Shown: positions 1 to 64,000 of the stretch, one piece after another
How positions within the stretch are numbered: the stretch's first letter is position 1
Layout of the letters: each line of letters begins with the position of its first letter
DNA from: a candidate division Zixibacteria bacterium SM23_81
Lineage (GTDB): Bacteria > SM23-81
NCBI GenBank assembly: GCA_001304015.1
Contig: LJUY01000006.1
Location: 1-64,000, forward strand
Length of the DNA: 64,000 nt
Direction: 5' to 3'
The notes under the pieces: model-generated
Told to the model about the DNA's origin: nothing
Database searches by the model: none
The model's input: only the letters and a program-made list of their open reading frames with translations
Position numbers and translations under genes: made by a program

Positions 1-91
1 GCCCTTCAGGACCATGCTCCAACTGCACCAACTTACAGGAAAAATTACCAATATCCAATCCCACAGAGGTCAACGACTTCTTCTCAAACAC
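1..91 (-). CDS. pilM: PilM, type IV pilus assembly ATPase-like protein (N-terminal fragment, cut by window edge)
   Basis: Only about 30 codons are inside the window. They begin MFEKKSLTSVGLDIGNFSCK and continue LVQLEHGPEG, which matches the conserved start of PilM (basic stretch, then GLDIG, the first phosphate-binding strand of the actin-like fold, then K-x-V-x-L). I chose the GTG at 89-91 because AAGGAG lies six bases upstream; an in-frame ATG at 146-148 is also open but has no good ribosome site. PilM is a cytoplasmic actin-like protein that binds the PilN tail and links the pilus motor to the PilNOPQ envelope complex. It follows the PilX-like gene on the same strand, so pilN/O/Q are likely just beyond the left edge. 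Confidence 0.82.
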   Translation of the reverse strand, partial: MFEKKSLTSVGLDIGNFSCKLVQLEHGPEG

Positions 92-166
92 AGCCAACTC
101 CTTCCTGCCAGAGAAAGGGCTTGTCTCACAAAAACACGTTCTCTTCATGCAGAACTTCGGTCCAAC

Positions 167-1834
167 TCAACCCTCCTCCATATGCAAAGAGGCCAATTGA
201 TGTTTCCAGCGTGCCCGCTGCACGGTGTTCACCTGGGGCGTTCCGGGAGGCAGCAGTGCTGGGTCCAGATACATGGTGTCAAAGGTCCAATCCCTTTTAG
301 GCGCCGTGTAGTAGCTGCCACCGTAAAACCATGTGCCGGTGGCCTGTTGGCTTTCCCATAAGCATACCATGGATCCCAGATAGGAGAAAGTCGCGTTGGT
401 CCATTTCTCCAGAAATCGGGGTAGGTTCTCCAGGCCACCGCTATAGTGGCCGTCCCCGCTGGGCACTATCCCGGTCACGATACAGGCATTGACCGTGGTG
501 TGGCCGGCCCTCCTATAGCTCAGGCTCTTGGTGCTTTTGGAGTCGTCCCAACTGGTGGACAGGACGTTGTAGGCATCGCTCAGGAGCGCGGCGGGTTTTT
601 TCTGTTGCGTGTTATAATGGCCCAAAGTGTACAGCGGATTTTCCGTGGCCACGGTCAGGGGACCGGCCAACTGCTGGCCCTCCACCAGACGTATGGCTCC
701 GTTTTCCCCGTCGGTGTGGGCGGCGTAGATGATCCCGTTGTCGGGCCAATATCCGCTGCCGTTCAGCTCGGAGATGTCGATGTCGTAGGAGGAAATATAC
801 CTGCCCTCGCGGTAATTGTAGAAACTCCCATATGTGAGAATGCCGGCTGCCTCCATAGACGCAGTCACGTCCTCCCAGTCACCCTCATCGTTCTTCGAAT
901 ACACGGCGCCACCCACGAATTTCAGATCGGCCCTATGCTCGTAACTGTCCTCGCTCTCAGATCCCCGCTTGATGAGATCAGAAGACTCTCCCTCCATCAC
1001 CACCGGCAGATAGAGCTCCGAGCGGCCATGATAGCTGTCCTCAACCTTGCCATCCCAGCGTTGATAGGATGAGAAGACCCAATCGGGATCTGTGCAGTCC
1101 AGCCAGGACCCGTCCTCGTTCTTCATGTTTTGATAATCACCTGGGCCGTCCTTGATCAGGACATCGCCGTCGCTTTCGCTCTTGCCCGAATCGGAGTACC
1201 TGCCGTGATAGATGTTGCCGGCGGCGGTGGTATAAGAGTCGATTTTCAAGGTTTTGTCGCACTGCAGGTACAGGTCGCTATTGGTGTGGACCCGGCCCTC
1301 CAGGGTCATATCCTCGCTGGGACCGATTTCCAGGTCATCCTCATAGAACACGGCGAACTGATAGAGGGGAATGAGGGCATCGTCCACCTCCATGGCCACC
1401 GCGCTTCGAGCCTGGTAAGCGCCACCGGTGGCCTCGGCTGTTGCGGAGAAGCTCTTCACCAGAGCGTACAGCCCCTTATAGACCCCGTGGTTGAGAGATT
1501 GGTACTCTGCGGGCCCCATATCAACGGTGGCATACTTCACCGCATACCCGTTCAGCTCCATGGTCCCGGCGGGCAGAGGACTGGGCGGCATACCCGTGGT
1601 TTTATAGCACTCTTGAATAACGGCCAGAGCCTTCTCCAGCCCGGCCTCCGCTGCGTAGAAGGCCATCCTCTCGGTCCGTTCCACGCCGCTGATGTCCACC
1701 TCCGTCTTTGAGACGAACACCGCTATTGTGCCCAAGACACTTAGTATGAGCAGGATGGCCAGCACGACGAACAGGGCCACTCCCTCTTCACCCTTCAAGG
1801 GCGTGAGCATTCTAGGAAACAAGCAAGGTTTCAT
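167..1834 (-). CDS. PilX-like pilus-associated protein, copy 2
   Basis: A 555-residue protein with a prepilin-type head: a short basic leader, then EEGVALFVVLAILLILSVLG as a hydrophobic helix, then the amphipathic stretch with GVERTERMAFYAAEAGLEKA typical of PilX N-terminal domains. The remaining roughly 450 residues are rich in Gly, Tyr, Ser and Asp and look extracellular. Length is far above ordinary minor pilins (150-200), so it may sit at the pilus tip or on the cell surface. The ATG at 1832-1834 follows GAGGTGAT and is preferred over the GTG three codons upstream. It is the distal copy of a tandem pair with the next gene, with long near-identical blocks. Role as adhesin or tip subunit is inference. 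Confidence 0.75.
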   Translation of the reverse strand: MKPCLFPRMLTPLKGEEGVALFVVLAILLILSVLGTIAVFVSKTEVDISGVERTERMAFYAAEAGLEKALAVIQECYKTTGMPPSPLPAGTMELNGYAVKYATVDMGPAEYQSLNHGVYKGLYALVKSFSATAEATGGAYQARSAVAMEVDDALIPLYQFAVFYEDDLEIGPSEDMTLEGRVHTNSDLYLQCDKTLKIDSYTTAAGNIYHGRYSDSGKSESDGDVLIKDGPGDYQNMKNEDGSWLDCTDPDWVFSSYQRWDGKVEDSYHGRSELYLPVVMEGESSDLIKRGSESEDSYEHRADLKFVGGAVYSKNDEGDWEDVTASMEAAGILTYGSFYNYREGRYISSYDIDISELNGSGYWPDNGIIYAAHTDGENGAIRLVEGQQLAGPLTVATENPLYTLGHYNTQQKKPAALLSDAYNVLSTSWDDSKSTKSLSYRRAGHTTVNACIVTGIVPSGDGHYSGGLENLPRFLEKWTNATFSYLGSMVCLWESQQATGTWFYGGSYYTAPKRDWTFDTMYLDPALLPPGTPQVNTVQRARWKHQLASLHMEEG

Positions 1835-1876
1835 GAGGATCACCTCGATCTCCAGGTTTGGGCAAATTCGTCAGTC

Positions 1877-3544
1877 TCATTCGTCCAGGGATGCCAACTG
1901 GTGAATCCAGCGTTCCCTCTGCACCGTATTCACCATGGCCGTTCCCGGGGGCATAAGGGTCGGGTCCAGATACATCTCATCGAAGCCCCAATCTCTTTGG
2001 GGGGCCGTATAGTAGCTGCCGCCGTAATACCACGTGCCGGTGGCCTGTTGGCTTTCCCACAAGCACACCATGGATCCTTGATGGGTGAAGGTCTTGTTGG
2101 TCCATTTCTCCAGAAATCGGGGCAGGTTTTCCAGGCCACCGCTATAGTGGCCGTCCCCGCTGGGCACTATCCCGGTCATGATACAGGCATTGACCGTGGT
2201 GTTGCCGGCCCGCCTATAGCTCAGGCTCTTGGTGCTCTTGGAGTCATCCCAACTGGTGGACAGGACGTTGTAGGCATCGCTCAGGAGCGCGGCGGGTTGT
2301 TTCTGTTGCGTGTTATAATGGCCCAAAGTATACAGCGGATTTTCCGTGGCCACGGTCAGGGGACCGGCCAACTGCTGGCCCTGGACCAAACGTATGGCTC
2401 CGTTTTCCCCGTCGGTGTGGGCGGCGTAGATGATCCCGTTATCGGGCCAATATCCGCTGCCGTTCAGCTTGGAGATGTCGATGTCGTAGGATGAAATCCA
2501 CTGGCCCTCGCGATAATTGTAAAAAGAACCATTGGTCAGGATCCCCTGTGCCGTCATCTCTGCGGTCACGTCCTCCCATTGTCCCTCTTCTCCCACCACT
2601 TCCCAGTGATAGACCTGACCACCCACGAACTTCAAACCCGCTTTGTGCTCGTAACTGTCAGCGCTCTCGGACCCCCGCTTGATCAGGTCCAAAGGTTCTC
2701 CTTCTGTGACCACGGGCATATGGAGCTCCGAGCGTCCCAGATGACTGTCCTCAACCAATCCATCCCAGCGATCAAGGGCGGAGGAGATCCAAGTGGGGTC
2801 TGTGGAGTCCAGCCAAGTGCCGTCCTCGTTCTTCATGTTCTGATAATCATCAGCGGCATCTTTGATCAGGACGTCACCATCGCTTTCGCTTTTGCCCGAG
2901 TCAGGGTGCCTGCCGTGATAGATGTTTCCGGAAGCGGTGGTATATGAGTCAATTTCCAGACCATTATCTGACTGCAGGTACATGTCACTATTGGTGTGCA
3001 CTCGTCCTTCCAGGTTCATTTGGGTTGGGGGAGCGATCTCCAAGTCCCCCTCGTAGAAGACGGCGAATTGAAACAGGGGAATCAGGGCATCCTCCACCAC
3101 CTGAGTGAGGCGGGACCGGGCGTTGTAAGCACCTCCCGTGGCATCGGCGACGATGGTATAGGTCTTCACCAGAGCATACAGGCCCTCATAGGCGCCGTGT
3201 GTGAGAGTTTTTTCCTCCGCAGGCCCTTTATCGACAGTCGTGTAGCTCACCGTATACCCTTCTAACTCCATCGTCCCAGAGGGTAGGGGATCGGGCGGAA
3301 GCCCCGTGGTCATGTAGCTTTCCTGGATAACGGCAATGGCCTTCTCCATTCCGGCCTCTGCCGCGTAGAAGGCCATCCGCTCGGTCCGCTCCACGCCGCT
3401 GATGTCCACCTCCGTCTTGGAGCGGATTACCGCCACCATGCCCACGACGGACAACAGGAGGACGATGGACAGGACGATGAACAGGGCCAGTCCATCCTCA
3501 CCCCTCAACGGCGCGAGCATTCTAGAGAGAAACCTGCGTTTCAT
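1877..3544 (-). CDS. PilX-like pilus-associated protein, copy 1
   Basis: Tandem paralogue of the downstream gene and of the same length. It has the same architecture: basic leader, EDGLALFIVLSIVLLLSVVG helix, and the segment GVERTERMAFYAAEAGMEKA. The C-terminal half repeats the sibling almost word for word, including SGYWPDNGIIYAAHTDGENG and ENPLYTLGHYNTQQK, while the middle (VYHWEVVGEEGQWEDV against VYSKNDEGDWEDV) has diverged with small indels. Start taken at the ATG 3542-3544 behind AGGTGATG. It lies downstream of the PilW-like gene in the usual H-V-W-X minor-pilin order, so it is expected to be processed by PilD and to join the pilus priming complex. Confidence 0.77.
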   Translation of the reverse strand: MKRRFLSRMLAPLRGEDGLALFIVLSIVLLLSVVGMVAVIRSKTEVDISGVERTERMAFYAAEAGMEKAIAVIQESYMTTGLPPDPLPSGTMELEGYTVSYTTVDKGPAEEKTLTHGAYEGLYALVKTYTIVADATGGAYNARSRLTQVVEDALIPLFQFAVFYEGDLEIAPPTQMNLEGRVHTNSDMYLQSDNGLEIDSYTTASGNIYHGRHPDSGKSESDGDVLIKDAADDYQNMKNEDGTWLDSTDPTWISSALDRWDGLVEDSHLGRSELHMPVVTEGEPLDLIKRGSESADSYEHKAGLKFVGGQVYHWEVVGEEGQWEDVTAEMTAQGILTNGSFYNYREGQWISSYDIDISKLNGSGYWPDNGIIYAAHTDGENGAIRLVQGQQLAGPLTVATENPLYTLGHYNTQQKQPAALLSDAYNVLSTSWDDSKSTKSLSYRRAGNTTVNACIMTGIVPSGDGHYSGGLENLPRFLEKWTNKTFTHQGSMVCLWESQQATGTWYYGGSYYTAPQRDWGFDEMYLDPTLMPPGTAMVNTVQRERWIHQLASLDE

Positions 3545-3591
3545 GAGCATCACCTTTGTTTCGAAAGGTATTATTATTTAGTGTATCTGTT

Positions 3592-4428
3592 TCAAATTCC
3601 TAGGTTCCTGACATCGATTCGGGACACCAAGGTCCGACGACGATAGCCGTCCCCGTGTTCCTCGTCGATCCAGTCACGGTCCTGGCGCTCGGTTCTGGCC
3701 TGTAATTCAATCTGAATGGCCTTCACGTCGTTGAGGCCGCCGGGCGCCGAGCTGGTGCTCCCGTCCTTCATGAGGTACACCACCTGGAAGTCATCCACGT
3801 TTTCGGCAAAGATCTGGGCAGGCAGGCCGTTGATGACGCGCATGAGGGCGGGATGGGCCGCATCCGTGCTTTGGTCGATGTAATATTTATGTTCGGTGAT
3901 CACAATTAACTTGGGGTTATCTGCCAGGTCATAGATGTTGACCAAATTTAGGGTGGCATGAACCTCGTACCATCCCTGCCCAAAGTTGGTGTCCACGCGG
4001 TCCACGGTAAACCACTCCGACTGGCCGGCATCGTCCCAGATGTAAGCCCTGGTTCCGGGCTTAAAGCAGCCCACATCATCGCGGGTGTGTATGGTATTCG
4101 ACAGGACATCTTTGCCGATGCACATACCACAGTCATTGACGTTTTCGCGCAGGTAGAGGCTGTCAGGATTGGCATCCACCGACTTGATGGGATCCAGTTG
4201 GGGGGGAAACCTTCCACAGCCCGCCATGCGCATGTTCCAGGCGACTTCATCCATGGACACGCGGACATTCTGCTGCATATCGGCGATCTGCTCCTGGATA
4301 AGCCACTGTTTATGCTGGTTCTGATACAGGGACATGGCGGCAGCCACAAGCATGCCTAAGATGGCCGTAGCCACCACCATCTCCACCAGTGAAAATCCGG
4401 CAGAGTTTTTGAAGGACCTCGAACGCAT
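3592..4428 (-). CDS. PilW-like minor pilin
   Basis: A 278-residue prepilin. The type III cleavage signal is visible near residue 10: AGFSLVEMVVATAILGMLVA, with Gly before Phe and Glu at mature position 5. The remainder resembles PilW/PilJ-type minor pilins: QQNVRVSMDEVAWNMRMAGCG after the helix and a C-terminal VKAIQIELQARTERQDR segment. Minor pilins of this class are cleaved by PilD and prime pilus assembly in the inner membrane. GGGTGAG stands five bases before the ATG. It lies between the PilV-like gene (16 bases upstream) and the PilX-like pair, matching the fimT-pilV-pilW-pilX order. Confidence 0.85.
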   Translation of the reverse strand: MRSRSFKNSAGFSLVEMVVATAILGMLVAAAMSLYQNQHKQWLIQEQIADMQQNVRVSMDEVAWNMRMAGCGRFPPQLDPIKSVDANPDSLYLRENVNDCGMCIGKDVLSNTIHTRDDVGCFKPGTRAYIWDDAGQSEWFTVDRVDTNFGQGWYEVHATLNLVNIYDLADNPKLIVITEHKYYIDQSTDAAHPALMRVINGLPAQIFAENVDDFQVVYLMKDGSTSSAPGGLNDVKAIQIELQARTERQDRDWIDEEHGDGYRRRTLVSRIDVRNLGI

Positions 4429-4444
4429 TGATTCTCACCCCCTA

Positions 4445-4855
4445 TCAACCCTGCGGCATCACCTGCTGGGCTCGAGACTGCATGGTGACGAACTGGATCT
4501 GGTGGTCTTTGCCTTTATCGTCCTGCCAGCTCAGGTCGATGACGATGCGCGCCAGCCCTTCCTGGCCTGCCTCCTCGGAGATGGTCCAGCTTCGGGCCAC
4601 GCTGTTCACGGTGTCCTGGCCCGTGGGGCTGGCCAACAGGGAAGCGTAGCTCATGCCCCTGAACTCCTCCATTTTATCCATGGCCAGGGTGATGACCTGA
4701 GTCATGTCGCCCCCAAATCTGTTTCCTCGCATGGCGATGATAATCTGGGGAGCCAACCAGGCCAGGGCGATGGCCAACAGGATCATGGCCACCATAAGCT
4801 CCACTAGGCTCATGCCCTTGTGATCTCTTCCTGTCGTACACCATAGCTTGTTCAT
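4445..4855 (-). CDS. PilV-like minor pilin
   Basis: A 136-residue prepilin with signal KGMSLVELMVAMILLAIALA; Gly precedes Met and Glu is at position 5 of the mature protein. After the helix comes GGDMTQVITLAMDKMEEFRG, the pattern of PilV/type IV pilus modification proteins. Its ATG overlaps the TGA of the upstream FimT/GspH-like gene by four bases (ATGA), so the two are translationally coupled; AAGGTGAT stands just before the ATG. It is expected to be an inner-membrane minor pilin in the priming complex. Confidence 0.83.
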   Translation of the reverse strand: MNKLWCTTGRDHKGMSLVELMVAMILLAIALAWLAPQIIIAMRGNRFGGDMTQVITLAMDKMEEFRGMSYASLLASPTGQDTVNSVARSWTISEEAGQEGLARIVIDLSWQDDKGKDHQIQFVTMQSRAQQVMPQG

Positions 4856-5337
4856 GGAATCACCTTCACTCTCCCCGTGCTGGGCAGGATGTGCACCACT
4901 AGGGAATCACTTCTTTCAGATAAACCCAACGTTATGGAACCACCATTGGAAGTACCGTCCGGCTTCAATAACGCCACGTAGTCGAGGAAATTTACCCGGC
5001 GATAGAGAACCTTTTTATAGAGCTCCCGGCTGAACACAATGTCGTCACCCACGGCGTTGAACTTCTCGTTCCCATTCACGTCTTTGAAAAGGACGTACTC
5101 AGGAGGAGACTTCTGATCATCGAAGTAGACACCGTACACAGCGCGCTCGGCCACGGCCCTCATTCTGGCAAGCCGCAGGACAGAAACCACATCCCGAGTA
5201 TCCCCTTTGAGTTTCATGCCCGGCAGGGTCTTCACAAATCTGGGCACGGCCAAGGCCAGGAAAATCCCCAGAATGACAAGCACTATGACCATTTCCAACA
5301 GGGTCACACCCCGGTCATTTCTGTTTAAGGTCAGCAT
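4852..5337 (-). CDS. FimT/GspH-like minor pseudopilin
   Basis: About 161 residues. The prepilin signal is RGVTLLEMVIVLVILGIFLA (Gly-Val cleavage site, Glu 5). The following VVSVLRLARMRAVAERAVYG is the hallmark of the GspH/FimT domain, in which an Arg/Ala-rich helix leads into a beta sandwich. The open frame extends 40 codons further upstream, but AGGAGAG lies directly before the ATG at 5335-5337 and the upstream residues are not leader-like, so I start here. It is first of the minor-pilin genes and coupled to the PilV-like gene by an ATGA overlap. Confidence 0.84.
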   Translation of the reverse strand: MLTLNRNDRGVTLLEMVIVLVILGIFLALAVPRFVKTLPGMKLKGDTRDVVSVLRLARMRAVAERAVYGVYFDDQKSPPEYVLFKDVNGNEKFNAVGDDIVFSRELYKKVLYRRVNFLDYVALLKPDGTSNGGSITLGLSERSDSLVVHILPSTGRVKVIP

Positions 5338-5489
5338 CGCTCTCCTCGCGACAATTAAAGTTGCTTGAGGGATGCAAGGGCGCTCGATTTTTTCCCATCC
5401 CCCAGCATCCTGATTATCTTCGGCGGTCTGTAAAGCCCTTGAGCCACAGCCAGCCAAACCAATCTCGGGCGTCTTACGTTATTCGTCGA

Positions 5490-6272
5490 CTAGAAAAAGG
5501 TCTTTAAATATGCGTTCACCATGTTTTCGCCCCAGAAGACTACCACGACAGTCCCCAAGGCGATGAAGGGTCCAAAGGGAATGTGTTCCCACCGCTTTTT
5601 CAAGCCCACCATCATCAAAGAAATTCCCACCATGGCCCCCACCAGCACCGCGAAAAACAGAGACAGCAAAACGCCTCTCCAGCCCACAAAAGCTCCCACC
5701 ATGGCCGCCAACTTGATGTCGCCACCGCCCATGCTCTCCTTTTTGAACAACAGCTCTCCCAGAATGGCCACCCCATACAAGGCTGCTGCCCCAACCACCG
5801 CTCCCAACAGGAAACCTCCTATGGAGCGTGGAGAGAGCAGGACGTTTAGGGCCAGGCCCAGAACAATCCCCGGAAGGGTGACCTTATCGGGGATGATCAT
5901 GCGGTCCAGATCGGCCAAGGAAACCACCAGCAGCAGGCAAAATAGGACGAACAGAACGGCCGCCTGAGCCGTGGGGCCGAAGGCTAAAAAGAGGATCACC
6001 GCCAGCGTGCCGGTGAGGGCCTCAACCGCCGGGTACCGCCTTGAGATGGGCGCCTTGCAGTGTCGGCATCTGCCTCGCAGGAGCAAAAAGCTCACCAGGG
6101 GGATGTTGTCCCCAGCGGCGATCCCCTGGCCGCAGCGCGGGCATCGCGATCGGGGGCGGACGACGGACTGCCCCCGGGGCAGACGCCAAATGCACACGTT
6201 GAGAAAGCTGCCCACTGCCAAACCTGTCAAAAAACACAGTCCTGAGAACAAAACCGTAACCCACAAGTCCAA
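5490..6272 (-). CDS. pilD: Prepilin peptidase / N-methyltransferase PilD
   Basis: A 260-residue polytopic inner-membrane aspartyl protease that removes the prepilin leader and methylates the new N-terminal residue. The N-terminal methyltransferase region has the zinc-binding pair CPRC ... CRHC near residues 44-72, preceded by GSFLNVCIWRLPRG. The peptidase Asp residues are seen in SLADLDRMIIPD and in GGGDIKLAAMVG. Eight or so hydrophobic segments follow. The start is a TTG at 6270-6272 with GAGGAG upstream. It sits between the major pilin and the minor pilins, so substrates and enzyme are encoded together. Confidence 0.95.
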   Translation of the reverse strand: MDLWVTVLFSGLCFLTGLAVGSFLNVCIWRLPRGQSVVRPRSRCPRCGQGIAAGDNIPLVSFLLLRGRCRHCKAPISRRYPAVEALTGTLAVILFLAFGPTAQAAVLFVLFCLLLVVSLADLDRMIIPDKVTLPGIVLGLALNVLLSPRSIGGFLLGAVVGAAALYGVAILGELLFKKESMGGGDIKLAAMVGAFVGWRGVLLSLFFAVLVGAMVGISLMMVGLKKRWEHIPFGPFIALGTVVVVFWGENMVNAYLKTFF

Positions 6273-6364
6273 TAACGACTCCTCACCTTCGAGATAAAGA
6301 AAAAAGGGGGAAAACAGGGGAAGCTTTTCACGCCCCTGCCCTCCCCCATTCAGGCTGACAGTTC

Positions 6365-6793
6365 TTACCAGGTAAGACCGTTGCCACCACCGGTGCCGCC
6401 GTCCTGATCCATGGTCAGATATCCGTCCATAGTACCATTCCCATCGACATCGACGCCGTTCTCGGTGGCCGTGGCCGTAAACTCAGTAGCGATGCCAGCT
6501 GCGCCAGCCTCCACCTTGTAGTTGAACCGCGAAACTCCCTCGGGAAGGGCGAATCCGATTGAAGCGCACTCGGCGCCATCGGCGAAAGCCACGTAGGTGT
6601 CGTGCTCGTTGAAATAGGCCTTCTCCAGGGTGAAGATCTCCTTGAGAATGGTCTTGGCCTCGGAGACCTTCGCTTTACCCGTCACTTGGATGAACTTGGG
6701 GATGGCCAGGGCGGCCAGGATGCCGATGATGACCACAACGATCATCAGCTCAATCAGGGTAAAACCACGTCGGTTGTTGAGTTTCCGCAACAT
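6365..6793 (-). CDS. pilA: Type IV major pilin-like protein PilA (copy 1)
   Basis: A 142-residue prepilin: MLRKLNNRRGFTLIELMIVV followed by VIIGILAALAIPKF, the classic type IVa pilin head with Phe1 and Glu5. The globular part is short (about 100 residues) and includes EAKTILKEIFTLEKAYFNEH, common to deltaproteobacterial and FCB pilins, and a C-terminal Asp/Gly-rich DVDGNGTMDGY loop. Start is the ATG at 6791-6793 with AGGAGGTG six bases upstream; the longer frame adds 15 unlikely residues. It is preceded by a 300-base regulatory region carrying a sigma-54 type promoter, so it is probably the abundant, PilR-controlled pilin. Confidence 0.92.
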   Translation of the reverse strand: MLRKLNNRRGFTLIELMIVVVIIGILAALAIPKFIQVTGKAKVSEAKTILKEIFTLEKAYFNEHDTYVAFADGAECASIGFALPEGVSRFNYKVEAGAAGIATEFTATATENGVDVDGNGTMDGYLTMDQDGGTGGGNGLTW

Positions 6794-6876
6794 TTCTTTC
6801 ACCTCCTTATCCCTCTTGATGTGTATTTTCATTGCCAATGTGGGGCTCGCTCACTAAAACGACATCCTCTCATAAC

Positions 6877-6892
6877 AGCAAAATTCGCACCA
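6877..6892 (-). promoter_or_regulatory. Sigma-54 type (-24/-12) promoter for the pilA gene
   Basis: On the minus strand the bases read TGGTGC-N5-TTGCT, close to the TGGCAC-N5-TTGCA consensus, with GG and GC at the required spacing. Predicted transcription start is near 6866, about 70 bases before the pilA ATG. An NtrC-family regulator with a sigma-54 interaction domain (pilR) is encoded just upstream, and control of pilA by PilR and RpoN is well established in Pseudomonas and Myxococcus. The site is an exact-spacing motif match, not a proven promoter. Confidence 0.68.
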
Positions 6893-6933
6893 AAATAAAG
6901 CAGATCTTATTGCGATCCGGGAGAACTGAGACA

Positions 6934-7050
6934 TAAGGCCTTGAAAACGATAAAAAATGGGCCTTAGAAAAAAAATGAACCGTCCCCTATTTCCCTTTCT
7001 GGATGGGCACATCACGCCCCTCACCTTGCAAATTGCCATGGGCATTTGCA
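6934..7050. promoter_or_regulatory. Two dyads upstream of the pilA sigma-54 promoter (candidate enhancer sites)
   Basis: The non-coding stretch 6794-7097 holds two inverted repeats besides the promoter. One at 6934-6966 pairs TAAGGCC with GGCCTTA over a 19-base AT-rich loop. The other, 7027-7050, is a compact near-palindrome with arms TGCAAAT and ATTTGCA around a CCATGG centre. They lie about 85 and 173 bases upstream of the predicted pilA start, the range used by NtrC-type activators. Neither is followed by a T-run on the minus strand, so they do not look like terminators. Binding by PilR is inference. Confidence 0.45.
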
Positions 7051-7097
7051 TTTTATGTGATCATCTTCTTTGAAAAGTCCTGGGGGATGTGGGGGGA

Positions 7098-7502
7098 TTA
7101 ATCGGGGATCAACTCTTGGATGGTGGCGGATTCGTCGATGGCCCAGATGTTGTATTGCCCATCTCTATCAAAATCCACCACCGATGTGGCCGTCACCAGC
7201 AAGGCCTCATCGGAGGCCACAGCGATGGCCACCCGATAGCGGCCTCTCCCGGGAGGATTGTCGGTGACCAGGGCCTCCTGAACAAAGCCGATCTGAGCCA
7301 GAGAGTCACTGAACCGGCCGTAATGGTTGAAATACGCCTTCTCCAATACCAGGGTAGCTTTCAGCATTCCCTTGGCTTCGCTGCCCTTGACTCGAGCTTG
7401 GATTTTCTGGAATTTCGGGATGGCTGTGGCCGCCAGGATGCCGATGATCACGACGACGATAAGCAGTTCTATGAGGCTAAATCCTCTTTTGGTAAAAATC
7501 AT
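7098..7502 (-). CDS. Type IV pilin-like protein (copy 2), coupled to pilR
   Basis: A 134-residue prepilin with a very short leader: MIFTKRGFSLIELLIVVVII, then GILAATAIPKF. The segment RVKGSEAKGMLKATLVLEKA parallels the other pilin, but the C-terminal part (RYRVAIAVASDEALLVTATS, then DFDRDGQYNIW) differs. It is therefore a paralogue rather than a duplicate of the neighbouring pilA. Its ATG overlaps the pilR TGA by four bases, so its translation depends on pilR mRNA and it is probably made at lower, constitutive levels. It may be a minor pilin or an alternative major pilin. Confidence 0.88.
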   Translation of the reverse strand: MIFTKRGFSLIELLIVVVIIGILAATAIPKFQKIQARVKGSEAKGMLKATLVLEKAYFNHYGRFSDSLAQIGFVQEALVTDNPPGRGRYRVAIAVASDEALLVTATSVVDFDRDGQYNIWAIDESATIQELIPD

Positions 7503-8884
7503 CGCGCTTCCCCTATGCTATGCTCCTTGAGCTCTTTAAGTCCGTATTTCTCGATTTTTCGATACAAGGTGGAGGGATCGATCCCCAAGGTCTCAGCGGC
7601 GCGCTGTTTCTGCCATCCCGACTCTCGCAAAACCCACAAGATGTAAGCTTTCTCAATGGTCTCCAGGGTGGGATTCTCCAGCTCATTGGCCCTGGCCATC
7701 ACCCGCCCCTGGCCTTTAACGATCTTTTCCGGCAGATCCTTTTCGGTGATGGTATTGCTCTTTTGAAGGGTCACCGCCCGCTCCACCACATTCTCCAGCT
7801 CCCGGACATTGCCAGGCCAAGCGTAGTTGCCCAGGATCTTCCTGCTTGCCGGATTGATTTTCTTCACCTTCCCATCGGGTTCACTATATTTCTTTAAAAA
7901 GTAATCGATGAGCAGAAGAATGTCCTCTTTGCGCTCTCTCAACGGGGGAATGTGGATGGGAATGACGTTGAGACGATAGAACAGGTCTTTGCGAAAATGC
8001 CCCATGCTCACGGCACTGTCTAAATCGGCGTTGGTGGCAGCGATCAAGCGAACGTCCACCTTGATGGGGCTGGTGCCTCCTACGGGAACAATCTCCTTCT
8101 CCTGCAGAACCCGCAGCAGCTTGACCTGAATGCGAGGCGACATCTCTCCCACCTCGTCCAGGAAAAAACTTCCCTCGTGGGCCACCTTGAAGAGGCCCTC
8201 TTTGTCTCTGATGGCTCCGGTGAACGAGCCCTTGACGTGGCCGAAGAGCTCACTCTCCAGAAGCTCCTCGGGCAGGGCTCCGCAATTGACGGTGACGAAC
8301 GGCTTCTCGCTGCGATAGCTATGCTCGTGCACGGCGCGGGCGATGAGCTCCTTGCCGGTGCCGCTCTCTCCGGTCAGGAGCACGGTGCTCTCGCTGTCGG
8401 CGATCTTACGGACCTGGGAGAGGACCTCCATGATGGCATCGCTTTTGCCGATGATGTCGCCGAAAGCCTCCTTTTTGTGGAGCTGCTTCTTCAGGTAGAC
8501 ATTTTCAGAGCGTATCCTCCGCTGTTCCAGAGCCCTGGCCACGGCCAGCTTGATCTCATCCACCTTGAAGGGTTTGGTGATATAATCAAAGGCTCCTTTT
8601 TTCAAAGCCTCGATGGCAGATTCGATGGTGGCAAATGCGGTCATGATGATCACAAAGGGAACTGATTCTCTTTTGTTGAGCTCATCGATTAATCCCAGCC
8701 CGTTCATACCTTTCATCTTTAAGTCGCTGATGACCACATCATGGGCGGCTTTGTCCAACTTCTTGAGAGCTTCCTCGCCGGAGTGAGCTGTGGTAATCTG
8801 GTACCCCTCCTTTTTCAACATAATGGAGAGGAAATTGCACATGCTATCCTCATCGTCGACCACTAAGATTTTGTCATTTGCCAT
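7499..8884 (-). CDS. pilR: Sigma-54 dependent response regulator PilR (NtrC family)
   Basis: 461 residues in three parts. The receiver domain (1-120) has the acidic pair in VVDDED, phospho-acceptor Asp54 in VISDLKMKGMNG, and the conserved Thr and Lys (IIMTAFA, YITKPF). The AAA+ domain (about 140-380) has Walker A GESGTGKE and the sigma-54 contact loop GSFTGA (Ser in place of the first Ala, a tolerated variant). A C-terminal Fis-type helix-turn-helix ends the protein (AAETLGIDPSTLYRKIEKYG). GGGAGAG precedes the ATG. It is encoded after pilS and before two pilins, one of which has a sigma-54 type promoter. Confidence 0.93.
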   Translation of the reverse strand: MANDKILVVDDEDSMCNFLSIMLKKEGYQITTAHSGEEALKKLDKAAHDVVISDLKMKGMNGLGLIDELNKRESVPFVIIMTAFATIESAIEALKKGAFDYITKPFKVDEIKLAVARALEQRRIRSENVYLKKQLHKKEAFGDIIGKSDAIMEVLSQVRKIADSESTVLLTGESGTGKELIARAVHEHSYRSEKPFVTVNCGALPEELLESELFGHVKGSFTGAIRDKEGLFKVAHEGSFFLDEVGEMSPRIQVKLLRVLQEKEIVPVGGTSPIKVDVRLIAATNADLDSAVSMGHFRKDLFYRLNVIPIHIPPLRERKEDILLLIDYFLKKYSEPDGKVKKINPASRKILGNYAWPGNVRELENVVERAVTLQKSNTITEKDLPEKIVKGQGRVMARANELENPTLETIEKAYILWVLRESGWQKQRAAETLGIDPSTLYRKIEKYGLKELKEHSIGEAR

Positions 8885-8914
8885 TTGAACTCTCCCAATT
8901 TGGAAGCTCTTAGC

Positions 8915-9103
8915 TCAAAATCTCTCCCGAAAACTATCCTTATCCTCCACCATCTCGTCCAGGTCAAGATCCTCTCTATATACTCTGCTTCCGGCCGGCC
9001 AGACGTTGACTTGCCGCTTCCACTCTCGCTCCTGCAGACGTCGCAATATCTGCTTTCGACGTTTATTGCGGAGCGTTTCCTCAATTTCTCTCTTTTTTCT
9101 CAT
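8915..9103 (-). CDS. Small basic protein between pilS and pilR (hypothetical)
   Basis: A 62-residue frame that starts inside the last codons of pilS (overlap about 23 bases) and ends 31 bases before pilR. The first half is strongly basic and helical (MRKKREIEETLRNKRRKQIL), the second acidic (EDLDLDEMVEDKDSF). A purine-rich AGAAGGAAG precedes the ATG at 9101-9103. It fills the only gap between the kinase and regulator genes, and its overlap suggests coupling. I do not recognise a family. The amino-acid bias could also come from low-complexity DNA, so existence is uncertain. Confidence 0.45.
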   Translation of the reverse strand: MRKKREIEETLRNKRRKQILRRLQEREWKRQVNVWPAGSRVYREDLDLDEMVEDKDSFRERF

Positions 9104-10799
9104 CTTCCTTCTCACCGAACTCGCCAGCCGCAAAAAGCGAGACGATAAAAGTGGTTCCACTGCCTACTTGGCTTTCTACCTCCAGTTCTCCTCCGTTATT
9201 CTGCACAATCCTCTGTGCGATGGACAGACCCAACCCGGTACCGCCCTTTTTCGACGAGAAGAAGGGCTCGAAAATGTTCTTGAGCTCCCCCGCGGGAATT
9301 CCCGAGCCCGTATCCCGGAAGAAGATCCGAACCATGCCGTTATTGGCCCGGGGCCGAGCTGTAGGCTGTCCCTCAACCAGCCCCACCGTCAGTTTCCCAC
9401 CCCGGGGCATGGCTTGCACGGCATTGATGGTGATGTTCAGGAAAATCTGCTTGACCTGATCCTGGTCTGCCAGGACACACACCGTCTGGCTCTTGAGCGC
9501 ATTGGTCATCTCAATTCCATCGTGAAAATCGGCGTGGTTCCGCACTATCGTCAAGGTCTCGTCCATTACCTTGCCGATGTCGACAACGGTTTTGTCTGCC
9601 GGCCGAATACGAGCATACAGGAGAAAGTCCGTGATGATTCTGTTCAATCGATCCGACTCCCGGGTGATCAACCCCATGAGCTTCCTCTCCTCCCCGGCGA
9701 GTTTGAGGGATTCGCGGAGCACCTCGATGGAACCGCTGATGGTGGTCAGAGGATTGCGAATCTCGTGGGCGATGCCCGCAGAGAGCTGACCGAGAACCGA
9801 TAGCCGATCCGCTTGACGAACCTTTCGCTCCAGCTTTTTGGCCTCGGTGAGATCCTGGAAGACGGCGATGACTCCCCCCCTCTCCCCCTCGTCCATGCCC
9901 AACAGGGTAGTGCTGATCCCCACGGGGATTGAATGCCCATTCCGCGAGACGACGGCAATTTCCGTTCTGGAGTTGACCAAGCCCTCCTCAAGGGCAGAGC
10001 GCAAGACCTGGCTGAGCTCACTGCTGACCTCCTCAAACACCTGCTGGTAGAGTTTGCCTTTGATCTGGCTGCTGTCCAAGCTCAAGATGCTCTCAGCAGC
10101 CCGATTGAAATGCAGGATCCTACCCTCCCCATCAAGGGTGATCAGACCGCTGTTCATGTTCTCCAATATATCGTCGGTATCCAGCAGGACCTTGCGCAGC
10201 TTTCGGGAGGTGGATTCCAGCTCCTCCCCCTTTTGGCGGAGCTTCTCGGCCAAAAAACCGCTCAAAACGGCCACCAGATAGAAGAAACAGATGTTCAAGT
10301 AAACGTTGATGGACAGCTGCTCTGGCGGCCGGGGCAACCGATCCGGATAGAAAAAGGATATTGTTTCCCAGATACCGTGGTATTGCAGCCAGCTCAGCAA
10401 TCCGTAGGCAGCGGCTGCCAAGGTGCAGATGTACAAGATCCCCCCGAGATGCACAAACATGGTGGAGCTAATGATGATCAACAAATATAGCAGGGTGAGA
10501 ATGCTCTCCGAACCCCCGGAGTAATACAAAATCCCCGTCACCAAGGCCACGTCTATGCTCAGCTGAACGGTGACCAAAAGGGTCGGGGCGACCTCCAGCT
10601 TGGCGGCCAACCAATAAAAACCCGAGATTACATAGGTGAGGACCAAAAGCCCATAGATGGGAGTAAGGGAGAAACTCTGTGACCTTCCCGCCAAAAAGAG
10701 GATAGCGGCTCCCAAAATCAAGGTGATCAGGATGAGCCGGAAGATCATCAACGCATAAATGGACTTGGGATAATTCTCCTGGGCTTTTTTGATGGCCAT
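9081..10799 (-). CDS. pilS: Sensor histidine kinase PilS
   Basis: 572 residues. Six hydrophobic segments occupy residues 15-185, as in PilS, where they sense pilin in the membrane. A PAS domain follows (about 205-320; DILENMNSGLITLDGEGRIL). The HisKA box has His345 in GIAHEIRNPL, and the ATPase domain shows DTGSGIPAGEL and GGTGLGLSIAQRIV. The N box is ITINAVQAMP. It should phosphorylate PilR. The pilS-pilR order and closeness to the pilins match Pseudomonas and Myxococcus. AGGGT lies before the ATG. Confidence 0.92.
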   Translation of the reverse strand: MAIKKAQENYPKSIYALMIFRLILITLILGAAILFLAGRSQSFSLTPIYGLLVLTYVISGFYWLAAKLEVAPTLLVTVQLSIDVALVTGILYYSGGSESILTLLYLLIIISSTMFVHLGGILYICTLAAAAYGLLSWLQYHGIWETISFFYPDRLPRPPEQLSINVYLNICFFYLVAVLSGFLAEKLRQKGEELESTSRKLRKVLLDTDDILENMNSGLITLDGEGRILHFNRAAESILSLDSSQIKGKLYQQVFEEVSSELSQVLRSALEEGLVNSRTEIAVVSRNGHSIPVGISTTLLGMDEGERGGVIAVFQDLTEAKKLERKVRQADRLSVLGQLSAGIAHEIRNPLTTISGSIEVLRESLKLAGEERKLMGLITRESDRLNRIITDFLLYARIRPADKTVVDIGKVMDETLTIVRNHADFHDGIEMTNALKSQTVCVLADQDQVKQIFLNITINAVQAMPRGGKLTVGLVEGQPTARPRANNGMVRIFFRDTGSGIPAGELKNIFEPFFSSKKGGTGLGLSIAQRIVQNNGGELEVESQVGSGTTFIVSLFAAGEFGEKEDEKKERN

Positions 10800-10812
10800 G
10801 GTGACCCTGGTC

Positions 10813-12012
10813 CTATTTAATAACGCTGATTAAATCGAACATGGGCAGATACATAGAGATGAGGATTCCGCCGACGATAAATCCCATGAAGATCACGATA
10901 ATGGGCTCCAGCACGGAGGTGAGGGCTGCCACGGCAGCATCGATCTGCTCGTCGTAAAAATCGGCGATCTTCTTGAGCATGTTATCCAGCTGCCCCGTCC
11001 GCTCCCCGACTGCCACCATCTGCGTGACCATGGGAGGAAAAACTCCCGAAGCCTTTAGCGGATCTGAAATGTTCTGGCCTTCGGCAATACGGGATCGCGC
11101 CAGGTTCACCGCCTCCTTCACGACGCTGTTCCCGGCTGTCTTGGCGGTGATGTCCAGCGAATCCAGGATGGCCACTCCACTGGAGAGAAGGGTACCCAGG
11201 GTGCGACTGAACCGGGAGATAGCGCTTTTGTTCAGCAAGTTGCCGAAGATGGGCAGCCGCAGCAGCAGCTTATCGATCTTGTAGCGCCCGTTCTCGGTGC
11301 GACGGGCATAGCGCAACCCCTGGCTCAGCGCAACCATCAATCCGACCAGGTACAAGAAGTTGTGTTGTAGTATGGCGCTGACCATCAAGACCACCCGAGT
11401 GGGCAGCGGCAGGGTTCCACCGAACTCCTGAAAGAGTTTGGCAAAGGTGGGCACAATGGTCGTCAACATGAAGATGGTTCCTCCACAGGCCACCAATGTG
11501 ATCAGGGCAGGATAGACCATGGCGCCCCGAATTTTCCTCTTGAGAGCATTGGCCTTTTCCAGGTATGCGGCCAACCTTCGCAGTATATCATCCAACATTC
11601 CCCCCAGCTCACCGGCCTCAACCATATGGACATAGAGGGAACTGAACACCTTGGGGTGTTGAGCCAGGGCCTCAGCCAGAGTTTTTCCACCCTTTACGGA
11701 ATCGCTCACCTGGCCAATAATCTTGCGGAAGTGGTCTTTGGTGACTTGTTCTCGAAGGATCTCCAAGCATTGCATGATGGGCAAGCCGGCGTTGATCATG
11801 GTGGCGAACTGCCGTGTGAAGATGGCCAGATCTGTGCTCCGTACCTTCGACATGAAACCAAAGTTGATCTGCAATGCCTTGCGCTGAACCGAAGTGGCCA
11901 AGATTCCCTGTTGGCGAAGCATCTTGGTGATCTCTTCGCGGTTTTCGGCCACCAGCTCTCCAGAGACTGCGCCTTTGAGTCGGGTTCGTCCTTTATAAAT
12001 AAATGTAGGCAC
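10813..12012 (-). CDS. pilC: Type IV pilus inner-membrane platform protein PilC
   Basis: 399 residues, the usual length of the GspF/PilC family. Two T2SSF domains are seen: the first with FTRQFATMINAGLPIMQCLE, the second with FSRTLGTLLSSGVAILDSLD, each followed by a large hydrophobic hairpin (three transmembrane segments in total). The N-terminal FIYKGRTRLKGAVSGELVAE is the cytoplasmic domain that contacts PilB and PilT. The start is GTG at 12010-12012 with a strong AAGGAGG. It lies between pilT and pilS, in the classic B-T-C order. Confidence 0.95.
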   Translation of the reverse strand: MPTFIYKGRTRLKGAVSGELVAENREEITKMLRQQGILATSVQRKALQINFGFMSKVRSTDLAIFTRQFATMINAGLPIMQCLEILREQVTKDHFRKIIGQVSDSVKGGKTLAEALAQHPKVFSSLYVHMVEAGELGGMLDDILRRLAAYLEKANALKRKIRGAMVYPALITLVACGGTIFMLTTIVPTFAKLFQEFGGTLPLPTRVVLMVSAILQHNFLYLVGLMVALSQGLRYARRTENGRYKIDKLLLRLPIFGNLLNKSAISRFSRTLGTLLSSGVAILDSLDITAKTAGNSVVKEAVNLARSRIAEGQNISDPLKASGVFPPMVTQMVAVGERTGQLDNMLKKIADFYDEQIDAAVAALTSVLEPIIVIFMGFIVGGILISMYLPMFDLISVIK

Positions 12013-12061
12013 TGTACCTCCTTAAGCGGGAAAATCCGCTCCCGCTTTCTTTAAGAGGGAG

Positions 12062-13180
12062 CTATTTCTTCCCCTCCTTCACAGCCTGCCACCGCGGAGC
12101 GGACTGATCATGGCGTTCTAGCCCACCGGTGGATAGCATATCCTTTAATTCATCGGGTTTGGCACTGCATTTCAGCGCATCGTTCATGGTGATTTGCCCG
12201 CTCTGGCTCAGTTCCAACAGCGACTGATTCATGGTCCGCATCCCATATTTGGTGCCCGCCTGGATCAGGCTGTAGATCTGATGCACTTTTTCATCCCGGA
12301 TCAGAGCTCTGATGGCTGGGGTGCAGATCAGAATTTCCATGGCCAAAATGCGCCCACCTCCGACTTTGGGCAGGAGTTGCTGGGAGACAACTCCCTCTAG
12401 GACGAAAGACAGCTGTGTTCTCACCTGGGCCTGTTGGTGGGCGGGAAAAGCATCGACGATCCTGTTGATGCTCTGGTCGCAGGAATTTGTGTGCAAAGTG
12501 GCCAGAGCTAGGTGTCCTGTCTCGGCGATCCGCAAGGTGGTCTCCATGGTCTCCAAATCGCGCATCTCGCCGACCAAAACCACATCGGGGTCTTCACGTA
12601 GGACATATTTCAAGGCGTTGACGAAGGAGTTGGTGTCCTCATAAACTTCCCGCTGATTGATGATGGATTGATTGTGTTGGTGTAAAAACTCGATAGGATC
12701 CTCCACGGTGACCACGTGGACACTTCGATGGCGATTAATTCTGTCGACCATAGCTGCCTGGGTAGTTGACTTTCCGCTGCCGGTGGGCCCCGTGACCAGC
12801 ACTAAGCCCCGAGGTTTCAAGGCCAGATCCGCTATGACATTGGGCAGGCCCAACTCCTCAAAGGAGGGGATGACAAAGGGAATGAGCCGGACAGCCATGG
12901 CCACGCATCCCCTCTGCAAGAACACGTTGGCCCTGAATCTGCCTAACTTCTCGATGCCGAATGAGAGATCCAATTCCTTATTCTCCTCGAACTTCTTCTT
13001 CTGATTTTCCGAGAGCACGCTGAATGCCAGCCGCTGAGTGTCGGCAGGACGCAGAACCTCGTGTTGGGAAGGTACCAAATCGCCGTCCAGGCGAAAAACG
13101 GGCGGCACCGCCACAGTCAGGTGAAGGTCCGAGGCATTCTTAGTAACCATTTCTTCCAACAGTTCAAGCAGGGTAACCAT
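12062..13180 (-). CDS. pilT: Pilus retraction ATPase PilT
   Basis: 372 residues. The N-terminal part has the ASDLHLTVAVPPVFRLDGDL strand pattern. The ATPase core has Walker A GPTGSGKSTT, the Asp box EDPIEF, Walker B VGEMRDLETM and the His box HLALATLHTN. The C-terminal retraction motif reads AIRALIRDEKVHQIY, close to the canonical AIRNLIRE-K-H-Q. No zinc cysteine cluster is present, which separates it from PilB. As a hexameric motor it depolymerises the pilus and drives twitching. GAGGTGAT precedes the ATG. Confidence 0.96.
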   Translation of the reverse strand: MVTLLELLEEMVTKNASDLHLTVAVPPVFRLDGDLVPSQHEVLRPADTQRLAFSVLSENQKKKFEENKELDLSFGIEKLGRFRANVFLQRGCVAMAVRLIPFVIPSFEELGLPNVIADLALKPRGLVLVTGPTGSGKSTTQAAMVDRINRHRSVHVVTVEDPIEFLHQHNQSIINQREVYEDTNSFVNALKYVLREDPDVVLVGEMRDLETMETTLRIAETGHLALATLHTNSCDQSINRIVDAFPAHQQAQVRTQLSFVLEGVVSQQLLPKVGGGRILAMEILICTPAIRALIRDEKVHQIYSLIQAGTKYGMRTMNQSLLELSQSGQITMNDALKCSAKPDELKDMLSTGGLERHDQSAPRWQAVKEGKK

Positions 13181-13230
13181 CTCATCACCTCATGTTAACA
13201 ATCGTCTCATCACTCATCAGCATTGCCAGT

Positions 13231-14967
13231 TCAATCGCTGACCGTCTCTCTGATGACCTCTTCCACGGTCGTTCTGCCCTGTTCTAATTTCCTCATGGCA
13301 GCGTCTCTTAGGGTCAGCATCCGTTCCACGATCGCCTGCCGGCGTATCTCCTGTCCGGCGGTCCCCGCCACAATCATCTCCTGTAGCTTCCAGGATATGG
13401 GCATGACCTCGTAAATTCCAATACGGCCCGAAAAACCCGTGTGGTGGCACTCCGAGCAACCAGCGCCATGATAGGTAGCCATTTGCTGAGCCTCCTCGGG
13501 GGTAAGGCCCAAACCCTCCAACAGCTCTTGACGTTCGTGAGTCCGTTCGTCATGCTGCTTGCAATGAGGGCAGATGGTGCGAAGCAGCCGCTGAGCGACG
13601 ATGAGGTTGAGGGAAGAGGCCACCAGGAAGGGTTGGATACCCATATCCACCAATCTGTTGATGGTGCTGGGCGCATCGTTGGTGTGCACCGTGCTCAACA
13701 CCAGATGACCCGTCAAAGCGGCTCGAATAGCGATTTCGGCCGTCTCTAGATCTCGGATCTCACCCACCATGATGATGTTGGGATCTTGGCGCAGGAAGGA
13801 TCGCAATGCCGCAGCAAAGGTCAAGCCGATCTCGGGGTGCACCTGAAGTTGATTGATGCCATCCAGGTGATACTCCACCGGATCTTCGGCGGTCATGATG
13901 TTCACTGCCTTGTTGTTGAGAGAATTTAAGGCTGAGTAGAGAGTGGTGGTCTTTCCACTGCCCGTGGGCCCGGTGGCCAGAACGATGCCGTAAGGCTTCT
14001 TGATGGCCTTATGGAAGTCGGCCAGAGCTTTGTCCTCAAAGCCCAGCTGAGTCATGTCCAGCACCAGGTTGCTGGAATCCAGAATCCTCATCACCACTTT
14101 TTCGCCGAAGATGGTGGGCAGGGTAGAGACGCGCAGGTCGGCTTTTCTGCGGCCCAATTTCACCTTGATCCTTCCGTCCTGAGGAATACGCCTTTCGGCG
14201 ATGTCCAGATCGGCCATGATCTTGATGCGCGAGACGATGGCCGCCCTCAACCGATGGGGCAGCGAGGGCATCTCGATGAGGGTTCCGTCGATGCGATAGC
14301 GCACCTGCTGCTTTTGTTCGTAGGTCTCTATGTGGATGTCGCTGGCCCCCTTAAAGATGGCGTCGGCGATAATTCTGTTGACCAGCTTGACCAGGGGTGC
14401 CTCCGCAACTTGGCTCTTCAGCTCCTGGAGGTTAGGGGCCTCCTCCCCTTCCTCCTGAACCACCTCTAGATCATCGTCCCTGAGTTCCTTGATGATATCA
14501 TCATATTTCTCTTCGTCGCCCGACTCGTAGTAAACCTCAAGGGCTTTTTGAATGGAGGTCTCGGAGGCGACCACAGGAAGAATCTCACACCCGGTCACGA
14601 ACTTCAATGCGTCCAGGGCAAAGGGATCGTCGGGATTCGACACGGCCACGGTGAGGGAGTTGCCATCGCGATCCACGGCGATGGCACCGAACTTTCTGGC
14701 CATATCGGCGGGTACCAGGTTCACCACCTCAGGCTCAAGCTCCATCTCCGAGAGTTTCAGAGTCCCCAAGCTGAACTGCCGGTTTAAGATTTCGCGGATC
14801 TCGTCCTCGCTCTCGATCAAGCCCAATTCCACTAGACACTCGCCGAGCTTTCCCCCCATTTCAGCTTGCCGCTCCAGGGCCAGCTCCAGCTGTTCCTCGG
14901 TTATCCTGCCTTCAGAGACGAGCATCTGGCCCAATTTCTTGCCCAAAGAAACCCTCCTTTTCTTCAC
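13231..14967 (-). CDS. pilB: Pilus extension ATPase PilB
   Basis: 578 residues with three parts. The MshEN-type N-terminal domain (about 1-150) has the repeat-like GQMLVSEGRITEEQLELALE pattern; MshEN domains of PilB homologues bind cyclic di-GMP in several species. The ATPase core has Walker A GPTGSGKTTT and Walker B VGEIRDLETAE. The zinc-binding tetracysteine is CPHC ... CSEC. The start is read as GTG at 14965-14967, with a weak ribosome site. It polymerises pilins at PilC. A separate HD-GYP gene in this window (23155-24621) could act on the same messenger. Confidence 0.95.
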   Translation of the reverse strand: MKKRRVSLGKKLGQMLVSEGRITEEQLELALERQAEMGGKLGECLVELGLIESEDEIREILNRQFSLGTLKLSEMELEPEVVNLVPADMARKFGAIAVDRDGNSLTVAVSNPDDPFALDALKFVTGCEILPVVASETSIQKALEVYYESGDEEKYDDIIKELRDDDLEVVQEEGEEAPNLQELKSQVAEAPLVKLVNRIIADAIFKGASDIHIETYEQKQQVRYRIDGTLIEMPSLPHRLRAAIVSRIKIMADLDIAERRIPQDGRIKVKLGRRKADLRVSTLPTIFGEKVVMRILDSSNLVLDMTQLGFEDKALADFHKAIKKPYGIVLATGPTGSGKTTTLYSALNSLNNKAVNIMTAEDPVEYHLDGINQLQVHPEIGLTFAAALRSFLRQDPNIIMVGEIRDLETAEIAIRAALTGHLVLSTVHTNDAPSTINRLVDMGIQPFLVASSLNLIVAQRLLRTICPHCKQHDERTHERQELLEGLGLTPEEAQQMATYHGAGCSECHHTGFSGRIGIYEVMPISWKLQEMIVAGTAGQEIRRQAIVERMLTLRDAAMRKLEQGRTTVEEVIRETVSD

Positions 14968-14979
14968 ATGTGCGAATCG

Positions 14980-15180
14980 TCACCAGTTCAGAGATCGGAA
15001 ATATCGCATCAAAAAGATCACCAGAATCAGCAATATTATGAGCCACAACAGATTCGCGCCGCGAGCAGGCAGCCTTCTGTGGGGACGACGAAAATTCAAG
15101 CCGCCCCTTTTCCCCTCTGCCGCCTTTTTCCGGCTGCGTAGCGTAAATTCTCTGCGCCTGGGTCGAGGAGAAAATATCAT
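14980..15180 (-). CDS. Small single-pass membrane protein coupled to dacB (hypothetical)
   Basis: A 66-residue frame. The first 45 residues are highly basic and Arg-rich (RPRRREFTLRSRKKAAEGKR), followed by one strongly hydrophobic helix (NLLWLIILLILVIFLMRYF) close to the C terminus, giving an N-in tail-anchored topology. Its ATG overlaps the dacB TGA by four bases (ATGA at 15180-15177) and it ends 12 bases before pilB. Coupling and a clean transmembrane segment support a real gene. Function unknown; the position between a peptidoglycan enzyme and the pilus motor suggests an envelope role. Confidence 0.6.
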   Translation of the reverse strand: MIFSPRPRRREFTLRSRKKAAEGKRGGLNFRRPHRRLPARGANLLWLIILLILVIFLMRYFRSLNW

Positions 15181-16715
15181 GGGATCTTTCTCTGAGAAAA
15201 TGCCCCCCGGCGCGAGAAACTGGCCAACATTTGACAAGCCCTATCCTGAACGTCCTCGGCCATACTCGTTGGGACGCTGTAGTTGTTGACGATCATGGAG
15301 AAGATGATCAGCTCCCCATCCAGGCTGTATACATACCCCGAAAGAGCTCGCACTCGATCCACATAGCCTGTTTTGGCCCACGTTTTTTCCTGCGCTGTGG
15401 TGCCCCGCATGCGCAGGCCAATGGTCCCGTCTACCCCTGCGATGGGAAGCGAATCTCGAAAGTAAGTGAAAGAGCTGTGCCTGGCCATGGTGCTCAGCAG
15501 GGTGACTATTTGTCTGGGCGAGCAAAAATTGTGCCGAGAAAGTCCTGAACCATCTACCATGATGAATTGTCCCGGAGATATGCCCACCTCAGCCAGAGTT
15601 TCTTTGACCACTTCAACCCCACCGGCAAAACTCCCCTTACCCGTGAAGACTGCCCCCAGGGTTTTGAGCAACTGTTCGGCGTAATAGTTCTGACTCCGCT
15701 TATTGACCACCTTGATGATCTCCGTCATGGGCGGGGAGGTCAAGGTGGCCACGGGAGGCCAGTTCTGGTGGTGGTTTGCCACACTCTCCGGGTCGACTTC
15801 ATCGACGTCTAGCGCCTGACCAGCCACCTGAATGCCACGGGCCATCAACACCTCTTTAAAGACCGTGGCGGCAAACAAGGTGGGATTATCTACGGTAATC
15901 CAGCCCTCATATCCCTTACCTTCCAGGGCGATAGATCCCGTCAGATCCACCTGGTTGCTTCCTGGATGGCGCCAAAATTTCATCTCCTGCTCCCAAGAAT
16001 GGAGGCAGGTTCTCAATGTATTGTTGATGGTGACGTAGGAGGTCACGGGATTCAACTCTACCTGAGCCAGATCGCCAATCTCTTCTCCTGGGACAATGCT
16101 GATATCCACGCAGTTGTCGTTAAAGGAAAGACCACTTATCTGGGCCGCATACCAATCCGTTTGATAATCCCAAGCCCAGCCCGGTCCCAGGGATTGATCG
16201 TCGAAGATGTCGTCGTCGCCGATGATGTCACCGGCGACTTTCCTAATGCCCCGGGAGATTAGGCTCTCCGCCCAAGCCTCGAAGGTAGCCGTGATTCTCC
16301 CGTCCATGAATCGACCCGAGATGGTGGGATCTCCGGAGCCCTCAATCAACAGAGATCCTTGAAGAGTGCCCTCATCGTCAACCTCTCCCAGACCGTAAAG
16401 CCTGGTTTGGTAACGAAATTCAGGACCCAATTTTAAAAGAGCGACGGCTGTGGTGAACAGCTTCATATTGGATGCCGGCACAAAGGATTTCTCCTCATTC
16501 TGGCTGAAGATTACCTCCCCCGTGTCCGCTGACTGAATGAGGACCCCCCAGAAGGCATTGCCGAAAGCCGCTTCGGCAAACAGCCCCTGCAGTTGTTCCC
16601 GCAAACGGACCAAAGGGTCCTGAGGTAGACGCGAGCGAACCAAGGGACCACCGCAACCCAGGGCTACCAAGAGGAGAACCGCGACGACGGCCACAATGGG
16701 GAGCCGACGTACCAT
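15177..16715 (-). CDS. dacB: D-alanyl-D-alanine carboxypeptidase/endopeptidase, PBP4 family
   Basis: 512 residues, peptidase family S13. The three penicillin-binding motifs are visible: SxxK as S82-NMK85 in PASNMKLFT, SxN as SQN in NKRSQNYYAEQL, and KTG in WAKTGYVDRV. A hydrophobic signal segment ends in LLLVALGCGG, so it may be a lipoprotein acylated at Cys21, though the box is not ideal. In the periplasm it trims D-Ala and cleaves cross-links. GGGAGGT stands before the ATG. The upstream gene encodes a dipeptide epimerase acting on peptidoglycan peptides, only four bases away. Confidence 0.92.
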   Translation of the reverse strand: MVRRLPIVAVVAVLLLVALGCGGPLVRSRLPQDPLVRLREQLQGLFAEAAFGNAFWGVLIQSADTGEVIFSQNEEKSFVPASNMKLFTTAVALLKLGPEFRYQTRLYGLGEVDDEGTLQGSLLIEGSGDPTISGRFMDGRITATFEAWAESLISRGIRKVAGDIIGDDDIFDDQSLGPGWAWDYQTDWYAAQISGLSFNDNCVDISIVPGEEIGDLAQVELNPVTSYVTINNTLRTCLHSWEQEMKFWRHPGSNQVDLTGSIALEGKGYEGWITVDNPTLFAATVFKEVLMARGIQVAGQALDVDEVDPESVANHHQNWPPVATLTSPPMTEIIKVVNKRSQNYYAEQLLKTLGAVFTGKGSFAGGVEVVKETLAEVGISPGQFIMVDGSGLSRHNFCSPRQIVTLLSTMARHSSFTYFRDSLPIAGVDGTIGLRMRGTTAQEKTWAKTGYVDRVRALSGYVYSLDGELIIFSMIVNNYSVPTSMAEDVQDRACQMLASFSRRGAFSQRKIP

Positions 16716-16719
16716 CCTT

Positions 16720-17742
16720 CTACCTCCCTTCCGCAGAGGTCACTGCACCAATTCCCGGTCTTTGCGGCAAAACCAGCTTTCCCCCCACTACATCTACTCC
16801 CGAATACGGGTCGTTTTCAATGAGCAGATGGCCATCGAGATCGGCGTAGTCGACCAGGGGGGAAAGATGAGCCGCCGCCGTAACGGCCAGGGAGGTCTCC
16901 AGCATGCAGCCCAACATCACCCGCAGACCCAGGGCTCTGGCCACGTGGATCATGCCCAGGGCCTCTCGTAGCCCCCCGCTTTTCATCAGCTTTATGTTGA
17001 TGCCGTGGGCGCAATCGACCAGGGCGGGTATATCAGCGGCGATTCGCACACTCTCGTCCAGTACGATGGGCACCTTGACCCTTTTCTTCAGCCACCGGAG
17101 ACCCTCCAGGTCATCGGCAGCCAAGGGTTGCTCCACAAACTCTATGTCATACTCCATCAGAGCGGAGATCTTCTCCAGTGCCTCCCGAGCTGTCCAGGCG
17201 GCATTGGCATCGACCCGGATAGTCGCTGTGGAGATCTGACGTATGGCTCTCACAATGTCCATGTCTCCCTGAGTACCCAGCTTAATCTTGAGAATAGGCG
17301 CCTGGTCCAGTTCCAGCACCTTTTTCTGCATCACCTCGATGTCGTCCAACCCAACGGTTACTGATGTCTGCGGGGTTTTTTGCGGATCCAGACCCAGAAG
17401 GCGATAAAGAGGGACATCGAGCATCTTGCCGACGATATCATGAATGGCCATATCCACGGCCGCTCTGGCCGCAGCCTCCCCTGGAAAAAGGTGCCACATC
17501 TCTGAGACAATACCCTCCAAAGCGAAAGGATCGTCTTTCAACTTGAGGGCGATGTCGTCTAAAGCCTTGCTCACCGTCTGGGCATCTTGGTTGTAGTAGG
17601 TAGACGGAGCTGCCTCTCCCAAGCCCTCCACCCCCTGATGTTGTATCTTACAGACGACGTTTCTGCGCACGTCACTGGCCTCTCGTGACGTGCGAAATGT
17701 ATGTCTCAACTTCAGCGAAATGGTCTCGTGCGTCAACTCCAT
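16720..17742 (-). CDS. Dipeptide epimerase (L-Ala-D/L-Glu epimerase type), enolase superfamily
   Basis: 340 residues. Enolase-superfamily features: KxK pair in LKIKLGTQGD (general base), metal ligands in RVDANAAW, in FVEQPLAADD and in IVLDESVR, and a second Lys in INIKLMKSGG. This set is that of the muconate-lactonising subgroup, and the DESV / MKSGG pattern fits Ala-Glu type epimerases that recycle murein peptides. Being fused in an operon with dacB strengthens a cell-wall recycling role. Other dipeptide specificities cannot be excluded from sequence alone. Confidence 0.85.
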   Translation of the reverse strand: MELTHETISLKLRHTFRTSREASDVRRNVVCKIQHQGVEGLGEAAPSTYYNQDAQTVSKALDDIALKLKDDPFALEGIVSEMWHLFPGEAAARAAVDMAIHDIVGKMLDVPLYRLLGLDPQKTPQTSVTVGLDDIEVMQKKVLELDQAPILKIKLGTQGDMDIVRAIRQISTATIRVDANAAWTAREALEKISALMEYDIEFVEQPLAADDLEGLRWLKKRVKVPIVLDESVRIAADIPALVDCAHGINIKLMKSGGLREALGMIHVARALGLRVMLGCMLETSLAVTAAAHLSPLVDYADLDGHLLIENDPYSGVDVVGGKLVLPQRPGIGAVTSAEGR

Positions 17743-17967
17743 GGGGCCATGCCTCCGTCATCATTTCCAGGCCGAGACGGCCGGAAGATGCGATCTGCAG
17801 GAGGGACCAGACCTTTCCGACCGCTTTTTCGACGGTAGAAGAGGAAGACGAAAAATCATTTGGGGAACAGATCCCTACAGGCTATGAGCGCTCACTCAGC
17901 GAAGCGCCAAACCTCTTGCAGAATGCAAAAAAAGTCCTTCCGCTGCTCAAAATTTGTTCCCAGAAGA

Positions 17968-18621
17968 TCAGCTAGTGCCCAGAAAGTGTGAAAATTGCTG
18001 TCCAGCGAAGATGAAGCTAAAAAAGCGCACGAAGGGAAAAATATAGCCCCATAACAGGGAGCGCCCCACCAAAACCAGGGCCAGCAGCAGGAGGGGCCCC
18101 CACCGTTTCAGCTTCTCATAAAACCTCTCTCCACCGGCCGGCAGCACACCCAGGAGTATTTTGCTCCCATCCAGCGGCGGGAGAGGGAGCAAATTAAAAG
18201 CTGCCAGGATCAGGTTGATGATCATCCCCCAGGCCAGAATGGCCACCAGCACTGCTATAATCCGAATGTCCAGTCGAGACGTGGCGGGTTCCAGAAGCCT
18301 GATAAGCAACCCACAGCTCAGGGCCCCCGTCATGTTCGCCACCGGCCCAGCCAGGGAGACCCAGATCATTCCCGCTTTAGGATTATCGAAGTAGCCGGGA
18401 TTCACTGGCACTGGCCGGGCCCAGCCAACGCGGACCAAGAAGAGCATGATGGTGCCGATGGGATCCAGATGCCTCAGGGGATTCAGAGTCAACCGCCCAG
18501 CATTTCGAGGTGTAGGGTCACCAAGCCGGTCGGCCACCAATCCGTGGGCGCACTCGTGGATAGCCAAGGCGAAAAGAATCGCTGGCGCGAGAATGATCAA
18601 CTCCATTAACCGTTCCCACAT
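17968..18621 (-). CDS. Site-2 protease family (M50) membrane metallopeptidase
   Basis: About 217 residues with five or six hydrophobic segments. Zinc motif HECAH in [19 protein letters not shown], then [15 protein letters not shown], and a second metal site in [14 protein letters not shown]. This is the compact S2P subgroup without a PDZ domain. The frame is open further upstream, but an AAGGA lies near the ATG at 18619-18621 and the residues before it belong to the overlapping upstream gene. Substrates are unknown; the family usually cleaves membrane anchors of regulators. Confidence 0.88.
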
Positions 18622-18869
18622 GCCTGATCCTTCTTTCCTCTGTGGCGAGCGAACTGTGCGGCCCAACGCAGCTCCTCAGATGGGTGTATGAGTCGCCCGT
18701 CCAGCACCGGCAGGCAGTTCACACACAGCTGATGCACCCTCCCCGGCAGATCTTCACCGTCGCATGAGATGACCAGGCAGCGACTGCTGGGCTCATGGTA
18801 TCCTCTCGCCCAGGCGGTCCCTTTAAAGACCCATGGCAATGACGGTGGCTCGATCTCAGGAGAGCTCAT
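18606..18869 (-). CDS. Hypothetical 87-residue protein between xerD and M50 protease
   Basis: The start ATG overlaps the xerD TGA by four bases (ATGA at 18869-18866) and the end overlaps the M50 start by about 16 bases, which supports translation. It contains three closely placed cysteines in the pattern C-x15-C-x2-C (ISCDG ... LCVNC) with [12 protein letters not shown] after them. That could be a small metal site, but the motif is incomplete. I do not recognise the family. No signal peptide or membrane segment. Confidence 0.6.
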
Positions 18870-19801
18870 CCTCGAGGATGAAAGGTGCGGTGGACCTCTT
18901 TGAGATACTCCCGGTCCACATGCGTGTATATCTGGGTGGTAGAGATGTCCGCGTGCCCGAGCATCTCTTGAACGGCTCTCAGATCCGCTCCTCCTTCTAA
19001 CAGATGTGTGGCGAAGGAATGCCGCAAGGTATGGGGACTGACAGGCTTTTTCAGGTGAGCCATCTCAACATATTTCTTAAGTATTTTCCAGAAACCCATT
19101 CTCGACAATCCTTTACCTCTAGTATTCACAAAGAGGATGTCCCCGGAGTCTCCACGCACCAAGCGGGAGCGCGCCTCTCGAAGATATCGCTCCACCCACT
19201 TCACGGCTTCTCGGCCAACGGGAACGACTCTCTCCCTCAATCCCTTGCCAAGAACTCGGATAAAATGCACCTCCAACAACAGGTTTGAGGTCTTTAGGGC
19301 CAGAAGTTCCGAGACCCGCAGGCCGGAAGCGTACATCAGCTCCAACATGGCCCGGTCTCTCATGCCAGCTGGTGTCGAGAGATCCGGCTGTTGGAGCAAC
19401 TTCTCTATCTCGGATTGATGCAAAACTGAGGGCAGCCTCTTCCATAGCCGCGGAGCGCGCAGGTGCTCTGTGGTGTCTCTTTCGGCCAAACCCTCTGAGA
19501 CCAGAAAGCGGTGGAAGGACCGGATGGCGGAGAAATTCCTGGCCACAGAGGCGGGGGAAAGCCCTTGCTGACGCAAAGAGAGCAGGTGGGTAGTGACAAG
19601 TTTTGGTTGTAGTTGCTCCCGGGGAGACAGACCCTGAGAGGCTAAAAATTGAACATAGCGTCTGATGTCTCGGCGGTAGGCGTCGATGCTGGCAGGCGAT
19701 AGTCGACGCTCTACCTGAAGGTAGTGGATAAACTCAACCAGAGAACTTGACACCTTGATCACTCCACATCCGCTGGGAAAAGACCTCGGGCAATTCCTCA
19801 T
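18866..19801 (-). CDS. xerD: Tyrosine site-specific recombinase XerD/XerC
   Basis: 311 residues. The SAM-like N-terminal DNA-binding domain (about 20-105) contains FIHYLQVERRLSPASIDAYR. The catalytic domain has all key residues: Arg in ASGLRVSELL, Lys in the GKGLRERVVPV hairpin, His-x-x-Arg in HTLRHSFATHLL, second His in LGHADISTTQIYTH, and the nucleophile Tyr in that last motif. It resolves chromosome dimers at dif. The first 15 residues look non-native, so a GTG start a little inside is possible. It is next to the MBL-fold gene with 13 bases between. XerC versus XerD cannot be settled here. Confidence 0.9.
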   Translation of the reverse strand: MRNCPRSFPSGCGVIKVSSSLVEFIHYLQVERRLSPASIDAYRRDIRRYVQFLASQGLSPREQLQPKLVTTHLLSLRQQGLSPASVARNFSAIRSFHRFLVSEGLAERDTTEHLRAPRLWKRLPSVLHQSEIEKLLQQPDLSTPAGMRDRAMLELMYASGLRVSELLALKTSNLLLEVHFIRVLGKGLRERVVPVGREAVKWVERYLREARSRLVRGDSGDILFVNTRGKGLSRMGFWKILKKYVEMAHLKKPVSPHTLRHSFATHLLEGGADLRAVQEMLGHADISTTQIYTHVDREYLKEVHRTFHPRG

Positions 19802-19814
19802 TTCTCTCCATTCC

Positions 19815-20444
19815 TCACCAGCGGCTGGCGAAAAATGGATTTTCTCGTCTCTCTGCGCCGATGGTGGAGATGGGGCCGTGTCCCGGATAGATTATCATAT
19901 CCTCACTGAGAACTAAGAGTTTATTGCGCACCGAGGCCAAAAGGAGATTATAGGAGGCACCCGGAAAATCCCAACGGCCGATAGAGCCAGCGAACAGGGC
20001 GTCTCCTGTGAAAACAAGCCCGTCGGAGACCAGGGAAATTCCTCCCGGTGAGTGGCCCGGCGTGTGAATGACCTTAAGCTCCAGTTCTCCCAACCTGATG
20101 ATGTCTTCAGCCTCCAAAAAACGATCGGCTGGCGGCGAGGTCACCGGAACTGCCAGAAGATCGGAGAAGTTTTTGCGGGCATCGATGAGCATCTCGCTAT
20201 CGGCTCGGTGAATGCAGATTTTCGCCCCGGTACGCCTCTTGATCTGCCGGTTGGCAGCGATATGATCCATATGTCCATGAGTGTTAACGATGTATCGAAC
20301 TTGGGCAGTCAATCCATACAGCACCGAAAGAATCTGCTCCGGACTTCCTCCTGGATCGATGACAGCAACCTCCTTTTCCTTCAGGGAGCCAAATATGTAG
20401 CAGTTCGTTTCTAAGTCTCCCACAACGATTCTTTCCAGTATCAC
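19815..20444 (-). CDS. MBL-fold metallo-hydrolase (glyoxalase II-like)
   Basis: About 209 residues. The metallo-beta-lactamase motif is THGHMDHIAA, with further ligands in IHTPGHSPGG, VFTGDALFAG and YPGHGPISTIG. The start VILERIVVGDLETNCYIFG is the usual beginning of the YcbL/GloB-like subgroup. I use the GTG at 20442-20444 because GGAG lies eight bases upstream; the ATG 24 codons earlier adds a Trp/Tyr-rich stretch without family resemblance. The likely reaction is thioester hydrolysis in the cytoplasm. It sits between uvrC and xerD in one direction. Confidence 0.87.
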   Translation of the reverse strand: MILERIVVGDLETNCYIFGSLKEKEVAVIDPGGSPEQILSVLYGLTAQVRYIVNTHGHMDHIAANRQIKRRTGAKICIHRADSEMLIDARKNFSDLLAVPVTSPPADRFLEAEDIIRLGELELKVIHTPGHSPGGISLVSDGLVFTGDALFAGSIGRWDFPGASYNLLLASVRNKLLVLSEDMIIYPGHGPISTIGAERRENPFFASRW

Positions 20445-20522
20445 TTGAAAACTCCAATACCAATACTGCCCGTTGAAGAATAATCGGCCCTTTTGGGGGA
20501 GCAAAAGAGAAACCAACCGCTT

Positions 20523-22343
20523 TCAGGAAACTGAAACGGATTCGTGGAGATGCTCATAGATGCGCCCAGCTAACTGCCGACCCAATCCCGGCACTTCCCT
20601 TAAATCCTCTAATGAAGAGTCTGCCAAACGTCTCAAAGAGCCAAAATGCTTGAGAAGGCGTCGGACCCGCTCAGGGCCGATGCCGGGAATGGCCTCCAGC
20701 TGTGAGCCCCGGACCCTACGTCCTCTTAGCTGACGATGATACTGGACGGCAAATCGATGGGCCTCATCCCTGATACGTTGGAGCAACTTCAAGGCTGGAG
20801 AGCTCTTCGGTATCATCATCGCTTCGTATCGATCCGGAAGAAACACCTCGTCCAGGCGTTTGGCTAATCCCACCATGGGCTGCTCTTTCACCCCCAGATC
20901 GGCAATTGCTCTACGGGCAGCCGAGAGCTGGCCCTTTCCACCGTCCACTACCACCAGATCGGGAAGTTCTCTTTGTTCTCCTAAGAGCCTCTGAAACCGC
21001 CGGCCAACCACCTCGGCTATCATGGCGAAGTCGTCCTGCTGCCCAACCGATTTGATTCTGTATCTCCGATACTCTCTCTTCGCCGCGCGGCCGCTTCGAA
21101 ACACCACCAAAGAGCCCACGGCGTCCTGTCCCAGGATGGTGGAGATATCAAAGGCCTCAATGTGCCGTGGTGGCCTTGGGAGTCCCATCTCCTTCTGTAA
21201 GGCCACCACCGGCCGGGGCAGCTGAGCCTTTTTCTTCTGCCTTTCCGACATTGTCTCCCGGAGCAAGAGTCGGGCATTCTCCATGGCCATCCTGACCAAC
21301 TTGAACTTCTCCCCCCTCTGGGGGACCTGAATAACCACCTTTTTGCCCCTCTTGATCCTCATCCATTGTTCCAAAAGATGCATGTCTGCCAACTTTTGAG
21401 ACAACAGGATCTCCCCGGGAATCAGGGCTGCATCGCCGTAGTATCGGCGGATGAGGGTGGACAGGACATCCGATGGATCGCTGACGGAGGGGACGTTGAC
21501 ATGAAAATGCTGCCGTGCGATGATGGCTCCCTCTCGAATTTGCAGGATCACCCCACAGGCATGGTTATCTTGGGCTGCGTAGGCCAAGACGTCGCGGTCG
21601 GTGGCATCCGGAGAGACCACTTTCTGCTTGCGCAGCACCGCCTCCAGGGCGAACATCTGATCCCGGAGTTGAGCCGCCAACTCAAAGTTTTTCCTTTCGG
21701 CGGCACTGAGCATTTGCCGACGCAAAAGGTCCTTGAGATGCGTTTTTTGGCCCGAGAGAAACAAACAGATCCCATCGATCATACGCCAGTAATCTTCTTG
21801 GCTGATCATACCTTGGCAAGGACCCATGCAGCGTCTGATATGGTAATCGAGGCACAGGGGAATGGAGCGAGAGCTGGGCAGGGGGAAGGGGCAAGTGCGG
21901 ATGGGAAAAATCTTGCGCAGAGTTCGAAGGGTGGCCCGCATGGCCTTCACGTTAGTGTAGGGGCCGAAATATCGACCCCCGTCCTGTTTCCTCCTGCGAA
22001 CAACGGAGAGTCGAGGATAGGGCTCGTCAACGGTGATTTTCAACCACGGATAGCGCTTATCGTCTTTGAGATTGACATTGTAGCGAGGGCGATGGAGGCG
22101 GATGAGGTTCGCCTCCAAAATGAGGGCCTCCACATCGGTGTCCGTCACCACCGTCTCAAAATCGGTCACCTTGCTCATCAGCGCCCGAAGCCTGGGATGG
22201 GTGGATGGACCCTGGAAATAGGCACGCAAACGATTTTTGAGAACCTTGGCCTTCCCGATATAGAGAATTTTTCCGCTTTCGCTTTTAAGGACGTAAGCAC
22301 CTGGTTTGGAAGGCACCTGGTCGAGCTTCTCGCGGACAGACAT
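20523..22343 (-). CDS. uvrC: UvrC, excinuclease ABC subunit C
   Basis: About 606 residues. GIY-YIG nuclease at the N terminus (KPGAYVLKSESGKILYIGKA), a UVR motif binding UvrB (ERKNFELAAQLRDQMFALEA), a Cys-containing segment (CLDYHIRRCMGPCQG), the RNase H-like nuclease (IEAFDISTILGQDAVGSLVV, VVVDGGKGQL), and a double helix-hairpin-helix at the end (LEAIPGIGPERVRRLLKHFG, EVPGLGRQLAGRIY). The ATG 13 codons inside the longest frame gives the standard start MSVREKLDQVPSKPG. It makes both incisions in nucleotide-excision repair. Confidence 0.96.
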   Translation of the reverse strand: MSVREKLDQVPSKPGAYVLKSESGKILYIGKAKVLKNRLRAYFQGPSTHPRLRALMSKVTDFETVVTDTDVEALILEANLIRLHRPRYNVNLKDDKRYPWLKITVDEPYPRLSVVRRRKQDGGRYFGPYTNVKAMRATLRTLRKIFPIRTCPFPLPSSRSIPLCLDYHIRRCMGPCQGMISQEDYWRMIDGICLFLSGQKTHLKDLLRRQMLSAAERKNFELAAQLRDQMFALEAVLRKQKVVSPDATDRDVLAYAAQDNHACGVILQIREGAIIARQHFHVNVPSVSDPSDVLSTLIRRYYGDAALIPGEILLSQKLADMHLLEQWMRIKRGKKVVIQVPQRGEKFKLVRMAMENARLLLRETMSERQKKKAQLPRPVVALQKEMGLPRPPRHIEAFDISTILGQDAVGSLVVFRSGRAAKREYRRYRIKSVGQQDDFAMIAEVVGRRFQRLLGEQRELPDLVVVDGGKGQLSAARRAIADLGVKEQPMVGLAKRLDEVFLPDRYEAMMIPKSSPALKLLQRIRDEAHRFAVQYHRQLRGRRVRGSQLEAIPGIGPERVRRLLKHFGSLRRLADSSLEDLREVPGLGRQLAGRIYEHLHESVSVS

Positions 22344-22500
22344 GAGCGCACCCCAGAAGTCGAGGAATTGTCCTCTGGACATCCGAGGGTTTCACAAGTT
22401 AGGCCGGCCAATGCCACGTCGGCGCAGCCCCACCCTCAAGGAGGTAAAATAGCACCTCCCCCCAGCCGAGTCAAGAAAAATGATGGCCTGGATTTTGGGG

Positions 22501-22534
22501 TTGACAATGGCCATCTGAGAAGATATATTGTCAA
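22501..22534 (+). promoter_or_regulatory. rpsT promoter (TTGACA-N17-TATATT) overlapped by an inverted repeat
   Basis: TTGACA at 22501-22506 and TATATT at 22524-22529 are 17 bases apart, near-consensus for the housekeeping sigma factor, with start predicted near 22536 and a leader of about 25 bases. The bases TTGACAAT (22501-22508) are repeated inverted as ATTGTCAA (22527-22534), so a perfect 8-base dyad flanks the spacer and covers both promoter boxes. Confidence 0.75.
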
Positions 22535-22560
22535 GTCGAAGTGTTCATAAGGAGGCTAAC

Positions 22561-22851
22561 ATGCCCACACATGTCTCGTCGGCGAAACGAATGCGATCAG
22601 ATAAAAAACGTCGGCAGCGCAATCGAATGGTCAAATCCCAGGTAAAATCCGCCGAGAAGAAGGTTCGTCAAGCGCAAAGCAGAGATCAAGCTTTAAAGGA
22701 TCTGGCCACAGTCACCTCTTTGCTAGACAAGGCCGCCTCCAAGGGAGTCGTCCACAGCAGAACAGCTGACCGCAAAAAATCCAAGCTGGCCAAGGCAGTG
22801 AACGTCATGAAGACAGAGTCTGCCGAGAAACCCGCCGCCAAGAAAAACTAA
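22561..22851 (+). CDS. rpsT: 30S ribosomal protein S20
   Basis: 96 residues, very rich in Lys, Arg and Ala. It shows the S20 pattern: SSAKRMRSDKKRRQRNRMVK at the N terminus, the middle helix with LDKAASKGVVHSRTADRKKS, and a basic Ala-rich tail. It binds 16S rRNA at the bottom of the small subunit. AAGGAGG is seven bases before the ATG; the frame's earlier codons lie inside the promoter leader and are not used. It is a single-gene unit between its own promoter and a strong hairpin terminator, divergent from uvrC. Confidence 0.97.
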   Translation: MPTHVSSAKRMRSDKKRRQRNRMVKSQVKSAEKKVRQAQSRDQALKDLATVTSLLDKAASKGVVHSRTADRKKSKLAKAVNVMKTESAEKPAAKKN

Positions 22852-22878
22852 CACCTAACCTGTTTAGATAGAGAAAAT

Positions 22879-22914
22879 AGCGCTTGGGTCAATTTGAGTC
22901 CGAGTGCTTTTTTT
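22879..22914 (+). terminator. Rho-independent terminator of rpsT
   Basis: AGCGCTTGG (22879-22887) pairs with CCGAGTGCT (22900-22908) through nine pairs, two of them G-U, with a 12-base loop, and is followed at once by seven T. It lies 28 bases after the rpsT stop codon. The rest of the stretch to 23154 shows no convincing gene. Confidence 0.85.
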
Positions 22915-23154
22915 AGGATACTACTATCAGGCGAGGGCGCCGTCACCAATCCGCAAATCGACGCATCGCTACCAAAGGGTAAGGCAAAAAGATCACCAAC
23001 ACCCTCACAAGCCGCTCGGGCATGGATGACGACACGCCCGGGATGGTCCCCCCCCCGTGAACCTCGAGGAGCTATAAGGCTCAGAGGAAGCAACTTACGA
23101 GATAGTCTTCCTTGATAATATGACAATTTGAGGCCTGTAGAAAGGTGTGGCTTT

Positions 23155-24621
23155 TTAGAGAAGGTACTCGGTGGGATTGATTTTGTGTTCCTTGGGATTG
23201 ATGGCTCTTTTGACCGTTCTCTTGAACTGCCCAGTCTTTTTTTCCTTTTCGCAAAGATCGACAACCTGCCTATCTAAAAGCTTTTTTCCTTTTTCATCGA
23301 AAAGGAGAAGAACCCTTGGCCGACTCAGCATGCCCGGGTCAGGATTCTTCCCTAATACAAGCCCCTTCTCCCCGGTGTTGAGTTCGACGACGGTCCCCAC
23401 TGGAAAGATGCCCATCATCTGAATGAAGACTTTTAGGATAACGGGATCGAAGTCCTTTCCTGATTTCTCCAGCATTAAGCTCAAGCTCTGGTCTGGCGAG
23501 ATAGGATAAGGCCGATAACTCCGCGCTGAGGTCATGGCATCATAGCAATCCGCCACGGCCAGAATTCTTCCGAAGAAGCTGAGATCCGGTTTCGCCTCGA
23601 CTTTCGGGTAACCCGTGCGATCATAACGTATGTGATGCTCGAAGGGAGCCAGGACGATCTTGGCCTTCAGCTCATGGGAAGCTTGGAGCTTTAAGATGGT
23701 GCCCACACTGTAGAGGGGATGCTTTCTTATCTCAACCCATTCCTGATCGTCAAGCTGTCCCTTCTTGTGCAGGATTTCCTTGGGCAACATGACCTTCCCC
23801 AAATCATGAAAAAGACCGCATATTCCCAGAACCCTCAGTGAATTTCGTTCCAGTCCGAGCCTTTTTCCAAGACAGATGGCCAGCACGGCCACGTTGACTG
23901 AATGATTATACGTGTAATTATCATAGTTCTTCAGGGTCGTGAGACCTAAAACGATCCCTTCGTCTTCAATAACTATGTCCACGATGTTCTGAACCAGCCT
24001 TTTGGCCTTTCGGACCCCAGCTTTCTCATTGACAGTCAATTTTTGGCAGACCTCCTTCACGGCGGTGATGGAATAGAGATAGTTCTTCTTGGCCCGATCC
24101 TGAGGAGCACTGGGCTCTCTTTCGCTGTTCTCTTCATTCTCAGATTTGAGGTGGATATCGACCCAAGAAATCGAGTTCGAATCGAGCATCTCGCGAATCA
24201 TTTTTTCCGGGCATTGTTCTTTCTCCGATTCTTGAAAGACCTTGAAAAATCGGAAGATTTCCTTTTCCGGTACCTGCAAAACCCCCTCTGCGAAGGAGAG
24301 TCCCGAAAGGCCTCTTCTGGAAAACACATCGATGGTCCGATTGAGAAGGTCAAAGTTCTTCGATGTGAACGGAATTTTCTCCCCGCCCAGATAGAAATGC
24401 CCCCTCGACCACAGCAAAGTGGCTTCAGCTCCAGAATTCAAAATTTCTCGGATCACTGCCTTAAAATCCGCGATTCCCTCAAGGCTCAGGCGGTTGACGG
24501 ACTGATAGATCACCACGCCCTTTATAAGACGGAAAACGGCCGCAACGAGCCTTTCTCCTTTCAGCTTAACCACTTGCTGGCCTAGGAAATCGCTGAGTTC
24601 TTTTTCTGTTTCTGAGATCAT
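23155..24621 (-). CDS. HD-GYP domain protein (probable cyclic di-GMP phosphodiesterase)
   Basis: 488 residues. The N-terminal 200 residues are a poorly conserved cytoplasmic region with a mixed-charge linker (ENEENSEREPSAPQDR). The HD-GYP domain follows: His240 in YTYNHSVNVAVL, His272-Asp273 in LFHDLGKVMLP, KHPLYSVGTIL, and FEHHIRYDRTGYP with GYP at 337-339. The usual HHE-x-DG-x-GYP is altered to HHIRYDRTGYP, so metal binding may differ. A C-terminal beta-rich PilZ-like tail (VVELNTGEKGLVL) is present. It is coupled to the HEAT-repeat gene by an ATGA overlap and could tune PilB or motility. Confidence 0.88.
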   Translation of the reverse strand: MISETEKELSDFLGQQVVKLKGERLVAAVFRLIKGVVIYQSVNRLSLEGIADFKAVIREILNSGAEATLLWSRGHFYLGGEKIPFTSKNFDLLNRTIDVFSRRGLSGLSFAEGVLQVPEKEIFRFFKVFQESEKEQCPEKMIREMLDSNSISWVDIHLKSENEENSEREPSAPQDRAKKNYLYSITAVKEVCQKLTVNEKAGVRKAKRLVQNIVDIVIEDEGIVLGLTTLKNYDNYTYNHSVNVAVLAICLGKRLGLERNSLRVLGICGLFHDLGKVMLPKEILHKKGQLDDQEWVEIRKHPLYSVGTILKLQASHELKAKIVLAPFEHHIRYDRTGYPKVEAKPDLSFFGRILAVADCYDAMTSARSYRPYPISPDQSLSLMLEKSGKDFDPVILKVFIQMMGIFPVGTVVELNTGEKGLVLGKNPDPGMLSRPRVLLLFDEKGKKLLDRQVVDLCEKEKKTGQFKRTVKRAINPKEHKINPTEYLL

Positions 24622-26477
24622 GACTTCTCTTCGGCTAAGGCTGCCACACAGGCCTTCCGGATGGATCGTTTCTTCGATCCCCTGCCCTCCTCCAGAAGAG
24701 AGAGAGATTCCGGCGTTCCCAGATCCTTCAGGGCCAGGGTTGCCCCGTGACGGACAGTGTGGTAATCACGGGGTAGAAATATCCCCTTTCTCAACAGCAA
24801 CTTCTTGAGAAGAGGCAACGATCTTGTTGAGCCGCAGCGACCTAAAGTTTTTAATGTAATGAGGATCTGATCAGGGCCCTTCTTAAGGAAATCCTCTTCT
24901 TGAATGTAATCGACCAAAAGGTCTTCACAAATTTTGTTCCTCTGCCTTCCGAGACACTGAAAGAGCGCCTTTCGAATACTTCTGTCCTCTTCCTCGATAA
25001 ACTCGAAAATCTTTTTAAAATCCGGAGACTCTTGCCTCATCAAAACTGCCAGAGCCGATTTTTTGATCAGCGGATTCGGGCTTTGCAGAAACCCCTCTAA
25101 AACCCCGCAAGCCTCGACGCCTCCAATCCTGTCGAGAAGGAGGATCATGTCCTTTGATGGGGCTTCCTCGTTCCCATCGAGCAAGGAGGCGACCATCGAG
25201 AAGTCCTTCCTGCCCAATTCTGCCAAAACTTTTATTAATACCTCTCTGAGTTTGAAAGATTCGGTCTGCTGCAGAATCCGAAACAGCGGTTCCACCAACT
25301 GGGCCTTAAGACCTATAAGATGAAGTAGTTTGTTAAGCGGCTCCTCTTCCAAGTGGACGAGATTTTCTTCTATTATCTTAAAGGCCTGAGAGCTTACCGT
25401 CTTTGCGAAAAAGCGTTCAACCACAGGGAGAGCCCATTTTTTCTCTTTTGTACAATGAACCTCTATGAGTTGCATCCTCTTGAGAAGCTCATTGGCCCGT
25501 TCCAAATCGGACCGAACCAGACTATCGAGATAGAGTTTCTCCAGGAAGTCGATGATGGCCTCAAAGTCGCCCTGAAGATCATCCTCTGGCAGGGCATCGA
25601 GAAGCATGATCATCGTGTCGTCCATGGGGTCCCTGGTCGTCTCTCTTTGCATCAGGGAGCTCAAGTACTCCTTTTCTGCTTCGCTCAAATTGAACAGGTC
25701 CCCCTTATCTTGAATCTTAAGAGAAAGCTGTGGGGCTTTGTCCTTCGTCGTGTCGGGATCCACCCCTGGGAAGCCCTTATCGCTGTATTCCACAATTCTA
25801 TCCATGATACCCTCAGTGCTCAAGTCCTCCTGTTGGGCAAAAAGAAGCTCATCCGTTGCATAGTAATCCACATGGGGAAGCTGAGTCTCCCACAAAGCCG
25901 TCACGATATCTCCCTTTTCAGCCTTTCGGACCTGCTCTGAGACGACGATACGAAACAAGCTGTGGAGTTCATCCAGCGCGATCCCAGAGCTTATTTCCAG
26001 CCATTGAATCCCATCTCTGAAAAAGACGAAGGCGAAATTCCCCTCTTCCTCCGGGCCTTCGTAAACGGGTTGGCCCTCCAGGTGGAGCTCATATTTTAAT
26101 ATCTCCAACCTGAACCGCTGGGAAAACTTGAAATAGGCTTGGAGTCTCTTCATGGCGCTGAGAAGACTCCTCTTGCACTGGTCATTCTCTTCTGGGTAGA
26201 GGGAATAGACCTTATAAACGATGAGAAAAGCCTTCATAACCTCTTTGGCAGCTTGAAGCGCCTCTTCTTCTATGGGGGATTTGTGCCCCTTTTTCTCGTT
26301 GACTTTGCGATTTACCACTTCTTCCTCTTTGATTTTTTTAACCTTATCGGGGAACAAAGGACGCCAAACAGGCGGTTCTCCTCTTTCAGGACGTTTCTCC
26401 GAAGGGGATCTGGCAGACGACCCACAACCACATCTCCCTGACATATGGCCAGATCTCTCAATGGAACAGCATTTCAC
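24618..26477 (-). CDS. HEAT-repeat protein coupled to HD-GYP gene
   Basis: 619 residues, no signal peptide, mostly helical. An N-terminal segment (about 65-250) contains helices such as LQAAKEVMKAFLIVYKVYSL, followed by an acidic linker. From about 370 to the end there are repeated helical pairs with Leu/Ala spacing (EVLIKVLAELGRKDFSMVAS, KKSALAVLMRQESPDFKKIF, IRKACVAALAEE), typical HEAT repeats used for protein binding. Its stop overlaps the HD-GYP start by four bases. The start is a GTG at 26475-26477 with a weak ribosome site; an inner ATG 11 codons on is an alternative. Its role is probably to scaffold or regulate the phosphodiesterase partner. Confidence 0.72.
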   Translation of the reverse strand: MKCCSIERSGHMSGRCGCGSSARSPSEKRPERGEPPVWRPLFPDKVKKIKEEEVVNRKVNEKKGHKSPIEEEALQAAKEVMKAFLIVYKVYSLYPEENDQCKRSLLSAMKRLQAYFKFSQRFRLEILKYELHLEGQPVYEGPEEEGNFAFVFFRDGIQWLEISSGIALDELHSLFRIVVSEQVRKAEKGDIVTALWETQLPHVDYYATDELLFAQQEDLSTEGIMDRIVEYSDKGFPGVDPDTTKDKAPQLSLKIQDKGDLFNLSEAEKEYLSSLMQRETTRDPMDDTMIMLLDALPEDDLQGDFEAIIDFLEKLYLDSLVRSDLERANELLKRMQLIEVHCTKEKKWALPVVERFFAKTVSSQAFKIIEENLVHLEEEPLNKLLHLIGLKAQLVEPLFRILQQTESFKLREVLIKVLAELGRKDFSMVASLLDGNEEAPSKDMILLLDRIGGVEACGVLEGFLQSPNPLIKKSALAVLMRQESPDFKKIFEFIEEEDRSIRKALFQCLGRQRNKICEDLLVDYIQEEDFLKKGPDQILITLKTLGRCGSTRSLPLLKKLLLRKGIFLPRDYHTVRHGATLALKDLGTPESLSLLEEGRGSKKRSIRKACVAALAEEKS

Positions 26478-27088
26478 AGCAGCTCATTGGAAAGCAATTT
26501 TTATACCATTTTTATTTATAACCTTCAGCGAAAGTGTGGTTCTAGTATGACATCAAAAAGGTCTCGATGATCTTCCAGATAGATTTTGTCTTGCTGTCAC
26601 AACTCCCTGTTTAGCAAGACAATATCTATACGCCCGGGAACACACAGTTTCCAAAGAAATAATCGAAGATCGATTTCTCGTGTAGTAAAATTCCGAAAAT
26701 TCACATGAATCGATATGAAGAGAATATCGCCAAATGGGGCTGTTTCACTTTGACCTAAAAACATCGCAATTCTCAAGCCAACACAGAAAAAAGCCCACAA
26801 CGGCGGGCTTTTTCTGCATACGCGTCAGATTTTAGGTCTCTTAAACTGAATTTCGTCTAAGATCCAAAGTTCCTCTGGGGGGAGATAATGTTCTCCCCTC
26901 CAGTCCCAAGTGTTGCTCAACCCACGGGAATTCTTGGCGAAATTCGATCCTGCCGCCAGCGTTTGCCGAAACCCAAGCAGGACCGCGTTCTGAATTCTCT
27001 ATGGGCAACGAGTTGCGAATAGATAACGGTGTGTTTCCCGCTTGGGACACGGGGAAATCCGCAGGGCAGCCTATGATCTTATTCCACC
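26478..27088. other. Intergenic region between HIT and HEAT-repeat genes
   Basis: About 610 bases without a convincing gene. Two frames of 67 and 69 codons on the minus strand lack ribosome sites and show no family pattern. The stretch holds the terminator at 26784-26816. The promoter of the HEAT-repeat/HD-GYP pair must lie between that terminator and 26478, but I see no close match to known boxes. Confidence 0.6.
26784..26816 (-). terminator. Bidirectional hairpin terminator after the HIT gene
   Basis: CAGAAAAAAGCCC and GGGCTTTTTCTG form a 12-pair stem with one extra A and an eight-base loop. The stem itself carries the A- and T-runs, so it can end transcripts from both sides. For the minus strand it closes the M23-dnaE-slt-NHL-leuD-HIT operon about 270 bases after the last gene. 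Confidence 0.8.
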
Positions 27089-27577
27089 TCAGCCAACCTG
27101 GGCTTTAAAGGCTGCCTTCAATGTATCATAAGTCTCCCCCAGTGCTTGGGAAATCACTTTGGTAGAGGCTAGAGCCGGCATATAATTGGTGTCTCCCCTC
27201 CAGCGGGGTAGAATATGGAGATGGACGTGACCATCGATGCCCGCTCCGGCGATGCTGCCCAGGTTGATGCCCAGATTAAATCCCTGGGGTTGCATGGAGT
27301 TCTTCAGAGCTGTAATGCTTTTCTGAGCCAACTGCATCAGCTCAAGTGACTCATCGTTGTTCAGATTCTCCAGGCATGCCTCATGGCGATAGGGAACGAT
27401 CATCAGGTGGCCGGCATTGTAGGGATATAAGTTGAGCATGACGTATCCCAATTCGCCCCGCCACAGGACATAATTGTCCTCGTCTTTATCCTCCCTGGAG
27501 ACGCGACAAAGCAGGCAACCCTTCTCCTTGGGACCGAGAATGTATTTCGCCCTCCAGGGCGCCCAGAGCTTTTTCAT
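27089..27577 (-). CDS. HIT-family nucleotide hydrolase/phosphorylase
   Basis: 162 residues. The histidine triad is HVHLHILPRW, with the second strand NLYPYNAGHLMIVPYRH before it. An N-terminal CLLCRV motif is the zinc-type Cys pair found in the Ap4A-phosphorylase-like branch (MKKLWAPWRAKYI start). Such proteins split dinucleoside polyphosphates or nucleotide-linked groups. It is last in the operon, four bases after the leuD-like gene. Confidence 0.88.
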   Translation of the reverse strand: MKKLWAPWRAKYILGPKEKGCLLCRVSREDKDEDNYVLWRGELGYVMLNLYPYNAGHLMIVPYRHEACLENLNNDESLELMQLAQKSITALKNSMQPQGFNLGINLGSIAGAGIDGHVHLHILPRWRGDTNYMPALASTKVISQALGETYDTLKAAFKAQVG

Positions 27578-27581
27578 CGAT

Positions 27582-28088
27582 TCACTCCTCCATCTCCTCT
27601 TTCAAATACGCTAGAAGACCACCTTTTTGCGTGATGTGGTGCTCCAGGCCAGAAAGAGGATGCCCCTGAATCTGTTGGCTTGTATCCAGATTCTGAATCG
27701 CCCCGGGCACCAAATCTACCTCAATCTTCTGGCCACTCTTGGCGAAACGTGAAATGCCGGAGCACTCCAACAGGGGAAAACCCAAGTTGATGGCGTTGCG
27801 ATAAAAGATACGGCCGAAGGACTCGGCGATAACCAAAACGACACCGGCGTGCTGCAGGCAGAGGACAGCGTGCTCCCGAGATGAGCCGCAGCCAAAATTC
27901 CGGCCGGCCAGAATGATATCTCCCTTGTTCACTTCCCGAGCAAAGTTCTCCATACCGGGAACATACTCCATGGCATGCTTCGCCATCTCCGCTGGATCGG
28001 TCAAAGGGAGGTACTGCCCATGATAAATCTGGTCGGTGTCCACATCGTGGCCCACCACCCAGACCTTTCCCTGGATGGTCGCGCTCAT
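27582..28088 (-). CDS. leuD: Aconitase-family small subunit, 3-isopropylmalate dehydratase type (LeuD-like)
   Basis: 168 residues, the swivel domain alone. Diagnostic motifs: VGHDVDTDQIYHGQYL at the N terminus, GRNFGCGSSREHA, and SFGRIFYRNAINLGFPLLE. The length and DTDQI pattern fit the bacterial/archaeal LeuD/HacB group. The partner large subunit with the iron-sulphur site is needed for activity and is not in this window. Its ATG overlaps the NHL gene stop by four bases. Being inside an envelope/replication operon is unusual for an amino-acid biosynthesis gene; homoaconitase-like specificity is possible. Confidence 0.85.
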   Translation of the reverse strand: MSATIQGKVWVVGHDVDTDQIYHGQYLPLTDPAEMAKHAMEYVPGMENFAREVNKGDIILAGRNFGCGSSREHAVLCLQHAGVVLVIAESFGRIFYRNAINLGFPLLECSGISRFAKSGQKIEVDLVPGAIQNLDTSQQIQGHPLSGLEHHITQKGGLLAYLKEEMEE

Positions 28089-29419
28089 AACTTAACCCTC
28101 TTTTCCACAACCTTTTGGAAATAATGATAAGACGAGTAGGTGGGCTCGGCGGTAATTTTTACTCTGTATTCTCCTGGTGCTGCTAAATTTCCAGCCGCAT
28201 CTCGTCGATCCCACAAATATTTGCGGTCACCAAGTGGCTCTTCTTTTGCCGTCACGAGGGTTTTGATCTTCTCGCCACGGTCATCCCAGATATCGATCGT
28301 CAGGTAAGCCCTCTCGGTTAAAAAAAAACGAATCTTTACCTTTCCTTCTCCAGAATTTTGACCCACCTCCACTCGAAGCACATCCACCCCCACCCAATAG
28401 TACTGCGCCCCCTCCTTTTCGGCAACAAAAACTTGGCCGAATCTGCGCCAAATAGCCAGACCACGAGGGGAAAAAAATTCTCTGTCACCTTTGCCCTTCT
28501 TCCCGAAAGAGACGATATAATTCAGATGGCGATCGAACTTATGCACACAGTGATTTTCGGGGTCAGTAACCCACGCGTTGCCATAGTAATCTATGGCCAC
28601 ATAGCCAAACCGGGCTTTGGACAACCCAGTCTCTTGACTCTTGACCCTCTTGAGGAGACGGCCTTGCGGTGCCAACTTGTTGAGCCGATATCCCCCGCTG
28701 TCCACCACGCAGATGTAAGGCTCGCCGTAATAAGACCATCTCTCCTGAGAGTCGATGACGGCGATGCTCCGCGGAGAGACGAGATCGGCCTTGATCTCCT
28801 GCAGGAAGTGGCCATAAGCATCGAAAACCTGAATCCGACCGTTGCCCGTATCGGTTACGTACAGGTGCCCCTGAGAGTCGAGAGCGACATCACAGGGCGA
28901 TAGAAAATGACCCGGGCCATCCCCCTGAGACCCAACTATCCCTGCCCAATTGAGCTCTTTTCCGCTGTTGTATAGGTGAACCACCCGGTGATTTCCCGTG
29001 TCTGCCACATAAACGTTCCCCTGCTCATCAGCGGCGATACCCAGGGGATTCTGGAACCGGCCTGATCCATTTCCCTCCTGACCATAAACTCCCAGGCTGT
29101 ACATAGAGGTATTATAGATGATGTTGTGCTCGCCAGAGTTGACTCCATAGACGGTGAGCTCATCGTCGTCGTGCTGGGAGGCAGGATCGTCCCATGTCTG
29201 CAAGCGCACAGCGGCCAATCCCTGAGGATCATTGAACTTGGTTTTCAATCCCAAGAACATGAACAGGTGCAGGGAGGTGGCTTTATGTATTCCCCAGGTG
29301 TGAAGGAAAGTGGGGAAAACGAGGGTCGTGGGCGGCTCACTATGGACTTCTCCCGGGTGGTAAATCCCAGTCAGCAGGGATAACGATAATAGCGCGCATG
29401 CAACTCTACCCGCGGGCAC
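28085..29419 (-). CDS. Secreted NHL-repeat propeller protein with FlgD-like C-terminal domain
   Basis: About 444 residues. A hydrophobic signal segment (VACALLSLSLLTGIY) is followed by at least five NHL blades: FQNPLGIAADEQGNVYVADT, FLSPCDVALDSQGHLYVTDT and similar. The C-terminal 90 residues match the FlgD/Ig-like fold used in type-9-like tails: TIDIWDDRGEKIKTL, then YLWDRRDAAGNLAAPGEYRV. I use the GTG at 29417-29419 because AGGAG lies eight bases before it; the ATG 28 codons further up runs inside the transglycosylase gene. It probably acts as an extracellular or periplasmic binding propeller. Specific ligand unknown. Confidence 0.8.
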   Translation of the reverse strand: MPAGRVACALLSLSLLTGIYHPGEVHSEPPTTLVFPTFLHTWGIHKATSLHLFMFLGLKTKFNDPQGLAAVRLQTWDDPASQHDDDELTVYGVNSGEHNIIYNTSMYSLGVYGQEGNGSGRFQNPLGIAADEQGNVYVADTGNHRVVHLYNSGKELNWAGIVGSQGDGPGHFLSPCDVALDSQGHLYVTDTGNGRIQVFDAYGHFLQEIKADLVSPRSIAVIDSQERWSYYGEPYICVVDSGGYRLNKLAPQGRLLKRVKSQETGLSKARFGYVAIDYYGNAWVTDPENHCVHKFDRHLNYIVSFGKKGKGDREFFSPRGLAIWRRFGQVFVAEKEGAQYYWVGVDVLRVEVGQNSGEGKVKIRFFLTERAYLTIDIWDDRGEKIKTLVTAKEEPLGDRKYLWDRRDAAGNLAAPGEYRVKITAEPTYSSYHYFQKVVEKRVKL

Positions 29420-31574
29420 TCCAAATTCTCCTATAGAGTGCTTGGGTGGCCAGCACTCTCTTGACAAACTCACGGGTCTCTGGAAATTCGATGAACTCCA
29501 CAAAGAGTTCGGGATCTACCATCCCCCATCGCCGGAGCCAACGTTTCACGTTGCCCGGCCCGGCATTGTAAGCAGCAAGAGCTATCTCAGGTTGCCATCC
29601 AAACGCCTCTAGCTGCTTCCAAAGATAGTAAGCCCCCATTCGGATGTTCAACTCAGGACGAAAAGAGCTGGAGGCGGGATTGACAGAAAAACCTAGCCGC
29701 TCCCCTATCTCTTTTTCCGTGGAGGGCATGATCTGCATCAGGCCCTTGGCCCCAGTGCGAGACACAGCTAGAGGGTCGAAGCGGCTCTCGATCCTGATCA
29801 CCGACATCAAAAAATATGGCTCTAAGCCGTATTTCCCCGCCTCAACACTCACCGTTTCCATGTAGCCAAGAGGGTATAGAAAAGGTTCCAGGCTTTCCCT
29901 CCAACGGGGCCGACTTAAATGATCATTCGCTTGCTGGGCCAGCCGGAGGGCATCGCCGTATAGCTGTAACTTCTGGTAGAATCGCAGGAGATCGAGCATC
30001 ACCTGCGGGTGTTCGTGAGCCACCAAATGGACTTTAGAGAGTTCCCGACGGGCATAAGGCAAGAGTCCCAGCTCGAGCAGGGATGTACCCCTCTGCAGGT
30101 GGCTGGCAAAATCATGGTCGAGACCGGGAGCTATCCTGTCCTCCTCATCCAGGAACACTTCTGGTTCGAGAGAATCCCGTTCAACCGAGGAAAGAACATC
30201 CGCATCCAAAAGCTCTTTAGCCCTTGCGGCATAGTACCCCTGCGGATCCAACTGGACGACCTGATCCAAAAGCTGATGGGCGATGATTTCTCCACCGGAT
30301 CTCTTATGAGCCCGAGCACCCCAGTAAAGAGCACCTTGAACCCAAGGACTCTGGGGATAGCGGACTCTCAGACGATCAAACAGAGCGATGGCAGCGGCAT
30401 CTTCATCCAGCCGGAAGGCGAAAAGGCCTGCCCGCCAAAGCGCCTCCTCCGCTCGCTCCCGGCTGGCATATTTCTGGCTCAAAGCCTGATATTCCCTCTG
30501 AGCTTGGTGGAGACTTCCCCTTTGCTCCTGCAGCATGGCCAATCGCCACAGCGCATCCTCGGCAAGCTCGCTCCAGGGATAGTCTTGAGCAAACTGACGA
30601 TAGCGTTTCGTAGCCAGGGTGGTCCTTCCATCCGCCTCTGCACAGCGGGCCATCAGAAAACGGGCGGAAGTCGCATAGAGACCTCTGGGATAAGTCTGGA
30701 GCAACAGTTGACACTTTGATTCGGCTTGAGAATATTGCTTACCCTGATAACAGGCCTGAGCACTTAGGTAAAGGGCTTCCTCAGCCTGCTGGCTTTCACG
30801 ATGAAGCTCCGCAAATCGACTCCATAAATGGGCCGCCTCAGTAAATCGGCTCTGGTGAAATCTGACCCAGGCGGCCTCGAACAACTCTACGTCGGACAAG
30901 GGTTTCCCACGTATGGATTTCAGCTCTTCAAGAGCTCCTGGAGCTGCCGAGCTAGCCGGATGAAAGCTCAGGATCCGGGCGAAGAGAAGAGCAGCTTCAT
31001 CCAGCCTGCCGGCTTTTTGGTGGGCCCGACCCAGGGAAAACCAGAGCTCAGGAAGCTGAACCTGCAGAGCAGGCTGGTGTACTAGTAGTTGAAGCATCCG
31101 GATGGCTTCATCAGCCTTTCCCGACTCCAAATACACCTGTGCCAGCAGCTGGTATGCCTCGTTCGCCAGGAAGCGATCCTCTGTCTCCAGAAGATGGATG
31201 AGCTGAGTTTGGGCCTTTTCAGGTTCACCTGAATGGGCGTAACAAATAGCCAGAAAATAATGGAGATACCCTTTTAGGAGGGCAGAATCCTCCAATAGCT
31301 TCTCAGAGATCAAAGCAGCTTCCTCCCAACGCTCTAGCTTTAGGAGACAATAGGCCATTTGGAACTGGCCAGAGAATGAGTCCGCTGCCGTTGTATCATC
31401 GGAAAGCCGCCTGTAGGCAGATTCATAGGAACCCTCCTGGATCAGCAGGCGGATGACATCGTCGCCGCCCAGAAGGCCCTCCGCGCACCAGGTCGTATCA
31501 TCGACACCTGCAGCCAAGACGACCAGGAGAACCAAGAATATCTTTTTCGCACCCATCATAGCCATCGCTGACAT
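29406..31574 (-). CDS. Soluble lytic murein transglycosylase with TPR repeats
   Basis: About 720 residues. A signal segment KKIFLVLLVVLAAGV is followed by many TPR-like repeats (for example KADEAIRMLQLLVHQPALQV and AALLFARILSFHPASSAAPG). The C-terminal SLT domain has the catalytic Glu in IRIESRFDP, then GLMQIMPST and AAYNAGPGNVKRWL. It cleaves the glycan strands of peptidoglycan in the periplasm. The longest frame begins inside dnaE; the ATG near 31574 just before the signal segment is more likely, but adjacent ATGs at 31565 and 31559 are also possible. The arrangement recalls Slt70 and the TPR proteins that feed the pilus or secretion channel. Confidence 0.85.
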   Translation of the reverse strand: MSAMAMMGAKKIFLVLLVVLAAGVDDTTWCAEGLLGGDDVIRLLIQEGSYESAYRRLSDDTTAADSFSGQFQMAYCLLKLERWEEAALISEKLLEDSALLKGYLHYFLAICYAHSGEPEKAQTQLIHLLETEDRFLANEAYQLLAQVYLESGKADEAIRMLQLLVHQPALQVQLPELWFSLGRAHQKAGRLDEAALLFARILSFHPASSAAPGALEELKSIRGKPLSDVELFEAAWVRFHQSRFTEAAHLWSRFAELHRESQQAEEALYLSAQACYQGKQYSQAESKCQLLLQTYPRGLYATSARFLMARCAEADGRTTLATKRYRQFAQDYPWSELAEDALWRLAMLQEQRGSLHQAQREYQALSQKYASRERAEEALWRAGLFAFRLDEDAAAIALFDRLRVRYPQSPWVQGALYWGARAHKRSGGEIIAHQLLDQVVQLDPQGYYAARAKELLDADVLSSVERDSLEPEVFLDEEDRIAPGLDHDFASHLQRGTSLLELGLLPYARRELSKVHLVAHEHPQVMLDLLRFYQKLQLYGDALRLAQQANDHLSRPRWRESLEPFLYPLGYMETVSVEAGKYGLEPYFLMSVIRIESRFDPLAVSRTGAKGLMQIMPSTEKEIGERLGFSVNPASSSFRPELNIRMGAYYLWKQLEAFGWQPEIALAAYNAGPGNVKRWLRRWGMVDPELFVEFIEFPETREFVKRVLATQALYRRIWSARG

Positions 31575-31608
31575 TCCACGACTTGAGGAATCATGGAGCA
31601 CATGAGGA

Positions 31609-34600
31609 TCACTCCCTGGCCGTGGAGCTCCAGGGAAAAGCATTGCGCGTGTTGGCCCGCAAGCCCACCTTGTCTTCACCCAGCATCTCTTTCAGCTGGG
31701 CGATAAGTTCCTTAGATGGCAACACTTTGATGTTCTTCAATTGAATTCTTACATCGGGAAAATGAGGAGTCTGAACCTCCACGACGACCCGGCAGCTGCC
31801 CGGATGTGCTTGCAGAACGCTTTTCAGATCCTCTATCACATCGGACTCCAGACCCACGCTGGATAGTGAAAGGCTCACAGTGGTCACGAACTTCTCCCTC
31901 ACCTCAGACAGAGGGACCATCTCCACGATCCTCAGCTTGGCCTTCTTTTCCTCCCGGGTCGATACCCTGGCTCTGGCCAAAACGGCTGAGTCGTTGTAGA
32001 TGAGGGTTCGAAATTTCTCAAAGAAATCGGCGAAGAGGATGGCCTCCGCCGATCCCGAAAAATCCTCGATGGTCACAAAAGCCATGGGCTGCCCTTTTCG
32101 ATCGGTGGTCCTCTTGTATGCGGTGATGATCCCCGCCACGCTCACATCCTGCCCGTCTGTGGCCTTGTCCAGGTCAGCCAGAGAGATAGAGGCAAAGGCC
32201 TCGACCTCATCCTGGAAGTTGGTTAAAGGGTGTCCCGAAACGTAAAATCCCAGGAGGGCCTTCTCCCTGGCCAAAAGTTCGTTGACATGCCATTCGGGAA
32301 GATCAGGCAGCTGGAGATGCGTGATGATGGAGGAGTGGTCCACTTCTGCCCTCTCGAACAGAGAAGTCTGTCCCCGCTCCCGATCCTTTTGGATTCCCTG
32401 GGCATACTCAATAGCTGGCGCTACCCCGGCCAGCAACTGGGCTCGATTCCCCTCAAGAGAGTCCATGGCTCCGGCCTGGATGAGACTCTCCAGCACCCTC
32501 TTGTTCACAGCCCGTAGATCAACCCGCTGACATAGATCGAACAGGCTAGTAAAGGGGCCGCCTGCTTCTCGCGCCTCCACGACGGAGTTGGCGGGAGCCT
32601 GACCCACGTTCTTCACGGCCCCCAAGGCAAAGCGAATGCCCTCCTGGGTCACACGAAAATCATAGAAGCTCTCATTGACGTCTGGGGGAAATACCTGAAT
32701 GCCCATGCGACGACATTCCTCGATGAGGGCGACGATACGATCGCTGTCGTCCATCTCGCTGGTCAGGGTCGCTGCCATAAACTCCAAAGGATAGTGTGCT
32801 TTCAAATAGGCGGTTTGATAGGCAATGAGAGCATAACCTGTGGCGTGGGATTTGTTGAAACCATACCCAGCGAAAAAGGCCATCTTATCGAAAATTTTAT
32901 TGGCCACGCCCTTGGCGATGCCTCGAGAATGGGCTCCTGTGATGAACTCCTCCCGCTGCTCTTTCATCACATCCACCTGCTTCTTGCCCATGGCTCGACG
33001 CAGCAAATCGGCTGTGCCCAAACTGAAACCAGCCAACTCGCTAGCGATGCGCATGACCTGCTCCTGATAGACGATGACCCCGTGAGTTTCTTTCAAAATG
33101 GGCTCCAGCAGGTGATGTTCGTATGAGCTTTCCTTCCTGCCGTGCTTGCGATGGATGAACTCATCGATCATGGCGCTGCCAAGTGGGCCGGGACGATAGA
33201 GGGCGTTCATGGCGATCATATCCTCCATAGTCTCGGGCTTTAATTTCCGGAGGTAGTCTCGCATCCCGGAGCTCTCAAACTGAAACACCCCTACCGTGTC
33301 GCCTTTGGAGAGCAGCTGAAAGGTCTTGACGTCATCCAGAGGCAGCCCTTTTAGATCGATGTCCAGCCCTTGAGCTTGTCTCAGCATCTCCACGGTGTCT
33401 TGAATGACCGTAAGGGTTCTCAGGCCCAGGAAATCCATCTTCAGCAGGCCGATGTCCTCCAGGGACTTCATGTCGTATTGCGTGGTGATTTCGTCCTTAC
33501 TGCTCTTAAACAAAGGAACATAATCGGTCAGCTTGGTGGGGGCGATGACCACGCCGGCGGCGTGAGTGGAGGCATGTCGGGCCAAACCCTCAAGGGTCCG
33601 GGCGTACGATATGAGCTGAGAGCATTTGGTATCCTGGTCCATGAGCTGTCGCAATTCCGGCACGCTTTTCAGTGCACGGTCCAGGGTCATCCCGGGCTCG
33701 GCGGGAATCATCTTGGCGATTCGGTCCACCTCCGAATAGGACATCTTCATCACGCGACCTACATCTCTGATTGCCGCCCGGGCAGCCATAGTTCCAAAGG
33801 TGATAATCTGACACACGTTCTCCTTTTTATATTTCCCAACCACATACTGGATCACTTTCTCCCGCTCCCGGTCGGAGAAATCGATGTCGATGTCCGGCAT
33901 GCTGATTCTCTCCGGGTTTAAAAATCTCTCGAAGATCAAATTGTAATGGAGCGGATCGATGCCCGTGATGCCCATGGCATAGGCGACTAGGCTGCCGGCC
34001 ACAGATCCTCTCCCTGGTCCCACTGGCACACCCAGCCTTCTGGCCTCGTCGATAAAGTCTTTGACGATGAGAAAATAGCCGGCAAAGCCCATCTTTTCGA
34101 TGACCGAGAGCTCGTATTCCAATCGCTGTTCCATCCCTGGAGTAACCTTGGAAAATCGAGCCACAAGCCCCTTTCTGGCCAAGCTTTCCAGGTATGATTG
34201 GGCGTTCTCAAAACCTGCCGGCAAGGGAAAATGAGGAAGGTGAACCCGGCTGAAGTCCATAAGAAGGTGGCACTTTTCAGCTACCTCCCAGGTGTTGGTC
34301 AGGGCCTCCGGAAGTTCGGCGAATACCTCATACATTTCCTCCGGCGACTTGAAGTAAATCTGGTCAGTGGTGAAACGCATCCGGTCTTTGTCCTCGAGAT
34401 CCTTTCCAGTCTGGATGCACAGCAGGATGTCATGAGCCGCTGAGTCCTCTCTGTTCAGATAATGGCAATCATTGGTGGCCACCAACGGAATGCCCAGCTC
34501 TTTGCCGATTTCCACCAGCCCTTTGATAACCGTGGTCTCCTCGGGGATGCCGTGGTTCTGAACTTCCAGATAGTAACTCCCCGGCCCAAACAGTTCCCGG

Positions 34601-35097
34601 TACTGGGCGGCTACTTCCTGAGCTTTCTTATGCTCCCCTCTCTGAATCAGCTGAGGCACCTCGCCATGGAGACAGCTTGATAGGGCAATGAGCCCCTCGT
34701 GATGCTCTGCTAAAACCTCCTTGTCCACTCGCGGACGGTAGTAGAAACCCTCCAGGTAACCGATGGTGGATAGCCTCATCAGATTTTGATACCCTGTCTT
34801 ATTCTTGGCCAGTAATACCAGGTGGTAGGAGGTATCCGCCGCCCTGCGGACAACCTTCCTGTCCCGACGATCCCCAATGGCCACGTAGACCTCGGAGCCG
34901 ATGAGAGGCCTCAGGCCAGCCTCCATGGTCTTTTTATAAAAGTGAATGGCTCCGAACATGTTGCCATGATCCGTGATGGCCACAGCCGGCATCCCAAAGG
35001 ACTTCGCTGCGGCGACCATATCATCTATACGACAGGCCCCGTCCAACAGACTGTACTGGGTATGGTTATGTAAATGAACAAATTCTTTCACTGCCAT
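31609..35097 (-). CDS. dnaE: DNA polymerase III alpha subunit
   Basis: 1162 residues, standard length of the DnaE1 group. The PHP domain begins VHLHNHTQYSLLDGACRIDD and keeps AITDHGNMFGA. The palm has PDIDIDFSDRERE with two catalytic Asp near residue 400. The fingers contain GPGRGSVAGSLVAYAMGI. Tandem HhH and an OB fold (VSVAGIITAYKRTT ... VTIEDFSGSAEAILF) end the protein. AGGGAGGTGAG precedes the ATG. It is the main replicative polymerase. It is 29 bases after the M23 peptidase gene and shares its promoter. Confidence 0.97.
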   Translation of the reverse strand: MAVKEFVHLHNHTQYSLLDGACRIDDMVAAAKSFGMPAVAITDHGNMFGAIHFYKKTMEAGLRPLIGSEVYVAIGDRRDRKVVRRAADTSYHLVLLAKNKTGYQNLMRLSTIGYLEGFYYRPRVDKEVLAEHHEGLIALSSCLHGEVPQLIQRGEHKKAQEVAAQYRELFGPGSYYLEVQNHGIPEETTVIKGLVEIGKELGIPLVATNDCHYLNREDSAAHDILLCIQTGKDLEDKDRMRFTTDQIYFKSPEEMYEVFAELPEALTNTWEVAEKCHLLMDFSRVHLPHFPLPAGFENAQSYLESLARKGLVARFSKVTPGMEQRLEYELSVIEKMGFAGYFLIVKDFIDEARRLGVPVGPGRGSVAGSLVAYAMGITGIDPLHYNLIFERFLNPERISMPDIDIDFSDREREKVIQYVVGKYKKENVCQIITFGTMAARAAIRDVGRVMKMSYSEVDRIAKMIPAEPGMTLDRALKSVPELRQLMDQDTKCSQLISYARTLEGLARHASTHAAGVVIAPTKLTDYVPLFKSSKDEITTQYDMKSLEDIGLLKMDFLGLRTLTVIQDTVEMLRQAQGLDIDLKGLPLDDVKTFQLLSKGDTVGVFQFESSGMRDYLRKLKPETMEDMIAMNALYRPGPLGSAMIDEFIHRKHGRKESSYEHHLLEPILKETHGVIVYQEQVMRIASELAGFSLGTADLLRRAMGKKQVDVMKEQREEFITGAHSRGIAKGVANKIFDKMAFFAGYGFNKSHATGYALIAYQTAYLKAHYPLEFMAATLTSEMDDSDRIVALIEECRRMGIQVFPPDVNESFYDFRVTQEGIRFALGAVKNVGQAPANSVVEAREAGGPFTSLFDLCQRVDLRAVNKRVLESLIQAGAMDSLEGNRAQLLAGVAPAIEYAQGIQKDRERGQTSLFERAEVDHSSIITHLQLPDLPEWHVNELLAREKALLGFYVSGHPLTNFQDEVEAFASISLADLDKATDGQDVSVAGIITAYKRTTDRKGQPMAFVTIEDFSGSAEAILFADFFEKFRTLIYNDSAVLARARVSTREEKKAKLRIVEMVPLSEVREKFVTTVSLSLSSVGLESDVIEDLKSVLQAHPGSCRVVVEVQTPHFPDVRIQLKNIKVLPSKELIAQLKEMLGEDKVGLRANTRNAFPWSSTARE

Positions 35098-35126
35098 CTC
35101 ACCTCCCTGGACCTACCCCATCCCCA

Positions 35127-37403
35127 TCATGGTATAATGGTAAACCGGCTTTGGGCTCGAGATTCATTGCCGGCCCGATCTCGAACGATAACCTCCAACA
35201 AATGCTCGCCCAGAGCCAAGGGCTTCTTGGGGCGATATGAAACCGCCTCCACGGGGGGATCGTACTGGCTGATGACCGTTTGCCCATCCAGCACCAGCAT
35301 CACGTCCTCCTCTCTGCCGATGCCCGAGCCCTTATCCCTGATCCTGGCTGACAGGACTGGTCGTTGCTGCCGCGTCTGCAATCCGTTCTTGGGTCTCACC
35401 CGCCAGATGAGCGGGGCGATCTGATCCTCCAGTAAAGCAAAGGTCGAAAGGCTTTTCACTTGAGCGCCGACGGCGCCGCCCGTTCTCTCTACGATGCGCC
35501 CCGCAAAGCACCATTCCCCATCGCGACTTAGTCTATACACGCCGATGCGCTCATTCTGCTCCTGACCCTCTGGAGGGGCCAGAAATACGGTGGCTCGCCC
35601 ATCGAAGACGATGTCATCAGGATATAGGAAAAAGGCCTTACTCCTCATGGATAATCCTGGCTGAGAGCCGATGGTCATTTCCTCCACGCGGCCCACGAAA
35701 GTCTGGTAGACACATCCTGGCTGGAAGACGGCCTCAATCCCCTCCTGGATGTCCCCCAAGCGCCCGCCTCCTTTCTTGGTGACGGTGTTTACGGGAAAAG
35801 AGAAACCCGCGGCTCCCAGTCGACCGCTCAGATCCCTGCCGACGATGCTAACCACTGCATCCCCGTCCATGCCGGGGAGCAAGGGGGCCAGGCCACGATA
35901 TTGATACGGCCCCTCTAGGTGCACGGGCACCAGCCGAGGCTCCTCGCCCATCTGGTTGATCATCACCTTCGGCTCCTGGGCCAACAATCGGTCGCTTCTG
36001 ATGAATATTTCCGCGAAGTTGTGGTAAAAGGTGAGGTTCCAACCAAACTTTGGTTCTCCATCTTCACGAGGAAGAACTCCCGCGCTGCCAATTCTAGGAT
36101 GGGAACGAACGCCAAATTGATCTTCAGCCCAGGTCCGTATCAGCAGGACTGAATCGCCGGGATCCATCCGTCGGGCTCGGTAGACGTCTTCCTGGCCGGG
36201 AACAGAGACAGCCTTCAACGGTTCCCAACGGCCTCCCAGATCTTCTGAGACCTCCACCAGCACCCGTTGGATGGGGCCGTCCGGATCAGTGGCCCGAACT
36301 TCCATGTGCAGGCTGATCGAATCCCGGTAGATGTGGACATCTTCCAGCTGCGGCCTGTTATCAAGCAACAGGAAAAACTCAACCTGGCTGGTATTCCCAT
36401 AATGGTCCTCTGCCCGAATCCTGACCTGGTGTTGGCCCGGTTTTAAAATCCGAGCGTCGATGACCCCAGAGTTGAGCTCCTGGATTCCATAAAAGGGCAG
36501 ATCGTTACCCTGGGCCACGTAGAGATTGTGGTAGATACCCCTACCTCTCCTGAACAGATCGTAATCGGTTTCCAGGTTCACTTTATCCGTGCTGGAGAAG
36601 GAAAACCGGTCATAGGCGGCGGAGAAGATGCGACGCTCATCGACGAAAAGATGAAGGGCATAAACGTTCAGGCGATTCTCGGCCCCATCGGCCAAGTCAT
36701 GAACAGCCAGGGCTAACACAACCCTTCCCTCCACATGCGGGATACTGGTAAGTCGATACTGCCTTTCTTTTGCGTTCCATCTCAGCGGGTACAGTTGACT
36801 GCCCAGCTGTCCGTCCACCGCAGACCGCCAGTCAAGTGGGGTAATGCTCAGGGAAACCGGCAGAGGAGCCCGATGGTCTGCCACGGAAAAACCATGAGAC
36901 AGAGGATTGACTGGGCAGTTTTCCTCGTCCCGGAGCTCGAAGTGGAGATGGGGATGGTCGCAGCCCGTTCTTCCGGAGAAACCCACCAATTCTCCCTCCC
37001 TCACGGGAATTTCGTCGGGCTCCAGAGCGAGGTCTACGCTGTAGCGCCCCTGACGTGCCTGTTCCCCTTCTACGATCTCCCGGATAGGGATAGCGAAATC
37101 GGAAAGATGGGCATATAAGGCCGTCTTTCCGTCCTGCAGCCTCAGGTAGAGGGCTTTTCCGTAATTCCAGGGCGAGGTCCTGACGCGCCACACATACCCG
37201 TCCCCCACGGCGTGTACCCCACAGCCCACCTGGCCCCAGGTCTTTAAATCGATGCCGGCGTGGAGGTGGCCAGAGCGATGCTCGGCAAAGGTGGAGGTTA
37301 AGGCCCTGGGAGCATCCAGGGGCCAATGGTAACCGTCACCTCGAGAGGAGGCCGTCAGAACGACAAGAGACAGGCTGATGGATAGCAAAATGGGACGGGG
37401 CAT
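35127..37403 (-). CDS. M23-family metallopeptidase with large beta-rich C-terminal region
   Basis: 758 residues. A signal peptide (LLSISLSLVVLTASS) precedes the M23 domain (about 25-175): His48-x3-Asp52 in HLHAGIDL, His99 in LYAHL, and His152-x-His154 in HPHLHFEL, the complete lysostaphin-type zinc site. After it come about 580 residues predicted as Ig-like strands (EFFLLLDNRPQLEDVHIYRD, and the final LGEHLLEVIVRDRAGNES). It probably cuts peptidoglycan cross-links or activates amidases. It begins the operon with dnaE, behind a near-consensus promoter. The ATG lacks a clear ribosome site. Confidence 0.85.
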   Translation of the reverse strand: MPRPILLSISLSLVVLTASSRGDGYHWPLDAPRALTSTFAEHRSGHLHAGIDLKTWGQVGCGVHAVGDGYVWRVRTSPWNYGKALYLRLQDGKTALYAHLSDFAIPIREIVEGEQARQGRYSVDLALEPDEIPVREGELVGFSGRTGCDHPHLHFELRDEENCPVNPLSHGFSVADHRAPLPVSLSITPLDWRSAVDGQLGSQLYPLRWNAKERQYRLTSIPHVEGRVVLALAVHDLADGAENRLNVYALHLFVDERRIFSAAYDRFSFSSTDKVNLETDYDLFRRGRGIYHNLYVAQGNDLPFYGIQELNSGVIDARILKPGQHQVRIRAEDHYGNTSQVEFFLLLDNRPQLEDVHIYRDSISLHMEVRATDPDGPIQRVLVEVSEDLGGRWEPLKAVSVPGQEDVYRARRMDPGDSVLLIRTWAEDQFGVRSHPRIGSAGVLPREDGEPKFGWNLTFYHNFAEIFIRSDRLLAQEPKVMINQMGEEPRLVPVHLEGPYQYRGLAPLLPGMDGDAVVSIVGRDLSGRLGAAGFSFPVNTVTKKGGGRLGDIQEGIEAVFQPGCVYQTFVGRVEEMTIGSQPGLSMRSKAFFLYPDDIVFDGRATVFLAPPEGQEQNERIGVYRLSRDGEWCFAGRIVERTGGAVGAQVKSLSTFALLEDQIAPLIWRVRPKNGLQTRQQRPVLSARIRDKGSGIGREEDVMLVLDGQTVISQYDPPVEAVSYRPKKPLALGEHLLEVIVRDRAGNESRAQSRFTIIP

Positions 37404-37460
37404 GGTTTCAGGCGTGGCGTACTTGAAGATGGATGGGTAAACGAGTGTTCCTTTCCGCTA

Positions 37461-37489
37461 AAAATACAATTTTCCTTCACCCTTGTCAA
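37461..37489 (-). promoter_or_regulatory. Promoter of the M23-dnaE operon (TTGACA-N17-TATTTT)
   Basis: On the minus strand TTGACA (37489-37484) and TATTTT (37466-37461) are 17 bases apart; transcription would start near 37454, giving a leader of about 50 bases to the M23 gene. It follows two terminators that isolate it from porV. Confidence 0.72.
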
Positions 37490-37512
37490 CATCTTAAACC
37501 TCTTCGAAAGAG

Positions 37513-37544
37513 AAAAAACCCGCCTGTAATGGCTCACAGGTGGG
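37513..37544 (-). terminator. Second terminator downstream of the porV-like gene
   Basis: On the minus strand CCCACCTGT pairs with ACAGGCGGG (one A-C mismatch) around an eight-base loop and is followed by six T. It lies just upstream of the M23 promoter. Confidence 0.7.
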
Positions 37545-37661
37545 CTGCCACTGTGGCGAAGAAACCAGTTCACCACCGGCCCTTTCCGTATTGGCCCTGT
37601 CTCTCATCTAGGGCTATGGTAAGGAAATTCACCAAGCGCGGCGGCCCAGCCTGGGGAGACC
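37530..37661 (-). ncRNA. Candidate structured RNA: long irregular hairpin between two terminators
   Basis: Between the two minus-strand terminators the sequence can fold, as RNA from the minus strand, into one long imperfect rod. Arms found by eye: GGGCCGCC (37647-37640) with GGCAGCCC (37549-37542), TTGGTGAA (37635-37628) with TTCGCCA (37560-37554), and ACCA..GCCCT (37620-37610) with AGGGC..TGGT (37583-37572), with internal loops between them. The outer arm shares bases with the stem of the second terminator, so the two folds exclude one another. No promoter is evident, and no known RNA family is confidently matched. Confidence 0.3.
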
Positions 37662-37681
37662 CGCGACCCCGGCTAGGTGCC

Positions 37682-37719
37682 AAAAAACAAGGCCGGCCCT
37701 CGGAAAAGGACCGGCCTTG
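37682..37719 (-). terminator. Rho-independent terminator of the porV-like gene
   Basis: A perfect nine-pair stem, CAAGGCCGG (37719-37711 when read on the minus strand) with CCGGCCTTG, is followed on the minus strand by six T. It lies 46 bases after the gene's stop codon. Confidence 0.85.
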
Positions 37720-37764
37720 CTGCCCTTGGCCTCAAGAAAAGGCCATCAGCGTGGTGGGGTTAGT

Positions 37765-38859
37765 CTAAAAACCTATGCCCACCGTGAACCATTGGGGAGC
37801 GTCGAAGAACTCGGCCATGCGATACGCATAATCGAATGAGACGGGTGTGGTGGGGGTCAGGTTGAACTTCAGGCCCGCTCCAAAACTGGGACCCCACAGG
37901 TAGTCTTCATCGCTGGCCAGAAACCCGCTGCCGTAATCAGAACCATCTTCGTCCGCCAAGGGGTGGTCTTCGCGGTAAGCTGTGGAGAAGGCTCCTCGGA
38001 GGAAAAACATGTTGTCGTAGCTATACTCCACAGCGAAGTTATACTGATCGTAGGTGTACCCGTTGTTCTGAAAACTCCCCATGGCGGTCACCATGTGCAC
38101 GTCGTTAAATGGGTAGTCGTAGGACAGACCCAATTGCAGGGCTGAGGGTAAGTCAAAGGAGGCCAGGGTCGTGCGGATGGCTTCCTCCTGAGTGCCACCC
38201 TCGGTGCCCGGGAGCAGAACGGCGTGCTCAAGGTCGGGGCCGTCGAAACGCATGTTGGGACCGAGGTTCAACAGAACCACTCCGAGCTTCAGGCCGGAGA
38301 TTCCGGTCATGTACTGCAGCCCGAAGTCAAAGCCCACGCCCAGGGCGCTCTCCCGCATGATCTTTTCGGAGATGAGTTTGCCGGTAACTCCGAAGAGGAT
38401 GCGGTCGGTCATGGCTCGGGAGTAAGTCACGCCGATGTTGAGATAGTTGGGCGAGTAAGTGCTGCCGGTCCCGTCGGGATTCTCCACGGTCGTCTGCTGG
38501 ATATCGCCGAAGCCTATGGTCTTGAAGCTGGTGCCCAGATAGCCGAACTCGCCGACCTTTGTAATGACGGCCAGGTACTCCACATCGATGTCGGCAATCC
38601 AGTTCAGGTGGGAGAACATGACCTCCGTCCTGACATCGCTGGCAGCCACGCCCGCAGGGTTAAAGTAGAGCGCCTCCACACCGCTGATCCCCGAGGTGAA
38701 AGCACCCCCCAAAGCGGTGCCTCTGGCGCTGACGGGAATGAGCAGCTCCGTGGCACCAGCCGTGCCCTTGCGCAGCCCGCTGCCGGCCTGCACGTCGGTG
38801 CTGAAGGCGAAGATGACCAGCAGCAAGGTACTGAATGTTAAGATCTTCCAGGCTTTCAT
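37765..38859 (-). CDS. PorV/PorQ-family outer-membrane protein
   Basis: 364 residues. Signal peptide ILTFSTLLLVIFAFSTDVQA, then the PorV start: GTAGATELLIPVSARGTALG and GVEALYFNPAGVAAS. The rest alternates strands of a beta barrel and ends VSFDYAYRMAEFFDAPQWFT followed by a short aromatic tail. PorV (LptO-like, FadL-type) shuttles type-9-secretion cargo at the outer membrane in Bacteroidetes; relatives occur in many FCB phyla without a full T9SS. It is downstream of the large secreted protein and TonB receptor, and the three probably form one unit ending at the terminator 37682-37719. Confidence 0.85.
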   Translation of the reverse strand: MKAWKILTFSTLLLVIFAFSTDVQAGSGLRKGTAGATELLIPVSARGTALGGAFTSGISGVEALYFNPAGVAASDVRTEVMFSHLNWIADIDVEYLAVITKVGEFGYLGTSFKTIGFGDIQQTTVENPDGTGSTYSPNYLNIGVTYSRAMTDRILFGVTGKLISEKIMRESALGVGFDFGLQYMTGISGLKLGVVLLNLGPNMRFDGPDLEHAVLLPGTEGGTQEEAIRTTLASFDLPSALQLGLSYDYPFNDVHMVTAMGSFQNNGYTYDQYNFAVEYSYDNMFFLRGAFSTAYREDHPLADEDGSDYGSGFLASDEDYLWGPSFGAGLKFNLTPTTPVSFDYAYRMAEFFDAPQWFTVGIGF

Positions 38860-38942
38860 AGGATTACTCCTTCTTTTTCAGTGTCCCTTCCATGTTGGAC
38901 CTCTGCCGGGGCAGGTGACCAAACATGATGTCAGCTGGCCAA

Positions 38943-41873
38943 TTAGAAATAATCCAGCCTTTCTTCCGGCGTGAACACCGCCAGCTTGAGAATCTTGTCG
39001 CCCACGCCATCCACCTCAATATGGGCGATGTACATGCCGCTTGCCACTGGAACTTCTCCCTCGTTTCTCAGATCCCACTCCGCCATAGGCGTGTCGATGG
39101 TCCCTTGGTCCTCCCGCTCGTCATCGTCGATGACCTTGACCAGGCTGCCGCTCAAGGTGAAGATCCTGATGGTGGCACCTCTGCCGGGCAGATGGGTGAA
39201 GGTGACGAAGCGGTCGGTGGGGATCCTCTCCTGCAGATTGAAGGCGAAGTATGGATTGGGCACCACGTTGATCTTATCCAGGTTCGTTTCCTCCACAACA
39301 GCTCCGGTTTTGGGAGCCGGTGCGTTGAACGTGAACAGATCGTTGGCGGTGTTGACGTAGTTGGGAATGAGCGTCCAGGTGCCCTCCGTCTCCAGGTAGG
39401 GATGTGTCCCTCTCAGCCTGGGCCAGTAGGCCCATTGGACATCGGCCTCAGGTGCAAAATTGACGTCATCGTATCCACCAGCCGTGGTCGCATCGTAGTC
39501 GCTGTCCATGATGAACAGATACTCCCTGCCGCCATAGGTGCTGTTGTCCGGATCCCAGATCATGTTGGCCGGCTTCACACCGGGCTCGTCGTTCTCCACA
39601 AAGGCGATGTTCAGTCTGCGGCCACCGTCGTCCATGTCATAGGCGCCACCGGGAAAAGTACCCAAACCCGGCTGAACGGCGTAACCCAGATCGCGACGGT
39701 ACACCTTGCAGTTGGTCTGGTCGGCCGGATCGCTGCTGAACCGGATCTCCACGGTGTGGTAATCCGCCGCGGTCAGGGTGCTGCCGAAGAAGTAGACCCC
39801 CAGATCGACGGCGCCGCCGAAGATGCTGCCGCCCCAATCGACCCAGCTGAACCAGCGTTCATCATCGTAAGTATACTCCTTTCCTATCATCGGTGGACCC
39901 ATGACCTTAACCAACAATCCTTCCGCAATATCATAGTCCTGGTCCCCGGACTGGTTGGCCTGATCGTCGAGCACGACGCTATCAGGATCTACGGTTGTGT
40001 TCGTCAGCCTCCAGAGTATCTCCCCATCGGACTCGTAAAATGAGATCGCGTAATCATCGCCGGTCAGGGCGTAGGGATCCAGCACGATGGCAACGGCTGA
40101 CCCGTCGCTCCCGCCTTCGTGGGTCACCTCCAGGCTGTCGCCCAAGGTGCTTTGGGCATCCTTTTTGAATTGCTCCTGGGGGAAGATGATATAGGCATCC
40201 TTGGCGGTTTCCACGACCCGCGGGATGGCGCTGGCATCGGGGTGAACCAAATAGGCAGTGACCGCGAAGTAGTATCGTCGATAGTTGCTGAAGGACGTCT
40301 GAGTAAGAATGTCTTCATCGATGATGATAAATCGCTGAAGTCCGGAATTTGAGCCTATCATCGCTGGTAGAGAAACCGGCAGCAGTGTCACCGGATCAAG
40401 GGTCTGGTCGAAGACGACATCATAGCTGTTGATCGCATCAAACGTGGCAACGCGGTGCCAGGGGCCTGCGACAGACTCACCCTGGTAGACGTTGTAACCC
40501 TCGAACTCGTAGCCGGCAAAAGCGTAACTCTCCACGTCTTCATGGTCTTCGTACCAGGTCAGCGCGAGTCCTTGGTCTGCCTCAGCCACCTCCACCTTTG
40601 GGGCAATTGGTGAAGGTATCTGAAAATTCCCGTCATAGGCAGTCTGCGCGAAAGCGTCATAGAATTTCAACATGGCCACGGAGGTACGATTGGTGGTTGC
40701 CTGCGCGATGATCTTGGCGCCCATCACGACCTGGGTGTCCCCTGGGGCCAGGGTGAAGGGACCGGAGGACATCAAAAACCTTCGGTCACCAGGACTCTCC
40801 ACCACGCCGTCCAGATGCCCGGTGCCCGCCAGAGGATCGCCAGAGAAGGGAAACACCGTTGGATTCCCCTCGTGGTCTGTGTACGGAGTGCCGTCTCCGC
40901 CATACCCGTTCATGAACCAGTATGCCTCGGTGGCGATCTCCGGATCGTCCCAGGGGTCGGGAGCGCCATTCCAGTACCAGGCAAAAGCCGTCATGCCTAG
41001 GTAATTGCCACTGCCCTTAGGTACCTCAGGACCCTGGAAGAAGTCAAAGCCCAGGGCCGGGGGATTATCACCATAGTCTGAGTCGACCGGCAGGCCGTTG
41101 TAGCAGTAACCCAGACCCAGGGTGGGATCGCAGCCCACCAGGTCATCGGAGGCGTCGCCCAGATCGGGATCGTCCCACAGGGCCACAAAGCAGGAGTCAA
41201 ATTGTTGGGTGCCCTTGTGGAGAAATTCCCACTTGATGAACATGATGTTGCCCAAGGGGTCGGCGCGGTTGTACCCGAAAATAGTGACCCGAGTCTCCAC
41301 GTCCATGGGCGGGGTGCTGAACACGTTGGAGTGCTGGGCAACGTTGCCGTCGTTACAGACATAGAACATGGTCTGATCACCCATTAGCAGGGGATCTCCA
41401 AATTCATCCACAGGAGCGCCCTGATCCGCGGGCCAGGTGTCCCAGTCGCCGGTGCCATCCCTGTTGATCTTGTAGATTTTGTAAGCCGGATCTGCAGATA
41501 CCGAGCCCCAGGGGCCGGGCACCAGCTCGCTGGAATACTCGTTGCAGGCCGTGTAGATATTGCCATCATCGTGGCCGATGCCCACCAGCCACAGGCCGGA
41601 GTGGTAGTCGATGAGCTTGTCCGTCCCCTTGGGCCACTCCATGCCCGAGCTGCCCGTGACTCTGTGATCTACGATGGAGCCGTCGTTGGTGATGATGGCG
41701 TCGATGGTGTTACCGTCGAAGTGCGCGTGATCGATGATGGTGGCCTTGGCCAGGGGCTCCTTTCTCGTCGCCGATGTAGCCCGGGGAGCCGCCCAAGCCG
41801 AACTCACCAGCAGCAGGGCAAGCAGAGGCACTATGACGGAGCCGATGGTCAGGAACCCTCGTTTCCGACTCAT
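38943..41873 (-). CDS. Large secreted/outer-membrane protein with type-9-like C-terminal domain
   Basis: About 976 residues. Signal peptide with VIVPLLALLLVSSAWA. The middle carries fibronectin-like strands (VEVAEADQGLALTWYEDHED, GYNVYQGESVAGPWHRVATF). The tail, KINVVPNPYFAFN ... IRIFTLSGSLVKVI ... WDLRNEGEVPVASGMYIAHI, is the FlgD-like fold of the T9SS sorting family. I start at the ATG 41871-41873 since AGGAGG lies seven bases before it; the longer frame adds 15 unlikely residues. The 69-base spacing to porV and 75 bases from the TonB receptor suggest cargo or partner of these proteins. Specific function not recognised. Confidence 0.78.
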   Translation of the reverse strand: MSRKRGFLTIGSVIVPLLALLLVSSAWAAPRATSATRKEPLAKATIIDHAHFDGNTIDAIITNDGSIVDHRVTGSSGMEWPKGTDKLIDYHSGLWLVGIGHDDGNIYTACNEYSSELVPGPWGSVSADPAYKIYKINRDGTGDWDTWPADQGAPVDEFGDPLLMGDQTMFYVCNDGNVAQHSNVFSTPPMDVETRVTIFGYNRADPLGNIMFIKWEFLHKGTQQFDSCFVALWDDPDLGDASDDLVGCDPTLGLGYCYNGLPVDSDYGDNPPALGFDFFQGPEVPKGSGNYLGMTAFAWYWNGAPDPWDDPEIATEAYWFMNGYGGDGTPYTDHEGNPTVFPFSGDPLAGTGHLDGVVESPGDRRFLMSSGPFTLAPGDTQVVMGAKIIAQATTNRTSVAMLKFYDAFAQTAYDGNFQIPSPIAPKVEVAEADQGLALTWYEDHEDVESYAFAGYEFEGYNVYQGESVAGPWHRVATFDAINSYDVVFDQTLDPVTLLPVSLPAMIGSNSGLQRFIIIDEDILTQTSFSNYRRYYFAVTAYLVHPDASAIPRVVETAKDAYIIFPQEQFKKDAQSTLGDSLEVTHEGGSDGSAVAIVLDPYALTGDDYAISFYESDGEILWRLTNTTVDPDSVVLDDQANQSGDQDYDIAEGLLVKVMGPPMIGKEYTYDDERWFSWVDWGGSIFGGAVDLGVYFFGSTLTAADYHTVEIRFSSDPADQTNCKVYRRDLGYAVQPGLGTFPGGAYDMDDGGRRLNIAFVENDEPGVKPANMIWDPDNSTYGGREYLFIMDSDYDATTAGGYDDVNFAPEADVQWAYWPRLRGTHPYLETEGTWTLIPNYVNTANDLFTFNAPAPKTGAVVEETNLDKINVVPNPYFAFNLQERIPTDRFVTFTHLPGRGATIRIFTLSGSLVKVIDDDEREDQGTIDTPMAEWDLRNEGEVPVASGMYIAHIEVDGVGDKILKLAVFTPEERLDYF

Positions 41874-41948
41874 AATGTTTCCTCCTTCTGGTAAATGATA
41901 GAACGCATTCATGCGCATCGCCTCATGATCTCCGGATCAGTCCGGCGA

Positions 41949-44900
41949 TCAAGGGTTGAAGTCGAAGCGCAAGCCCAGACGAATCTGCCTGGGGGTTCCC
42001 CAGTTATAAGGATGATTGATGAAGGCGCGGTACTGAGCCTCAGCCGGCGCACCACCATTGGCGGCAAGCCAGCTCTGGCCTTCAGGAGTGCTCAACCAGC
42101 CATTGTCCTCCGCAGAACCGGTGGCCTCGTAGATGCCCCGGTAATCGGTGTTGCCGATGTCCATGTTGTAGTTCCAGCGATCGAACTTGCGGCTGAACGG
42201 ATTCTCGGTGCCCAGCAGGTTTATGACCCACACGTAGGCGTCAAAGTCCACACCTCCCACCTCGAAGGTCTTGTCCAGCTTCATGTCCATCTGGTGGGTC
42301 CAATCGGTGTAGGCCGAGTTGATGGCCCCCTCGGGGAAGGCCGTGCTGAAGCGCGCCTGAAAGATGGTATCGGCAATCCTCTTGGGCGTGTATGGCAGGC
42401 CGCTGCCGAAGGACCAGTTCAAGTTCAATCCCATTCGGCCCAGAGGATGTCCGCCCATCAGCACGGGACCGTCATCGGGCTTGCTGCGGATGTCCAGGTT
42501 GACGCTACCGGTGTGTCGCTGGTCGAAGTCCAGAGGAGCTACGAAGGTGGGATAGTACTCCCGGCCGATCCAGGTCACGTAGAAGTCGCTCCCGGAGGTG
42601 GATCCGGTGCCGCCGGCAAATTGCAGCGTATAGCTGGCATGAGCTGAAATCCTCTCCGTCCGGCGCATATCGAAGTTCACGCTCAGCCCCTTGACAGAGC
42701 CATAATCCCCGTTTTGGTACTGAGGATAGGTGTTGGGATGGGCCTCATAGCGGTTACGCAGCACGATGAGATCCCGAATCTCTTTGTAAAAAGCAGAGAT
42801 GTCTACGGCGGCGTTGTCTCCCACTTGCTGGCTGAGCCCCACCTCATACTGGGTGGTCTTGGTGGGCTTCAGATCCGGATTGCCGATCTCCACCTGATTG
42901 CCCTGGGAAATCTGGCCAGCCATGTAATCCCAGCCCGTATACAGGAAGGCCAATTGCGGCTGCTGGACAAACTTGCCAAACTGGGCGTGGAACACGGTCC
43001 GGTCGGTGACGGGAAATCCAATCCCCACCCTGGGGCTGAAGTTGTGCTGGGCCTCGGTGTCCTCCAGGCTGTCCAGTTCGATGAATCCAAACTCGTTCAG
43101 GGGAATATGATAGGGATCCACCAGCCTCTTGTCTTTGGCATCCATCATGTCCCAGCGAAGACCCAGGTTGAGCACCAGGTCGGAGATCTCGATCTTGTCC
43201 TGAACGTAGGCCGAGACGATGACCGGGTGCTTGGCATTATCAGGATCTGTGTCATCATCAATGGTGTCGTCAGGATCCACCGGCTGCTCGCCCCAATCGC
43301 CGAAGTAGATGGGATAGCCGAAATTGTCGGTGTAACCCACTCGGTAAGCGGCCCTCACGTCAGCGGCACTATCCGGCGGGTTGTCCGCCAGGGTTCCGGC
43401 AATCTGCATGGGTCGCGTCACGGAGTAACGCCTCAGGGTATTGTAACGGTACTCAAAACCGGCCTTGAACTCGTGGACATCCCACATCTGGCTGGTGCCG
43501 TCGAACTTGAGCCCCCACGAGCTGGAGCGGTTGAGATAGTAGTCGTCGTACACGCTGATGGAGTCGAAAATTCCCGACCCAAATCGGAAGGGCTCGCCGG
43601 GGTTGGTACCGGGCTCGGGGAGAAATGCATTCCAGATGCCATTGCTATAAATACCATCTGGTGTGGTCAAGGTGTCGTTGTTGTCGCCATAGTCATAGAT
43701 GTTACGGCCCAAAATCCCATCGCCCCGCTCGCTGCCATGCGAGTGATAGCTAAAGGTGGCCGTGTAAAAGGTATTCGGATTGAGCGTGTGAGTGATCTTC
43801 CCATATGTGGACCAGGAGAACTCCTCGTCGGTGGCCATATGGGCCAGGGTTTCCTCGAGCAGGGAGCGGTGTTGATCGTACTCCTCGAAGTCCGCATTCC
43901 AGTAATGTCCGCCGAGCTTGATCTGGATGGGCCTGAGATCCACCAGCACGTTGCCGTTGAACATCCAGTTCTTTTCGTAGTTGTGGGGCAGAGGGCCGGT
44001 GGTCGTGGTAATCTCGGCCACGCCCGCGCTGTCGCCGATATCGACCAGCACCGGATGCTCACCCAAGGAGGGCCGGCGGTCCTTCATCTCGCGCCATTCG
44101 CCGGTCAGGAAGAATTTCAGCTTGTTCTCCAGCCCGGGAACGGGGCCGCTGAGGCCCAGGTTGCCGACGTTATACCCGTAGGAGTAAGCCCCCAGGTTCT
44201 CGTCATCCTGGCTCAACCAACTGTCGGTGACGAACTCTCCGTTGATATTGTAACTCCGTCTCCCCGTCCTGGTGGTGGTGTGAATCACGCCGGAGTTAGC
44301 GAAGCCGTATTCGGCATTGAAGCCACCAGACTGGTAGGAGATCTCCTCCACCGAGTTGATGGGCACCTCCCCTTGCGGCTCGCCGGTGCGCAGGTCGTTG
44401 ACATACACGCCGTCCACATACCAGGCGATCTCATCTTCACGCCCGCCGCGCACGTGCATCCTATCGCCCAAAAAGACCACTCCGGGCTGAGAGGCCACTA
44501 TCTCGGAGTAGCTCCTCATGGGCAGGTTTTGGAAGTCCTCCAGGCGCAGAGTCCGGGTCACGTTGGTGGCGGCCCGCTCGACCAGCGGCCGTGCGGCCGT
44601 AACCACGATCACCTGACCCTCCAAAACGGTCTCTTCCAATGCCACATCCTGGATGGTGGTGAGATCCACATTCACGATGACATTCTGGACGCGAGTCGTC
44701 GTGTAACCGACCACACTCACGGCCATATTATAGCTGCGAGGTGGGACGTTCAGGATGATGAACACTCCCCCTCTATCGCTCGCCGCGCCCATGGTGGTCC
44801 CTTCCAGAATGACGTTGGCTCCGGGCAGCGGGTCACCGGTTCTGGCATCGGTAACAGTGCCCATGATCTTTCCCGTATCACCAGCCAACACTAAGGAGGG

Positions 44901-44954
44901 TAATAGCAGGCCGAGGATCAGAAGACCTGCCAACGGTAAGATTTTTCTTTTCAT
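41949..44954 (-). CDS. TonB-dependent receptor with carboxypeptidase-regulatory-like domain
   Basis: 1001 residues. Signal peptide (LPLAGLLILGLLLPSLVLA); CarboxypepD_reg-like domain (about 28-110; GTVTDARTGDPLPGANVILE); plug domain (MRSYSEIVASQPGVVFLGDR, MHVRGGREDEIAWYVDGVYV); then a 22-strand type barrel with TVFHAQFGKFVQQPQLAFL and NPDLKPTKTTQYEVGLSQQV, ending QIRLGLRFDFNP. No SusD partner lies next to it; the neighbour is the 976-residue secreted protein instead. It imports a large substrate or acts as an Oar-like outer-membrane protein; ligand unknown. A run AGGGGG stands eight bases before the ATG. Confidence 0.92.
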   Translation of the reverse strand: MKRKILPLAGLLILGLLLPSLVLAGDTGKIMGTVTDARTGDPLPGANVILEGTTMGAASDRGGVFIILNVPPRSYNMAVSVVGYTTTRVQNVIVNVDLTTIQDVALEETVLEGQVIVVTAARPLVERAATNVTRTLRLEDFQNLPMRSYSEIVASQPGVVFLGDRMHVRGGREDEIAWYVDGVYVNDLRTGEPQGEVPINSVEEISYQSGGFNAEYGFANSGVIHTTTRTGRRSYNINGEFVTDSWLSQDDENLGAYSYGYNVGNLGLSGPVPGLENKLKFFLTGEWREMKDRRPSLGEHPVLVDIGDSAGVAEITTTTGPLPHNYEKNWMFNGNVLVDLRPIQIKLGGHYWNADFEEYDQHRSLLEETLAHMATDEEFSWSTYGKITHTLNPNTFYTATFSYHSHGSERGDGILGRNIYDYGDNNDTLTTPDGIYSNGIWNAFLPEPGTNPGEPFRFGSGIFDSISVYDDYYLNRSSSWGLKFDGTSQMWDVHEFKAGFEYRYNTLRRYSVTRPMQIAGTLADNPPDSAADVRAAYRVGYTDNFGYPIYFGDWGEQPVDPDDTIDDDTDPDNAKHPVIVSAYVQDKIEISDLVLNLGLRWDMMDAKDKRLVDPYHIPLNEFGFIELDSLEDTEAQHNFSPRVGIGFPVTDRTVFHAQFGKFVQQPQLAFLYTGWDYMAGQISQGNQVEIGNPDLKPTKTTQYEVGLSQQVGDNAAVDISAFYKEIRDLIVLRNRYEAHPNTYPQYQNGDYGSVKGLSVNFDMRRTERISAHASYTLQFAGGTGSTSGSDFYVTWIGREYYPTFVAPLDFDQRHTGSVNLDIRSKPDDGPVLMGGHPLGRMGLNLNWSFGSGLPYTPKRIADTIFQARFSTAFPEGAINSAYTDWTHQMDMKLDKTFEVGGVDFDAYVWVINLLGTENPFSRKFDRWNYNMDIGNTDYRGIYEATGSAEDNGWLSTPEGQSWLAANGGAPAEAQYRAFINHPYNWGTPRQIRLGLRFDFNP

Positions 44955-45604
44955 GAGAAAAACCCCCTTTGATTGTATCTCAGAGGACTGAAATCATCGA
45001 TGACGTGAGCTCGTGCCCACGAATTTCAATAGACTCTTTCGCTTCTGTTCATCACCTCCTTCTATATCTAAAAACCCTATCTTCTCTCCGGTGGCTGAAA
45101 AATGCCTCATATCAGCGCACCGAAAGTTACAAAAATAGAAAGTAACACTTCTTATAGAATTGTCAAGGAAAAAATTTATAATACTATACACCTCCCCCTT
45201 TCCTTTGCTTCTCGAAAATATCAAATCCGCAAAGGCTCTTGGACAGTGATCATGGATTGCTACAAAATCAGCAACTATTATGCCGGACCATTACGATAGG
45301 CTATATTTGTGCTGCTAAAGGGAATAGAACTTCGGAGCGGGAGAGTTTATAACACACGAGCTGATGAGCTGTATAGTATTTGAACACTATCCCCTTCGCA
45401 GTGCGCAAAATTATTCAGACTCTCTAAAAATTTATATCTTTTTGAACCATTGTCAAGTAAAATTTTACCCGGCCTTAAAAAAATTGAGAGATTAACTTAG
45501 ATGAAAAACCCCTTGCCTTGATCTTCTCCTTTTCGTAATTTACACATCAAAGGTTTCATTTTCATAGCGATTAGCAGATCGATAAGCAAAAAAGGAGCCA
45601 ATCC
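44955..45604. other. AT-rich divergent intergenic region
   Basis: About 650 bases between the TonB receptor (minus) and the PpiD-like gene (plus), much richer in A+T than its surroundings. A TTGACA box for the minus strand lies near 45161-45166, but its -10 partner is weak (TACTTT at spacing 16). A strong GGAGGTGATG on the minus strand at about 45050 heads an 8-codon frame in the receptor's leader. No gene is convincing. Confidence 0.5.
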
Positions 45605-47401
45605 ATGCTCAAAGCCATGCGCCAAAATACGAAACTCATCTTGTGGATTATCCTGGCCGCCTTTGTGGGCACGATCATCTTCGCCTGGGGGATGAATGTC
45701 ACGGGCAGGCAGGGAAGCAGGCAGGCGGTGGTGGGTGTTGTAAACGGTCAAAAAATCTCCTATCAACAGTTTTCATACATATTTCAGAACCTCTACGATC
45801 AAACTCAAGAGCAGTTGGGCCAGGCGTTGGACGAGGAAACTTCCCGGCAGCTCCTGGACGAAACTTGGAACCAAATTGTCAACCAGATTCTGCTCACCGA
45901 GGAGATCGAAAAGCGAGAGATACGCGTCACCGACCTGGAAGTGGTCACCTACATTCGAGACAACCCCCCGGATTTTCTCCTGAACAACGAGAGCTTGCAG
46001 ACAGACGGCGAGTTCGATCCCCAGAAATATGCGGCGGCCCTGGCCGATCCCAGATACGACTGGAGACCTCTGGAGAATCAGGTTCGAGCAATACTGCCCG
46101 TGCAGAAGCTGCAGAGCATGATCATGGCCGCCGTCCGGGTCACCGATGCAGAGGTGTGGAACGATTACAAGGCAAAAAACGAACGAGTTCAGGTTCGCTA
46201 CGTGGCTCTCCGACCCACGGATTTCGAGGTGGATCAAGCCAAAATCACTGAAGGGGAAATCAGGCATTATTTCGATGAACACCAGCACGAGTATCACCAA
46301 CCGAGCAGAGCCAACCTGGATTACGTGTTCTTGGAGAAGACCGCCAGCCAAGCAGATGAGGACACCGTTCGAGCCGAGCTGGAGGCTCTCAGAGAAAGGG
46401 CCTTGGATGGAGAGGATTTCGGAGAGTTAGCCGAGATTTTCTCTCAAGGACCTTCTGGCAAGGACGGTGGGGATTTGGGATTCTTTGGTCGAGGGGTCAT
46501 GGACAGCGCCTTTGAGGCCGGGGCTTTTGCCCTTCAGGAAGGAGAGATCTCAATGCCCATCCGCTCCTCTTTTGGCTGGCATATCATTAAGTTGGAGGAA
46601 AGACGAGCCAGCGGCACAGAAGAGGAGGTTCGAGCCCGTCATATTCTCCTGAAGGTCACTCCCAGCCAGCAGACGCTAGAGGCCCTTCTGGATCAGGTGG
46701 ACAAGTTGGCTCAAAGCGCTAAGGAAGTCGGCCTGGAACAAGCCGCTCAGGAGGCTGGTTTCGAGGTCATGCAAACGGGTCTTTTCCATGAGGGCAGCCA
46801 ATTTGTGCCTGGGCTGGGAAAGGCCAGCGACGCTGCCAAGTTCGCCTTTTCAAGCAAGAGAGGAGAGATCGGAGGCCCGTTCGAGAACGAGAAGGGACTT
46901 TCTTTAGTCTCCATTCGAGAACGGGAAAATGCCGGGATTCCCCCACTGGACAAAGTGAAGAAACAAGTTGAATCAGCATTGATTCGCGAAAAGCAGAAGC
47001 AGCTCGCTCGAGAAAAGGCTATGGGCTTTCAGAATCGCCTCCAGGAGGGCCAAACCCTGGCGGCGGCGGCCCAAGACATCTCCCTCATTGTGGAGGAAAC
47101 CGAACCTTTCGCCCGCAAGGATTATGTCCCCAAGATTGGTCTAGCCAACGAATTTGTGGGAACGGCCTTTGGACTCCAAGTGGGTGAGATCAGCGGTTTA
47201 GTGGAAACCAATCGCGGATACTATTTCTTGCAGGTAGTGGCTCGAGAGGAAGCAGATCTGGAGGAGTTCCAAGAACAAAAGCAGGCATTGACGTTAGATC
47301 TTCTCAGAAGAAAGCAGAATCAGGTATATGGAGACTGGTTTGAAGGAGTGAGACAAAAGGCCAACATCGAGGACTATCGCGACCGTTTCTTCAGGGTATA
47401 A
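45605..47401 (+). CDS. PpiD/SurA-like periplasmic peptidyl-prolyl isomerase, membrane-anchored
   Basis: 598 residues. A single N-terminal anchor (LILWIILAAFVGTIIFAWGM) is followed by the SurA_N-like chaperone domain (VVGVVNGQKISYQQFSYIFQ) and a parvulin PPIC domain (about 225-330; GKDGGDLGFFGRGVM, SFGWHIIKLEERR). A second, degenerate parvulin-like part follows (GTAFGLQVGEISGLVETNRG), as in PpiD. It assists folding of outer-membrane proteins as they leave the Sec channel. GGAG precedes the ATG. Its end overlaps the oppositely oriented PQQ-propeller gene by 11 bases. Confidence 0.88.
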   Translation: MLKAMRQNTKLILWIILAAFVGTIIFAWGMNVTGRQGSRQAVVGVVNGQKISYQQFSYIFQNLYDQTQEQLGQALDEETSRQLLDETWNQIVNQILLTEEIEKREIRVTDLEVVTYIRDNPPDFLLNNESLQTDGEFDPQKYAAALADPRYDWRPLENQVRAILPVQKLQSMIMAAVRVTDAEVWNDYKAKNERVQVRYVALRPTDFEVDQAKITEGEIRHYFDEHQHEYHQPSRANLDYVFLEKTASQADEDTVRAELEALRERALDGEDFGELAEIFSQGPSGKDGGDLGFFGRGVMDSAFEAGAFALQEGEISMPIRSSFGWHIIKLEERRASGTEEEVRARHILLKVTPSQQTLEALLDQVDKLAQSAKEVGLEQAAQEAGFEVMQTGLFHEGSQFVPGLGKASDAAKFAFSSKRGEIGGPFENEKGLSLVSIRERENAGIPPLDKVKKQVESALIREKQKQLAREKAMGFQNRLQEGQTLAAAAQDISLIVEETEPFARKDYVPKIGLANEFVGTAFGLQVGEISGLVETNRGYYFLQVVAREEADLEEFQEQKQALTLDLLRRKQNQVYGDWFEGVRQKANIEDYRDRFFRV

Positions 47402-48578
47402 CCTGGCCATGGGCGCCTTCGTCTTCTTCCCCAGCCCCGAAGGCATATAAATAGCCATCCATGGAGCCAACGTAAATCCGACCCTCCCAGGCGGCAGGAG
47501 AGGAGACGATAGCTCTTCCGGTCCTGTGGCTCCAGTTCAGTTCCCCAGTCTCAGCATCCAGGGCGTAAAGAACGCCATTGCTGGCGCCGAAGATAACTAC
47601 TTGCCCGTTGCCCAATGGGGCGCTAAGTATTGGACTTCCCACCGTAAAGGACCAATTCAAAGTACCGTTCGTAGCATTAAGAGCGTACAGCGTGCCGTTA
47701 TCCGATCCAGTATACACCGTCCCGTGGCAAACCGCCGGCGAGCTAGATAGGTCTCCTTCCGTCTGGAACGACCAGACCACCTCCCCATCATCCTCCCTCA
47801 AGGCATGGATCTTTCCATCGAAGGATGACACGTAGATGTGTCCCTCATGGGCTATGGGCGATGACCAGATGCTTCCGCCCAGCTCTCTTCTCCAAGCCTC
47901 ACGACCGGTATCAGCCTCCAGAGCATAGACAAAACCCTCCGCGGAGCCAAGGTAGATCATACCTCTCATAAAGGCGGCTGCAGTGCTCGTTCGCCCCTCT
48001 GTCTGAAACCGCCACAGCTCCTGTCCGTCCTCGGTCGACAGGGCATGGATGCTGCCCGAACCGGAGCTCACGAACACCACTCGACCAGCCAGCGTCAGCG
48101 AGGCGGAGACGTCGGGGATGTCCTTTTTCCAACGCATATCCCCGTTGATAAGATCCAAGGCGTAGACTCCATCATCGCCGAACTCTGTACCGAAAAAAAC
48201 GGTCCGCACGCCGATGGCCGGTGAGGCGGATATGCTGGAACCCACTTTGAGAAAGCTGTAAGGACGACCATCGCGGGCTGACAGGAGATAAAACCTCTTG
48301 CCAAGGGAGCCAATACAGACCAACCCATCTACCACCGCCGGCGAGGAGACGATGGGACCCTTGGTGCGAAATCGCCACAAAAGGTGCATCGGGAGCCGAA
48401 TATCCCCATAATATTGACCGGTATGCCCGCTGTTTCCGCCCAGCATGGGCCAACCGCCTCCGGGCTCAAAGGCATCGGGAACAACAAGACGTCCTTGACA
48501 ACAGAGACCAAAAATCACCGCCAGCATAGCGAGGACGCCCAGGTATCTCAGGCTTTTTCTTCCTGTCAATAGTTCCAT
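47391..48578 (-). CDS. PQQ-like beta-propeller protein (BamB-like)
   Basis: 395 residues with a hydrophobic signal segment ending near the Cys pair at FGLCCQG, so possibly a lipoprotein. About eight blades of the PQQ type repeat through the chain: PIVSSPAVVDGLVCIGSLG, SIWSSPIAHEGHIYVSSFDG, DLSSSPAVCHGTVYTGSDNG and more, with the Trp-docking W-x-F/H signature (LNWSFTVGSP, LNWSHRTGRA). Similar proteins include BamB and secreted binding propellers. It overlaps the upstream fusion gene by 13 bases, so the two are co-translated and may serve the same outer-membrane complex. Confidence 0.82.
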   Translation of the reverse strand: MELLTGRKSLRYLGVLAMLAVIFGLCCQGRLVVPDAFEPGGGWPMLGGNSGHTGQYYGDIRLPMHLLWRFRTKGPIVSSPAVVDGLVCIGSLGKRFYLLSARDGRPYSFLKVGSSISASPAIGVRTVFFGTEFGDDGVYALDLINGDMRWKKDIPDVSASLTLAGRVVFVSSGSGSIHALSTEDGQELWRFQTEGRTSTAAAFMRGMIYLGSAEGFVYALEADTGREAWRRELGGSIWSSPIAHEGHIYVSSFDGKIHALREDDGEVVWSFQTEGDLSSSPAVCHGTVYTGSDNGTLYALNATNGTLNWSFTVGSPILSAPLGNGQVVIFGASNGVLYALDAETGELNWSHRTGRAIVSSPAAWEGRIYVGSMDGYLYAFGAGEEDEGAHGQVIP

Positions 48579-51385
48579 CCGAAGAAAAACTGAACCTTGG
48601 TCTCGGGGAAGATCCTGTCAAAATCGGTAATCTTGGCAAAGTCCAGCCGTAGAACGGTGAAATAACTCAGTCTGGCCCGCAGTCCCAGGCCAAAGGCACC
48701 GTGAACCTGAGTCAGTTCCTTCTTGAGGCTGAGATCTTCGCTCCAAGCATTGCCGATGTCCATGAAAACGGCTCCCCGAATGGCCTGGAGTTCAAAATTC
48801 CCGAAAGGAAATCCCACTAGAAGGTTATCAATCACCGGGACTCTCAGTTCGTTATTCAACAGAATCAGTTTCCGTCCCATGAAGTACCTGCGAGGGTACC
48901 CTCTCATGTCCCAGCTTCCGCCCATATAGAATATCTGTGGTTCTGCCCCCTGGCTGTACAGACCGACCAGCCGAATGGCGTGACAGATCCTCCGGCTGAG
49001 CCGAAAATACTGACGCAGGTCACCCATGATGGTCCGATTAAACAGGCGACCTGACCACGGTCCCCAGGTAAGACCCATGGTCAAGTTCATCCTCAAGCCA
49101 TCTATGGGGCCCACCGGCCCCCAGAGGGAGGTGTCTTTGATGAAAGAAAGATAGGTAGAAGAAAGGAAGGCCGATCTCTTTCTTCCAGAATCGTAATTCT
49201 CCTTGTACGAATTCTTCAGGAAGGTACTCAACTCGAGTCTATGGAACTTAGAAAAGGGATGTCTTACCGCGACAAAACCCCCGTATTGCCGTTCGAAGTA
49301 CCAACCACGATAGGTATCGAAGTAGTCATCTACAAAGTGAAAACCCCCCGCTCCTATATTCGTGCGCCGGGAAAGGTTAAAATAGCTAAAGCCCAGGTTG
49401 AAGCTGGAAAGGAAATCCCGCCGGTCGCTGGCCGTGTTATTGAGCAAGAAATAGTATTGGTGATCCCCCAACATATCCGTCAATGCTATTTGAAGCCCCC
49501 CGCCAAGCCCCAAAACGGGATCGTATGAGATGGCGCTTTGAGCAATATCCAGGGAAAGCTTCTTTCGATACTTGGCTGGGGAAGGAGATCGAGCGGCAGG
49601 AAGTTTCATCGGCTCCCAAGGCTCCATTATCTGCTCCGGTCGTGAGGCTAAAACTCCAGGACCCAGGGAATCGGGGAGTTCCATACGATAGATTTGGAAG
49701 CGACTTTGGCCATAGGCACAGAAGATGAGATGCTCTCCATTCTGGGACCAGTCGGGGTCAAAGACTCCTGTGAGAATATTGGTCAGTCGATGAACGCGAC
49801 GATTCTGACCATTGACATCCTGGATGTACAGATTAAAAACGCCTTCCCGGTCCGAGCAGAAAACGATACGATTTCCCTCTGGCGCCCAGGAGGGTGATTG
49901 GTCATTATGTGCCCCCTCAGTCAACCGCTCAAGGTCTCCGTCCTCCAGGCGACATAGATAGAGATTGTGAAATCCATGGCGACCTTGGGGGGAACGATCT
50001 GAGCTGAAAACCAAGGAACGGCCATCGGGAGACCAGCTCGGGTCCCGATCGTCATAAAGATCTGACGTGATCTGGCGAAGTTCACCACTGCGGACCTCTA
50101 CTGCATACAGGTTGACATGGCCATGGCGGTCAGCGGCCGAGAAAGCAATTCTGTCGCCCTGCGGCGACCAGCAAGGAGAGGACATGGAGATCAAGCGAGG
50201 AAATTGGAACCTCTCTATAACCCGACCACTCTCCATGTCCCATAGGTAGAGGACATCTGTCTCCTGGCTTTTGGACACAAAGGCCAGGGTGCCAGAGCAT
50301 GAAACGTCCAGTTTGCTCTTGAGCAGATGCAGAGTTTCAAACTCGGTTGTTCGCTCACCTCGGATCAGGCGTCGAACCGCTTTCCCCTCCTCCCCAATGG
50401 TCAGCAGGTAAACGTCCACATATCCCATTCGATTGGTCATGAAGACGATCCCCCCGCCATTGGAATCCGTGGCGTGATAAACAGTCGGCTTCACGTTGGA
50501 GCCCACAAAGGTCAACTGCTCAGCCGCCTGTTCTGGCATGTCAAGCTCCCTCAGCAGTGGATAATACCGTTTCTTGAGGCAATACTGCCACTTCCTATCC
50601 ACCTCTTCGAGAGAGCTTCCCAGTGTCATTTCCAAGGCGTCGGGGAATTTCTTCGCCTTCCACCAATTTTCGCATAGCCGCAGGATTTTGTCCTCCCCAT
50701 ACCGCTGGGCGATAAACTCCACCGCAGACTGCCCCTCTTTATACATCTGAAAGGTGCCGTTGATGCGGTACATCTGATCCAAAGGCACCAGGTTCCCGGA
50801 GATGACGGCATCTCGCAGGACCATCTCGGCCTCGGCATCCCATCGGCCGGACCAGTACTCGGCCAGCCCCTCGATCATCCACAGTGGGGGAAGATAATAC
50901 TGAAATTTATCGTGGTCCCGCAGCACGACCTTGAGCTTAGAGAGTGTGAACACATGAACGAGCTCATGCCGGATGACTTTCTCCAAGCTGGCATGGGAGC
51001 CCGTAAAGGGCACCACAACCCGACCCTTCATAAATTCCATAAAGCCGCCCACGCCCTCGGGCAGCATGGAGGGGATCGTGTTGGTCTGTTGAAAATAGTT
51101 ATGCGCACTGTAGAGAATCAGGGGAATGGGGCGAGATATATGGTGATGAAACTTGGCCGCCAGTTGCTGGTAACTTTTTTCGGCCATGGCGGCCGCCGCC
51201 TCGGCTAACTCCCTTTCCTCGGAATAGAAGTAAATCTCGAGGTGATCGGTCTTCATGACCAGCCATTGAAAGTTGGTGTACTGAATCTTATTCTTGCCAA
51301 AATGATACTGAGCCTGGCCATTTGCAAACAGGCCGAGGAGGCAGATCAGGCCAGTTGCCAGAAAGAGGGTTTTGATTTTTCTCAT
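48566..51385 (-). CDS. Peptidase MA-like / TolB propeller / BamA-like barrel fusion protein
   Basis: 939 residues in three parts. After a signal peptide, residues 30-290 form a gluzincin-type peptidase with His140-ELVH144 and a downstream Glu in MIEGLAEYWSG. Residues about 300-640 carry TolB/PD40 blades: SSPCWSPQGDRIAFSAADRH, RDPSWSPDGRSLVFSSDRSP, QSPSWAPEGNRIVFCSDREG. The last 300 residues resemble the surface-antigen/BamA barrel: SISYDPVLGLGGGLQIALTD, GSWDMRGYPRRYF, and a C-terminal aromatic FFFGWNY. Such MA-propeller-barrel proteins occur in FCB phyla. It is probably anchored in the outer membrane with the propeller in the periplasm, but orientation is inferred. Confidence 0.83.
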   Translation of the reverse strand: MRKIKTLFLATGLICLLGLFANGQAQYHFGKNKIQYTNFQWLVMKTDHLEIYFYSEERELAEAAAAMAEKSYQQLAAKFHHHISRPIPLILYSAHNYFQQTNTIPSMLPEGVGGFMEFMKGRVVVPFTGSHASLEKVIRHELVHVFTLSKLKVVLRDHDKFQYYLPPLWMIEGLAEYWSGRWDAEAEMVLRDAVISGNLVPLDQMYRINGTFQMYKEGQSAVEFIAQRYGEDKILRLCENWWKAKKFPDALEMTLGSSLEEVDRKWQYCLKKRYYPLLRELDMPEQAAEQLTFVGSNVKPTVYHATDSNGGGIVFMTNRMGYVDVYLLTIGEEGKAVRRLIRGERTTEFETLHLLKSKLDVSCSGTLAFVSKSQETDVLYLWDMESGRVIERFQFPRLISMSSPCWSPQGDRIAFSAADRHGHVNLYAVEVRSGELRQITSDLYDDRDPSWSPDGRSLVFSSDRSPQGRHGFHNLYLCRLEDGDLERLTEGAHNDQSPSWAPEGNRIVFCSDREGVFNLYIQDVNGQNRRVHRLTNILTGVFDPDWSQNGEHLIFCAYGQSRFQIYRMELPDSLGPGVLASRPEQIMEPWEPMKLPAARSPSPAKYRKKLSLDIAQSAISYDPVLGLGGGLQIALTDMLGDHQYYFLLNNTASDRRDFLSSFNLGFSYFNLSRRTNIGAGGFHFVDDYFDTYRGWYFERQYGGFVAVRHPFSKFHRLELSTFLKNSYKENYDSGRKRSAFLSSTYLSFIKDTSLWGPVGPIDGLRMNLTMGLTWGPWSGRLFNRTIMGDLRQYFRLSRRICHAIRLVGLYSQGAEPQIFYMGGSWDMRGYPRRYFMGRKLILLNNELRVPVIDNLLVGFPFGNFELQAIRGAVFMDIGNAWSEDLSLKKELTQVHGAFGLGLRARLSYFTVLRLDFAKITDFDRIFPETKVQFFFGWNY

Positions 51386-51616
51386 TATAGATATTTCCGC
51401 TCGTGGGTTTCAGTATCCTTCACCAAGAGAATACTCGACCATCAGTTTCGGCTAAGAAAACGGCTTAATACTAGCCCTTCTGTCCATTTTAAAATAGTTA
51501 TCGAGCCTTCATCTGTCAACCTCAATTTATCGTTCGTACGGATCTATGTGGCTCAGATACATATTGCAGAAACGATAAAAATAAGAAGTTACCTCAATTA
51601 GTGGAGCAAAAAGGCG

Positions 51617-51645
51617 TTGACAAGATCAGATTGTAGCAATATATT
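51617..51645 (+). promoter_or_regulatory. Promoter of the accessory region (TTGACA-N17-TATATT)
   Basis: TTGACA at 51617-51622 and TATATT at 51640-51645, spaced by 17 bases; transcription start expected near 51652. The same two boxes occur at rpsT. The resulting leader before the sulfotransferase would be about 276 bases long. The stretch 51386-51927 has no other convincing gene. Confidence 0.65.
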
Positions 51646-51774
51646 GATTTAATGTCGGGAAGGTGCGAATTTTTCCTCTCCTTTGCGTGACAAGCTAGAC
51701 TAACCCACCAAAGGGGATAGATCAATCATAGCCAGTCTGTTCTATATTCGAGCAAGGCCTTAGGAACTATCAGC

Positions 51775-51888
51775 ATGAAGGAACCTCTACGAGTAATTTC
51801 TGTGGATAAAGGTCTTCGATTGGTTCTTCTGCAGAGTTTCTTGACGAAAGGATTCGTGCAAAAAACTTTAGAGAAGTACATATTTTGA
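51775..51888 (+). CDS. Possible 37-residue leader peptide upstream of the sulfotransferase
   Basis: An ATG-initiated frame inside the long leader encodes MKEPLRVISVDKGLRLVLLQ followed by SFLTKGFVQKTLEKYIF and stops 39 bases before the sulfotransferase. AGGA stands 11 bases before the ATG, a little far. No family resemblance. It could be a leader peptide, a relic, or chance. Confidence 0.25.
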   Translation: MKEPLRVISVDKGLRLVLLQSFLTKGFVQKTLEKYIF

Positions 51889-51927
51889 ACTTAAGACAAC
51901 AGACCACTTTCCTTAGGAGTAATTACT

Positions 51928-52968
51928 GTGGTGGACGTGTCCCCTTTGTTTTTGATAGGCGCACAGAGATCGGGCACCACTCTTATGCGCCTGATACTGA
52001 ATGCCCATTCGCAGATAGCCATTCCGGAAGAAGGTACCTTTTTAATGCCATTATTAAAAAAAAGGTTACTTAAACGGGAAATATCGGGCCCTTTTCTGAA
52101 AACTCTCCTTAGTTATTTTGCCTTAAATCCGCAGTTTAAACTATGGGGACATGACTTCAGTGAATATTTTGCACAACTCTCTAAAAGAGGTAGGACTACT
52201 GTCCGTGAATTGATGAGCGGTATTTTTTCCGTCTATTCTGGCAGCGAAGGCAAAATAATATGGGGGGACAAAACTCCTTCCTTCTTCAGAAAGATCGACA
52301 TCCTCTTCGCCCTATTTCCCAAGGCCAAATTCATACATATTGTTCGCGACGGTAGAGATGTTTTTGACAGCTGGAGAAAAATGGATCCTTCTAAAAACAA
52401 CTCCCCTCTTATAGCCATAGACTGGAGTTATAAACTATTTAGAATTGAAAAATCCTTCACCAAGATACCCCCCGAAAATAGAATAACGATTCGATATGAA
52501 GATCTCCTTGAAAATCCAGAAAAAGCCATAAAATCAGTCTGTTCCCTTGCGGGAGTCGAATATGAGGCCACGATGTTGGAATTCCATCGAACTAGCCATA
52601 AGTATATTGGCACACACCACTCCAAACTGATATTTAAGCCTTTAAGCAAGAACAACAGGTACAAATGGAAAAACAATTTGACTAACCGGGAGACAAGGAG
52701 CTTTACCCTCCTGGCCAGATATTTTCTAAAGAAGTATAATTATGAAATCGAAGACACCGGGATGAACATTCCTGACATGCTTTCTATACTTAAGAACATC
52801 ATTATCGGAGTTCCCATGAGAATAATGAGTGTATGGCGAGCAAAGAGATCTTTAGAAACAATCCTTAAGAAAGGGCAACTGATTGATTCCATGAAAGTTG
52901 GTGAACTACCACGAGGCGTCCGAAAGAGGGCGGGGGGGATTAAAAACGCACCGGGGAAGGAGATCTGA
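51928..52968 (+). CDS. Sulfotransferase family protein
   Basis: 346 residues. The PAPS 5'-phosphosulphate loop is FLIGAQRSGTTLMRL near the N terminus, and the 3'-phosphate motif is VRDGRDVFDSWRKM. EERGTF-like elements read HSQIAIPEEGTFLMP. Typical of cytoplasmic carbohydrate or lipid sulfotransferases. The GTG start at 51928 has AGGAG eight bases upstream. Base composition is clearly more A+T-rich than the flanking core genes, and it begins an accessory region on the opposite strand from most of the window, consistent with transfer. Likely acceptor: an exported glycan; not shown by sequence. Confidence 0.88.
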   Translation: MVDVSPLFLIGAQRSGTTLMRLILNAHSQIAIPEEGTFLMPLLKKRLLKREISGPFLKTLLSYFALNPQFKLWGHDFSEYFAQLSKRGRTTVRELMSGIFSVYSGSEGKIIWGDKTPSFFRKIDILFALFPKAKFIHIVRDGRDVFDSWRKMDPSKNNSPLIAIDWSYKLFRIEKSFTKIPPENRITIRYEDLLENPEKAIKSVCSLAGVEYEATMLEFHRTSHKYIGTHHSKLIFKPLSKNNRYKWKNNLTNRETRSFTLLARYFLKKYNYEIEDTGMNIPDMLSILKNIIIGVPMRIMSVWRAKRSLETILKKGQLIDSMKVGELPRGVRKRAGGIKNAPGKEI

Positions 52969-52992
52969 GGATACCCTGAAGTTGGCAAAAGG

Positions 52993-53437
52993 GCTTCCAG
53001 TCACATTAAGAAAAAGGTAAGAGAAAAAGCCTCTCAAGCACAAACGAATGGGAATGACCGCTTGGGTCAAATCATTGGCAATTCAGCCGGTTCCTGAGTG
53101 GTTTTCCAGATCGCTTTTTGAACCAGTTGGAATCCCCATTTTGACAGCTTAAGCCATTAGAGCAATCCAAGCTGGTGTAAACCGCCACGGCTTTTCCTCG
53201 GCAAAAGACTGGCTACTGCCATCTGATGAACTTCTTCTTCACGACCTTGCATCCTTGACCTCCCACATAAATATAAAAAAGTCACCAGTAAGACTTTTCG
53301 AGGATATTTTCAAAGAGCCAATTCGTATCGCCGATGTCCTGTTATTTAACAATAAGCTGTTGAAAAGAGGCACATATATATTATGGAAGACATTCAATGC
53401 ATTTTCTGCAACAGGAGCAGTGACCGAATTGTCATAG
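52993..53437 (+). pseudogene. Decayed coding frame between sulfotransferase and methyltransferase
   Basis: One reading frame continues across this 400-base gap, interrupted by a TAA at 53150-53152: before it MTAWVKSLAIQPVPEWFSRS..., after it HGFSSAKDWLLPSDELLLHD ... FKEPIRIADVLLFNNKLLKR. The protein-like composition on both sides suggests a gene broken by a nonsense change, whose tail overlaps the methyltransferase start. I do not recognise the family. It may be chance. Confidence 0.3.
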
Positions 53438-54345
53438 TAGAAAATGGATACACGGGCAGAAAATGTCCTCAGTGCGGTTTGATATTCATTTCACCACGGC
53501 CGACTTTGGCCAAAATTTTGAATCTCTACGGTCACGATCAGACCGTCGTATCCGCTAGATCACATATATCAGCGGCTTTTAGCAAAAGGCTCTATGCAAA
53601 GCACAATGTTCGTATAATTAAAAAATTTATAAAAACGGGTTCTATGCTGGAAATTGGTGCTGGTGCAGGATATTTCTTAGATGAAGCCAGAAAAGAGGGA
53701 TTTGAAGTCTATGCGAATGAGCTCAATACTATTCTAGCTAATTATATTGAAAAAGTATTAGCAATACCTTGTGAAAGTTCTCCTTTGGATATTTCTCTCT
53801 TTAACGGGAAGAAATTTGACATTATTTATCATTGTAATGTCCTAAGTCACTTGTATAACCCAGTCGTGGAATTTCAAAAGATTAATGATAAATTGAAAAA
53901 AAATGGATTGGTTGTATTTCAGACTGGAAACCTTGGCGATGTAAAAGAAAAGTATTTTAAATTCATTTCAAAATTTATGTATCCAGACCATTTATTCTTT
54001 TTTAGTGAGGATAACTTACGGGAGCTGCTGAGACGAACTGGATTTGAATTTGTAAAAATACACAGATATTCTATATTACCACAGTTGATGTTTTCTAAAA
54101 TGGCAAGAAAGGTAATGAATTTCGTCAAATCTAAAGCCAGAGCTAAAAACTTGGATCAACATAATCCGACTGAAGTTCCATCTTTTAATGTCCCTCATGC
54201 TCACAACAACGCTGTCCATTTCAAGCAATTTATTAAGAATGCATATAGTTGTATTCTCTATCTTATTCGTTATAAAATAGGATACGTAATACCCAAAAAG
54301 CAACGACCACAAACAGTTATTGTTGTTGCTCGCAGAACCAATTGA
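53383..54345 (+). CDS. Class I SAM-dependent methyltransferase with N-terminal zinc ribbon
   Basis: 320 residues. Four cysteines in CIFC (6, 9) and CPQC (29, 32) form a zinc ribbon. The Rossmann fold shows motif I MLEIGAGAGYFLDEA and post-motif ANELN, and then IIYHCNVLSHLYNP. The domain order (Cys-rich head, methyltransferase type 12, and a tail with LFFFSEDNLRELLRRTGFEF) is common in sugar and lipid methyltransferases of polysaccharide loci. Strongly A+T-rich codon use suggests horizontal origin. The ribosome site is poor. The TGA overlaps the next ATG by one base. Confidence 0.85.
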   Translation: MEDIQCIFCNRSSDRIVIVENGYTGRKCPQCGLIFISPRPTLAKILNLYGHDQTVVSARSHISAAFSKRLYAKHNVRIIKKFIKTGSMLEIGAGAGYFLDEARKEGFEVYANELNTILANYIEKVLAIPCESSPLDISLFNGKKFDIIYHCNVLSHLYNPVVEFQKINDKLKKNGLVVFQTGNLGDVKEKYFKFISKFMYPDHLFFFSEDNLRELLRRTGFEFVKIHRYSILPQLMFSKMARKVMNFVKSKARAKNLDQHNPTEVPSFNVPHAHNNAVHFKQFIKNAYSCILYLIRYKIGYVIPKKQRPQTVIVVARRTN

Positions 54346-54704
54346 TGCCTCGCTTGACATTTGCTGGAGATATTGTAAGAACTTTTTCCCTACGGTATAT
54401 GTTGTTCCTGTTGCCGTGGAAAGGCAAGACTTGGGATCTTATACCGGCCGTCAATCATATGGGCACTGGATGGCTGCAGGCCATCTGTCGGGAGTTATAT
54501 TCCAGATACTACTGGATCGTTAAAAAGTTTGGAGAGGCTACCGGCATACCAGTCCTTATGAACACGTCTTTCAACCTACGCGGTAAGCTCATCGTAAGCA
54601 GTCCCGCCGGTGCGTGCAATACGTTTTCCAAAAGCGAAATAGACATATTGGTAATGAGCCAATATTTGGTAAATAAGGAGGCTTTTCAACGAATCGCCAA
54701 CTAA
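54345..54704 (+). pseudogene. C-terminal relic of a NodU/CmcH-type carbamoyltransferase
   Basis: About 120 codons. The segment LIPAVNHMGTGWLQAICREL and then TGIPVLMNTSFNLRGKLIVS plus DILVMSQYLVNK match the final quarter of NodU-family carbamoyltransferases (IPAVTHVDGT..., GVPVLLNTSFN...RG). The kinase-like (Kae1-type) N-terminal domain and the catalytic core that carbamoylates sugars are absent. The upstream methyltransferase gene runs up to it, so this is a truncated remnant rather than a functional enzyme. A complete copy may lie elsewhere in the genome. Confidence 0.75.
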
Positions 54705-54712
54705 TAAAAAAG

Positions 54713-55891
54713 TTGTCGCTATCAGTCTTCTCCGTCTTGGCGACGCTTGTGGTCATCGAGGGGGCCCTTCGAGTTGTCAAGTTAGCGCCGACTGTCCATC
54801 ATCGGCGGCAGGTGCATGAGCTATTTTGTGAGCATGACTCTCTGCTCGGATGGCGTAAAATTCCAAACTTCTCTGGATTGCGCGTAACCGAGGAGTATCA
54901 GGTTTTGGAGAAGTTCAATTCGAAGAGTATACGCGGTCCAGAGTATTCTTATGACAAGGAAGAGGGAAGCCTTCGTATACTCATCCTGGGAGACTCGTTT
55001 GTTGAAGGTTACACGGTTCCTTTTGAAAGCTTGTTCTCTGAAACAATGGAGAGGGAGCTAAAACAAGCAGGTGTATCCGCTCAAGTTATCAATATGGGCA
55101 CAGGAGGATACAGTACTGACCAGGAGCTGTTGCGCTTTGAACAAGAAGGTGTCAAATATCATCCCGATATCGTCGTGCTCATGGTCTATAGTAACGACAT
55201 TTGGTATAATGCTCAGAATATATATTGGATAGGACCAAAACCGATGTTCATCATCGAAGATGATGAGCTCAGGCTCACCAACGTTCCCGTGCCACTTCCG
55301 TCCGAGGGTGGGGACATCTTCGCTCAGAGAGAGCTTGGCTTCCACCGCAAGCTCATGAAATGGTTTGGGGAGAACTTTTACTTGTATCGACTGCTGGCTA
55401 AGGCCGTGACGAATGTGCATTGGTCGCGGAATATCGCTGCATCGTTAGGCCTTATTGAAGGAGGGATACCAGATCAATTAAGGGTATGGCAACGGGAACA
55501 TGATCCTGAAGTGCGTTTTGCATGGGACATCACCAAAAGGCTTCTTCTCAGACTTGAGGAGCGCGTTGAGCGATCCGGGGGAAAATTCATCATTTCCTAC
55601 GTTCCGGAGCGAGCAAGCATTTATCCGCAAGAATGGGCTGCAACGAAGAGGAAGTACGGCCTCTCCGATCAGGAGTGGAGCATTGAGCAAGTGGGAATAG
55701 ATTTAGAACAATTTTGTCGCCAACACTCTATACCATTTGTAGACCCGACCCGGCGATTTAGAGAAGCGGCCGATGAATTGCACTCCAGCGGTGAGAGCCT
55801 CTATTGCGTAACAGAGGGACATTGGAATGTCAGCGGACACCGATTAGTCGGAGAAATATTGGCCCAGTATATTGAAGATTTGCTGGAATGA
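54713..55891 (+). CDS. Membrane-anchored SGNH/GDSL-type hydrolase
   Basis: 392 residues. An N-terminal anchor (LSVFSVLATLVVIEGALRVV) precedes the SGNH fold: block I ILGDSFVEGY with Ser95, block II NMGTGGYSTDQELLRF, block III VYSNDIWYN, and block V VTEGHWNVSGHRL. Acetyl-hydrolases or acetyltransferase partners of this type modify exported polysaccharides (AlgX/AlgJ-like). The start is unclear: the frame opens after a TAA at 54674, with AAGGAGG at 54675-54681 but only non-standard codons in position; TTG at 54713 is the first usual start and is too far from that site. It follows the carbamoyltransferase relic by eight bases. Confidence 0.8.
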   Translation: MSLSVFSVLATLVVIEGALRVVKLAPTVHHRRQVHELFCEHDSLLGWRKIPNFSGLRVTEEYQVLEKFNSKSIRGPEYSYDKEEGSLRILILGDSFVEGYTVPFESLFSETMERELKQAGVSAQVINMGTGGYSTDQELLRFEQEGVKYHPDIVVLMVYSNDIWYNAQNIYWIGPKPMFIIEDDELRLTNVPVPLPSEGGDIFAQRELGFHRKLMKWFGENFYLYRLLAKAVTNVHWSRNIAASLGLIEGGIPDQLRVWQREHDPEVRFAWDITKRLLLRLEERVERSGGKFIISYVPERASIYPQEWAATKRKYGLSDQEWSIEQVGIDLEQFCRQHSIPFVDPTRRFREAADELHSSGESLYCVTEGHWNVSGHRLVGEILAQYIEDLLE

Positions 55892-55954
55892 AAAAGACGA
55901 GAATATTCATGTGAACTTCCCATCAACAGGTTGCCTTGATTCAGTCACTCCTCC

Positions 55955-55990
55955 ATGACCATGAGGAGAACACGCTCATGGGAATGTCAT
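55955..55990. terminator. Hairpin between the SGNH gene and the glycosidase gene
   Basis: CCATGAG (55959-55965) pairs with CTCATGG (55975-55981) around a nine-base loop, extended by ATGA/TCAT with a bulge. It is followed by a short T-run (CTTTTC). It could end the plus-strand transcript after the SGNH gene. Confidence 0.4.
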
Positions 55991-56066
55991 CTTTTCCCAA
56001 CGCTTGAATTCTCAAACATTGTAAAAAAGTTCTCTCTTCTGACAAACATTCATCTTCATTTTGCAT

Positions 56067-56091
56067 AAAAAAAGCCACTGTTTCCGGCGGC
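56067..56091 (-). terminator. Terminator after the GH51-like gene
   Basis: On the minus strand GCCGC pairs with GTGGC (one G-U) around an eight-base loop and is followed by seven T, 28 bases beyond the stop codon. Confidence 0.6.
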
Positions 56092-56118
56092 CACTTCTTG
56101 CCCACCTTCCCTGCCCCT

Positions 56119-58044
56119 TTACTTGACCAGCAGCATCTTACAAGTTTCCCTGAAATCGCCAGCCTCAAGTGAGCAGAAGTACACTCCACTGGCCACTTCC
56201 TCCCCTCGACCGTTTCTTGCATCCCAAGATATCTGGTACTCCCCTGGTGGCTGATTCTCCTCCACCAGGGTTTTGACCGACTGTCCCAAGGAATTGTATA
56301 TCCTTACCTCTACCGGCGCCTCCACAAGCAGATGATAACGAATGTTGGTGGAACCATTGAAGGGATTGGGAAAATTCTGCCACAGCTTATACTTTGAGGG
56401 CCTCGAACCTGATAAGTTGTCAGCAGATCTTTTCAGCTCTATAGCCGTCAGGGAGTGGGCGGGAAATGTATACGAAAAACTCGTATCAACAGAAGCCAAG
56501 GTTGAGTGTATGATGGTGACTGTATTGGGATCGTCCTCGTTATGAGCGGTGATGTCGGGCCCATTCAGAGTCCAAATGTTGGCCTCAGGGTGGGGCTCAA
56601 ATCCCACCACCTGGATGGCCACCTCGACATCTTGTTCAAGTTGTTTATTGATCACCATGATATGCAGTTTTTTCTTTGCGGTGTCAATTGAGGTCGCGAC
56701 GGACAGTTCTGGGACTGCGGGCATGGCTGGAACGCAAGAAACTCTAACGGTTGAAAATGTGTTGCAGTCGATGGTGTTGTCAAGCAGCATATCGCCGCAA
56801 TGTTCTGTGAACATCTGCTGTGCGTAGTACATTGGCCTTGCGAACCTGCGTGGCGGCCCCCAAGCGTAGCCGATGTGCCCGTGATAGACGTTGGAGCAGA
56901 GCATCCAGCTGCAGACGAACTCGATATCCCATTCGGGGCCGTCTTCCAAAAACATCATCAGCAAATCGGCGTAATAGAGGCCCGCCAGAAGGCTGACAGC
57001 TGACTGTTTGCCAGTTTTCTCAAAGTTAATTCCGTTGCTTCCAGCCACAATGCTGATATATGGATCAGCCTCTTGGTTAATAATCTCTCTCAACTCGCCG
57101 ATGTCAATGGGCGCCTGTTGTGTTGCCGCCATGCAACCGCGGTATATATCCTCTATATCGTCGGGTAAAGCGTATGTACCAGGGTATCCCGTGTGGATGT
57201 CCAAAAAATCCATATAGCCGCAGGCGATGCTCACCAGGGCGGCGTTCCATTCCAAAGAATCCCCAGATTGAATAAAGTGGGGAATGACGACTCCAGAAAC
57301 CCCGATCTTGATCGTCGGGTCAACGGCTTTCATGGCTTCGGAGAAAGCACAGAAATCTTGTGCGTAGGTGATGACGTCCATGCCCACTTTGGGATTGTGT
57401 ATCTCGTCGCCAACAACCCAGTATTTAACGCCGTATGGTTCAGGATGTCCGTTTTCGGCTCTTACTGCTGCCCAATCCGTGCCCCCTCTGGGGTTGGTGC
57501 CGTCGTTGGGCGCATTGCAGTATTCCACCCAATTGGTGGCTCTTTCTATTTTTTGTGTCAGGGGTGCTGTTTTGGATAGGTCACCGTCCATAATGCCAGA
57601 GACGGGATTAACGCAGATAAACGCCTCTGCCCCGATCATTTCGCACAGGGCCATGTGTTCGTCTGTGCCGTAGTGGAAATTACGGTCGGGTTGGCTGGGG
57701 CGTGAGTCTGGTCTGAGGTTATGGGGGCCGATGCCGTCTTCCCAGAAGTATTCATTGGCACCCCCTGGAAATCGCATTATGGTGGGTCGCAGGCCCAATA
57801 CCAGCTCCTCGGCCTCTGGCGCAAATCCCCAGACCGTAAGGCTGTCGGGCTGTGTCATATCCAGCAGTCTGTTGCCGTGATGATGGGGTTGCGAGTTGCC
57901 CAGGAAAAGCGGATTAACAGGGCCAAGATACTCATTGGCATAGACGGAAATGGTGGCCGCCGATAACGGGGTCACTAACGGAGGGCAGAAAAACAGGAGA
58001 GATGGGAGAAAAAAGAAGAGAATCGCCTGTGTTGTCCTCCTCAT
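56119..58044 (-). CDS. Secreted GH51-like glycosidase with type-9-like sorting tail
   Basis: About 641 residues. Signal peptide (ILFFFLPSLLFFCPPLVTPL), then a (beta/alpha)8-like domain: LRPTIMRFPGGANEYFWEDG, as in GH51 arabinofuranosidase-like enzymes, and KYWVVGDEIHN in the acid/base position, where the usual Asn-Glu is Asp-Glu. A beta-sandwich follows (PAHSLTAIELKRSADNL). The last 85 residues are the FlgD/T9SS-type tail: KLWQNFPNPFNGSTNIRYHL and GEEVASGVYFCSLEAG. The ATG at 58042-58044 has AGGAGG five bases before it. It should be exported and anchored, acting on external polysaccharide; substrate not determinable. Confidence 0.78.
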   Translation of the reverse strand: MRRTTQAILFFFLPSLLFFCPPLVTPLSAATISVYANEYLGPVNPLFLGNSQPHHHGNRLLDMTQPDSLTVWGFAPEAEELVLGLRPTIMRFPGGANEYFWEDGIGPHNLRPDSRPSQPDRNFHYGTDEHMALCEMIGAEAFICVNPVSGIMDGDLSKTAPLTQKIERATNWVEYCNAPNDGTNPRGGTDWAAVRAENGHPEPYGVKYWVVGDEIHNPKVGMDVITYAQDFCAFSEAMKAVDPTIKIGVSGVVIPHFIQSGDSLEWNAALVSIACGYMDFLDIHTGYPGTYALPDDIEDIYRGCMAATQQAPIDIGELREIINQEADPYISIVAGSNGINFEKTGKQSAVSLLAGLYYADLLMMFLEDGPEWDIEFVCSWMLCSNVYHGHIGYAWGPPRRFARPMYYAQQMFTEHCGDMLLDNTIDCNTFSTVRVSCVPAMPAVPELSVATSIDTAKKKLHIMVINKQLEQDVEVAIQVVGFEPHPEANIWTLNGPDITAHNEDDPNTVTIIHSTLASVDTSFSYTFPAHSLTAIELKRSADNLSGSRPSKYKLWQNFPNPFNGSTNIRYHLLVEAPVEVRIYNSLGQSVKTLVEENQPPGEYQISWDARNGRGEEVASGVYFCSLEAGDFRETCKMLLVK

Positions 58045-58120
58045 GGGAGCCTCCTGAATGGGTAGATGGTGATAGAAAACCATAGGAACCCATTCAAGCT
58101 TATTGCAAGAATCAAGCCAG

Positions 58121-58162
58121 AAAAAAAAGATACCCAGGAATCCTCCTAAGTATCATTTTTTT
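58121..58162. terminator. Bidirectional terminator between the deacetylase operon and the GH51-like gene
   Basis: GATAC (58129-58133) pairs with GTATC (58150-58154), with an inner AGGA/TCCT stem, and is flanked by eight A on the left and seven T on the right, so it can work in both directions. On the minus strand it ends the NRPS-to-deacetylase operon. The 270 bases from here to 58434 show no gene. Confidence 0.8.
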
Positions 58163-58434
58163 ACTTTATTACCTCGATGTAAGGACGATAATATTTAAGA
58201 AACTCAGTCCAGATCTGGTTAAGTTATAAACAAAATGACCTCCAATGGATTAGATATGATAATCATGGGAAGATCCGCAAGAAAAAACAGTTCTCCTCCA
58301 AGAGGTTAACGCCCTGACGAAAAATTCACCCAATGTTCAATTGCTGAAAGCCTTGAATGTAAATTGCACATTGATAAATTGAGGCCAGAAATGACCATAA
58401 CTGGTCAGATACTTTCACGCAAAGCAGCTCACTT

Positions 58435-59283
58435 TTACTTTTCAATCATGGGCGAAGGTACAAAACTCGCCGCCACCTCAGCGCCAGTTACGACGACTAC
58501 TCCGGGGTTGGAAGCGGCGATCTTTATAAAATTTCTAAAAGCCGCTAATCTCCCCTTTTCCTTCCCTAACATCCAGGGATGGAAACCGATGGCAAAACAT
58601 TTTCCCAGATGTTCAGGCTGCAAATACATCAACCACTGAGAAAGCATCTCTGGGGGTGATATACCTTTTCTAATATACATCCCATCAGTGCTTACTAGAG
58701 GGATTCTCAGTATCTTCTCTCCGCGCCCTGGTGTTTCTCCCGCACATTTGATCCAATGCAGATTCTGCCAGGAGGATTTGGACGCTCTATCAATGTTATA
58801 TCTAAAGCCAAGCGTGATCAGAATTTTCATCAAGGCATGTGACCAAGCGCCGTATGGGGAGCGAAAGCCCCAAAGCTCTACTGTGAATTTGCGTCTGAAG
58901 AACTCCTTTGCCTTGTGAATATCATAACGCAAATCATCTGCTGACATTTTAAGCGGTGCAACATGTCCAAAAGTATGGCAGGCTATTTCATGGCCATCCC
59001 TGATGAGGTGTTCGATGGTTTCAGGATATTTCTCAGCAACATGCCCAACGCAATTCCAGGTACTCTTCACTCTATACTCACAGAGAATGCGCAAGATTTC
59101 ATGAAAGACGTCAGATGACAATTCGCCTTGCTCGTTCCCAAACTCACGTTCGTAGTCGAAAGACAGAACGAGCCGGATCTTGCCGGAATCCTCGGCTGTC
59201 GGCCGGATGAGTTCGTGGCGCACAGATATATTCCGTATCTTCCGCCTCAAACGGTAAGGAATGAAACCGAACTGTTCAAACAA
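58435..59283 (-). CDS. Polysaccharide deacetylase family protein
   Basis: 282 residues with a NodB domain. Motif 1 is SFDYE (canonical TFDDG; the second Asp that binds metal is Tyr, with a Glu next to it). Motif 2 is CHTFGH, complete His-Thr-x-x-His. Motif 3 is FRSPYG, with Arg-x-Pro-Tyr. No signal peptide, like the cytoplasmic deacetylases of exosortase/EPS loci. Probably removes N- or O-acetyl groups from a glycan precursor. TTG start at 59281-59283 with GGAGGAG further up. 165 bases separate it from the hydrolase genes upstream. Confidence 0.83.
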   Translation of the reverse strand: MFEQFGFIPYRLRRKIRNISVRHELIRPTAEDSGKIRLVLSFDYEREFGNEQGELSSDVFHEILRILCEYRVKSTWNCVGHVAEKYPETIEHLIRDGHEIACHTFGHVAPLKMSADDLRYDIHKAKEFFRRKFTVELWGFRSPYGAWSHALMKILITLGFRYNIDRASKSSWQNLHWIKCAGETPGRGEKILRIPLVSTDGMYIRKGISPPEMLSQWLMYLQPEHLGKCFAIGFHPWMLGKEKGRLAAFRNFIKIAASNPGVVVVTGAEVAASFVPSPMIEK

Positions 59284-59448
59284 GAGTGACCGTCTCCTCC
59301 ATATCTGATACTCATCTCATCAGCGCTAGGCAAATACAACTCATTTTGTCCTCAACAATCACCAAGTTCTTAAAAAAAGTAGAGAGCCCAAGAAGTGTTG
59401 CCGATGCCCTGTTTTGGTCAGCTAAAATCTATGGGTATTGAGTTAGCT
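59284..59448 (+). other. Gap between deacetylase and hydrolase 1 with a short plus-strand frame
   Basis: A stop-free plus-strand stretch ends in TITKFLKKVESPRSVADALF and WSAKIYGY followed by TGA at 59440. It resembles, weakly, the tail of the broken frame near 53300 (FKEPIRIADVLLFNNKLLKR). It may be a relic of a transferred gene or chance. No minus-strand gene here. Confidence 0.2.
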
Positions 59449-60315
59449 TCATATCAACCCTGGTGCCCAATCGAGAAGAATTTCAATAAGATGTTGCTGC
59501 TTACAAAGCGGCGTAAAGGTATGATCTGTATCTTGAATAACTTCTATCCTTAATTTGCCATATTTCTTCAACTCATGAATCTCATCTCCGAGTCTGCTTT
59601 GTAGGTAGTCCAAACCTCGATCGCCTCCGGAGTAAATAAAGAGAGGGCTAATGCCGCGGGCTGACAATACCTGCAAATCTGCTACCAGATTGTTCGCTCT
59701 TGAAGACATATCTCTTTTACGAACAAACAAGCGCTTTATCTGACTCGTGGTTGATCGTATAATCTGCTGGTAACGAGACTTCCCTTTCATCGCTCTTCGC
59801 CAACTTTTGAGACTAAACAAGGCACTTCTCCAGTAATGGCGAGCTACTCTGTCATATACCACAGAAGACCGCATCTCTTCATTATCATCAAAATACACCG
59901 GAGCATTGATGGGAACAACACCCACAACTCGAGGATCACACAAAGCCGCTTTAAATGATATAACTGCTCCAGAACATATGCCAATGAGAATAAATCGATC
60001 AATGCCTCTTGTCGCATTCAGATAGTTCAGCGCTTCCTGGGTTTCGTTAATCGCTCTCTCATCGGAAAGAGATTCAACCTCACTTGCTCTGCTGTCTCCA
60101 ATTCCAGAGAAGTCAAATCTCAATACAAAGAACCCTTCCTCAGCCAACTTCCGCGCCGCTTTCACGTAGAGACGATGGGGACCGACTCGATGCAAGAATC
60201 CAGAATTGAGAAAGACAAACGCAGGAAAGTCATTGCCACTGAAAACCGGAGTTGGCTCGGTAATGATACCAACCAAAGATTTGGTTTTCCCAAAAAGCAC
60301 AGCTTTGTCTCTCAT
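59449..60315 (-). CDS. Alpha/beta hydrolase, exosortase-associated hydrolase 1 type
   Basis: 288 residues. The fold shows FVFLNSGFLHRVGPHRLYVK (oxyanion strand), LRFDFSGIGDS, and the nucleophile elbow ILIGICSGAVIS with Cys instead of Ser (Gly-x-Cys-x-Gly). This Cys elbow and the HRVGPHR start resemble the hydr1 family found next to exosortase A and EPS genes. Its ATG overlaps the TGA of hydrolase 2 by four bases. Together with the NRPS and carrier-protein partner, a thioesterase or acyl-transfer role is possible. Resemblance is by motif, not by search. Confidence 0.78.
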   Translation of the reverse strand: MRDKAVLFGKTKSLVGIITEPTPVFSGNDFPAFVFLNSGFLHRVGPHRLYVKAARKLAEEGFFVLRFDFSGIGDSRASEVESLSDERAINETQEALNYLNATRGIDRFILIGICSGAVISFKAALCDPRVVGVVPINAPVYFDDNEEMRSSVVYDRVARHYWRSALFSLKSWRRAMKGKSRYQQIIRSTTSQIKRLFVRKRDMSSRANNLVADLQVLSARGISPLFIYSGGDRGLDYLQSRLGDEIHELKKYGKLRIEVIQDTDHTFTPLCKQQHLIEILLDWAPGLI

Positions 60316-61130
60316 GGGAACATCTCAGAAATCCAGGAGACCACAAACTGCAGTACTTTAATAGGTACCATGCCCTGACCCCAGTCATCCCTTTCAATCC
60401 AAGGTTCAAAACCAGGGATGTGTTTATACCGCAAAGAAACACCAATGCTGTTTAGATGCTCACGAAACCTTCCATCCTCACTCACGTCACTGCTTTCGAT
60501 GAACAGTATTTTGCTAGCCGGTTTCTGCCGAATTGCGTAAAGGTCCAACTTTTCAAGATCTTTCAGCATAGAATCTGGAAGGGGAAACCCAAGCGCTTCT
60601 CTGTAACTTTCTCCTTCGGAGAAGGACTTTACCCCAGGAAAAAAGTTCCTTATCTTTTCCTGATGCAAGGTTGTCAGCTCCTCAATGTATTTCCTTCCAT
60701 TGATAACCGGATTCCAAAGGACTATACCATCAATATCACCTCGTTCGGCTCCAGCCAGCATCGCAAGGTTGCCCCCTAAACGAAGGCCCGCTAAACAAAT
60801 CTGATTCAGATCGCTTCCGCCTTTTAGTTCTTCTACCGCCGTTGATATATCGGCAAGCCATTGGCGAATTTCGCCCTGGTCGCTATCGCCCTCAGAATCA
60901 CCACATCCGTAATAATCAAACCGTAAGGTGTGAAAACCAGCCGAAGAAAGAAGCATAGCTAATCGTACAAAGGCACGATGAGAACGGATGTAGTCTTCCC
61001 CCATGGGATAACACAGAATAACTCCAACATTGCGAGCTTTTTCGAGTTGTGGCGGGTGATAAATCCCAAAAAGCGATCTGGCTGAATTCCCGAAATAGAA
61101 TGGCTCCATCATATCATACTCAGATATCAC
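60312..61130 (-). CDS. Alpha/beta hydrolase, exosortase-associated hydrolase 2 type
   Basis: 272 residues. It has GVILCYPMGEDYIRSHRAFV, LRFDYYGCGDSEGD, and an elbow AGLRLGGNLAMLAG in which Arg takes the nucleophile place (Gly-Leu-Arg-Leu-Gly), as in the hydr2 family of exosortase A loci. With no Ser or Cys nucleophile, it may be a non-catalytic partner of hydrolase 1. It overlaps hydrolase 1 by four bases and the PPTase gene by 11 bases, so all three are expressed together. Confidence 0.78.
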   Translation of the reverse strand: MISEYDMMEPFYFGNSARSLFGIYHPPQLEKARNVGVILCYPMGEDYIRSHRAFVRLAMLLSSAGFHTLRFDYYGCGDSEGDSDQGEIRQWLADISTAVEELKGGSDLNQICLAGLRLGGNLAMLAGAERGDIDGIVLWNPVINGRKYIEELTTLHQEKIRNFFPGVKSFSEGESYREALGFPLPDSMLKDLEKLDLYAIRQKPASKILFIESSDVSEDGRFREHLNSIGVSLRYKHIPGFEPWIERDDWGQGMVPIKVLQFVVSWISEMFP

Positions 61131-61818
61131 TCCGGTTGTTGGAATCTCCTACTGTCATTCCAGTAAAAATATAGCCTCGATGAAAGAAAAACTTACCCTT
61201 ATGGCAAGTTCCCTTCGCAAAAAAGAGATCGGTATCAGCCATATATCTGGCTTCGAACTCACCAATATTTGGATTCACAGAAATGGTTATATCATGAAAA
61301 TTCACCCATCTTTTGCTGGTTGTATATTGACATTTATAAAAGCATTCCTTTGCACTAAAGATAAGAGCGATATATTCTTGCTGAACATCGAGAGGCAAAG
61401 AATGTATCCATGACAACTCTTGTTTGGTGCATATTGCTTTCCAATAATCCCGCTCTAATCTGCCTACACACTCCGCATCGAATCCCACGCTTTCGATCTC
61501 TGTTTTCCGGGCAAGGGCTACTCCACAGTACCCCTCGGTATGGGAGATGCTGCCAATGATACCGGGCGGCCAAATAGGACTTCTGTCAGTGGCCATCAAT
61601 ATGGGAAAATTTCTTATGGCCACTTGGGCTAAGGCCCTGCGAGCACAGAGACGTCCAGCGATGAATTCTTGTTTTCTTTTGGGCACGGCGTTGCATATGA
61701 ACGCCTCTTCTTGGGGATAAAGCGTCCCTTCGCTGAATACAGGATTTGCCTCCTCTGTTATGACTTGATCAGGAAAAAGGCAAGCTATGATGGTATGATC
61801 GCACTTTTCTGTTAACAT
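61120..61818 (-). CDS. 4'-Phosphopantetheinyl transferase (EntD/Sfp type)
   Basis: 232 residues. Key motifs: GSISHTEGYCGVALA, the acidic pair in VGFDAECVG, and FSAKECFYKCQY (the W/F-SxKEAxxK signature). The N-terminal half has PKRKQEFIAGRLCARRAL, as in EntD. It moves the phosphopantetheine arm from CoA onto the Ser of the carrier domain. It is two bases downstream of the NRPS gene, so its substrate is almost certainly that PCP domain. ATG start at 61816-61818. Confidence 0.92.
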   Translation of the reverse strand: MLTEKCDHTIIACLFPDQVITEEANPVFSEGTLYPQEEAFICNAVPKRKQEFIAGRLCARRALAQVAIRNFPILMATDRSPIWPPGIIGSISHTEGYCGVALARKTEIESVGFDAECVGRLERDYWKAICTKQELSWIHSLPLDVQQEYIALIFSAKECFYKCQYTTSKRWVNFHDITISVNPNIGEFEARYMADTDLFFAKGTCHKGKFFFHRGYIFTGMTVGDSNNRSDI

Positions 61819-61820
61819 AG

Positions 61821-64000
61821 TTACTTCTTCTGCAATTGTCTTTCCAAATTGGCCGACATTTGGCCCAAAGTTTGATTGACAAATTCTGCAAAAGGCACTT
61901 CTATATTAAGATTCTCTTCTATCAATGAGATTGCTCGAATGACCAAAAGCGAATGTCCTCCCAGATCAAAGAAATTGTCATGAAGCCCGACTTTATCAAC
62001 GCCTAATACACCTCTCCAGATCTCAGCGATCTTTTTTTCCATGGAACTACGTGGCGCGATGTAATCCAACTTCTCTATTTCGTGACCCTCGCTCAATTGA
62101 CGCAAAAGCTGGTAATCAATTTTACCATTAGGAGTGAGAGGAATGGCATCAAGTGGAATAAATTGAGAGGGAATCATGTAATCAGGAAGCACCTCTCTCA
62201 AGAAACGCCGTAAGGACAAAGAGGAGACAAGCTCGTCACAGATGATATATGCGATTAACCTTTTATCTCCCTGGCCAATATCGGATGTTACTACAACGCA
62301 ATCTTTGATGACTTCATGCTTGGACAGCGCTGATTCTATCTCACCTAATTCAATACGAAATCCCCGGATCTTCACCTGCTGGTCGATGCGCCCCAAAAAC
62401 TCGATGTTCCCATCGGGCAAATAGCGGGTCAAATCCCCTGTCTTGTACAAACGTGCGCCTGGCTTCTCATTGAAGACGTTGGGGACGAACTTCTCCGCTG
62501 TCAACTCTGGATGCTTTAGATAACCCCTGGCCAGGCCCACACCTCCAATGTGCAATTCAGCCGGCACGCCAATGGGAACGGGTTGTAAATGGGCATCCAG
62601 CAGAAAAACTTGCGTGTTGCTAATAGGCCGACCAATAGGTGGCGTTCGCCTATCTTCTGCGCATTCAGCTACGGTTGACCAGATGGTATCTTCGGTGGGA
62701 CCATAGAGGTTAAAGATACGACGTCCCTTGATCCAGCGTGGAACGAGGTCTCCAGGACAGGCTTCTCCAGCTACATTGAGTATTCCCAACGCCGGTAATT
62801 TCTCGGTCGGTAAGGCACCCAGAACCGATGGGGTGAGTACCATACAAGTTATGCTCAAATCTTGCATTAACTTTATCAGGGCGGGGCCGGGTAGCAGGGT
62901 CTCCTCCTTCCCCAGGCAGAGCGTTGCTCCAACTCGCAAAGCCAAAACGATATCGAAGATTGATGCATCAAAACTAAAAGAAAAAAACTGCAGGACACGG
63001 TCGGTAGAGCCGAGCTTAAATGTCCTCATATGTGCGTCAGACACATTACATAGACCACCGTGCGTCACAAGGACGCCTTTGGGTTTACCCGTAGATCCCG
63101 AGGTGTAAATCACATAGGCCAGGTTGTCGGGCATCACACCGCTGATGGGATTCTTCTCGCTCAGTTCATGGATGGTGGCCCAATCTGTATCCAAGCAGAC
63201 CACACGTGCCCTATGCTCAGGCAATCCAGCGAGCAACTTTTCTTGAGTCAACAGCACCGGCACTTGGGAGTCTGACAGCATGAAGGCCAGGCGTTTCTTG
63301 GGATAGGCCGGGTCTAAGGGCATAAACGCTCCGCCAGCCTTGAGCACACCGAGTAGTCCCACTATCATCTCCAATGACCGCTCCATGCATATCCCCACGG
63401 GCACCTCTGGTCCCACGCCAAGATTCCGCAAGTGGTGCGCCAACTGATTGGCACGTGCATTCAAGGCACGATAGGTCAACTGCTCCCCTTCATAAACCAC
63501 ACCGATGGCGTCGGGCGTCCGCCCCACCTGATCTTCAAACAGATGGTGGAAACACGTATTCTGGGGATAATCCGCCCCGGTATCGTTCCATTCCACGAGC
63601 ATTTGGTGACGCTCTGTGGTTGAGAAAAGCGGAAGGTCCCAGATAGGCCGGTCTGGATGAGCAACAACGCCTTCCAGCAGAATCTGGTATTGTTTCGCCA
63701 TCCGGGCAATAGTGGCAGCATCAAATAAGTCTGTATTGTACTCCAACGACCCGATCAGCCCTTCTCCTGTATCCTTCACGATCAGAGTCAAGTCAAACTT
63801 CGCTGTTCCTGTGTGGACCTCCTCCGCGGAGCCAAACACCAGTCCCGGGAGCTCCACATCCTGCCTGGGAGCATCCTGCAGAACAAACATCACCTGAAAC
63901 AGCGGATTGCGGCTCATATCCCGCTCCGGCTGTATTTCCTCAACAAGTTTCTCAAAGGGCAGATCTTGATGAGCATAAGCCCTCAGTGCTTCTTGGCGCA
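61821..64000 (-). CDS. Non-ribosomal peptide synthetase, final C-A-PCP module (5' end outside window)
   Basis: About 726 codons, open beyond the right edge. The first visible residues, AYAHQDLPFEKLVEEIQPER, are the conserved end of a condensation domain. The adenylation domain has A2 LKAGGAFMPLDPAYP, A3 YTSGSTGKPKG, A5 NLYGPTE, A7 YKTGDL, A8 GRIDQQVKIRGFRIELGEIE, and A10 PNGKIDY. The carrier domain has DNFFDLGGHSLLV with Ser for the pantetheine arm. No thioesterase or reductase follows; the protein ends 30 residues after the carrier. Ten-residue substrate code by alignment to GrsA reads DAFVNALIWK, which I cannot assign. Product release may depend on the hydrolases nearby. Confidence 0.93.
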   Translation of the reverse strand, partial: RQEALRAYAHQDLPFEKLVEEIQPERDMSRNPLFQVMFVLQDAPRQDVELPGLVFGSAEEVHTGTAKFDLTLIVKDTGEGLIGSLEYNTDLFDAATIARMAKQYQILLEGVVAHPDRPIWDLPLFSTTERHQMLVEWNDTGADYPQNTCFHHLFEDQVGRTPDAIGVVYEGEQLTYRALNARANQLAHHLRNLGVGPEVPVGICMERSLEMIVGLLGVLKAGGAFMPLDPAYPKKRLAFMLSDSQVPVLLTQEKLLAGLPEHRARVVCLDTDWATIHELSEKNPISGVMPDNLAYVIYTSGSTGKPKGVLVTHGGLCNVSDAHMRTFKLGSTDRVLQFFSFSFDASIFDIVLALRVGATLCLGKEETLLPGPALIKLMQDLSITCMVLTPSVLGALPTEKLPALGILNVAGEACPGDLVPRWIKGRRIFNLYGPTEDTIWSTVAECAEDRRTPPIGRPISNTQVFLLDAHLQPVPIGVPAELHIGGVGLARGYLKHPELTAEKFVPNVFNEKPGARLYKTGDLTRYLPDGNIEFLGRIDQQVKIRGFRIELGEIESALSKHEVIKDCVVVTSDIGQGDKRLIAYIICDELVSSLSLRRFLREVLPDYMIPSQFIPLDAIPLTPNGKIDYQLLRQLSEGHEIEKLDYIAPRSSMEKKIAEIWRGVLGVDKVGLHDNFFDLGGHSLLVIRAISLIEENLNIEVPFAEFVNQTLGQMSANLERQLQKK

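Follow-up and report, generated by a model that had tools for sequence, protein, structure and literature searches.

Results

A minus-strand NRPS operon with two hydrolases and a deacetylase

The window studied here comprises the first 64,000 nucleotides of a contig of 126,665 bp, and we continued reading past position 64000. The locus lies on the minus strand and encodes, in 5' to 3' order, an MbtH-domain protein (68429-69061, beyond the window; PF03621, 1.9e-17), two nonribosomal peptide synthetases (NRPSs), of which NRPS1 (65102-68308) lies beyond the window and NRPS2 (61821-65105, 1094 aa) is cut by the window end at 64000, an Sfp-type 4'-phosphopantetheinyl transferase (PPTase; 61120-61818; PF17837, 1.3e-27; PF01648, 1.3e-14), two alpha/beta hydrolases, H2 with a GLRLG elbow (60312-61130) and H1 with a GICSG elbow (59449-60315), and a NodB-type polysaccharide deacetylase (58435-59283; PF01522, 3.7e-19). 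A first-pass annotation, made from the sequence alone, had placed genes between 58435 and 64000, and every one of them was found at its position on the minus strand. The reading frames are tightly packed, with overlaps of 4 bp between NRPS1 and NRPS2, 11 bp between the PPTase and H2, and 4 bp between H2 and the H1 gene directly beside it, and with 2 bp separating NRPS2 from the PPTase. The gap from H1 to the deacetylase is exactly 165 bp, as first described, and the deacetylase is likely, though not certainly, co-transcribed with H1 across it. All of the catalytic motifs of the deacetylase, SFDYE, HTFGH and RSPY, are present, and its best NCBIfam model is TIGR03006, at 65.9 bits against a cut-off of 276.2.

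A hairpin of 11 pairs with a T8 tail (58154-58129, minus strand) lies 280 bp past the deacetylase stop codon. It had been called a clear terminator; the structure is present, but terminator-like sites in the region (three) are no more common than in shuffled sequence (mean 3.0), so the call depends solely on the strength of this particular hairpin.

Domain searches give both NRPS1 and NRPS2 a condensation-adenylation-carrier (C-A-T) organization with intact HHxxxDG motifs and the T-domain serine, and these domains, together with the MbtH and PPTase partners, place them among the nonribosomal peptide synthetases. The initial claim of an NRPS without a thioesterase is borne out, as none occurs in either protein. 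NRPS2 ends just 15 residues after its T domain and lacks the integrated thioesterase or reductase that is usual in a terminal module. Looking for the rest of the NRPS beyond 64000, as had been proposed, completed NRPS2 and recovered NRPS1 and the MbtH gene. Genome-wide, the only condensation domains, and the only adenylation domains above the TIGR01733 cut-off, are the two of NRPS1 and NRPS2, and the carrier domains found are their two T domains and one small carrier resembling a fatty-acid ACP. By eye, the N-terminus of NRPS2 resembles a TubC-type docking domain. The C domain of NRPS1 is nearest to elongation domains (McyB, PvdL), far above other types in the PDB list; similarity speaks against a starter-type domain, with 411 bits for McyB versus about 43 bits for structure 7c1h, which we take to be a starter domain. 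The elongation type of the first C domain, with no further carrier found in the genome but the ACP-like one, counts against the explanation proposed below, which offers no donor for module 1.

The A-domain code computed for NRPS1 is DLFTNALTYK, numbered on the PheA reference sequence. Its fourth letter is alignment-dependent, and the usual placement of position 278 gives DLFNNALTYK, presumably an alanine code. The substrate prediction suggested in the first-pass annotation thus returns an alanine-like candidate for NRPS1, but no assignable substrate for NRPS2 (DAFVNALIWK). No paper with these 10-letter codes was found in the literature searched.

The operon adjoins an exopolysaccharide cluster

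Upstream of the operon lies an exopolysaccharide (EPS) cluster of ∼33 kb, from 69.4 to about 102 kb, on the same strand throughout. Its assembly and export genes encode Wzx-, Wzy- and WecA-like proteins, a Tyr kinase, Wzz and Wza, and they are accompanied by glycosyltransferases, PMT-like and flippase-like proteins, sugar-nucleotide enzymes, a KamA-family radical SAM protein and an ATP-grasp protein. Also encoded are three proteins of the type I phosphodiesterase/alkaline-phosphatase superfamily and, for sulfate activation, an APS kinase and an ATP sulfurylase. Within the window, a sulfotransferase gene on the plus strand (51928-52968; PF13469, 8.3e-36) is loosely associated with the locus and possibly linked to these PAPS genes beyond 64000. 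The cluster also encodes the XrtA/PEP-CTERM-associated ATPase TIGR03015 (contig 97519-99063), which at 330.1 bits exceeds the cut-off of 324.5.

The first-pass annotation had proposed reading beyond 64000 for glycosyltransferases, an exosortase and PEP-CTERM proteins. Glycosyltransferases are there, and two proteins score over the PEP-CTERM cut-off and have clear PEP-CTERM tails (VPEPGSLFLLGTGYAALCGLSWRRRKKK and VPEPATLLLLGTGLVGLGAVGTARRRKK), but no exosortase (PF09721) was found in the assembly; because the assembly is 92.6% complete, an exosortase may be missing from it. A plain siderophore pathway upstream, which that annotation had weighed against its own reading, is ruled out at this locus by the EPS genes found there instead.

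The altered nucleophile elbows of H1 and H2 are shared by their relatives

The best NCBIfam models are TIGR03100 for H1 (98.8 bits; curated cut-off 168.45) and TIGR03101 for H2 (103.6 bits; cut-off 202.75). As anticipated, these models outscore the general Pfam S33 models (34-46 bits), but both hits fall below the curated exosortase-associated cut-offs. The altered elbows that were noted at the outset, Cys in GICSG and Arg in GLRLG, are real, but they are traits of the whole family, so we rule them out as a peculiarity of this locus. The elbow Cys is present in 29 of 29 H1 sequences examined, and Cys114, Asp232 and His265 are invariant across nine aligned H1 sequences. The XrtA-type H1 of genome G288, which is above the TIGR03100 cut-off at 199.5 bits, reads LCDGA at the Cys114 column. 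In the 29-sequence alignment the Asp column is misaligned in Variovorax and a few others, where an insertion shifts it, and the acid residue is therefore less certain than the Cys and the His. On these alignments, H1 is an alpha/beta hydrolase with the Cys nucleophile C114 and the probable partners D232 and H265. The nucleophile position of H2 is occupied among its relatives by Arg, or by Gly in rhizobia, and H2 probably accompanies H1 without catalytic activity of its own.

Modeled with AlphaFold (mean pLDDT 76.5, with a poor cap region), H1 has an alpha/beta hydrolase fold with a helical cap. The nearest solved structures in a Foldseek search are feruloyl/cinnamoyl esterases and lipases, and two thioesterases, DcsB (Z 22.6) and that of the curacin pathway (Z 20.2), are also among the matches listed. 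Judged from the model, the fold by itself is uninformative on the substrate and does not prove thioester chemistry. The predicted structure of a fused H2-H1 protein had a pLDDT of 51, too poor for use. Inspection by eye revealed no signal peptide in H1 or H2.

The hydrolase pair recurs with NRPSs and other carrier-loading systems

A tblastn search against plasmids identified a Variovorax paradoxus locus with the order NRPS-NRPS-PPTase-H2-H1, followed by genes for Wza, a Tyr kinase, a sugar transferase, GDP-fucose synthase and glycosyltransferases. When genomes were scanned, the cassette turned up in many Variovorax and in relatives such as Xylophilus, in two settings: linked to EPS genes or adjoining an RND pump. 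EPS genes follow the cassette in VAI-C, E3, a Xylophilus MAG, V. beijingensis and NBRC 15149, and a gammaproteobacterial MAG carries it within an EPS locus in the order H2-H1-NRPS. In one large phylum, such an H1 was detected at E ≤ 1e-25 in 28 of 395 genomes. Among its hydrolase loci, counted by hand from gene listings, an NRPS lies upstream on the same strand in 20 of 31, an amino acid:[carrier protein] ligase system is present in five of 31, and the other six of 31 are on short contigs or have other arrangements. Two genomes of a single genus, G527 and G567, each have two NRPS-H2-H1 cassettes near an exosortase/EpsI gene. The phylum of the host itself was represented in the search set by four genomes, and a search of viral contigs found nothing.

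The NRPS position is filled by an AMP-ligase and a carrier protein in Shinella and G288, and by an amino acid:[carrier protein] ligase in Azospirillum and myxobacteria, which supports the original proposal that an NRPS here takes the place of the AMP-ligase and carrier. The word 'fused' in the first-pass annotation is literally correct for Azospirillum and myxobacteria, where H2 and H1 form one protein, but at this locus they are adjacent genes. In a tree of H1 sequences, the H1 described here is sister to that of G335 (support 96/97). Two changes are needed on it to account for the NRPS-linked H1s, and the AU test does not reject their forming one clade (p = 0.38). Across these gene neighborhoods, the H2-H1 pair repeatedly accompanies thioesterase-less NRPSs and other carrier-loading systems.

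We measured the C-termini of 37 NRPS proteins adjoining H2/H1, including the one from this locus, with a T-domain HMM. In 36 of the 37, 8-54 residues follow the last T domain, a stretch that could not accommodate a thioesterase. The remaining one, from G627, ends by eye in a region resembling class III aminotransferases, an enzyme type also present in the Variovorax hybrid. No recognizable thioesterase was found in the hydrolase-adjacent NRPS proteins examined, in a survey that is phylogenetically non-independent, as many of the Variovorax loci are near copies. Across loci, 4-bp overlaps occur at many NRPS-H2 and H2-H1 junctions. Thioesterase-like genes lie separately in the vicinity of the NRPS in genomes G205, G776 and G527.

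Glycan genes are common at these loci but not general

Neighborhoods of 20 kb showed glycan genes at two of 23 loci. We set aside the conclusion of no glycan link that this would suggest, because the NRPS genes occupy much of such a neighborhood. When 27-70 kb were viewed, and a locus was scored positive if it had at least two glycosyltransferase or assembly genes plus an export or assembly hallmark, glycan assembly/export genes were found at eight of 16 NRPS loci versus none of four amino acid ligase loci (p = 0.10), the former count being biased upward because seven of the 16 loci were extended on hints of glycan genes. Two of the widely viewed loci, those of G527 and G567, include an exosortase gene. 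The surroundings of the loci in G335 (the nearest H1 relative), G451, G549 and G776 showed no glycan assembly genes, nor did those of the Variovorax loci adjoining an RND pump, and these loci indicate that a glycan acceptor is not general. The glycan link of NRPS-H2-H1 loci is common, not general.

Discussion

A proposed unloading device for a thioesterase-less NRPS

The case for NRPS unloading by the pair draws most of its strength from the missing thioesterase in the hydrolase-linked NRPSs. Gene order, domains, the missing thioesterase, the conserved Cys and the recurrence can be read from the sequences; from them we infer an unloading reaction, a role for H2 and a glycan acceptor as follows. 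The two-module NRPS would make a short peptidyl thioester, with MbtH assisting adenylation and the Sfp-type PPTase activating the carriers. H1 and H2 would then act in trans as an unloading device, in which Cys114 of H1, with Asp232 and His265, accepts the peptide from the final carrier domain as a thioester and hands it to an acceptor; H2, having no nucleophile, would probably serve a structural purpose or help in docking the carrier. Given the operon's position in an EPS cluster, the acceptor would most likely be an amine or hydroxyl of a polysaccharide repeat or of the lipid-linked form that precedes it, and might be an amino group that the deacetylase encoded alongside has uncovered. That H1, helped by H2, unloads the NRPS onto such an acceptor is our best joint explanation, to which we give an even chance. 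The narrower version, in which H1 and the pseudo-hydrolase H2 form a Cys-dependent acyltransferase that places the peptide on an exported glycan, is tentative and falls somewhat short of that. Placement of a dipeptide onto exopolysaccharide is plausible, if unproven. The first-pass annotation had likewise proposed transfer to a surface glycan or lipid; its observation that an NRPS replaces the ligase and carrier stands, and the EPS cluster is XrtA-like, so that its interpretation is upheld in part, but transfer to the glycan is something we infer rather than observe, since some NRPS-H2-H1 loci show no glycan genes.

Those same loci bear on a rather unlikely alternative, in which the NRPS makes a free peptide or lipopeptide (a surfactant, signal or metal ligand) that H1 hydrolyzes or cyclizes off, and the EPS location reflects co-regulation or chance. 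The second type of Variovorax loci, next to an RND efflux pump rather than EPS genes, would be expected if this were so, as would a number of the large phylum's NRPS-H2-H1 loci, which have no glycan assembly genes within 40-60 kb. Against this, the operon described here leads, with no change of strand, into a complete EPS cluster. Roughly one in two of the loci viewed widely is an EPS locus, and two contain an exosortase.

Stand-alone hydrolases beside NRPS genes are often type II thioesterases, so H1 and H2 might instead edit misprimed carriers, with release left to another enzyme or to direct attack by the acceptor. We regard this as improbable: H1 has Cys and not Ser in every sequence examined, the pair also accompanies single-carrier systems, and the adjoining NRPSs lack a thioesterase. 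The separate thioesterase-like genes of G205, G776 and G527 can be counted in its favor, but if they are type II thioesterases they argue that H1 and H2 have another job. Action of the hydrolases on the glycan, such as ester removal unrelated to the NRPS, would suit the esterases and lipases among the best Foldseek matches and the presence of the same pair in XrtA-type loci without an NRPS, but it is very improbable given that the pair, in a large number of genomes, shares overlapping ends with genes for an NRPS or for carrier loading, is also found where no glycan gene is near, and has no signal peptide noticeable by eye.

Relation to known systems

Close parallels are the exosortase A (XrtA)/PEP-CTERM EPS loci, which combine the hydrolases TIGR03100 and TIGR03101 with the deacetylase TIGR03006, the AMP-ligase TIGR03098 and a carrier protein. 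The locus described here shares with them the hydrolase pair, with a Cys H1 and a nucleophile-less H2, a related deacetylase, an over-cut-off TIGR03015 ATPase in the EPS cluster, and PEP-CTERM proteins in the genome. It differs in that NRPS modules replace the ligase and carrier, the hydrolases and deacetylase score below the family cut-offs, and a search of the assembly, which is 92.6% complete, turned up no exosortase. The ligase loci of Azospirillum and myxobacteria, with a SerRS-like ligase, a carrier protein, an acyl-CoA dehydrogenase, DUF1839, GH2 and a fused H2-H1, are similar in that H2-H1 comes after machinery for charging a carrier protein with an amino acid, whereas they use a single carrier and an aaRS-like ligase, have the hydrolases fused, and include glycan assembly genes at none of the four loci viewed widely. 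The Variovorax NRPS/PKS clusters have the same NRPS-PPTase-H2-H1 order without a thioesterase, but belong to a larger hybrid line with a ketosynthase, a class III aminotransferase and a C-T end.

In the Dlt system for D-alanylation of teichoic acids, a stand-alone A-domain protein and a carrier supply an amino acid thioester, and a membrane acyltransferase takes part. The analogy, drawn from general knowledge, is that an A-domain enzyme and a carrier feed an amino acid thioester to a surface polymer, whereas the locus here encodes complete C-A-T modules and two hydrolases that look soluble.

The TIGR03100 and TIGR03101 families are labeled hypothetical in NCBIfam. No paper using these family names was found in the open literature searched, and the literature searched for NRPSs with EPS or exosortase yielded nothing relevant. 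What is new here, as read from sequence comparison, is the recurrence of the pair with thioesterase-less NRPSs and carrier-loading systems, and the combination of a Cys H1 with a nucleophile-less H2. This recurrent coupling gives the pair one testable role, the unloading of carrier-bound acyl groups. If the acceptor is a polysaccharide, this would be a new route to capsules or biofilm matrix that carry peptides, and a class of surface-bound products would be escaping the tools of genome mining. The product would then be a secreted peptide-substituted polysaccharide unlike peptidoglycan, which would account for the role of the TIGR03100/TIGR03101 pair.

Related cassettes and PEP-CTERM proteins

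Cassettes that join NRPS genes to those for hydrolases 2 and 1 (NRPS-H2-H1) occur twice in each of two genomes of one genus, G527 and G567 (loci L103 and L104), where one cassette has a single A-T protein of ~590 aa and an exosortase/EpsI fusion gene lies close to the cassettes of both loci. In the Zixibacteria genome itself, two proteins have clear PEP-CTERM tails (loci L168 and L169; G000:C70:99869-99946 and G000:C23:10136-10210), yet no exosortase was found in its assembly (92.6% complete). The closest relative of its own H1 is at G335:C7:47769-48584, with one in-frame TGA reported; the N-terminus of the NRPS at this locus looks broken, and the locus may be decaying.

Genes in and around the operon

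Directly 3′ of the terminator-like hairpin beyond the deacetylase gene lies a gene for an arabinofuranosidase-like protein with a FlgD-Ig and Por-secretion C-terminal tail (window 56119-58083). A short ORF (window 54342-54704), perhaps a gene remnant, looks by eye like the C-terminus of a NodU/CmcH-type carbamoyltransferase. The MbtH-like protein (contig 68429-69061) has a C-terminal extension of ~150 residues with an odd Pfam match, to CBF_beta (9.5e-8).

The upstream glycan cluster includes a lysine 2,3-aminomutase-like, KamA-family radical SAM protein (contig 81526-83427), whose product might be a beta-amino acid. Class III aminotransferase domains are present in the NRPS lines of Variovorax and, judged by eye, G627. 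An APS kinase gene (contig 70734-71369) lies among three genes for type I phosphodiesterases of the alkaline phosphatase superfamily (contig 69359-70720, 71389-72774 and 73062-74585). The cluster also has an ATP sulfurylase gene (contig 75863-77014), and a sulfotransferase is encoded nearby (window 51928-52968). An ATP-sulfurylase-like match is also found near the NRPS-H1 locus of another genome, G523. Given the sulfotransferase, APS kinase and ATP sulfurylase genes in or near the cluster, the polysaccharide may be sulfated.
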